Positions 1 through 35,745 of a stretch of 35,745 nucleotides of DNA are shown here, in pieces (the stretch's first letter is position 1; each line of letters begins with the position of its first letter). The DNA comes from Flaviaestuariibacter sp. (GTDB lineage Bacteria > Bacteroidota > Bacteroidia > Chitinophagales > Chitinophagaceae): the NCBI GenBank assembly GCA_028288515.1, contig JAQBNP010000166.1, forward strand, positions 1-35,745, in the 5' to 3' direction. Position numbers and translations under genes: made by a program. The notes beneath the pieces are model-generated. The model ran no database searches. It was given only the letters and a program-made list of their open reading frames with translations, and was not told the DNA's origin.

Positions 1-2
1 AG

Positions 3-515
3 CACGCCGGCATCCCGTCGCTCAACATTTGCATGAACTGTCACAAGGCCATCGGCGCCTACGAGAAGGGTCCGAAGATCTATGACGAGGATGGCAACGA
101 GGTGAACGGAACGGCCGAGATCCAAAAGCTTTATAAATACGCCAATTATACACCGGGCAAACCCTGGGATCCATACAAGGCCACGTCACCGGAGTGGGTC
201 AAGATCCACAACCTGCCTGACCACGTGTACTTCAACCACGCCCAGCACATCAATGCCGGCAAGGTTGCCTGCCACACCTGCCACGGCAATATCCAGGAAA
301 TGGACGTCGTGGAGCAGAAGGCCGAGCTGAGCATGGGCTGGTGCATCAACTGCCACCGCGAAACGAAGGTCAACTTCTTCAACTCGAAAGACAGCAGCGG
401 CAACAAGTTCTACAGCATTTACGAGAAGTTTCATAACGATATCCGCAACGGCAAGATGGACAGCGTGACCGTGAAAGATATCGGCGGCCTCGAGTGCCAG
501 AAGTGTCACTATTAA
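3..515 (+). CDS. actA: ActA, multiheme cytochrome c of Alternative Complex III (5' truncated by window edge)
   Basis: Open frame from the window edge (HAGIPSLNICMNCHK...). CxxCH motifs CMNCH, CHTCH, CINCH, CQKCH. Directly upstream of actB. Confidence 0.9.
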   Translation, partial: HAGIPSLNICMNCHKAIGAYEKGPKIYDEDGNEVNGTAEIQKLYKYANYTPGKPWDPYKATSPEWVKIHNLPDHVYFNHAQHINAGKVACHTCHGNIQEMDVVEQKAELSMGWCINCHRETKVNFFNSKDSSGNKFYSIYEKFHNDIRNGKMDSVTVKDIGGLECQKCHY

Positions 516-640
516 GCTCCCGCCGGGGTGGCCCGGAAGCTCCAGTTCTTATTTATCTTGAAAGGTAGTCCGGGTGCAAACCGGGTATTCGTCAACATCT
601 AAACCAAAACTCTCCCGGTAAGGGATGGGGGGTTTCAAAT

Positions 641-3600
641 ATGAGCAATAAAAAGTATTGGCAAAATTTCGCTGAGCTGACTGATAACGAGCGTTTTCAG
701 AAGGAGAACAAGGATGAATTCCGCGAGGATCTTCCGTTCGCAGACTTTGACGACAAAGGACTGCTGGACGCGAAGACACCACGCCGGGACTTCCTGAAAT
801 ACCTCGGCTTCAGCACGGCAGCCGCCACCCTGGCTGCCAGTTGCAAGATGCCGGTCCGCAAGGCCATTCCTTATGTGAACCGCCCCGAGAACATCACGCC
901 GGGCATCGCCAAGTATTACGCCACGACCTTTGTGCAGGACGGTGAGGTTGTGCCCGCCGTCGCCAAAGTGCGCGATGGTCGCCCCATCAAGCTGGAAGGC
1001 AACACGCTTTCCTCGCTGACAAAAGGTGGCACCTCCCCGCGGATGCAGGCCTCCGTTCTCGACCTGTACGATATGTACCGCCAGACGCATCCGCGCCGCA
1101 ATGCAGGCAATGGCAAATGGGAAGAAGTGCCTACCTACGAGCAGCTCGATACGATGGTCGCCAACGCCCTCGCGAGTCTCGGCGGTGCGCCCGTTGTTCT
1201 CCTGACCAGCACGATCGTTTCCCCCTCCACAAAACAGATCATCGCCGGCTTCCTGGGTCGCTACCCCGGCAGCCGCCATGTACAATACGATGCCGTTTCC
1301 TACAGCGGCATGCTGCAGGCAAACGAAGCGAGCATGGGCCGCCGGGCGATCCCCGCGTACCAGTTCGACAAGGCCGCAGTGATCGTCAGCCTGAACGCCG
1401 ACTTCCTCGGCACCTGGCTGAGCCCGGTTGAATTTGCGCGCCAGTATTCCTACGGCCGCAAGATCAATGAGGCCAACCCCACCATGAGCAAGCACTACCA
1501 GGTGGAAAGCTACCTGAGCCTCACCGGCAGTAATGCCGACGAGCGCTTCACGATGCGTCCTTCCGAGACCGGCATGGTTGCGCTGGCACTCCTCAACGCC
1601 ATTGGCGGTGGTGGACAGGGCGCAAGACTGGCGGATCCAAAGCTTCAGGCGGGCATCACCAAGATCGCCAAGGACCTGGTGGCCAACCATGGCCGCGCTC
1701 TCGTGGTCTGCGGCAGCAACGACCCCAACGTGCAAACCGTGGTCAACGCCATCAACAGCGCGATCGGCGCCAACGGCACCACCATCAACTGGAGCACGCC
1801 GCTGCAAACAAAAGCCGGCATCGACCGTGAAATGGCCGACCTCGTGACGGCCATGAATGCCGGCCAGGTGGGCGCCCTGCTGATGTATGACGTCAACCCC
1901 GCTTACGACTATTTCAACGCGAAAGGATTTACCGACGGCCTGAAGAAAGTGAAGCTCTCCATCTCCTTCAACGGAAAGATGGACGAGACCGCCGAGCTCG
2001 CCAACTATATCGTTCCAACGCATCACTACCTCGAAAGCTGGGGTGATGCCGAGCCGCGCCCAGGCTACGTGTCCTTTATGCAGCCAACGATCTACCCGCT
2101 GTTCAAGACACGTCCCTTCCAGACATCGCTTCTCAAATGGAGCGGCGCCAACCAGGATTGGGAAACGTATTTCCGCACCTACTGGAGTGGACGGCTCGGC
2201 GGCATGCAGGCCTTTGACCAGGCGCTGCAGGACGGTGTTTGGGAACCGAACGGCGCTAACGCCGGTGCCGCACACGCAATCACGGCACCCGTTGCAGCGA
2301 TCGCCCGCACCATTACCGACACCATCACAGCTGCCGGCACAACCAACACGATCATCAACCCGCAGCCAATGGCACCGGTCACGGGCGGCGGCTCTTACAA
2401 CGGTGGCGGCCTCGGCGGCGCAACTGCGGCGATCCTGGCCCCGGCCAACCGCGGCAAGAACGAGGTGATCCTGTACCAGAACGTATCGATGGGCAGCGGT
2501 AAGCAATCCGGCAACCCCTGGCTGCTCGAGCTTCCCGACCCCGTTACGAAAGCCACGTGGGACAACTACGCGATGATCTCCGTTGCAAAAGCAAAAGAGC
2601 TCGGCATCGCGCTCGACATGGAGTATGAATATTACCGCGACAAGCCGACGATCGACCTGACGGTAAATGGAAAGAAGATCACGCTCCCCGTGCTGGCCGT
2701 ACCGGGCATGCAAAAGGACACGATCGCCGTTGCTCTCGGCTATGGCCGCAACGCCGCCTTCGGCGCGGCTACGCAGGGAACGGGACAGAACGTGTTCGGC
2801 TTCGCCCGCTTCAACAACGCCACCGGCACGGTGGATTACCACAACGATGTGACCCTGTCCGAAAAATCGACAGGCTCTTATAAGATCGCGCAGACACAGG
2901 TCCACAACTCGTATGAGAACCGGACCGAGGTGGTACGCGAAACAACGATGGCTTCGTTCCTGCGCAACCCGAAAGAGTTCCAGGAGCAGCGCGAGGAAAT
3001 GTACAAGGATTATGCACCGGATGAAATGACATTCCGCGGGCAGCAGTCCACCCTGTACTCTCCCGAGAACCACATGCAGCCCGGCGCCAAGTGGGGCATG
3101 GCCATCGACATGAACTCCTGTATCGGTTGCGGCGCCTGCGTGGTTGCCTGCCATACCGAGAACAACGTTCCTGTGGTGGGCAAGAGCGAGGTGCTCCGCG
3201 CCCATGAAATGCACTGGCTGCGGATCGACCGCTACTTCGTTTCCGACGAAAAAGATGCGGACGACCTGAAAGCCGTTGTGTTCCAGCCGATGCTTTGCCA
3301 ACACTGCGACAATGCTCCCTGCGAAAACGTTTGCCCGGTGGCCGCCACCATGCACAGCTCGGAAGGCATCAACCAGATGGCTTACAACCGTTGCATCGGT
3401 ACGCGCTACTGCGCCAACAACTGCCCGTATAAAGTACGCCGCTTCAACTGGAGCGACTACACAGGCGCGTCAACGCACGGCGTTCTCGGACCAAGCAGCG
3501 GCGTCGGCAAGCTCGACGACGTGGTTCACCAGATGAACGACGACCTGACACGCATGGTCCTCAACCCGGACGTTGTGACACGCAGCCGTGGCGTGATGGA

Positions 3601-3964
3601 GAAGTGCACGTTCTGCGTGCAGCGCACACAGGAAGGAAAGCTGAAAGCGAAGCTGGAGAACCGCGCCCTCGGCGGTGACGAGATCCAGTCAGCCTGCGCC
3701 CAGGCCTGCCCGACAAGCGCGATCGTTTTCGGCAACGCGAACGACCCGAACAGCACGGTGGCACAGGTTCGCAAGAACAACCCGCAGCGCCTGTTCCACG
3801 TGATCGAGCAGATCCACACGCTGCCGAACGTGAGCTACCTCGCACGGATCCGCAACTCGGACGAGATCGTGGAGAACCGCGAGAATATGGCCGAGCATGG
3901 AAAGCAGGGCGATAACCCCGGCGTGCCGAGCGAGCACAAAGCGGAGCCTGCGGAAGCGCATTGA
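641..3964 (+). CDS. actB: ActB, molybdopterin-oxidoreductase-like / 4Fe-4S ferredoxin fusion subunit of Alternative Complex III
   Basis: 1107 aa. Tat-like PRRDFLKYLGFSTAAATLAASC. Fe-S motifs CIGCGACVVACH, CQHCDNAPCENVCP, CIGTRYCANNCPYKVRRFNW, CTFC...CAQACP. Gene order. Confidence 0.95.
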   Translation: MSNKKYWQNFAELTDNERFQKENKDEFREDLPFADFDDKGLLDAKTPRRDFLKYLGFSTAAATLAASCKMPVRKAIPYVNRPENITPGIAKYYATTFVQDGEVVPAVAKVRDGRPIKLEGNTLSSLTKGGTSPRMQASVLDLYDMYRQTHPRRNAGNGKWEEVPTYEQLDTMVANALASLGGAPVVLLTSTIVSPSTKQIIAGFLGRYPGSRHVQYDAVSYSGMLQANEASMGRRAIPAYQFDKAAVIVSLNADFLGTWLSPVEFARQYSYGRKINEANPTMSKHYQVESYLSLTGSNADERFTMRPSETGMVALALLNAIGGGGQGARLADPKLQAGITKIAKDLVANHGRALVVCGSNDPNVQTVVNAINSAIGANGTTINWSTPLQTKAGIDREMADLVTAMNAGQVGALLMYDVNPAYDYFNAKGFTDGLKKVKLSISFNGKMDETAELANYIVPTHHYLESWGDAEPRPGYVSFMQPTIYPLFKTRPFQTSLLKWSGANQDWETYFRTYWSGRLGGMQAFDQALQDGVWEPNGANAGAAHAITAPVAAIARTITDTITAAGTTNTIINPQPMAPVTGGGSYNGGGLGGATAAILAPANRGKNEVILYQNVSMGSGKQSGNPWLLELPDPVTKATWDNYAMISVAKAKELGIALDMEYEYYRDKPTIDLTVNGKKITLPVLAVPGMQKDTIAVALGYGRNAAFGAATQGTGQNVFGFARFNNATGTVDYHNDVTLSEKSTGSYKIAQTQVHNSYENRTEVVRETTMASFLRNPKEFQEQREEMYKDYAPDEMTFRGQQSTLYSPENHMQPGAKWGMAIDMNSCIGCGACVVACHTENNVPVVGKSEVLRAHEMHWLRIDRYFVSDEKDADDLKAVVFQPMLCQHCDNAPCENVCPVAATMHSSEGINQMAYNRCIGTRYCANNCPYKVRRFNWSDYTGASTHGVLGPSSGVGKLDDVVHQMNDDLTRMVLNPDVVTRSRGVMEKCTFCVQRTQEGKLKAKLENRALGGDEIQSACAQACPTSAIVFGNANDPNSTVAQVRKNNPQRLFHVIEQIHTLPNVSYLARIRNSDEIVENRENMAEHGKQGDNPGVPSEHKAEPAEAH

Positions 3965-3970
3965 GGAAAC

Positions 3971-3998
3971 GTGAATAGTGAATACTGAATACTGAATG
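3971..3998 (+). repeat. Heptanucleotide repeat GTGAATA/CTGAATA x4 in the actB-actC gap
   Basis: GTGAATA GTGAATA CTGAATA CTGAATG. Confidence 0.9.
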
Positions 3999-4086
3999 GC
4001 AGTCGCGGGATGAAGCTGACCATTTTGAAAAAAAGTGTAACGAATAAGCTGGCAGCGAACAGCGAACAGCTCAAAGCAAAAATTGT

Positions 4087-5532
4087 ATGGCATTACTTAA
4101 GTACGAGTCGCAGGTAAGACCACCACTGGTTGAGGGTAATAAGGATTACCACCAGGTCACAGAGGATATTTGCCGTCCGGTGGAGGCCAAGCCGTCCATG
4201 CTTTGGTGGATCGGTTTTCTCATCTCCCTGGCCCTCCTGGGCTTTGGTGTGATCTCCGTCGGCCGCGAGGTCTGGTTCGGTACCGGACAGTGGAACCTGA
4301 ACCGCACGATCGGTTGGGGCTGGGACATCACCAACTTCGTGTGGTGGGTCGGTATCGGTCACGCCGGAACCCTGATCTCGGCGATCCTCCTGCTGTTCCG
4401 CCAGGGATGGCGGACGGGTGTGAACCGCGCGGCGGAAGCGATGACGATCTTTGCGGTGATGTGCGCGGGGCAGTTCCCGATCTTCCACATGGGTCGTGTC
4501 TGGAACGCCTTCTTTACCCTTCCCTACCCGAATACGCGCGGCCCGCTGTGGGTGAACTTCAACTCACCGCTCCTTTGGGACGTGTTCGCGATCTCGACCT
4601 ATTTCACGGTATCTCTTCTTTTCTGGTACTCCGGCCTTCTTCCCGACCTTGCCACGCTGCGTGACCGGGCCCGTGAAAAATGGCGCAAGCATTTTTACGG
4701 CGTCGCGGCCTTCGGCTGGACCGGCTCCACGAAGCACTGGCAGCGCCACGAGAGCCTTTCTCTCGTTCTTGCCGGTCTCTCCACGCCGCTCGTACTTTCC
4801 GTACACACCATTGTATCCTTCGACTTCGCCACCTCGGTCATCCCCGGCTGGCATACCACCATCTTCCCTCCTTACTTCGTTGCCGGTGCGATCTTCTCCG
4901 GCTTCGCGATGGTGCAGACCCTGCTCCTCGTGACGCGGAAGGTCCTGAGCCTGGAAGAATACATCACCATCGAGCACATCGAGGTGATGAACAAGGTGAT
5001 CGTGCTGACCGGCTCGATCGTGGGCATCGCCTACCTCACCGAGCTCTTCATGGCCTGGTACTCCAACGTGAAGTACGAGTGGTTCGCCTTCGAGCAAAAC
5101 CGCGTGAACCTGGCGTCTCCCTATGGATGGAGCTACTGGATCATGATGGGTTGCAACGTCCTGTCGCCGCAGATCTTCTGGTTCCGCAAGATGCGCCGCA
5201 ACCTGCTGGTCACTTTCTTTATGTCGATCCTCGTGAACATCGGTATGTGGTTCGAACGCTTCGTGATCATCGTTACGTCGCTCTACCGTGATTACCTGCC
5301 GTCGAGCTGGAGCCCTTATTACACGCCAACCATTTGGGAGGTCGGGTTTTACATGGGAACGTTCGGCCTGTTCTTCACCTGCTATTTCCTCTTCTCGAAA
5401 TTCTTCCCGGTCATTGCCATCGCGGAGATCAAGCATATCCTGAAGAAAAGCGGGGAGAATTATAAAGAGAAAATGGACGTGGTTGAAAATGAAAGCGTGG
5501 AGGCGTTCGCGCACCACCATGTGCATCACTAG
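4087..5532 (+). CDS. actC: ActC, NrfD/PsrC-like integral membrane subunit
   Basis: 481 aa polytopic protein (WNLNRTIGWGWDITNFVWWVGIGHAGTLISAILLLFRQGWR). Gene order. Confidence 0.93.
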   Translation: MALLKYESQVRPPLVEGNKDYHQVTEDICRPVEAKPSMLWWIGFLISLALLGFGVISVGREVWFGTGQWNLNRTIGWGWDITNFVWWVGIGHAGTLISAILLLFRQGWRTGVNRAAEAMTIFAVMCAGQFPIFHMGRVWNAFFTLPYPNTRGPLWVNFNSPLLWDVFAISTYFTVSLLFWYSGLLPDLATLRDRAREKWRKHFYGVAAFGWTGSTKHWQRHESLSLVLAGLSTPLVLSVHTIVSFDFATSVIPGWHTTIFPPYFVAGAIFSGFAMVQTLLLVTRKVLSLEEYITIEHIEVMNKVIVLTGSIVGIAYLTELFMAWYSNVKYEWFAFEQNRVNLASPYGWSYWIMMGCNVLSPQIFWFRKMRRNLLVTFFMSILVNIGMWFERFVIIVTSLYRDYLPSSWSPYYTPTIWEVGFYMGTFGLFFTCYFLFSKFFPVIAIAEIKHILKKSGENYKEKMDVVENESVEAFAHHHVHH

Positions 5533-5602
5533 GAATGAGGCCGCCAGGGTTTGACGGCCGCGACGGAACGCGCTTCTTTAAAGAACTTTTGAAATCGATT
5601 CT

Positions 5603-6193
5603 ATGCCGATCAAGAAATTTGTTGTAGGAAATTTTTACGATGAGCAGGTGCTCTTCCCCGCGATCAAGAACGTGCGGAAGACAGGCTACAAGATCCACGA
5701 CGTGTATACGCCGTTCCCGATCCACGGCCTCGATACCGCCCTCGGCCTCCGTGATACAAGCCTGCACACGGCCGGCTTCATCTACGGGATCACAGGTACG
5801 ACCACGGCCTTCAGCTTCATCACATGGACGCTGACGACCGACTGGCCTCTGAACATCGGCGGCAAGCCGTTCTTCTCCCTGCCGGCGTGGATCCCCATCA
5901 TGTTTGAGCTGACCGTACTGTTTGCGGCCGTAGGCATGGTGCTTACCTTTTGCTATCTCTGCCAGCTGGCGCCCTTCGTGAAAAAGGATCATTTCAACCC
6001 GCGCTCCACCGACGATACGTTCACCATGGCCATCGAGCTGAACGAGCGCAGCAATGAGCAGGAGATCGTCAGCTTTCTCCAGAGCGTCGGCGCGCAGGAC
6101 GTGAGCGTGCAGCTGAAAGAAACCGGCTGGTGGCTTGGCCGCTACGACAAGGAGCAAACATTATACAACCAGCCGATCGAGGTAGCCGGCTAA
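5603..6193 (+). CDS. actD: ActD, DUF3341-type membrane subunit of Alternative Complex III
   Basis: 196 aa. Two TM segments, TDWPLNIGGKPFFSLPAWIPIMFELTVLFAA signature. Gene order. Confidence 0.9.
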   Translation: MPIKKFVVGNFYDEQVLFPAIKNVRKTGYKIHDVYTPFPIHGLDTALGLRDTSLHTAGFIYGITGTTTAFSFITWTLTTDWPLNIGGKPFFSLPAWIPIMFELTVLFAAVGMVLTFCYLCQLAPFVKKDHFNPRSTDDTFTMAIELNERSNEQEIVSFLQSVGAQDVSVQLKETGWWLGRYDKEQTLYNQPIEVAG

Positions 6194-6207
6194 AACGAAA
6201 CTGAACG

Positions 6208-6894
6208 ATGAAAAAATCAGCAATACTGACAGGACTTTTTGCGGGCGCACTGGCGATGGCCGGTTGCGGCGGCGCCCATGGCGACGACCCGGGCCGCGCC
6301 TACATGCCGGATATGTATTATAGCCGCGCCTACGAGGCCTACGGCTACAACAACCAGCCTGAGGATCACGACCTGAAAAGCCGCGGCGCTTACTTCAACG
6401 GCATGCCGGTCATCGGCACCGTTGCCCGTGGCGAGTCGTTCCCGTTCCCGATCGCAGCCGGCGACAGTGGCTATGCGCGTGCCGCCTCTTTCGTCAGCCC
6501 GCTGCCTTCCATGAAGCTGACGGCTGCTCAAACGAAAGAAGCCGAGCGCATTTACCTGATCAACTGCGCGATCTGCCACGGCACAGCCCTGGATGGGAAC
6601 GGCCCGCTCTGGAAAAACGGTGACGGTCCATTCCCGGCCGCCCCCCGTAACCTGAAGGACGACTACACCAAGAAATTGTCCGATGGCCAGATCTACCATG
6701 TAATCACGTACGGCAAAGGCCAGATGGGCAGCTATGCCTCCCAGGTCAAGCCTGAGCAGCGCTGGTGGATCATCAACTATATCCGTGGCAAGCAGGGTGG
6801 CGGCGCACCGGCCACCGACTCCACCACTGCAGCTGCCGGCGCACCTGCCGGAGGCGCGATGGCGGGCACTGACTCAACCACGAAAACCAAGTAA
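6208..6894 (+). CDS. actE: ActE, monoheme cytochrome c lipoprotein
   Basis: 228 aa. Lipobox-like ALAMAGC, one CAICH heme motif, downstream Met (KGQMGSYA). Confidence 0.9.
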   Translation: MKKSAILTGLFAGALAMAGCGGAHGDDPGRAYMPDMYYSRAYEAYGYNNQPEDHDLKSRGAYFNGMPVIGTVARGESFPFPIAAGDSGYARAASFVSPLPSMKLTAAQTKEAERIYLINCAICHGTALDGNGPLWKNGDGPFPAAPRNLKDDYTKKLSDGQIYHVITYGKGQMGSYASQVKPEQRWWIINYIRGKQGGGAPATDSTTAAAGAPAGGAMAGTDSTTKTK

Positions 6895-6920
6895 CGAGCG
6901 GTCTATCTAAATTGAGAGAA

Positions 6921-8159
6921 ATGGCAATCAAAGAGCAATACGTTATTCCGAAAAGATACAATACCCTGTCGCTTGCGCTGATGGCGATCGGTATCCTGTC
7001 CATCATTATTCTTTACATCACGCACGGCGCGGCCAGCGGGTCCTCCGAAGAAGCGATCCATGAGCGCTCCCGCTTCTGGGCATCGCTGCTGCAAAACAGC
7101 GTGTACTTCCTGCTGGTTGTCAATGCCGCGATGTTCTTCATCTGCGCAACGACCCTGGCGTGGGGTGGTTGGCAGCTGTCGTTCCGCCGCGTGAGCGAGG
7201 CGATTGCCGCCTGCGTTCCGGTTGTGGGCATCATTGCTTTTGTTGTGCTGATGGCCGTCGTCTTTGGTGGCGACCACGCCCTCTACCACTGGACGGAGCC
7301 GAAAGACGAGCTGGATGCATCCCTGCTGCACAAGCACGGCTTCCTGAATAAGACATTCTTTACGGTCTGGACGAGCATCACGATCGCCGGCTGGGCACTC
7401 CTCGGACGCAAGATCCGCAGCATTTCCCGCAGCATCGACGACCGTCCGCTGACGATCTCCGAAGGCAAGCGCTATATCTGGAAGAACACCGTTTGGTCGG
7501 CCATCTTCCTGGTACTGTTCGGTCTTACGGTGATGTCGACCATTCCATGGCTCTGGCTGATGAGCATCAATGCCCACTGGTATTCCACGATGTTCAGCTG
7601 GTACACGTTCGCTTCCTCATTCGTTGCCGGCGTGGCGCTGATCACCCTGTTCGTGGTGTTCCTGAAGAACAATGGTTACCTGGAGTACACAACGCGGGAG
7701 CATCTTCATGACCTTGGCAAATTCCAGTTCGCGTTCTCGATTTTCTGGACCTATCTCTGGTATTCACAGTTCATGCTGATCTGGTATGCGAACATCCCCG
7801 AGGAGACGATCTATTTCGAGCCACGCCTGCAGGGTGTTTACCGCGGCCTGTTTTTTCTCAACCTCATCATCAACTTTTTGGCGCCGCTTCTCATCTTGAT
7901 GAGGAGGGGATCGAAGCGGAACTACGGAACCATCACAATGATGTCCGTGCTGATCCTTTTCGGTCACTGGATCGATTTTTACCAGATGGTCATGCCGGGC
8001 ATTTCACCGAACCACGTGCCGAATATGCTGCTTGACCTTGGCATTGCGCTTGGCTTTGTGGGCCTGATCATGTTCCTCACGGTCCGCAACCTGGCGAAGG
8101 CGCCGCTGATCGCGAAGAACCACCCGTTCCTGAAAGAAAGTATCGTTCACCATACGTAA
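6921..8159 (+). CDS. actF: ActF, integral membrane subunit of Alternative Complex III
   Basis: ORF 6912..8159; start at 6921 (MAIKEQYVIPKRYN) preferred. Polytopic, ActC-related. Gene order. Confidence 0.9.
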   Translation: MAIKEQYVIPKRYNTLSLALMAIGILSIIILYITHGAASGSSEEAIHERSRFWASLLQNSVYFLLVVNAAMFFICATTLAWGGWQLSFRRVSEAIAACVPVVGIIAFVVLMAVVFGGDHALYHWTEPKDELDASLLHKHGFLNKTFFTVWTSITIAGWALLGRKIRSISRSIDDRPLTISEGKRYIWKNTVWSAIFLVLFGLTVMSTIPWLWLMSINAHWYSTMFSWYTFASSFVAGVALITLFVVFLKNNGYLEYTTREHLHDLGKFQFAFSIFWTYLWYSQFMLIWYANIPEETIYFEPRLQGVYRGLFFLNLIINFLAPLLILMRRGSKRNYGTITMMSVLILFGHWIDFYQMVMPGISPNHVPNMLLDLGIALGFVGLIMFLTVRNLAKAPLIAKNHPFLKESIVHHT

Positions 8160-8205
8160 AACAAGTAAAAAGTAAAAATTCAAAACAGAGTACACAGGTC
8201 GAAGT

Positions 8206-8226
8206 TTTTGACTTTTGACTTTTGAC
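8206..8226 (+). repeat. Heptanucleotide repeat (TTTTGAC)x3 in the actF-coxB gap
   Basis: Three consecutive TTTTGAC units, preceded by roughly complementary AAGTAAAAAGTAAAAATTCAAAA at about 8164-8185. Confidence 0.85.
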
Positions 8227-8244
8227 TTTTTAATTTCATTGTTT

Positions 8245-9342
8245 ATGTCAACCACTTGGATCTTTATAGCGCTGATATTGGGTTTTGTGATCATCTTCCA
8301 GATCGCGAAAGCGAGCGAATACGTTTCGATTCTGAAGGGTGAGGAAAAGACACGCAAGGAAAACAACCGCATCAACGCCTTTCTCCTCCTGGCTTTCCTG
8401 ATCGCCGGCCTGTTCGGTGTCTGGTATTGCAACCATCGCCTGAGTGGAAAGATCCTCGGCGAGGCGGCTTCGAACCATGGCGAGCGCATCGACAATATGC
8501 TCTGGATCACATTGGCCATCACCGGCGTCGTGTTCCTGCTGACGCAGATCGCCCTGTTCTGGTTCTCGTTCAAATACCAGGAGAAAGAAGGACGCAAAGC
8601 CTTCTACTACCCGCACAACAATAAGCTCGAGCTGATCTGGACGGTTATCCCCGCCATTACGCTGACGGTCCTCGTTGGGTTTGGTCTCTACTACTGGTTC
8701 CAGATCACTGGTGAGGCCCCGAAAGACGCGATGGAAGTCGAGGTCACCGGCAAGCAATTCAACTGGGAATTCCGCTATCCCGGCAAGGATGGCACGTTCG
8801 GCAAGCGCATTTATAAAGAAGTGAACGAAGCTAAAAGCAACCCGCTCGGACAGATCTGGGACGATGCTGCCAACCATGACGACATCTACACGACCGGCGA
8901 GATGCACATTGTCGTCAACAAGCCCGTAAAGCTGATCATCGGCGCGAAGGATGTGATCCATGACGTTGGTCTCGCGCACTTCCGCATGAAGATGGACGCC
9001 GTTCCCGGTATCCCGACGACCATGTGGTTCACACCGAAGTTCACGACACGCCAGATGCGCGACAAGTACGGTCCTGATTTCAACTACGAGATCTCCTGCG
9101 ACCAGATGTGCGGCAAGGGCCACTTCAGCATGCGCGGAACGATCGTCGTTGAGACACAGTCCGAGTACAATGCCTGGATGGCCACCAAGCAGCCGCAATA
9201 CCTGGCCGCGATGGAAGCCATGAAAGGCGGCGCCGAAAAGGGTGCGGTGCCTGGCAACGTGAAGCCTGTTGAGGCGGGAGCCGGCGCAGCCGATTCCTCA
9301 GCCACTGCCGGTAAGCCCGTCGCTGCCCTCACAAAACACTAA
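8245..9342 (+). CDS. coxB: Cytochrome c oxidase subunit II
   Basis: ORF from 8215; start at 8245 (MSTTWIFIALILGFV) preferred because upstream codons are repeat-derived. CuA-site motif CDQMCGKGHFSM. Confidence 0.92.
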   Translation: MSTTWIFIALILGFVIIFQIAKASEYVSILKGEEKTRKENNRINAFLLLAFLIAGLFGVWYCNHRLSGKILGEAASNHGERIDNMLWITLAITGVVFLLTQIALFWFSFKYQEKEGRKAFYYPHNNKLELIWTVIPAITLTVLVGFGLYYWFQITGEAPKDAMEVEVTGKQFNWEFRYPGKDGTFGKRIYKEVNEAKSNPLGQIWDDAANHDDIYTTGEMHIVVNKPVKLIIGAKDVIHDVGLAHFRMKMDAVPGIPTTMWFTPKFTTRQMRDKYGPDFNYEISCDQMCGKGHFSMRGTIVVETQSEYNAWMATKQPQYLAAMEAMKGGAEKGAVPGNVKPVEAGAGAADSSATAGKPVAALTKH

Positions 9343-9375
9343 TTGACAGAAACACCATTTCTAAAAGAAATAGTT

Positions 9376-11211
9376 ATGAACGAGAATATAAATCCGAACG
9401 TGCACACCGAAACGCATACAGGCCACGGCGGTTTGCATACAGATCACCACGGCCATGATCATGATGGCCACCACCATCACAAGCAGAGCTTTGTCTCCAA
9501 ATATATTTTCAGCCAGGATCACAAAACGATCGCAAAGCAGTTCCTGATCACGGGTATGCTGTGGGCGATCGTGGGAGGCCTGTTCTCGGTCCTCTTCCGG
9601 CTGCAGCTCGCCTACCCGGACGAAACCTTCCCGATCCTCGAGACCTTCTTCGGTCGCTGGGCGAAGGGTGGCCAGATCCAGCCTGAATTCTACTATGCGC
9701 TGATCACGATGCACGGTACCGTGCTGGTGTTCTTTGTACTGACCGGCGGCCTCTCGGGCACATTTGCCAACCTTCTCATTCCCCTGCAGGTCGGTGCGCG
9801 CGACATGGCGTCTCCGTTCATGAATATGCTGTCCTACTGGTTCTTCTTCCTCGCCAGCGTGGTGATGTTCAGCTCCCTGTTTGTACAGACAGGTCCGGCA
9901 GCGGGCGGATGGACATCCTACCCGCCGCTCAGCGCGCTTCACGAAGCGTCGATCGGGTCGAAGGCGGGCATGGACATGTGGATCATCAGTATGGCTCTGT
10001 TCGTTGTCTCCTCGCTGCTTGGCGGCTTGAACTATATCGCGACCATCCTCAATATGCGCACGAAAGGCATGAGCATGACGCGCATGCCGCTGACCATGTG
10101 GGCGATCCTGTTTACCGCGATCCTCGGCGTTCTTTCCTTCCCGGTTCTCCTCTCGGGCTTTATCCTCCTGCTGTTCGACCGCAACGGCGGCACGAGCTTC
10201 TACCTGAGCGATATCGTTGTCAACGGCAAGATCCTTCCGAACGAAGGCGGCAGCGCGATCCTTTACCAGCATTTGTTCTGGTTCCTCGGTCACCCTGAAG
10301 TGTATATCATCATCCTTCCGGCGATGGGACTGGTTTCTGAAGTGATGAGCGTCAATGCGCGCAAGCCGATCTTCGGTTATATGGCGATGGTTGGCTCCCT
10401 CCTGGCGATCACCATCCTGGCGTTCCTTGTGTGGGCGCATCATATGTTCGTATCGGGACTGAATCCCTTCCTCGGATCGGTGTTCGTGCTCCTGACGCTT
10501 CTGATTGCGATCCCTTCGGCCATCAAGGTGTTCAACTGGATCACCACCATCTGGCGGGGCAATATCCGGTTCACGCCGGGCATGATGTTCTCGATCGGTT
10601 TCGTGAGCCTGTTCATTTCAGGTGGCCTGACCGGTATCTGGCTTGGTAACTCCACGCTCGATATTCACCTGCACGATACCTATTTCGTTGTCGCTCACTT
10701 CCATATCGTCATGGGTGTCTCGGCGTTCTTCGGAATGTTTGCCGGTGTCTACCACTGGTTCCCGAAAATGTTCGGCCGCTACCTGAACAATACCCTGGCG
10801 TATATCCACTTCTGGGTGACGCTGGCCGGGGCTTACCTGATCTTCTGGCCGATGCACTACCAGGGTCTTGCCGGTGTGCCGCGCCGTTATCTCGACTTCC
10901 GCCTGTGGTCGTCGTTCAACCATTTCACGGACCTGAACAAGATGATCACGATCGTATCGATCATCGTATTCGCAACGCAGCTGATGTTCGTGTTCAACTT
11001 CTTCTATTCCATTTTCAAGGGACGGAAAGTGCGTTCGACAAACCCATGGGGCTCAACGACGCTCGAGTGGACAACACCGATCAACCCCGGTCACGGAAAC
11101 TGGCCTGGTGAGATCCCGGAGGTTCATCGCTGGGCATATGATTATGCAAAAGATGGCCGCGATTTCATTCCGCAAACAGAGCCTCTGAACCCGGGTGAGT
11201 CGAAACACTGA
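9376..11211 (+). CDS. coxA: Cytochrome c oxidase subunit I
   Basis: Start at 9376 (MNENINPNVHTETH) preferred. HPEVYIIILPAMG, WAHHMFVSGLNP and HDTYFVVAHFHIVMG heme-copper oxidase motifs. Confidence 0.96.
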   Translation: MNENINPNVHTETHTGHGGLHTDHHGHDHDGHHHHKQSFVSKYIFSQDHKTIAKQFLITGMLWAIVGGLFSVLFRLQLAYPDETFPILETFFGRWAKGGQIQPEFYYALITMHGTVLVFFVLTGGLSGTFANLLIPLQVGARDMASPFMNMLSYWFFFLASVVMFSSLFVQTGPAAGGWTSYPPLSALHEASIGSKAGMDMWIISMALFVVSSLLGGLNYIATILNMRTKGMSMTRMPLTMWAILFTAILGVLSFPVLLSGFILLLFDRNGGTSFYLSDIVVNGKILPNEGGSAILYQHLFWFLGHPEVYIIILPAMGLVSEVMSVNARKPIFGYMAMVGSLLAITILAFLVWAHHMFVSGLNPFLGSVFVLLTLLIAIPSAIKVFNWITTIWRGNIRFTPGMMFSIGFVSLFISGGLTGIWLGNSTLDIHLHDTYFVVAHFHIVMGVSAFFGMFAGVYHWFPKMFGRYLNNTLAYIHFWVTLAGAYLIFWPMHYQGLAGVPRRYLDFRLWSSFNHFTDLNKMITIVSIIVFATQLMFVFNFFYSIFKGRKVRSTNPWGSTTLEWTTPINPGHGNWPGEIPEVHRWAYDYAKDGRDFIPQTEPLNPGESKH

Positions 11212-11290
11212 CCCGGACCGGAGAATGCAAATAAAGGATCTATCGCTATTTGAAATAGAACGTTTGCAGCACTTGACAGGCACGAAACAT

Positions 11291-12223
11291 ATGAATGTGA
11301 CACAAGTAGCAAACAGGAAAAACAACCGGCTGAAGGACTACCTGCAGCTGATGAAGCCCTCCCTGAACATCATGGTGGTCTTCTCCAGCGTGATCAGTTA
11401 CCTGCTGGCCCCCAACGTGGTCGCGTATGACTGGAGCCGGATCGGCCTTCTGTTCATCGGTGGCTTCCTGGTGGTGGGCAGCGCCAACGCGATCAACCAG
11501 GTGGTTGAGAAGGACACGGATGCGCTCATGAAGCGAACGGCCACGAGGCCTGTCGCGTCGGGGCGGATGTCGACAACCGAGGGGTGGATCTTTTCCATCA
11601 TCACCGGCATTGCAGGCGTCGCCATTCTTTGGTACTTCTTCAATGCGATCAGCGCGGGAATGGCCGCGTTCAGTCTCTTCCTGTATGCCTTTGTGTATAC
11701 GCCGCTGAAGAAGGTGAATGCGATCTCTGTGTTTGTCGGTGCGTTTCCCGGTGCTCTTCCCTGCCTTATCGGCTGGATGGCGGGCACGGGGCTTTTGGGA
11801 CCGTTCGAGCAGATGACCGTGGGTGGCCGGGTGCATTCGAATCTTGGCGGCTGGGTTCTTTTCCTGCTGCAGTTTCTCTGGCAGTTCCCCCATTTTTGGG
11901 CGATCGCCTGGGTGGCTCATAAGGACTATTCGAATGCAGGCTTCAAGCTGCTGCCGAGTGAGAAAGGACCGACGAAGTTCACGGCCCTGCAAACGATCAT
12001 TTATTCGCTGCTGCTGATACCGGTCTGCACGTTGCCCTATTTTATCGGGATGACGGGCACGCTGAGCCTGGTGATCGTGACGCTGGTGAACCTGTTTCTC
12101 GTGTTCCAGTGCATTCGCCTCTACCGCGAGAACGATGCAAAGGCCGCGCGCCGGGTGATGTTCAGCAGCTATATTCACTTGCCGCTGGTTCTGCTGGCGC
12201 TTTTGAACGACAAGATCTCGTAA
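11291..12223 (+). CDS. ctaB: Protoheme IX farnesyltransferase (heme O synthase)
   Basis: UbiA-family: NAINQVVEKDTDALMKRTATRPVASGRMS, FLWQFPHFWAIAWVAHKDYSNAGFKLLP. Start 11291 avoids overlap with coxA. Confidence 0.94.
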   Translation: MNVTQVANRKNNRLKDYLQLMKPSLNIMVVFSSVISYLLAPNVVAYDWSRIGLLFIGGFLVVGSANAINQVVEKDTDALMKRTATRPVASGRMSTTEGWIFSIITGIAGVAILWYFFNAISAGMAAFSLFLYAFVYTPLKKVNAISVFVGAFPGALPCLIGWMAGTGLLGPFEQMTVGGRVHSNLGGWVLFLLQFLWQFPHFWAIAWVAHKDYSNAGFKLLPSEKGPTKFTALQTIIYSLLLIPVCTLPYFIGMTGTLSLVIVTLVNLFLVFQCIRLYRENDAKAARRVMFSSYIHLPLVLLALLNDKIS

Positions 12224-12246
12224 ACGAAAAGACGTATAAAGAAGAG

Positions 12247-12810
12247 ATGGACATTGTGAGCAATCAAAGACAAAAAATACATCCACACAAGTTCACCTTG
12301 TGGGTCGCTATTGGCAGCATCCTTATGATGTTTGCCGGGCTGACCAGTGCCTATATCGTCAAGAGCAACCAGGCAAACTGGGAGGAGGTGGAAACGCCTG
12401 TTGCCTTCTGGTTCTCCACCGCGGCGATCCTGCTCAGCAGCCTGACCATGCAGATGGCGCTGCGGGCATTCAAGCAACGGTCCATGAGGCACTACAGGCA
12501 GCTGGTGGCGGCAACGGTGGTCCTCGGCATTGCGTTCGTCGTGCTGCAGTGGACGGGGTTCAAGTGGCTCTGGGACAATGGGGTCAGGTTTCGTGGAGCG
12601 GGCGCAGGCCAGTTCCTTTATATCATCGCAGGTCTCCATGCCATCCACGTTCTGGGCGGCATCGTGACGCTGACGGTGATCTTTTTGAAAGCGTTCTTTG
12701 GAAAATCGAGGAATTACAACCCGGTTCCGGTTGAAGTGGCGGCCACGTACTGGCACTTTGTCGACCTGCTGTGGCTGTATCTTCTTGTCTTTTTCGTTTG
12801 GTTAGCATAA
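12247..12810 (+). CDS. Cytochrome c oxidase subunit III family protein (first copy)
   Basis: Start at 12247 (MDIVSNQRQKIHPHKFTLW). FLYIIAGLHAIHVLGG...VAATYWHFVDLLWLYLLVFFVW. Confidence 0.9.
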   Translation: MDIVSNQRQKIHPHKFTLWVAIGSILMMFAGLTSAYIVKSNQANWEEVETPVAFWFSTAAILLSSLTMQMALRAFKQRSMRHYRQLVAATVVLGIAFVVLQWTGFKWLWDNGVRFRGAGAGQFLYIIAGLHAIHVLGGIVTLTVIFLKAFFGKSRNYNPVPVEVAATYWHFVDLLWLYLLVFFVWLA

Positions 12811-12867
12811 ACGGTTCCGCGCAGGCGGATCCCGATTCATAAATAAGTAGAACTATTAAATTTTATT

Positions 12868-13545
12868 ATGGCACAAACTGCTGTCGTACAAGGAAAACAA
12901 TGGTGGGCAGGGGGAAAGAGTCCCTTCAACGTCGAGTATGGAAAGCTGATGATGTGGTATTTCCTGATGAGTGATGCCTTCACCTTCGGCGCCTTCCTCA
13001 TCTCTTACGGAACGGTGCGGTTCTCCGCCAATTCCTGGCCTGACCCGAACCACGTGTTCAACGCGTTCCCCGGTGCCGGCCACTCCAACCTGCCGCTTGC
13101 GTTCGTGAGCCTGATGACGTTCATCCTCATCATCAGCTCCGTTACGATGGTGCTTGCGGTTCATGCCGGCCACAATGGCGACAAGAGAGGCGTGTCGAAA
13201 TGGCTGATCTGGACGATCATCGGCGGCTTCGCGTTCCTTGGCTGCCAGGCGTGGGAATGGACGCACCTGTATCATGAAGGCGCGTGGTGGGGCATGAACC
13301 CGTTCCCGAACGCGAACGGTACGGCATCATCCACCAACTTCACAAACTTCTTCTTCACCATCACCGGCTTCCACGGTTTCCACGTGTTCTCCGGCGTCGT
13401 GATCAATATCATCATGCTGCTGATGACCCGCAACAATGTCTTCGAGAAAAAGGGTCATTACCTGATGATCGAGAAGGCCGGTCTCTACTGGCATTTTGTC
13501 GACCTCGTATGGGTCTTCGTTTTCCTTTGCTTTTACCTCGTTTAA
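12868..13545 (+). CDS. coxC: Cytochrome c oxidase subunit III (second copy)
   Basis: 225 aa. GFHGFHVFSGVVINI...EKAGLYWHFVDLVWVFVFLCFYLV. Confidence 0.92.
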   Translation: MAQTAVVQGKQWWAGGKSPFNVEYGKLMMWYFLMSDAFTFGAFLISYGTVRFSANSWPDPNHVFNAFPGAGHSNLPLAFVSLMTFILIISSVTMVLAVHAGHNGDKRGVSKWLIWTIIGGFAFLGCQAWEWTHLYHEGAWWGMNPFPNANGTASSTNFTNFFFTITGFHGFHVFSGVVINIIMLLMTRNNVFEKKGHYLMIEKAGLYWHFVDLVWVFVFLCFYLV

Positions 13546-13569
13546 CCGAACCCTTAAAGAATTTATCGA

Positions 13570-14013
13570 ATGGAACATAGCACAACATCCGAAGTCACGT
13601 TCACCCAACACCACAGCGATGCGGAGTTCAGGAGCAGGGTTCGCAAGACGACCATCCTGCTGAGCGTGATCACCATTATCGAGCTGATCATCGGCCTCGT
13701 CATCTATAAGATGCACAAGGGCGACCATCCAAGCGAATTCCTCATCATGCTGTTCAAAGGCGTGGTGTGCATCCTGACGCTGGCCAAGGCGTTCTACATC
13801 GTCAGCGTGTTCATGCATCTCGGCGACGAGGTCCGCAACCTGATCATGACGATCATCGTTCCGCTGATGCTGTTTGTATGGTTCATCGGGGCCTTCCTCT
13901 GGGACGGCGGATCATACCGAAAGCTGCGCAACAGGTATCATCCCGTGATCGAAACCCCGGCGCGCCAGGGTGAGCACGAGAAGTCGGATACGGCGACGCA
14001 TCCGCTCGACTAG
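13570..14013 (+). CDS. coxD: Cytochrome c oxidase subunit IV-like protein (prokaryotic type)
   Basis: 147 aa with three TM segments, follows coxC (KAFYIVSVFMHLGDEVRNLIMTIIVPLMLFVWFIGAFLWDG). Confidence 0.85.
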   Translation: MEHSTTSEVTFTQHHSDAEFRSRVRKTTILLSVITIIELIIGLVIYKMHKGDHPSEFLIMLFKGVVCILTLAKAFYIVSVFMHLGDEVRNLIMTIIVPLMLFVWFIGAFLWDGGSYRKLRNRYHPVIETPARQGEHEKSDTATHPLD

Positions 14014-14038
14014 CAAAGAATTTAACAAGCTCTACAGA

Positions 14039-14074
14039 CCATCGCCTGCCTACCTTTGCGGCGATGGTTTTTTT
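14039..14074 (+). terminator. Intrinsic terminator after the act-cox cluster
   Basis: CCATCGCC (14039-14046) / GGCGATGG (14060-14067), 13-nt loop, then T7. Confidence 0.7.
14051..14058 (+). promoter_or_regulatory. Candidate Bacteroidota -7 element TACCTTTG in the terminator loop
   Basis: Exact TAnnTTTG, 13 nt upstream of ATG 14064; no clear -33 element. Confidence 0.35.
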
Positions 14075-14120
14075 ATGTCCCGACCACCAGGAAGGACAGG
14101 CCATCGGAAAAGAACCTACC

Positions 14121-14948
14121 GTGAACAAGACTGCCCTCCTCGGCTTACTGGTCGCCCTTCTTCTGCCTCTCACCGGCTACCTGATCGTGAACTCTTTCAG
14201 CGACCAGGTGGTCCCGATGCCGCGCCACATGATCTATGATTCTGTTTCAACACGCACCGTCAACGGCAAGGAGCAAAACGATACGACGTGGCACCGCATT
14301 CCTGATTTTTCCCTCACCAACCAGCTCGGCAGGCAGGTGGGCTGGAACGACATGAAGGGCAAGGTTGTCGTGGCTGATTTCTTCTTTACACATTGCCCAA
14401 CGATCTGTCCCCGCCTGACCACGAATATGAAGCGGCTGCAGGACGGCATCTCCAGCGGCCAGAAGATCGGTGACCAGCAGCAGCGCTTCGTGCAATTCCT
14501 TTCGTTCACGGTCGACCCCGAGCGTGACAGCGTAGAAGCGCTCCGTGAATGGGGCAACCGGTTCAGCATCGACCCCGACAACTGGTGGCTGCTCACGGGC
14601 GACAAGAAAGCGATCTATGACCTGTCCATCAAAGACATGAAGGTCCTTGCCATTGATGGCAAAGGAGTCGATACCAATTTCTTTCACACGGACGTCATGG
14701 TCCTGATTGATAAGAATCGCCTCATTCGCGGCTTTTACCATGGCCTCGATACGGCCTCGGTCGGCCAGCTCTCGCGCGACATCATTCTCGTTTCGCTGGA
14801 GAAGGACCCGAAGCGTGCCGGCCTCTTTGCAGGTCAGCTCGGCCTTCTCGCCGTCGTCTTTGGTGCAGCGATCGTCTGCGTCATTGCGCTGTTCGTGTTC
14901 CTCAAAAAAGAAAAACCCAGCTATGGCCCTCGCACTGACCAAGAATGA
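14121..14948 (+). CDS. SCO1/SenC family copper chaperone
   Basis: ORF from 14064; GTG 14121 (MNKTALLGLLVALLLPLTGYL) or ATG 14064 possible. FFFTHCPTICPRLTTNM copper motif. Confidence 0.88.
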   Translation: MNKTALLGLLVALLLPLTGYLIVNSFSDQVVPMPRHMIYDSVSTRTVNGKEQNDTTWHRIPDFSLTNQLGRQVGWNDMKGKVVVADFFFTHCPTICPRLTTNMKRLQDGISSGQKIGDQQQRFVQFLSFTVDPERDSVEALREWGNRFSIDPDNWWLLTGDKKAIYDLSIKDMKVLAIDGKGVDTNFFHTDVMVLIDKNRLIRGFYHGLDTASVGQLSRDIILVSLEKDPKRAGLFAGQLGLLAVVFGAAIVCVIALFVFLKKEKPSYGPRTDQE

Positions 14949-15462
14949 CCGGCTCGCCAGGGTCGTGATCCTTTCCTTATCGGTACTTGTCTTCGCGGCG
15001 GTGGTGCTGCTGAGCCGCGTCACGCTGCACGTTGACCTCGGCTTCAACGTTCATGTGTTTGCGCAGGTCAATGCCATCATCAACTCTCTGGTCGCCATCC
15101 TGCTGATTGCGGGCATTATCACGGCGAGGCGGGGCCAACATGGGGTTCACAGCCGTATCATGCTCACTGCAATGGTGCTTTCCGTCCTGTTCCTGGTCTC
15201 CTATATCTGTCACCACCTGTTTGCAGGTGAAACCAAGTTCGGCGGGCATGGTCCCATCAGGGCGATCTACTTCGTGATCCTGGGCACGCACATCATCCTG
15301 GCCGCCATCATTCTTCCCTTCATCCTCTTCACTGCCTACCGCGCGCTGATCGGCGAGAATGCGCGGCACCGCAAGCTGGCACGCATCACGTGGCCCATCT
15401 GGTTTTATGTGGCGCTGACGGGACCGGTCGTCTACCTTCTGATCAGCCCCTATTATACCTAG
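14923..15462 (+). CDS. DUF420 family membrane protein
   Basis: Start 14923 (MALALTKNDRLARVVILSLSV). Polytopic with conserved His (FLVSYICHHLFAGETKFGG...), cox-cluster context. Confidence 0.82.
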   Translation: MALALTKNDRLARVVILSLSVLVFAAVVLLSRVTLHVDLGFNVHVFAQVNAIINSLVAILLIAGIITARRGQHGVHSRIMLTAMVLSVLFLVSYICHHLFAGETKFGGHGPIRAIYFVILGTHIILAAIILPFILFTAYRALIGENARHRKLARITWPIWFYVALTGPVVYLLISPYYT

Positions 15463-18032
15463 AGTGGCCGCACCAGCACCACAGCCGTCTTGTCCGAATG
15501 CCTGCCGCCATCAAGGTCGTAGACCTCTGTAAAGACAACATAGATGCCCGCAGCCAACGGACGCCCGTTCTCTCCCAGCCCATCCCATGTCAGCACGTCG
15601 TTACGCCCTAATGTAGTATTGCGCGCCACCGACCGAACTATGCGTCCCTCGGCATCAAAGACAGTGACGTTGGCAAGGCATCCTGGCTTTTCAGTGGCCA
15701 GCCGGATCATCAGCACATCGTCGCGGCCATCATTGTCGGGCGAAAAAACAGGTGGCGACACGATGACCGAAGCAGCTCCATTGCCTTGATCTTGTGAATT
15801 GCGGTAGCCGGGCGTTCCAAAGCCGGCCGTGGAGGCGGCCGAATGCCAGTTCGCCGCGGATTGCGTCGGGCCGTGCGGATCAAGCCGCTCAAGGGCAATG
15901 CCTTCCGGGTCCGTGATCAACGCGAAATGCCAATGTGTGTCATACGCCAAATCGTCTATGATGCGACCTGCCGCATCAAGCAGGAGAACACGGCCCTTGT
16001 CGTCCGGGAGCGTGGGAAGGGCCAGCTTCATGACCGCCATCGGGTTCTTGACGAAATATTGCATGCCGAGGGATCCGGGATCCTCGGTTAGTACCACGTA
16101 AGCGCCAGGAAACAGGAGGTAGGCATCCGCGCGAAGCCGCCGTGGTACCGAGCCTGCGGTTCCATTGGACAGGTAGATATGAGAAAGGTCGACGATCTCC
16201 ACGCCTGCGTTGTAGACTTCGAGATAATCGAAGGCGCCGGGCCTTGGGTCAAACAACACCTCGTTGATGACAAGCGCGCCAGGACCCGCAGCCGACGGTA
16301 GGCCGGCCTTTGCGGAATGAAACCCGCCGATCGCATTGCCGCTGCAGTCGGTGACATCCCGAACGTCGAGCTCGTAGACCGTACGGGGAGCCATCGGTTG
16401 CGCGAGCCGCAAAGAAACGGACTGAAAAAGAGGTGGCTCCGGAGTCGCCGCTCTGATCGTTTGGCCGCTGAGCAGGTAGCGCGCCGTCACCGAGGCGGAC
16501 AGGCTGTCGAGCGGCTCGTCGAACAGTGCGACCACCGTAAGGCTGTCCGGTGAAACGGATCGCAGCAGCCGGGGCGGCAACTGGTCGGCCACTGTACCTG
16601 TGACACTGTTTGCGCGACCAGGCGTGCCTCCTGCCGGGTTCGTGCTGGCCTTCCAGTTTGGTTGTCCCACACAGGGCCGGGCCGGGTCGATAATCTCCAG
16701 CGACCATCCACCATCACGCTTCAGGTCATTATCGTACCAGTCGGCCGTATAGGCCACCGCATGGATGGTTTGCCCACCTGATGACGCTAGCGACACCGTC
16801 GTTCCCGAATTGTCAAACTGTGGGAATGAAGGCACGCCCAGCACGCGGATGCCTGGAGGGAAGCGGGTCACCTGCGACAGGGCCGTCAGTACCAGGAAAC
16901 TATCCGGCGGGAGCATATAAAACGGAAACGCGCCGCTGGACGAGGACGCGGAGGAGAGGCGCCATCCGTCCAGTGACAGTGCATGGCCGCTCCTGTTTTT
17001 CAACTCGATGAACTCCGCATCGGGTAGCCCGTTGGGAGGGGAGGGGTCGGCCATGATCTCGCTGATGACGATATCGTAGCGATGCGGGAGGTCATACCGA
17101 AATGATGCCGTTCCGTTTGTCAGTACGTTGCCGGCAAGGTCTGAGATGCCATTGACCGCCAGGAGGTGGTCGATGCCGGCAGGCAGTGGTCCAGGGAAGC
17201 TCAGGTGGACCAGCGACTGGTTTGCCGCATCGAGCAGGGCCAGCGCCGGAAAGCCTGCAGCGGGCGCCACCTGGTAATGAAGGAGTGATTGCCCGCTGCC
17301 AGGATCAAGGGCCTCCGAGAACAAGGCATCGACCTGCAAAGGCGATCGGAACGTGGCGCCGAGCAAGGCCGGCGGAACCGTATCCGCGAGGAAGGGCCGG
17401 ACGCTGACCTCGTCAAAGACATGCTTTTGAAAAAAGGAAGCCGTGCTTTGGCGAACAAGAAAACCAAACCAGCCGGAACCCGTGAAGACACCATCGGTAG
17501 CGGCACCGGTGAGACTGAGCGACTGCCCGGTGCCCGACACATCGACAAAGAGACGAAAGACACCACCGGTGCGCGTGACGCGGATCAAGAGATGGTTGTC
17601 GGAGGAATTTGTGGTTCCGTCGGCGCCGTCAATGAGACGGACAAGTGACGAAGGATCCTTTCGATACAGCGAGATATCGTCAGTGCTGTTGCCGATGCGG
17701 ACGAAGTAGCCCGTGGTCGTTGCCGCGCCAAGGTCGGGCGCCGACGCGGTGAGAAACACATCGACATAATTAACGGACGACGTGTTGAAGGCTAGCCCTG
17801 CATAGAATGTCCATTCGGTCTCCATGGCAAGCGTATTGGGAGTGCTCAGGAAAAAGCTTGCGTTCACGGCATTGCTCGCGCTCTGCAATTGGGCAGCTGC
17901 GTTGACGGTCCAGTCTGCCGTGTTGCCGGTCCATGTGGGTGCGGTTGTGAAGTCGCCATCCGCAAAATTGTCCACCACCTGTGCGGCCAGCGAGAGAGGC
18001 AGGAGCGTGAGTGAAAGGAGGGCGCGGCGCAT
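15459..18032 (-). CDS. Lamin-tail-domain / gliding-motility-type secreted surface protein
   Basis: 857 aa with signal peptide. Two LTD-like motifs (VISEIMADPSPPNGLPDAEFIELKN; VINEVLFDPRPGAFDYLEVYN). C-terminal VFSPDNDGRDD...WDGLGENGRPLAAGIYVV typical of CHU_C / T9SS-type sorting regions. Confidence 0.85.
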   Translation of the reverse strand: MRRALLSLTLLPLSLAAQVVDNFADGDFTTAPTWTGNTADWTVNAAAQLQSASNAVNASFFLSTPNTLAMETEWTFYAGLAFNTSSVNYVDVFLTASAPDLGAATTTGYFVRIGNSTDDISLYRKDPSSLVRLIDGADGTTNSSDNHLLIRVTRTGGVFRLFVDVSGTGQSLSLTGAATDGVFTGSGWFGFLVRQSTASFFQKHVFDEVSVRPFLADTVPPALLGATFRSPLQVDALFSEALDPGSGQSLLHYQVAPAAGFPALALLDAANQSLVHLSFPGPLPAGIDHLLAVNGISDLAGNVLTNGTASFRYDLPHRYDIVISEIMADPSPPNGLPDAEFIELKNRSGHALSLDGWRLSSASSSSGAFPFYMLPPDSFLVLTALSQVTRFPPGIRVLGVPSFPQFDNSGTTVSLASSGGQTIHAVAYTADWYDNDLKRDGGWSLEIIDPARPCVGQPNWKASTNPAGGTPGRANSVTGTVADQLPPRLLRSVSPDSLTVVALFDEPLDSLSASVTARYLLSGQTIRAATPEPPLFQSVSLRLAQPMAPRTVYELDVRDVTDCSGNAIGGFHSAKAGLPSAAGPGALVINEVLFDPRPGAFDYLEVYNAGVEIVDLSHIYLSNGTAGSVPRRLRADAYLLFPGAYVVLTEDPGSLGMQYFVKNPMAVMKLALPTLPDDKGRVLLLDAAGRIIDDLAYDTHWHFALITDPEGIALERLDPHGPTQSAANWHSAASTAGFGTPGYRNSQDQGNGAASVIVSPPVFSPDNDGRDDVLMIRLATEKPGCLANVTVFDAEGRIVRSVARNTTLGRNDVLTWDGLGENGRPLAAGIYVVFTEVYDLDGGRHSDKTAVVLVRPL

Positions 18033-18099
18033 GGTGCGAAGCTCCGCAAGCTTCGGAAAATAGTTCGGGGGAAAGACACAGCAAATGCTGGAAACTTTC

Positions 18100-18107
18100 T
18101 ATTTTCG
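18100..18107 (+). promoter_or_regulatory. Candidate -7 element TATTTTCG upstream of the asd leader ORF
   Basis: 7/8 match to TAnnTTTG, 15 nt before leader ATG 18115. No clear -33 element. Confidence 0.4.
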
Positions 18108-18114
18108 CTTCGAA

Positions 18115-18174
18115 ATGAAATTCGTAAAACAGTCCAAGAAGAGCAAACAGGATTCCACAAAGGAAGCTGCTTAG
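18115..18174 (+). CDS. Candidate 19-aa Lys-rich leader peptide MKFVKQSKKSKQDSTKEAA
   Basis: ATG...TAG open frame with 6 Lys of 19 residues, immediately before an antiterminator/terminator arrangement and asd. Confidence 0.5.
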   Translation: MKFVKQSKKSKQDSTKEAA

Positions 18175-18199
18175 TATTGGTCTGTACTCAATAAATGGC

Positions 18200-18226
18200 A
18201 AGCCTTCCTCACCGGGAAGGCTTTTT
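18200..18226 (+). terminator. Intrinsic terminator in the asd 5' region (candidate attenuator)
   Basis: AAGCCTTCC (18200-18208), TCACCG loop, GGAAGGCTT (18215-18223) then T-run. Ends 25 nt before asd ATG; no upstream co-directional gene to terminate. Confidence 0.75.
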
Positions 18227-18251
18227 AATTCATGTAAATCGAAAACAAGAA

Positions 18252-19241
18252 ATGAGAGTAGCAGTCGTGGGCGCCACCGGTCTCGTGGGTACAAAAATGT
18301 TGCAGGTCCTGGCCGAGCGGAACTTCCCGGTCGATGAGCTGATTCCGGTTGCTTCCGAGCGGTCCATCGGGAAAGAAGTGCAGTTCAAGGGGAAGGCCTT
18401 TACAGTCGTTTCTATGGCGGATGCGATCGCCGCAAAGCCGCACGTGGCCTTGTTCTCAGCGGGTGGAAGCACGTCGCTGGAGTGGGCGCCCAAATTCGCA
18501 GAGGCGGGGATCACGGTCATTGACAATTCATCAGCGTGGCGTATGGATCCTGCCAAGCCGCTGGTAGTTCCCGAAGTGAATGCGTCGATCCTTACGCGCG
18601 CCGACAAGATCATTGCCAATCCCAACTGCTCCACGATCCAGATGGTTGTGGCGCTGCAGCCGCTGCACCAGCGGTACCGCATCCGGCGGGTTGTTGTATC
18701 GACGTACCAGAGTGTGACCGGCACCGGGAAGAAGGCCGTTGACCAGCTGTTCAACGAACGTGCCGGCAAGGAGGGTGAGATGGCGTACAAGTACCGGATC
18801 GACCTGAACGCGTTGCCGCAGATCGATGTCTTTCTCGTCAACGGCTATACGAAAGAGGAGATGAAGATGGTGAATGAGACGAAGAAGATCATGGGCGATG
18901 ACAGCATCCGGGTAACGGCCACGACCGTGCGCATCCCGGTGATGGGTGGCCACAGCGAAAGCGTCAATATTGAGTTTGAAACTGAATTCGACCTGGCGGA
19001 GCTGCGACAGGTGCTGACGGAAGCACCGGGCGTGATCGTGCAGGATGATCCTGCGCAGCAACTGTACCCGATGCCGCTGTGGGCGCATGAAAAGGACGAG
19101 GTATTTGTCGGCCGTATCCGCCGCGACGAGACGCAGGCCAGGACGGTAAACATGTGGATCGTCAGCGACAACCTGCGCAAGGGCGCGGCGACGAACGCGG
19201 TGCAGATCGCGGAGTACCTGTTGGCGAATGAGATGTTTTAA
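18252..19241 (+). CDS. asd: Aspartate-semialdehyde dehydrogenase
   Basis: MRVAVVGATGLVGTKMLQVL; active-site NPNCSTIQMV; GGHSESVNIEFE. Start 18252. Confidence 0.96.
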   Translation: MRVAVVGATGLVGTKMLQVLAERNFPVDELIPVASERSIGKEVQFKGKAFTVVSMADAIAAKPHVALFSAGGSTSLEWAPKFAEAGITVIDNSSAWRMDPAKPLVVPEVNASILTRADKIIANPNCSTIQMVVALQPLHQRYRIRRVVVSTYQSVTGTGKKAVDQLFNERAGKEGEMAYKYRIDLNALPQIDVFLVNGYTKEEMKMVNETKKIMGDDSIRVTATTVRIPVMGGHSESVNIEFETEFDLAELRQVLTEAPGVIVQDDPAQQLYPMPLWAHEKDEVFVGRIRRDETQARTVNMWIVSDNLRKGAATNAVQIAEYLLANEMF

Positions 19242-19363
19242 AATACGCAAGTTGACCAACGAAATCACGTGCGCGCACAGAACGACGAAAGGAGCTCCGC
19301 TGCTTCTTTGTCGGAAATCTATTCCATGCATTTAGGCGACCCAACTCACCACTCACTGACCAA

Positions 19364-20200
19364 TCACTCCTCAAACACCACGCTCAGCGCGATCTCTTCG
19401 TTTGCTTTGAGGTCGGCCTCAACCTGGGAAAGTTTGGCGCGGATGGCTTGTAGTGGCGCCTTGCCAAGCGGCAGCCGCAGTGCCGTGCGTCCATCGTGAA
19501 CATAATCAACCATGGCGCGGGCACCTTTCTCGGGATCGCCTTCCTGCTTACCGTCGACCGTTTGAATATAGCGGTACATCTGTGCGACTGGCGTTTTCTC
19601 GTATTCACCGAGGCGCGACTCCGCCAGGCGGATGGAAGACCCGGCAAACTTTGTTCGGAAGGGTCCCGGCTCTACGATCGTGACCCTGATACCAAAAGGC
19701 GCCAGCTCCAGGGACAGGGCTTCACTGAATCCTTCCAGCGCAAACTTGCTCGCATTGTACACGCCGAAGCCCGCCATGCCGCGAAAGCCCGCCGATGAGG
19801 AGATCTGCAGGATATGGCCGGCACCGGCTTGTCGCATGAGTGGGATCACCTCCTTTGTTACGGCCATCGCGCCGAAGAAATTGGTTTCCATCTGCGCGCG
19901 TATTTCGGTCATGCTGAATTCCTCGACGGCGCCGATCGTTCCATAGCCGGCATTGTTCACGAGGACGTCGATCGTGCCGAACCGTGACACCGCCGCCTGC
20001 ACCGCTGCACGGACCTGCTCCTCGCTTGTGACATCCATCACGACGCCGAGGCCGGTCCCGGGATTGGCTTCCGTGAATGCGCGCGATGCATCGTCCTTCC
20101 GAAAGGTAGCAACGACGCTGTCGCCGCGCGCGATGACCGCTCTCGAAAGAGCTTCGCCGAGACCGCTGGAAGCGCCTGTAATGAGCCAGACTTTTGCCAT
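19364..20200 (-). CDS. Short-chain dehydrogenase/reductase
   Basis: 278 aa. WLITGASSGLGEALSRA, LVNNAGYGTIG, SSSAGFRGMAGFGVYNASKFALEGFSE. Confidence 0.94.
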   Translation of the reverse strand: MAKVWLITGASSGLGEALSRAVIARGDSVVATFRKDDASRAFTEANPGTGLGVVMDVTSEEQVRAAVQAAVSRFGTIDVLVNNAGYGTIGAVEEFSMTEIRAQMETNFFGAMAVTKEVIPLMRQAGAGHILQISSSAGFRGMAGFGVYNASKFALEGFSEALSLELAPFGIRVTIVEPGPFRTKFAGSSIRLAESRLGEYEKTPVAQMYRYIQTVDGKQEGDPEKGARAMVDYVHDGRTALRLPLGKAPLQAIRAKLSQVEADLKANEEIALSVVFEE

Positions 20201-20387
20201 ACTGATTGATTGTTTTGAATGAACAAGCAGGATGATGCAAAGTTCAGGAAGGACCGCGGCGCCACCAACGGGACTACAAAACCGTTTTTAGGATTCATGG
20301 CTTGGCGCACCTCGGCCTTATCGTGCAGGGACCCGAGGAGAGGTTGGGCCACGAAGACACAAAGGCTCAAAGGAGCACAAAAGAAAA

Positions 20388-20436
20388 CCCTTTGCGGTTC
20401 CTTTGCTGCCTTGCGGCCTTTGCGTTTCATGTAGTT
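20388..20436 (+). repeat. Direct repeat copy 1 flanking the composite tandem array
   Basis: CCCTTTGCGGTTCCTTTGCTGCCTTGCGGCCTTTGCGTTTCATGTAGTT. Confidence 0.85.
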
Positions 20437-20489
20437 TTTTTTGGTAAACAGGTTTTTTCGCCTTTTTGATGTAACTGAATCGCTTTCCC

Positions 20490-20667
20490 ATATGGGAGCG
20501 ATATGGGTAGGATATGGGTTGGATATGCGTTCAGTATGCTTCTGGTATGCGTGTGATATGGGTTGGATATGGGTGCGATATGCGTTGTATATGGGTACAA
20601 TATGGGTTGCATATGGAGAATATATGGAAGATATATGGAGAACATATGGAAGACATATGGAAGGAAC
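20490..20667 (+). repeat. 11-bp tandem repeat array, 16 units, invariant TATG core
   Basis: ATG at 20492, 20503, 20514, ... 20657, each exactly 11 bp apart, each preceded by T. Confidence 0.97.
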
Positions 20668-20714
20668 AGGCAAGAATCGTGATGGAAGGGATGGAGCATG
20701 TGGCCCTCTCGCGG

Positions 20715-21132
20715 AGCATGCTGTCCGTGACGCGGAGCATGCTGACCTCCGCCCAGAGCATGCTGACCGTGACGCAGAGCATGCTGTCCGTGGCGCGGAG
20801 CATGCTGACCGGAAAGCATGTCATGCTGACCGCCGCGCAGGAGTCGCTGTCCACTACGCAGGAGTCGCTGCCCGCCGCGCAGCGCACGCTGCCCGACGCG
20901 CAGAGCACGCTGACCAGCACGCAGACCTGGCTGCCCGACGCGCACGAGTCGCTGCCCGGCAACATGAGTCGCTGACCGCTGCGCAGAACAGGCTGACCGG
21001 TCCGCATGGCTCACTGACCAGCGCGCAGGAGGCCCTGACCGGCACGCACGCATCGCTGATCGGCAATCATGTCATGCTGACCAGCAAGCAGGGGTTGATG
21101 GCTCCCAGGCAGGCGTGCTGACCGGCAAGCGT
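20715..21132 (+). repeat. 21-bp tandem repeat array, about 20 units (consensus near NNCATGCTGACCGNCGCGCAG)
   Basis: Eleven 21-bp units 20715-20945, one 20-bp unit 20946-20965, seven 21-bp units 20966-21112, then a degenerate unit. Confidence 0.95.
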
Positions 21133-21196
21133 AAAGCTTTAATGCGGGTGCGGCTTGTGTTTGTCCCATGCGGGTCTTCATGCACCATGATCAGCT

Positions 21197-21247
21197 CCCT
21201 TTGCGGTTTCCTTTGCTTCTTTGCGCGCTTTGCGTTTTCATGTAGTT
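21197..21247 (+). repeat. Direct repeat copy 2 flanking the composite tandem array
   Basis: CCCTTTGCGGTTTCCTTTGCTTCTTTGCGCGCTTTGCGTTTTCATGTAGTT; matches 20388-20436. Confidence 0.85.
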
Positions 21248-21310
21248 GCGGGGTGACAGCCGGGGAGAGGCCGGTGGGCTGGTGAGAGAACGACCGCGCG
21301 CAACGTCTTG

Positions 21311-21436
21311 GAGGGAAAGGTGCTGACATACGTCAGCATGACACCGAGAGTGCATGGGTTCACTGGCAGGGCGCGCGGGTCCTTTTTGAGGGAAAGGTGC
21401 TGACATACGTCAGCATGACACCCCGAGAGTGCATGG
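21311..21436 (+). repeat. Two direct copies of an about 50-bp hairpin element
   Basis: GAGGGAAAGGTGCTGACATACGTCAGCATGACACC(CC)GAGAGTGCATGGGT at 21311 and 21388 (77 bp apart). Each contains TGCTGAC-ATAC-GTCAGCA (21321-21338, 21398-21415). Confidence 0.9.
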
Positions 21437-21498
21437 GTCTCCAGGTGAGTCGTCACAAATCGTAAATCGTCAGGCTAAAATCTAAATGGCCTCATGCG

Positions 21499-22179
21499 TT
21501 AGTCGTTCCCCTCCCCTCCCAGCGCGCGGTTCAGAAACCCCAGTAATGGCTGGAGCGCCGTGAAGGCGGCCTTTGTTTTTTTGTGCAGGGTGGCCTTCGT
21601 CAGCTCTGCGTCCGTGACGGTCACCTCGGCGATAAAGCTTTTGAGACGCAGGTAGGCAATGGCCGGGTTCTCACGCTCATAGCCCTTCGGCAAAGTTTTC
21701 AAGGAAACGTCCTCACCCTGGTGAAGGTCACGGAAGATCTTCTTGAACGAGGACTCCGTCAGAACGCCGCGAAACTCTTCCCAGTTATAATCGATCTCCT
21801 GCCGCACAGCCTTGAGAGGACCGGCCTCCGGCATCCACAAGCCACCGCCAATGAAGGAGGCGCCAGGCTCGAGGTGAAAATAGTAGCCGGCAAAACCCGA
21901 CTTGCGGCCGCCTCGCTTGATACTCGCGCCGAAATGACTCTTGTAGGGTGTCTTGTCGTTTGAAAACCGGATATCACGGTTGATGCGGAAAATGGCGCTG
22001 CGGGCGCTGGTCCCCGCGATGGTCGGATCCTGCCGCTCGAGGTCCTCGATGAGTAGCTGAATGAAATTGGAAAAATCGATCCGTGCCGCTTCATAGGCCA
22101 CCCTGTTGGCATCGAACCAGGCCTTGTTATTGTTTTCTTTCAGTTGCCGCAGGTACTGCAGCGTTTGAGGAAGGAGCAT
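21499..22179 (-). CDS. DUF2461 family protein
   Basis: 226 aa. LRQLKENNNKAWFDANR, FRINRDIRFSNDKTPYKSHFGASI, GYYFHLEPGASFIGGGLWMPE. Confidence 0.92.
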   Translation of the reverse strand: MLLPQTLQYLRQLKENNNKAWFDANRVAYEAARIDFSNFIQLLIEDLERQDPTIAGTSARSAIFRINRDIRFSNDKTPYKSHFGASIKRGGRKSGFAGYYFHLEPGASFIGGGLWMPEAGPLKAVRQEIDYNWEEFRGVLTESSFKKIFRDLHQGEDVSLKTLPKGYERENPAIAYLRLKSFIAEVTVTDAELTKATLHKKTKAAFTALQPLLGFLNRALGGEGND

Positions 22180-22232
22180 GGCGTGAAGGTAGAACCGAAA
22201 CGAGTTTGCCCGCGGGGAAGGCTAGCACGGAT

Positions 22233-22904
22233 CTACCAGAATTTCCACCAGGGCCTGCGTGTGGAAGACGGCAACGACGTGGGCTCGTGCCGTTCCGCCG
22301 AGGTCTCGAACCGGTACACGGTGCCTGCGGGCTTGCCGTCATCCTGGAAGGGAAAGGGCAGGCGCAGAGCCCGCATGAAATCGAGCAGCTGCCAATCCTC
22401 CTGCCCGTACTGGTCGCTTGCAAACGCCTTGGTGTCTGCCTCGCTATCGGGATCCCAGCGGACGAGGTAACGACTCACGGATCGCGCATCGGCGCCGGGT
22501 ACGGCCTCGGCGACGCGGGCTGCCGATCCTTTCCATGTCGCTGCGGCGGCCTCATCCATCTCTTCCCAGTAACCCGGGAGCGGGTTGAAGCGGTCGATCA
22601 CTGCGCCATCGCGATAGAGCAGGTACATCCAGAAGTCTCCATCATGAATGTGGAAGGAAAAGACGGTGGTTGACAGCACCGCGGACAGTGTTTGGGCGGC
22701 ATCGTCCCAACCCATGAAAGCCGCGGGATAGCTGATGGTCGTATGGCCGTTCGATTCGCGGATCACGCAGCTGTCCGACAGCTCTTCGGACGCCACCCGC
22801 GGCTCGAGACGACCACCGCTTTTTTCGGCATAGGTGCGCAGCGCATTGGTGACGGTTGCCGCGTCGCGGCCGATAACTGTGGAGAGGGAGAGGAATGTAC
22901 CCAT
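22233..22904 (-). CDS. Hypothetical protein
   Basis: Start at MGTFLSLSTVIGRD; the ORF extension upstream (22976) reads through heptanucleotide repeats. Confidence 0.7.
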   Translation of the reverse strand: MGTFLSLSTVIGRDAATVTNALRTYAEKSGGRLEPRVASEELSDSCVIRESNGHTTISYPAAFMGWDDAAQTLSAVLSTTVFSFHIHDGDFWMYLLYRDGAVIDRFNPLPGYWEEMDEAAAATWKGSAARVAEAVPGADARSVSRYLVRWDPDSEADTKAFASDQYGQEDWQLLDFMRALRLPFPFQDDGKPAGTVYRFETSAERHEPTSLPSSTRRPWWKFW

Positions 22905-22918
22905 GGGAACGACAAATA

Positions 22919-22939
22919 GTGAATGGTGAATGGTGAATC
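22919..22939 (+). repeat. Heptanucleotide repeat GTGAATG family
   Basis: GTGAATGGTGAATGGTGAATC. Confidence 0.85.
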
Positions 22940-22966
22940 GTAAATCTGAATGCTCAATGAAAAATG

Positions 22967-23503
22967 TCAGGGCCACTCGTGTCGAAGGAGTGAGTAGCAG
23001 TCTGAGTCCTGGTTTGTTCCGTCCACCACATAGTCGCCGCGCATCGTTCCTTCGAAGGTGAAGCCATAGCGTTTGAGCAGCTTCTTCGATGGCGCGTTGC
23101 CGTCATCGATCAGGGCGGCTACGCGGTGCAAGCCCATGGTGTCAAAGCCGAAGGGGATCACGGCTTCCAGGGCTTCGGTCATAAACCCTTTTCGCTTGTC
23201 TTCGTCATTGCGCAGGAGATAAAAGAGCTCGGCGCGGCGGTGCGTGCGGTTCCAGGAATGGAAGCCGCATTCGCCGATCGGGCGACCGCTTTCCTTCTCA
23301 ACGAGAAGAAAGACAAAGAGTGAAATGCGATGATTTTCCGCGCCTTTCTCGTGCATGTCCTTGTAAAGAAGGTAGCCTTTGTCATCGACACCGAGGAAGG
23401 TCCTGATCTCTTCTTCCGTGCGGGTCATAAAAAGATCATTGATCACCTGCGGTGAGATGCCTTTCAGAAGAAGACGTGGCGTGTGCAGGACGATATCGGT
23501 CAT
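22967..23503 (-). CDS. GNAT family acetyltransferase (RimJ/RimL-like)
   Basis: Start at MTDIVLHTPRLLLKGISP. GRPIGECGFHSWNRTHRRAELFYLL...KGFMTEALEAVIPFGFDTMGLHRVAALID. Confidence 0.9.
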   Translation of the reverse strand: MTDIVLHTPRLLLKGISPQVINDLFMTRTEEEIRTFLGVDDKGYLLYKDMHEKGAENHRISLFVFLLVEKESGRPIGECGFHSWNRTHRRAELFYLLRNDEDKRKGFMTEALEAVIPFGFDTMGLHRVAALIDDGNAPSKKLLKRYGFTFEGTMRGDYVVDGTNQDSDCYSLLRHEWP

Positions 23504-23638
23504 GAGCAGTCGGTTCCCTCGAAGATCGTCAATTTGCGGGAAAGGGGGGACGTGGTGACTGGTGAGAGAGTGAATGGGTCGATCAAAGTGCTGGCTGCCG
23601 AATCGGCCGGCTGTCATCCCGAGCGCTTGAGGAGAGCT

Positions 23639-23720
23639 TGAACCACGAAGCCAGGAAGCGCGCAAAGGGGCACAAAGGGACTCCTTTGCGCTGCTTGGGT
23701 CTTTGCGCTTCTTGGTTCAA
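23639..23720 (+). repeat. Imperfect palindromic intergenic repeat (CACGAAG...CGCAAAG / CTTTGCG...TTCTTGG type)
   Basis: TTGAACCACGAAGCCAGGAAGCGCGCAAAG ... CTTTGCGCTTCTTGGTTCAA. Confidence 0.75.
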
Positions 23721-23752
23721 GTGGCTTGAACGTCTCTCACTAAAAAACCTGA

Positions 23753-24040
23753 TCAATGGCGGATCAGCGAATCGCCGGTTGTGCCTGTGCCGCCCGTCGG
23801 GCGGCCTGTTGTGCTGCCCGACACGCTGCTGTGGTTGCCGGTGCTGTCACCAATCCCGCGGTTTTTTTCAAGCCCGCGGCCGGAGTTGTCGTTGACCGCA
23901 TTGGTATCGCCAGGTGCCGGCGATGGAATATTCTGGTTGGTCGTATCCGGGCCTGCACCGCCCTCGCCACCGTGAAGATCGCTGTTGCCGCAACCGGCGG
24001 CCATGGTGCCCAGAAGGGCAAAGAAAAGGAGTTGTTTCAT
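23753..24040 (-). CDS. Small putative lipoprotein, low complexity
   Basis: 95 aa. MKQLLFFALLGTMAAGC signal/lipobox, Gly/Thr/Ser-rich tail. Confidence 0.6.
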   Translation of the reverse strand: MKQLLFFALLGTMAAGCGNSDLHGGEGGAGPDTTNQNIPSPAPGDTNAVNDNSGRGLEKNRGIGDSTGNHSSVSGSTTGRPTGGTGTTGDSLIRH

Positions 24041-24063
24041 ATCAATTTTGTTTAGTTCAGTCT

Positions 24064-24456
24064 TCAGGCACTGTGCTGCAGCAGGCCGGCAATGGCAGTC
24101 ACCGCATCGCGATAAGAGGCCGGCTTCACGACCAGGTCGGCACCGTATTCCTTCGCCTTCAGCGCATCGTCTGATGAAGACGAGGTTGTGAACATGACCA
24201 CCGGGATATTGCGGTACCGCGCATCGGATTTCAACAGGCGCAGGACATCGAGTCCCGACAGGAACGGCATGTTGATATCGAGAATGATCAGCGATGCCGT
24301 CACGGGTTGCGCCTGCAGGTGATCGAGCAGCTTGTTGCCATGCGGCAGCGTCATCAGGTGATGCGTCTTGACATTGAGAAAGGCGTCTTCCATGATCATG
24401 CGGTCCTCCGGATCGTCATCAACATAGATCACAAGCTTGGATGGGGAAGAGGTCAT
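24064..24456 (-). CDS. Single-domain response regulator (CheY-like receiver)
   Basis: 130 aa. YVDDDPEDRM, SLIILDINMPFLSGLDVLRLL, VVMFTTSSS, VVKPASY. Confidence 0.92.
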   Translation of the reverse strand: MTSSPSKLVIYVDDDPEDRMIMEDAFLNVKTHHLMTLPHGNKLLDHLQAQPVTASLIILDINMPFLSGLDVLRLLKSDARYRNIPVVMFTTSSSSDDALKAKEYGADLVVKPASYRDAVTAIAGLLQHSA

Positions 24457-24521
24457 ACGTAGGTTAAGGTTATGAAAGCAATGTTACAGCAAAAATCGCC
24501 AGCGCGGGGCACCGTCCCCCG

Positions 24522-24974
24522 CTAGTAGCCATAGGGATTATACCGTTTGCCGAGCACGAGCACATTGGCGCGGCCCTTGAGCACATTGCCGGTGGTCCGG
24601 TACCGGAACTCGATCTTGTCGATCGTGCGGCCCTCGGGATTCAGCTCGATCACCCGGCTGTACTGATCAGCAGCGATCTCATCATCAATCGACGGCTCGA
24701 GCTTGTCTCCATTCGTGAAAAAGATGGTGAGGTCATTGATCCGCACAGCTCGATCCTCGACGCGGAAGCGCACCGCCGTGAAGCGCTGGTCGCTCGTCAC
24801 ATCGATCTCATCTTTATCGCGAACGAAATTCACCTTTTGCTGCCCGAGCATTTCCCAGTCCTTTTCCAGGACAACGGTCTGGCGGGCGCTGCCGCAGGAC
24901 AGGAGGCCTACGCCAAGAAGGGTGGTGAACAGGAACAGGAAGGAACGTCGAAAAGGGAATGCGTGCATCGTCAA
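24522..24974 (-). CDS. Hypothetical lipoprotein
   Basis: 150 aa. Signal plus lipobox LLGVGLLSC. Confidence 0.65.
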   Translation of the reverse strand: MTMHAFPFRRSFLFLFTTLLGVGLLSCGSARQTVVLEKDWEMLGQQKVNFVRDKDEIDVTSDQRFTAVRFRVEDRAVRINDLTIFFTNGDKLEPSIDDEIAADQYSRVIELNPEGRTIDKIEFRYRTTGNVLKGRANVLVLGKRYNPYGY

Positions 24975-25016
24975 TTTTTTGACTGCTTCCCTTCAAAATT
25001 CAGGCCGCACGGATCC

Positions 25017-25580
25017 TTACCGGATGCGCGACCAGTTCTCGCCACTCTTGATCCGGTACAGGGTCATTTCGCTGACGCTGTATTTTTCAGCGATCTGCCT
25101 GATGGTGAGCCTCCGGTTCGGGTTGGACAGCTGCTCCCGGATCTTCCTGACCTGCGCAGCGGTGAGCTTCATGCCCACCTGGCGGCTAGCCTGCGCTTCT
25201 TTATAGGCGCGCTTGGCCGGACTTTCCTGCTGGTGCGCGATCATTTCCTCGGGGCGTACCCATCTGAGGTTGACCGGCCGGTTGTCGAGCTTGTCATGGT
25301 TGATGTGGACGAGCGCCGTGTGGCGTGGCGAGGGCTTCTTCACGAACTGCTCGGCAATCACGCGGTGCACATAGATGGTGCCTTTACTGACGCGCGTATG
25401 TAGATTGAGCGTGCGGTACCCGGTTGTCAGGGAGCCGTTGAGAAGCTTGCCATCTGTTTCGATGTCATCTCTGAAAGAGCAGATACGGCCGCGGTTTGAG
25501 ACAGCATACGTGTTGCGCATGCCTTCGTGTCCCAGGAAGCTGATTGGCTTCCATTGTTCGCCGGGCAAATTCTTTATCAT
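25017..25580 (-). CDS. NUMOD4/HNH-type endonuclease-like protein with C-terminal HTH
   Basis: 187 aa. EQWKPISFLGHEGMRNTYAVSNRGRICSF (NUMOD4-like), VHRVIAEQFVKKPSPRHTALVHINHDKLDNRPVNLRWV (HNH-like), LTIRQIAEKYSVSEMTLYRIKSGENWSRI (HTH). Confidence 0.85.
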   Translation of the reverse strand: MIKNLPGEQWKPISFLGHEGMRNTYAVSNRGRICSFRDDIETDGKLLNGSLTTGYRTLNLHTRVSKGTIYVHRVIAEQFVKKPSPRHTALVHINHDKLDNRPVNLRWVRPEEMIAHQQESPAKRAYKEAQASRQVGMKLTAAQVRKIREQLSNPNRRLTIRQIAEKYSVSEMTLYRIKSGENWSRIR

Positions 25581-25700
25581 GGTGGATCCGTTTGTGCCGA
25601 CACCAGCCGGCGGTTTCCCCGCCCGATAAAGATAGCGATCCTAAACGGAATGCGGACAATACTGAATTGCCGGCCGCAGCGACTGTATTTGTACGGTAAG

Positions 25701-25913
25701 GGAAAGTGAGTGGTGAGTGGTGAATAGTGAATGGTGAATAGTGAATACTGAATAGTGAATAGTGAATGGTGAGTGGACCTCGAAGACACGAATTAGGGAA
25801 CACAAAGGATCTCTCTTTGCCCCATTTTTCGCAGCGTGCATACATGCTTCCTGCACGCCAGGCGACCGACTCGTATTCACTATTCACCATTCACCACTCA
25901 CCATTCACTTTCC
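25701..25913. repeat. Foldback element with heptanucleotide-repeat terminal inverted repeats
   Basis: Left GGAAAGTGAGTGGTGAGTGGTGAATAGTGAATGG...; right end, reverse complemented, GGAAAGTGAATGGTGAGTGGTGAATGGTGAATAGTGAATA. Inner hairpin GCGTGCA...TGCACGC. Confidence 0.8.
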
Positions 25914-27995
25914 GACCATCTTTAAAAACTCGTCCTCCGAGATGATCCGCACCGACGTGATCTTCTTTGCTTTCTCGAGCTTGCTGCCCGCATCCTCGCC
26001 CACCACCAGGTAGCTGAGCTTGCTGCTCACCCCCGAAACGATCGTGCCGCCGTTGTCCTCCACCAGCTGTTCAGCTTCGCTGCGCTTCAATCGAACCAGC
26101 GTGCCCGTGAACAAAAAGCTCAGGCCCTGCAGATCGCCGCCGGTTGTGTCTTTGCGGTGATCGTTCGTGAGCGTCAGGCCGAGATCCTCGAGCTCCTTGA
26201 GCAGCGCGCGGTTGTCGGCGTTGGCAAAAAAGCTGGCCACGCTGCCGGCCACTTTCGGACCGATGTCTTCCAGTCCTTTCAAAGCCTCCTCATCGAAGGA
26301 TTGAAGATCGAGAAGGTGGTGGACGGCGTGAGCAAGCGTCTTGGCCGTCGTTTCCCCAACGTACCGGATGCCGAGCGCGAAGAGCAGCCGGTGAAGCGGT
26401 TGTGTCTTTGAGCTGTCGATCGCCGTCCTGAGCTTTTCAAGTGATTTTGCGCCGAAGCCTTCGAGCTTGCCGATCGCCTCGAAATCGAGGCGGTAGATAT
26501 CGGGGATGGATGACAGGAGGCCGATCTTGTAAAACTTTTCGATGTTGGCCTCGCCCAGGCCGCGGATGTCCATGGCATCCTTCGACGCGAAATGGAACAG
26601 GCGCTCCAGGGCCTGCGCCGGGCAGGATGCATTGGGACAGCGCCACGCAGCTTCATCGGCAGCACGGTACAGGGCATCGCCGCAAGAGGGGCAGCAGGTG
26701 GGAAAGACGATGGGCTGCTCGGTGCCGTCCCGCAGCTCCGTCAGCGGCTTGACGATATACGGGATGACATCGCCGGCGCGCTCCACCAGCACTGTGTCCC
26801 CGATGCGAATGTCCTTGTCGCGGATGATATCCTCATTGAACAAGGATACCGATGTGACGGTCACGCCGCCGATGGGTACCGGCTCGATCTTGGCCACCGG
26901 ACCGATATTGCCTGTGCGGCCCACCTGGTACTCGATGCGCAGGAGCTTGCTTGTCGCCTGCCGGGCCTTGAACTTATAGGCGATGGCCCAGCGTGGATGG
27001 TGGCTCGTCATGCCGAGGGTTTCCTGCAGCGCAAATTCATTCACCTTGATCACCATACCGTCGATCTCGTAGGGCAGGTCGTCACGGCCTTCCTCGAAAG
27101 CAAGGCAATAATCAATGACGGCCTGGATCCCGCTAAATACCTTCATCTCGCGCGCCGGGCTTCGAAAGCCAAGCTCGTACAGCATCGCCAGGGTTTCGGC
27201 GTGGGTGGTGAAGTCCTCGGTCCGACCCGGCAGCGTTGTATAATACCCCAGGCTGTAAACGAAGGCCTCGAGCTTGCGGCGGCCGACCTCCACCGGGTCC
27301 TTGATGCGGAGCGTGCCGGCTGCAGCATTGCGCGGGTTGGCCAGGGGTTGCCCGCCGGCCTCAACAAGGGATTCGTTGAAGGCGGCGAAATTCGTTTTGT
27401 TGATGAGCACCTCGCCCCGGATCTCGGCGGTGTGCAGGCCATGTGCGGCGAACTTTGCCGCAAGAGGAATGGTACGGATCTGGCGGATATTCGGTGTGAT
27501 GTCGTCCCCGTGGACACCGTCGCCGCGGGTGGCTCCGCGTATGAGGCGATCGTCCTCGTAAACGAGGGAGATGGAAGCGCCGTCGAACTTGGGCTCCACG
27601 CAGTAGTCGATCGTCTCGCGGCCGGTTGCCTCACGTGTCTTCCGGTCGAAGGCCAGGAGGTCGTCCGCATTGTAGGAGTTGTCGAGGGAGAGCATGGGAA
27701 CCAGGTGGGGTACCGTTGGGAATTCCTTGGTCAGTCCCTTGCCGACGCGCTGCGTGGGCGAATCCGCAATGATAAGGTCGGGGTTGTCGGTTTCCAGTGC
27801 CTCGAGGCTTTTGTAGAGCGTGTCGTATTCGAAATCGGAAATGAGCGGGTCGTTCTGGATATAATAGCGGTATTCATGAAAGCGCAGCGCGTCCCGGAGA
27901 GAGTCGATCTCGTGCACGGTGATGCCGCCGCCGCGCGCCGTAGCGAGCAGGGCCGTGGTTTTTGCCTGGATCTCTTTGATGGAATCGGTGGTCAT
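25905..27995 (-). CDS. ligA: NAD-dependent DNA ligase
   Basis: Start at MTTDSIKEIQAK. KFDG active site, CCPSCG/CPNASCPAQ zinc motif, HhH region, C-terminal BRCT (GLSFLFTGTLVRLKRSEAEQLVEDNGG). Confidence 0.97.
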   Translation of the reverse strand: MTTDSIKEIQAKTTALLATARGGGITVHEIDSLRDALRFHEYRYYIQNDPLISDFEYDTLYKSLEALETDNPDLIIADSPTQRVGKGLTKEFPTVPHLVPMLSLDNSYNADDLLAFDRKTREATGRETIDYCVEPKFDGASISLVYEDDRLIRGATRGDGVHGDDITPNIRQIRTIPLAAKFAAHGLHTAEIRGEVLINKTNFAAFNESLVEAGGQPLANPRNAAAGTLRIKDPVEVGRRKLEAFVYSLGYYTTLPGRTEDFTTHAETLAMLYELGFRSPAREMKVFSGIQAVIDYCLAFEEGRDDLPYEIDGMVIKVNEFALQETLGMTSHHPRWAIAYKFKARQATSKLLRIEYQVGRTGNIGPVAKIEPVPIGGVTVTSVSLFNEDIIRDKDIRIGDTVLVERAGDVIPYIVKPLTELRDGTEQPIVFPTCCPSCGDALYRAADEAAWRCPNASCPAQALERLFHFASKDAMDIRGLGEANIEKFYKIGLLSSIPDIYRLDFEAIGKLEGFGAKSLEKLRTAIDSSKTQPLHRLLFALGIRYVGETTAKTLAHAVHHLLDLQSFDEEALKGLEDIGPKVAGSVASFFANADNRALLKELEDLGLTLTNDHRKDTTGGDLQGLSFLFTGTLVRLKRSEAEQLVEDNGGTIVSGVSSKLSYLVVGEDAGSKLEKAKKITSVRIISEDEFLKMVGK

Positions 27996-28103
27996 ACGTT
28001 CCTCAAAATAAAGCCATCCGGCTGTCCCGGCCAAGCATCGGTTTGGCGGTCCGCAGCCGGCCTGGCGCACGTCAATTTGTTTTCATGCAACCGGGCAATC
28101 GCC

Positions 28104-28111
28104 TATCTTCG
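28104..28111 (+). promoter_or_regulatory. Candidate -7 element TATCTTCG upstream of pyrH
   Basis: 7/8 match to TAnnTTTG; pyrH ATG at 28135. Confidence 0.4.
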
Positions 28112-28134
28112 CCGCGCTATACTTAACTACTTCT

Positions 28135-28854
28135 ATGCTTCCTAAGTACAAACGCATTCTTCTCAAGCTTTCCGGCGAATCACTCATGGGCAGTAAGAGT
28201 TTCGGCTTCGATACGGCCGTTATGAGCCAGTACGCGCAGGACATCAAAGCCATTGTGGACCTCGGCGTGCAGGTGGCCATCGTGATCGGCGGCGGCAATA
28301 TTTACCGCGGCATGAACGAGGCCGAGACCGGCATTGAGCGCGCCCACGGCGATTATATGGGCATGCTCGCAACGGTCATCAATGGCATGGCCCTCCAGGC
28401 TGCGCTCGAGAAAGTAGGCGTGTACACGAGGCTTCAAAGCGCCATCAAGATGGAGCAGATCGCCGAGCCGTATATCCGCCGCCGTGCCATGCGCCACCTG
28501 GAGAAGGGCCGCGTGGTCATCTTCGGCGCCGGCACCGGTAATCCTTATTTCACCACCGATACAGCCGGCTCGCTGCGCGCCATCGAGATCAAGGCCGACG
28601 TGATCATGAAAGGCACGCGGGTGGACGGCATCTATACCGCCGACCCGGAGAAAGACCCGACTGCTACGAAGTACGGCGTGATCACGTTCCAGGAATGCAT
28701 TACCCAAAAGCTCAACGTGATGGACATGACGGCCTTCACTCTCTGCATGGAGAACACGCTGCCCATCGTTGTGTTCGACATGAATACACCGGAGAACCTG
28801 CGCCGCGTGGTCACCGGTGAAAAGGTCGGCACGCTTGTTCGCAGCGAACGCTAA
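28135..28854 (+). CDS. pyrH: UMP kinase
   Basis: [45 protein letters not shown]. Confidence 0.97.
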
Positions 28855-28911
28855 AGCGTTTCGGAAAAAAAGTACGATCTTGGGGAACAACCCCGTGAAG
28901 CTGACTGCCAT

Positions 28912-29517
28912 ATGCTTATTGTGATCCTGCTCTCCGTTTCCCTCGTCTGCCTCCTGGCATTGTTTCTCAACAAGAAGCTGCTGGCAGACCTCCTGGCGCG
29001 TGTTGCGCCGGCCGGACCGCTTCCGGTACGTGTGAAGCTTCCATCAAAAACGTCCCAGCCCAGACCCGCAACCGACGCACCTTCCGACGAGCTCACCATG
29101 GAGTTCGACGACCTGCAGTGGCTTCTGGAGAAGAAGAAAACAGAGCTGCGACTGCTGGCCGCGGAACAGTCACTGAAAGATGAAAATGCGGTGCGCCTCG
29201 ATGCCATCGAAGACACCATCGACGTGATCGAGAGTCGTCTTCTCCGCCTGCAGCACAGCCTCGCCAATGTGCGCCAGACGGTCATTCAGCTCGACGAGCT
29301 CACGATCATCAACAGCCGTCTTCAGCGCGAGCTTTCCCAGTGCAAAGGCCAGTGGCAGTCGGCCCTGGAAGACAATGGAGCGCTCCGGGAAGAGCTCGAC
29401 GACGTTCGTGACTATGCAGCGGACCTCAAGCAGCAGCGACAGCAGCTGCACAAGCAGGTCAGCCTTCTCGAAAACCTTCTTGGCGCCGGAGCCGCTTCTC
29501 AGACGGTCCGCGGCTAA
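28912..29517 (+). CDS. Hypothetical membrane-anchored coiled-coil protein
   Basis: 201 aa. N-terminal TM (LIVILLSVSLVCLLALFL), long charged/Leu-rich coiled-coil-like remainder. Confidence 0.65.
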   Translation: MLIVILLSVSLVCLLALFLNKKLLADLLARVAPAGPLPVRVKLPSKTSQPRPATDAPSDELTMEFDDLQWLLEKKKTELRLLAAEQSLKDENAVRLDAIEDTIDVIESRLLRLQHSLANVRQTVIQLDELTIINSRLQRELSQCKGQWQSALEDNGALREELDDVRDYAADLKQQRQQLHKQVSLLENLLGAGAASQTVRG

Positions 29518-29531
29518 GCCCCGTTTGCTCC

Positions 29532-29539
29532 TACCTTTA
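29532..29539 (+). promoter_or_regulatory. Candidate -7 element TACCTTTA upstream of pdxH
   Basis: 7/8 match to TAnnTTTG, 13 nt upstream of ATG 29545. Confidence 0.45.
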
Positions 29540-29544
29540 GGGCC

Positions 29545-30189
29545 ATGAATCCCCAGATCGCGAGCCTGCGGCAGGAGTATGCCGCCCAGGTCTTATTGGA
29601 AGAAGACGCACACGCAGACCCGCTGGGTCAGTTTGCAAGATGGTGGGACCAGGCCATCCAAAGCCAGATTGTTGAGCCCAACGCCATGACCCTTGCCACG
29701 GCCTCATGCGACGGGTTTCCATCGGCGCGCATCGTCCTGCTGAAAGGCTTCGACCATCGTGGTTTTGTTTTCTATACCAACTACCAAAGCTTTAAGGGCA
29801 TGCAGCTGCAGGAGAACCCGAAAGCCTGCCTCGTTTTTTTCTGGAAGGAGCTGGAACGGCAGGTGCGGGTAACAGGACTTGTTTCGAAACTAGATGCGCT
29901 TGAGAGCGATGCCTATTTCCTGTCACGGCCCGAAGGAAGCCGGCTGGGTGCCTGGGCGTCGCCGCAGAGCACGGTGGTTGAAAGCCGCGCCTGGCTTGAT
30001 ACGCGCTATGCGGACCTGGTGCGTGAGGCGAAGGAGAAGGTGGCTGTGCGGCCCCCGCATTGGGGAGGCTACCTGGTGAAGCCGGTCATCGTGGAATTCT
30101 GGCAGGGAAGGCCCAGCCGCCTTCACGACAGGCTGCAGTATACAATGGAGGAGAACGGTGGTTGGAAGCTGGAGCGCCTTGCGCCCTAG
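29545..30189 (+). CDS. pdxH: Pyridoxamine 5'-phosphate oxidase
   Basis: NAMTLATASCDGFPSARIVLLKGFDHRGFVFYTNYQSFKG; C-terminal EFWQGRPSRLHDRLQY...WKLERLAP. Confidence 0.97.
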   Translation: MNPQIASLRQEYAAQVLLEEDAHADPLGQFARWWDQAIQSQIVEPNAMTLATASCDGFPSARIVLLKGFDHRGFVFYTNYQSFKGMQLQENPKACLVFFWKELERQVRVTGLVSKLDALESDAYFLSRPEGSRLGAWASPQSTVVESRAWLDTRYADLVREAKEKVAVRPPHWGGYLVKPVIVEFWQGRPSRLHDRLQYTMEENGGWKLERLAP

Positions 30190-30270
30190 ACCACCGGAAA
30201 TGGAACAAGGAACAGGGCGCCGCCGAAAGGGACACCATATTCCTTGCTCACCTGGACCGTACCGGTATGC

Positions 30271-30399
30271 TTAAGCTTCTTTCTTCGTAGCGGCGGCAGG
30301 CGCGTTGCCTGTGATCTTTTTTTCAGTGGCCGGGCGCGACTTGCCGAATGAGCCTTTGAAGATCTTTCCTTTTTTGGTTTTCTTATCACCTCTTCCCAT
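30271..30399 (-). CDS. 30S ribosomal protein bTHX-like small basic protein
   Basis: 42 aa MGRGDKKTKKGKIFKGSFGKSRPATEKKITGNAPAAATKKEA, inside ORF 30271..30474; N-terminus matches the THX family pattern. Confidence 0.85.
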   Translation of the reverse strand: MGRGDKKTKKGKIFKGSFGKSRPATEKKITGNAPAAATKKEA

Positions 30400-30431
30400 T
30401 GTAATCGTTTTTAGTGTTGCAAATGTGCAAA

Positions 30432-30476
30432 AAAAAAGGCATAAAGAAGCCCCCGTTTTTGGCGGAGGCTTCAAAT
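30432..30476 (-). terminator. Intrinsic terminator downstream of the HU gene
   Basis: Minus strand: GAAGCCTCCGCCAAAAACGGGGGCTTC followed by a T-rich tract. Confidence 0.75.
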
Positions 30477-30494
30477 TGCATGCGAAAGATCGCG

Positions 30495-30764
30495 TTATAC
30501 CTTGGCAGACAGCTCTTTGCCGGCTTTGAATTTCGGCACTTTGCGGGCCTTGATCTTGATCACGGCGCCGGTCTGAGGGTTGCGGCCGTTGCGGGCTGCA
30601 CGCTTTGTAACGGAGAACGTACCAAAGCCAACGAGGGTAACCTTGTCGCCTTTTTTCAATGTCTTTGTGACAGCAGCAACGAATGAATCCAGGGAAGCAT
30701 TCGCTTGAGTTTTGGTGATGCCTGCATCTTCTGCAATCTGTGCAATCAGTTCAGCTTTGTTCAT
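30495..30764 (-). CDS. hup: HU-family DNA-binding protein
   Basis: 89 aa. [49 protein letters not shown]. Confidence 0.97.
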
Positions 30765-30792
30765 AGTTAAATGTTATAAAGTTTGAGTGTGA

Positions 30793-30823
30793 CAAATTTA
30801 GAGGCTTTTTGATACCGACAAAA
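30793..30823 (-). promoter_or_regulatory. Bacteroidota-type promoter for HU
   Basis: Minus strand TTTTG-N18-TAAATTTG; exact TAnnTTTG -7 and a TTTG -33 at near-consensus spacing. Confidence 0.7.
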
Positions 30824-31049
30824 TATTTGAGCACCTAATTTTCAAAAATAAGCCGGCCTGAAAGCCGCACGGGTAGCGGGTTTTACGGGTTTACGCTTAA
30901 GCCACACATATAAACCGAATGCCATTGATTTCAGCAAAGCCGCGCTGCAAGCGGGTTTTGAGCGAAGCTCCTGAGACCGGCGAGGCTGCGGTTATGGGAT
31001 TCATCCGCGCAAAGGCAGGCCCACAGAAGTTTTGCACGTCATGTGGATA

Positions 31050-31370
31050 CTAGGCGACGACCTCCATAACGGAGCGGAATGCGATGAAGTTGGCGCCCCA
31101 GCGGTTGGTGGAATCCTGCCGGAAATAGTCGGCGTGTTCGGCAATATACCGTGCGTATTCGGCGGCATCCGCAGCTGTGTATTGAACAGCGAAAGTCGGC
31201 CCGTCGCTTTCGTCGGTTTCAAGGAGACGCACGACGCGGTAGTCCGAAAAGCAGCCGGTACCCATGATACCGGGGATGTGCTCGGAGAGGAGCCAGGTGC
31301 GCCAGGCGTCTGCAATGGAAGGGTCCACTTTGATCGTCACGTTATAGATGATGGTTCCGGGTTGTGGCAT
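31050..31370 (-). CDS. DUF4286 family protein
   Basis: 106 aa. IIYNVTIKVDPSIADAWRTWLLSEHIPGIMGTGCFSDYRVVRLLE. Confidence 0.88.
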   Translation of the reverse strand: MPQPGTIIYNVTIKVDPSIADAWRTWLLSEHIPGIMGTGCFSDYRVVRLLETDESDGPTFAVQYTAADAAEYARYIAEHADYFRQDSTNRWGANFIAFRSVMEVVA

Positions 31371-31379
31371 GTGGGGTGT

Positions 31380-32162
31380 TTATGCGTTAACGGCGGCGAG
31401 GTCGACCTCGGCGAAGATGGGGCAATGATCGCTGTGCTTCACATCGGGATAGATGTCGGCTCCCTTCAGGTGCGGCTTGAGGGATTCCGTGACGCTGATA
31501 TAGTCGATCCGCCATCCCTTATTGTTCAGGCGCACGGAGGGAAATCGCTGGCTCCACCACGAATACAGGTGTGGCTCGCTTTTGAAATGCCGCAGGCTGT
31601 CCACCCACCCGTTGGTGTAAAGCTGGTCCATCCACGCGCGCTCTTCCGGCAGGAAGCCGCTGTTCTTTTTATTGCCCTTCGGGTCGTGGATATCGATCTC
31701 GCGGTGCGCAATATTGTAATCGCCGCAGAGGATCAGGTGTGGATGCACGCTGCGCAGATCCTGCAGGTAGGCATAGAACTCTTCGAGCCATTGATATTTG
31801 TAGGTTTGGCGCTCATCACCGGACGTGCCGGATGGAAAGTAAGCGTTGATGAGGCGCACCTTACCGAAGTCGAGCTGGATCACGCGGCCTTCATCATCGC
31901 TGACCTGGTGGCCTGTGCCGCACTGGACATGGTCCGGCTTCACCCGTGTAAATACGGTAACGCCGCTGTAGCCTTTCTTTTGTGCGCAGAACCAGTGATC
32001 GTGGTAGCCGAGGTCGTTGAACGCTTTCGCATCTACGTCAGTTTGCTGCGCTTTATTTTCCTGGATGCAGATCACGTCGGCGGGGTGCGTCTTCAGCCAG
32101 TCGAGAAATCCTTTCTTGACGGCGGCGCGGATCCCATTGACATTGTAGCTGATGATCTTCAT
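31380..32162 (-). CDS. xth: Exodeoxyribonuclease III
   Basis: Start at MKIISYNVNGIRAAVKKGF. ICIQENKAQ, LCGDYNIAHREIDIHDPKGN, WRIDYISVT...KHSDHCPIFAEV. Confidence 0.95.
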   Translation of the reverse strand: MKIISYNVNGIRAAVKKGFLDWLKTHPADVICIQENKAQQTDVDAKAFNDLGYHDHWFCAQKKGYSGVTVFTRVKPDHVQCGTGHQVSDDEGRVIQLDFGKVRLINAYFPSGTSGDERQTYKYQWLEEFYAYLQDLRSVHPHLILCGDYNIAHREIDIHDPKGNKKNSGFLPEERAWMDQLYTNGWVDSLRHFKSEPHLYSWWSQRFPSVRLNNKGWRIDYISVTESLKPHLKGADIYPDVKHSDHCPIFAEVDLAAVNA

Positions 32163-32196
32163 GAAAACAAATGTAGGCGTTTCCGTTTTTCGGGTG

Positions 32197-32265
32197 AACC
32201 ACCAAGGCACGAGGGCCACGAAGAAGCACGATGGAAGCCTTCTTTGGGGCTTCCTGTCTTCGTGG
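32197..32265 (+). repeat. Dispersed palindromic intergenic repeat copy
   Basis: GAACCACCAAGGCACGAGGGCCACGAAG...GGAAGCC / GGCTTCCTGTCTTCGTGGGCC. Confidence 0.65.
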
Positions 32266-32370
32266 GCCATTCCCGCCTTACCTGCCTGCTTGAGGTCCCT
32301 GCGGGACAGCCTCGGAGGTGCAGGTGATTGCTTCGTTCCTCGCATTGACGGACAGCACTGGATCGCACCC

Positions 32371-32412
32371 ACTCACTACTCACCATTCACTATTGACTAT
32401 TCACAATTCACT
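32371..32412 (-). repeat. Heptanucleotide repeat (TTCACTA/TTCACCA family) upstream of tadA
   Basis: CTCACTACTCACCATTCACTATTGACTATTCACAATTCACTC. Confidence 0.85.
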
Positions 32413-32417
32413 CTTCC

Positions 32418-32425
32418 TACCTTCG
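32418..32425 (+). promoter_or_regulatory. Candidate -7 element TACCTTCG upstream of tadA
   Basis: 7/8 match to TAnnTTTG, 12 nt upstream of ATG 32430; TTG at 32393 in the repeat could act as -33. Confidence 0.45.
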
Positions 32426-32429
32426 TCCC

Positions 32430-32867
32430 ATGGATGACAGTCACTACATGAAGCAGGCCCTGGCCCAGGCACGGCAGGCCTTTGACGAGGAGGAAGTGCC
32501 TGTCGGCGCGGTCATTGTGCTGCAGGACAGGATCATCGCCCGCGGCTTTAACCAGGTGGAGAAGCTGAACGACTGTACTGCCCATGCCGAGATCATCGCG
32601 CTTACGTCGGCGTTTAGCTTTCTGGGGTCCAAGTACCTTATGGATGCCACCCTTTATGTCACGGTTGAGCCCTGTCTCATGTGCGCCGGGGCTTTGTATT
32701 GGAGTAAGATCGGCGCGATCGTTTATGGCGCGGCCGATGAAAAAAATGGCCACCGCCGCATCACGGGCACCGTCTCCCCGTTTCATCCGAAGACGGTCGT
32801 CAGGACCGGCGTGCTGGGTGACGAATGCACGACGCTGATGAAGGATTTCTTTGCCCGCCGCCGCTGA
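32430..32867 (+). CDS. tadA: tRNA-adenosine deaminase / CMP-dCMP deaminase family
   Basis: HAEIIAL and EPCLMCAGALYWSKIGAIVYGA zinc-deaminase motifs. Confidence 0.92.
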   Translation: MDDSHYMKQALAQARQAFDEEEVPVGAVIVLQDRIIARGFNQVEKLNDCTAHAEIIALTSAFSFLGSKYLMDATLYVTVEPCLMCAGALYWSKIGAIVYGAADEKNGHRRITGTVSPFHPKTVVRTGVLGDECTTLMKDFFARRR

Positions 32868-32877
32868 TTTCATTGCA

Positions 32878-32920
32878 TAAAAAAAGAAGGCTGACCAGAT
32901 GGTCAGCCTTCTTTTTTTTA
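32878..32920. terminator. Bidirectional intrinsic terminator between tadA and the susD-like gene
   Basis: AAAAAAAGAAGGCTGACC-AGAT-GGTCAGCCTTCTTTTTTTT. Confidence 0.92.
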
Positions 32921-32937
32921 TCGAAACCGAAACGGTA

Positions 32938-34449
32938 TTAATCGACGTCCCAGAAGAGACGGCCGGTAAATACGTTGATGCCGGTTGGAACGTTCGGGTT
33001 GGAACCTTCCTCAGTGCTCGGGTAGAACAGGCGGACAGCAGGCTGTGTGCCGGCAGGCGCCGACGCTGATGCCGGGATCGGAGGGAAGTTGGTGCGGCGA
33101 TACTCGCTCCAGGCCTCGAAGCCGCTGAAGTTCGTCAACGCGATCCACTTCTGCATCCAGATGGCTTTCAGCTTATCAGGCGATGCGGTCCAATCGGCCA
33201 GGTCCTTGCCGCTTGTGAGCAGCGTATTGGCCGCGGCAGCGCCATAGGCCGCCGTTGCGCCGGTTGTCCGGAAGGATTCTTTCACGCCGGTCTCGTAGTA
33301 CGTCTGCGCTGTCAGTGGGAGTGTTACCGCTGCACCGTAGCGTTGCTTTGCTTCTGAGAGCAGGAAGAAGCTTTCAGCAGCGAGCATGATATACATCGGG
33401 CGGTTGAATTCGCCACGCTTGATCACAGATGGCCCGAGGAAGGACGTGTTCTGTGCCAGGTAGCCGGATGATGCGCCGTACGGCACGCCAACATAATTGC
33501 TGACGATCTCTGCGTTCCCTGCCAGCTCGCCACCTTTTGGATAAGCAAGGCGTTTCAGGCGGAAGGTATCGTCGGTGCTGATGAGGCTGGTAAAGAGGAA
33601 GGTCGTTGGGCGCGGGAAGCGACCCAGCGCCTGTGCGCCGCCAGCGGCATTGTAGCCCCAGTTCTCATAGAACGGGTTGAGCTTGCCAGCTGATGCGACA
33701 TAGCCAGGGTTGGCAGTCACGTCCTGGCCTGCGGCGAGGAAGCCCTCGGCAGTGGCCGCAGCTTTGTTGATCTCGGCGATGATGTATGCGTCGCGACCTG
33801 TGATGCGGCTCTGGCGGATGAGGATGCGCATTTTCAGGCTGTTCGCGAAGCGGATCCAGCTTGTCGTATTGCCACCGAACACGATATCAGATGCTTTCTG
33901 AGCCGTCGGAGCCGGGTTGGCGCGAAGCTCGGTGATCGCTGTATCCAGGACCTTGATCAGGTCTTCATAGATCAGCTTCTGATTGTCGAATTTAGGAGCA
34001 AGGACGTCAGAGCCTTTGAACGCTTCGAAATAGGGAGCGTCTCCATAGGAGTCCACAACCATCTGCATCACGTAGCTTTTCATGATGCGCGCGGGGCCTT
34101 TGAAGAACGGCTCTGCTTTGGCGTCCGCATTGTTGATCACGAACTGGAAGTCCTCCATGATATCATACCAGGTATCCCAGAAGTTGAAGTTCGTGTTGTT
34201 GAACTGACCCTGGAAGCGCTCCGGAGCGATGATGTACGTATTGGACTGTGTCCACTGGCCCGACCAATAGGAGCCGAGCTCGTTGGGCGTGAGGAAAGCC
34301 ACCGTGCGTGCCACCCCGGAGGTGAACACAAAATCCGGTGTCGATGTTGGAAGCTGGTTGGGGTTCGTATTGACGTCCAGCCAGGTCTTCTTGCAACTCG
34401 TGGCAATGACAGCCACAAGCGCCATGCACATAAGGAATTTATATTTCAT
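32938..34449 (-). CDS. SusD/RagB family nutrient-binding lipoprotein (SusD-like_2 type)
   Basis: 503 aa. Lipobox VIATSC, KTWLDVNTNPNQLPTSTPDFVFTSG. Downstream of a susC-like gene. Confidence 0.9.
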   Translation of the reverse strand: MKYKFLMCMALVAVIATSCKKTWLDVNTNPNQLPTSTPDFVFTSGVARTVAFLTPNELGSYWSGQWTQSNTYIIAPERFQGQFNNTNFNFWDTWYDIMEDFQFVINNADAKAEPFFKGPARIMKSYVMQMVVDSYGDAPYFEAFKGSDVLAPKFDNQKLIYEDLIKVLDTAITELRANPAPTAQKASDIVFGGNTTSWIRFANSLKMRILIRQSRITGRDAYIIAEINKAAATAEGFLAAGQDVTANPGYVASAGKLNPFYENWGYNAAGGAQALGRFPRPTTFLFTSLISTDDTFRLKRLAYPKGGELAGNAEIVSNYVGVPYGASSGYLAQNTSFLGPSVIKRGEFNRPMYIMLAAESFFLLSEAKQRYGAAVTLPLTAQTYYETGVKESFRTTGATAAYGAAAANTLLTSGKDLADWTASPDKLKAIWMQKWIALTNFSGFEAWSEYRRTNFPPIPASASAPAGTQPAVRLFYPSTEEGSNPNVPTGINVFTGRLFWDVD

Positions 34450-34471
34450 ACTGTTTTTTCTAAGGTTTGAG

Positions 34472-35745
34472 TTACTTGAAATTGATGTTCAGTGTGAAGC
34501 CATACTGGCGCACCGGTGGTGTTTGTGACGTCGTGCTCACACCAACACCGTTTGATGTTGTGAAGCTGAACTCAGGATCGGTGAACTGGTTTGCCTTGTC
34601 TACAATGGTGATCAGGTTCCGGCCATACAGACCTACAGTTGCCGTTGAGAAGATACCGCTCTTCGCTACGAGGGAGCTTGGGATCGCATACGACAGGTTG
34701 ATGTCACGGAGCTTGATGAACCAGGCTGGAACAACAAAGTTCTCGGCGATCAGGCGATACGAGTCAACCCACAGGGCGTACTCTGCTTCGCGCACGTTGA
34801 CAGTTGTGTTTGGTACAACTTTGCCTGTCGCAACATCGCGGTAAGCCGAGTTCGGGAAGATGTGCGGAGCGCGGTCTTCTGTCCATTTGCCGGAGCCTGT
34901 GAAGGTCATCTGGCGGCCGAGATCGCTGTACAGCACGTTGCCGCCGCGGTATTCCCAGTTCGATGTCAGTGTAAATGCCTTGTAGCCAATCTTCGTACCG
35001 GCGCCAAGGATATGCTTCGGTGTTGTACGACCGAAATTCTTCAGCGGTCCGCCCGTGATCGGGTAGCCAGTTGATGCGTTGACCATCACACGACCGGTAG
35101 CCGTATCACGGAAATAAGAGATCGCTTTCAGAGCCGGGAATGGCTCATTCAGGATCGCATAAGGAGCGGCATAGGAGAAGGCGCCATAAGAGAACTCGGG
35201 AACACCCTTGTACAGGGAGGTCACCTTGTTGTCATTCATTGAGTAGCGAACGTTCAGGTCCCAGTTGAAGTCTTTCGTGCGAATAATCTTCGCGCCGAGG
35301 TCGAGCTCATAACCCCAGTTCTTCGTGCTGCCCACGTTCAGGCGGAGGTTCGAATAGCCTGTGGAGTTCGGGATCTTAACCGTGAGTACGCTGCCCACGC
35401 TTTTTTGCGTGTAGTAGGTTGCCTCGAGGCTAAGGCGGCCGTTCAGAAACTGGAACTCGCCACCAACTTCGAATGACGTTACTTCTTCAGGCTTCAGGTT
35501 CGCATCAGGCAGGACGTCACCTACGGTGATACCAACGTTGTTGCCATACGGGAAGCCACCGGCGTTCGGGAACGAAAGGTCCAGGCCGTAGTCGACGGGC
35601 AGGTTATCGTTTCCGTTCTTGTTCCAGCCGGTACGCAGCTTGGCGTAGATGAGGATGTTGTTTTTCAGTGTTGGTACGAGGTCGTTCAGGAACGCTGAGA
35701 CGTCGCAGCCTTACGTCTGGTAGAGGTAGAGGCTCTTGTCGCTGT
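34472..35745 (-). pseudogene. SusC/RagA TonB-linked outer membrane protein, C-terminal part, truncated by window edge, in-frame TAA at 35711-35713
   Basis: TGWNKNGNDNLPVDYG...PDANLKPEEVTSFEVGGEFQFLNGRLSLEATYYTQKS...; ends with a typical beta-barrel C-terminus (YGFTLNINFK). Frame upstream of the stop also reads SusC-like (SDKSLYLYQT). Confidence 0.7.

Follow-up and report, generated by a model that had tools for sequence, protein, structure and literature searches.

The 11-bp tandem array described here lies between genes in the window, that is, the whole 35,745-nucleotide stretch of Flaviaestuariibacter sp. DNA that was analysed, and represents a dispersed element with at least nine long copies in its genome. 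We consider it reasonably probable that this is a satellite-like repeat, non-coding and intergenic, that took its period from the process that amplified it and was subsequently dispersed as a block. As a dispersed non-coding repeat, the array is real; its period and its spread would have come about by the mechanisms proposed below.

At the locus, 16 units follow one another back to back without an indel, with TATG at 20491, 20502 and so on to 20656. Identity at lag 11 is 0.73 within the array, compared with 0.25-0.27 at lags 10 and 12 and 0.29 at lag 7; TRF also reports the array, with period 11, and with uniform base frequencies the number of runs like this expected in the window by chance is about 2e-34. 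The first-pass annotation had described exactly these 16 units and this register of TATG, and both stand, although it overlooked the array of 21-bp units directly downstream and the other genomic copies of the 11-bp array. The two arrays share a 1.3-kb gap (1299 bp) between two minus-strand genes, along with further repeat modules (Table 1). The 21-bp array, which slips phase by one base around 20940-20965, is dispersed in the genome, too (C178, C212, C235, C266, C124). Module M1, a CTTTGCG/CGCAAAG near-inverted module, also borders the 11-bp array at C74 and C140, the hairpin of module M3 carries GGTGCTGACATACGTCAGCATGACA, and both modules have many copies in the genome and short cores in congeners. 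Elsewhere in the window, heptamer arrays (AGTGAAT / ATTCACC / TCACTAT) were seen at 25705-25772, 25875-25908 and 32373-32416, the former two being a facing inverted pair beside the gene for the DNA ligase LigA.

Table 1. Repeats and flanking genes at the array locus (window coordinates)
Feature	Position	Strand	Remarks
SDR family oxidoreductase gene	19364..20200	-	flank, synteny anchor
Dispersed intergenic module M1 (CACGAAGGCACAAAGG ... CTTTGCGGTTCCTTTGC ... CTTTGCGTTTCATGTAG)	20325..20432		
5' leader of array	20457..20490	+	diverged here; loosely kept at other copies, roughly GGAACCNGGGTTTGCCAT..GGGAGCGA
Near-palindrome TCGCTTTCCCATATGGGAGCGA	20479-20500		left half within 5' leader
11-bp array, 16 units	20491..20666	+	consensus TATGGGTNNNR; core R-TATG; variable spacer, positions 8-10
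Element 3' end, CAG right after last unit	20667..20669	+	common to six copies
Array of 21-bp units, about CATGCTGACCGNNNCGCRGAG	20693 to ~21130	+	adjoins 11-bp array; lag-21 identity 0.63
Partial second copy of M1	21190..21246		downstream of array
Module M3, two copies, hairpin GGTGCTGACATACGTCAGCATGACAC	21310..21440		
TIGR02453 family protein gene	21499..22179	-	flank, synteny anchor

The case for a dispersed block comes from the rest of the source genome (G000: 303 contigs, 84% complete). The four-unit TATG pattern has 61+70 matches in G000 as a whole, against 7+3 for the reversed pattern, and besides the window array these come down to eight further long ones (C74, C144, C140, C150, C155, C86, C160, C80). 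C183 also holds a remnant, shortened to about three units, with both the 5' GGGAGCGA and the 3' CAG ends preserved; the C74 and C80 contigs stop within the array, so that the count is a lower bound. The CTTCTGG unit adjoins the 5' end in all eight copies that extend that far, the 3' units of most copies come in the same order (GGAGAATA, GGAAGATA, GGAGAACA, GGAAGATA, GGAAGAAA), and CAG closes the element in the window, C144, C140, C155, C86 and C183. Alignment in unit order gives scores of 44-59 compared with shuffled means of 18-25, above all 200 unit shuffles in 7 of 7 comparisons. The element, then, exists as a block of leader, ordered array and CAG end at nine loci and in one short remnant. 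The copies sit between genes, in both orientations relative to these, and such flanks as can be named are unrelated (tatC and GH53; an APP1 phosphatase; a sigma factor and a haem-binding protein; AsmA; a MIP channel; a metallophosphatase); the copy ends, inspected for target-site duplication, are ragged and embedded among other repeats. Because the window array shares its unit order with eight other loci, it grew before it was dispersed, and recent slippage at the window locus, one of the origins offered by the first-pass annotation, is not borne out. Array length changes by whole units: whole copies hold 14-19, and these, with the remnant, support expansion and contraction in 11-bp steps. Composite arrays were also observed (L001, L002, L018 and L361; C18, C32 and C77 in the source genome), in which 11-bp ACCGAAGGATC units are followed by TATG units, then by TACGACTG units and, in some copies, by heptamers.

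A search of related genomes, which the first-pass annotation had named as a check, found the array in none of the 18 other genomes of the genus, which have no more than short segments of the neighbouring modules in common with the locus. The gene order asd-SDR-TIGR02453 is present in most congeners, and the same gap in eight of them is free of the array and spans 67-792 bp, against the 1299 bp seen here. Across 396 genomes of the family, a 20-base piece of the array occurs only here, apart from near-chance matches with two mismatches. Given this absence from congener gaps and from genus and family genomes, the 1.2 kb of repeats represent extra DNA of the source species, to which, judging by sequence matches, the exact array seems to be restricted, the scattered two-mismatch matches elsewhere being close to control level. 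Y1_Tnp/RAYT (PF01797) has no match in the 84%-complete genome, no transposase that could account for dispersal was found there, and RAYT mobilisation was set aside on that ground; inverted repeats of at least 14 bp are absent from 20200-21500. An origin from a phage or plasmid was dropped as well, blastn of phage and plasmid records giving no match to the array. Separately, 17 viral-contig stretches (L336-L352) carry some TATGG array of 11-bp units.

A scan of public genomes that used the TATGG core itself as the query found arrays of at least five 11-bp TATGG units in 118 or more stretches, most of them from Bacteroidota, with Rhodobacteraceae, Anaerolineae and others in addition; within the family, the reversed pattern matches about as many genomes outside the source genome. 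For both these reasons, we do not claim that the TATGG 11-bp arrays of different phyla all share an ancestor, and their likeness may be convergent. In several Chitinophaga genomes, there is a dispersed element, near-palindromic and about 160 bp long, that consists of inverted 11-bp units, CCATATATAAC on the left and TATGGGTTATA on the right (L150:1690-1880, L154, L158; 34-38 matches per genome, both strands counted). Many dispersed TATGGGYGACC 11-bp arrays were noted in the rumen Bacteroidales RUG13111 (L142, L156, L165, L167, L173, L175, L189).

The array belongs to a class of intergenic repeats of this lineage in which the periods are almost exclusively 7 and 11 bp, with their multiples, and the cores are unrelated. 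Counted with a genic mask that is a simple ORF rule, and with dispersed copies of one family not being independent, non-genic arrays in one congener (G308) have period 7 in 33 of 49 cases, 11 or 22 in 13 and other periods in three, and TRF and run counts give a similar picture; in the source genome, 14 of 20 arrays are multiples of 7 and one has period 11, and two other congeners as well as other genera of the family are mainly of period 7. Among Bacteroidales loci with the known match masked, period 7 accounts for 7 of 23 and period 11 for 8 of 23; none of five Chitinophaga loci masked in this manner shows the pattern, and the restriction to 7 and 11 is thus not universal. The E. coli K-12 control yields a single array, of period 18. 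G308 alone contains at least five sequence-unrelated 11-bp cores, for example, TACAGRAGAGG, GATACGGAGTA, CTTCGGGACTT and TTATAGGCGGC; stretches sampled from it (L253-L272) are dense in intergenic 7- and 11-bp arrays, with the TACAGRAGAGG core in both orientations. A common period combined with dissimilar sequences argues for an array-making process, or for the pitch of DNA, over a single binding protein.

The nearest described class is that of the long simple sequence repeats (LSSRs) and STRR-type intergenic repeats, of which the array would be a variant. According to a paper citing Mrazek et al. 2007 (PMC4679880), LSSRs have units of 5-11 nt, heptamers being the commonest, and slippage with a step length set by the polymerase has been proposed for the 7-nt class. 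As far as that description goes, the likeness consists in tandem units within 5-11 nt and in heptamers being the commonest class in both; moreover, with 16 x 11 bp and a chance of 2e-34, the array is longer than expected for a tandem unit of 1-11 nt, as LSSRs are defined. The units here are imperfect, identity at lag 11 being 73% and spacer positions 8-10 near random. Unlike the LSSRs as portrayed in the citing description, they share an invariant core and are ordered and dispersed in blocks, with a peak at 11 bp beside that at 7. Intergenic heptamer repeats include the cyanobacterial STRR and TAACTGA, the latter in Beggiatoaceae and in some Cyanobacteria and Bacteroidetes (PMC4679880); like the array, these are scattered, lineage-specific intergenic direct repeats of no known function, and the window has heptamer arrays of its own, but the unit of the array is 11 bp rather than 7, has another sequence, and is ordered and divergent.

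Other systems share individual traits with the array. The parC centromere of plasmid R1 has 11-bp direct repeats in register, the sites of ParR (PMC9426499), whereas the array has many intergenic copies, another sequence and no parM or parR beside the copies read, whose neighbours are asd, SDR and TIGR02453 in the window and tatC, GH53, APP1, sigma factor, AsmA and MIP genes elsewhere. Like REP/REPIN sequences and MITEs, the array is short, dispersed, intergenic and apparently non-autonomous, but it has neither terminal inverted repeats nor a hairpin unit, and no Y1 transposase was found in the 84%-complete genome. It differs from the Chitinophaga palindromic element in being one-directional, without the left arm CCATATATAAC. 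The A/T periodicity of bacterial genomes, which is tied to supercoiling (PMC4132750, PMC516772), likewise repeats at about 11 bp, close to the pitch of underwound DNA; it is, however, a slight bias in the statistics of A/T steps, whereas the array is a discrete tandem repeat.

Conservation within the unit is highly uneven. TATG is unchanged in 145 of 148 units, and the information over these units is 1.88-2.00 bits at positions 1-4 and 1.39 at position 11 (A or G), compared with 0.04-0.17 at positions 8-10, where the spacer is close to random. Because arrays that exchange whole units can thereby shift spacer variation but not core variation, we counted changes in four homologous units whose place is fixed on the CTTCTGG unit; 4 changes fall in the core versus 26 at the other seven positions (p=0.005), with positions 6 and 7, outside the core, as quiet as the core, so that the constrained motif has no sharp edge. 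The lower rate of change suggests that the core matters at the DNA level, either as microhomology for realignment or as a candidate contact site. Of the DNA-level constraint that the first-pass annotation had raised, the position-specific part, namely, a requirement for R-TATG, is thus moderately supported, and a role of the core as a phased-binding site is possible. The further suggestion of the first-pass annotation, a shared DNA face for the TpA steps, holds only if the helix turns once in about 11.0 bp: at 10.5 bp per turn, the sites drift by 257 degrees over the array and a common face is not established. The exact 11.0-bp spacing fits underwound, not relaxed, DNA.

A phased landing platform is one rival to the preferred explanation of a repeat with an amplification-set period. 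By analogy with ParR, a protein or nucleoid factor would contact R-TATG at each helical turn of underwound DNA and polymerise on it or wrap it. The invariant core and variable spacer across 148 units, the slower change of the core in anchored units (p=0.005), the exactness of the 11-bp register despite changing unit number, and the precedent of 11-bp ParR repeats (PMC9426499) would all fit, but the array is missing from the 18 other genus genomes and from the syntenic gap, the neighbouring genes read include no partition genes, the sites leave one face at 10.5 bp per turn, and a single protein cannot explain a class whose 11-bp arrays have unrelated cores within one genus; on balance, we regard such a platform as unlikely. 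A bolder combination, in which the intergenic DNA of the lineage would be built or selected exclusively in 7- and 11-bp steps and R-TATG would be the helically phased contact site through which an undescribed chromosome-organising protein holds the register at nine or more loci, strikes us as distinctly improbable.

A structured element, that is, a hairpin of single-stranded DNA or RNA acting as a terminator or in MITE-like fashion, as the Chitinophaga near-palindromic elements might, is very unlikely here. The Chitinophaga element of about 160 bp, with its inverted 11-bp TATGGGTTATA units, matches itself on both strands, and shuffled sequences fold slightly less well than the window array (z about -2.5, for RNA and DNA alike); however, the array is unidirectional, its copies show no inverted partner array, and other genomic copies have not retained the near-palindrome of its 5' edge, which was therefore dropped as a meaningful feature. 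Rfam gave no family match for the array, and the reading as an RNA family was rejected. Least credible of all is a protein of 11-residue repeats, perhaps joined to the product of the 21-bp (7-residue) array. Long open frames come with the period, because an 11-bp repeat yields one and the same 11-mer whichever frame is read; an ORF of 153 aa (20514-20975) spans both arrays, and there are 26 plus-frame stops compared with 67 in column-shuffled arrays, a shuffle that also breaks linkage within units. The frames agree only partly with the first-pass annotation: one plus frame has no stop, the other two plus frames have one stop each, and two minus frames are open. Against a protein, stops interrupt every plus frame in three of the nine copies, the sequence 3' of the array and the flanking frames vary between copies, the 21-bp array shifts frame at its phase slip, and Pfam has no family match for the ORFs over the arrays. 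The coding reading was rejected on the stops and the Pfam result, and the 11-mer peptides proposed in the first-pass annotation were not borne out.

Under the preferred explanation of a satellite-like repeat dispersed as a block, the period would have been set while the array was being made, by slippage or template switching in fixed steps of 7 or 11 bp during replication, a process that would impose these two lengths. The finished array would then have been copied to other intergenic sites, with the surrounding repeat modules as partners in gene conversion or template switching, its spread being tolerated, presumably, by virtue of its location between genes, and misaligned pairing of units would add and remove units in register. 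Two observations stand against this explanation: the invariant TATG lies beside a near-random spacer, unlike what uniform neutral mutation predicts, and no mobility machinery was identified in the 84%-complete genome or at the locus.

For gene calling, arrays of this kind call for caution, as long frames stay open on both strands. The dispersed, ordered arrays amount to natural replicates, with one ancestor and at least nine sites, and allow gains of units, losses of units and site-specific constraint to be measured apart from one another. If the quantisation of intergenic repeats at 7 and 11 bp holds up in a full survey, an older proposal would become testable, namely, that the step length of bacterial long-unit tandem repeats is set by the replication machinery or by the pitch of DNA.
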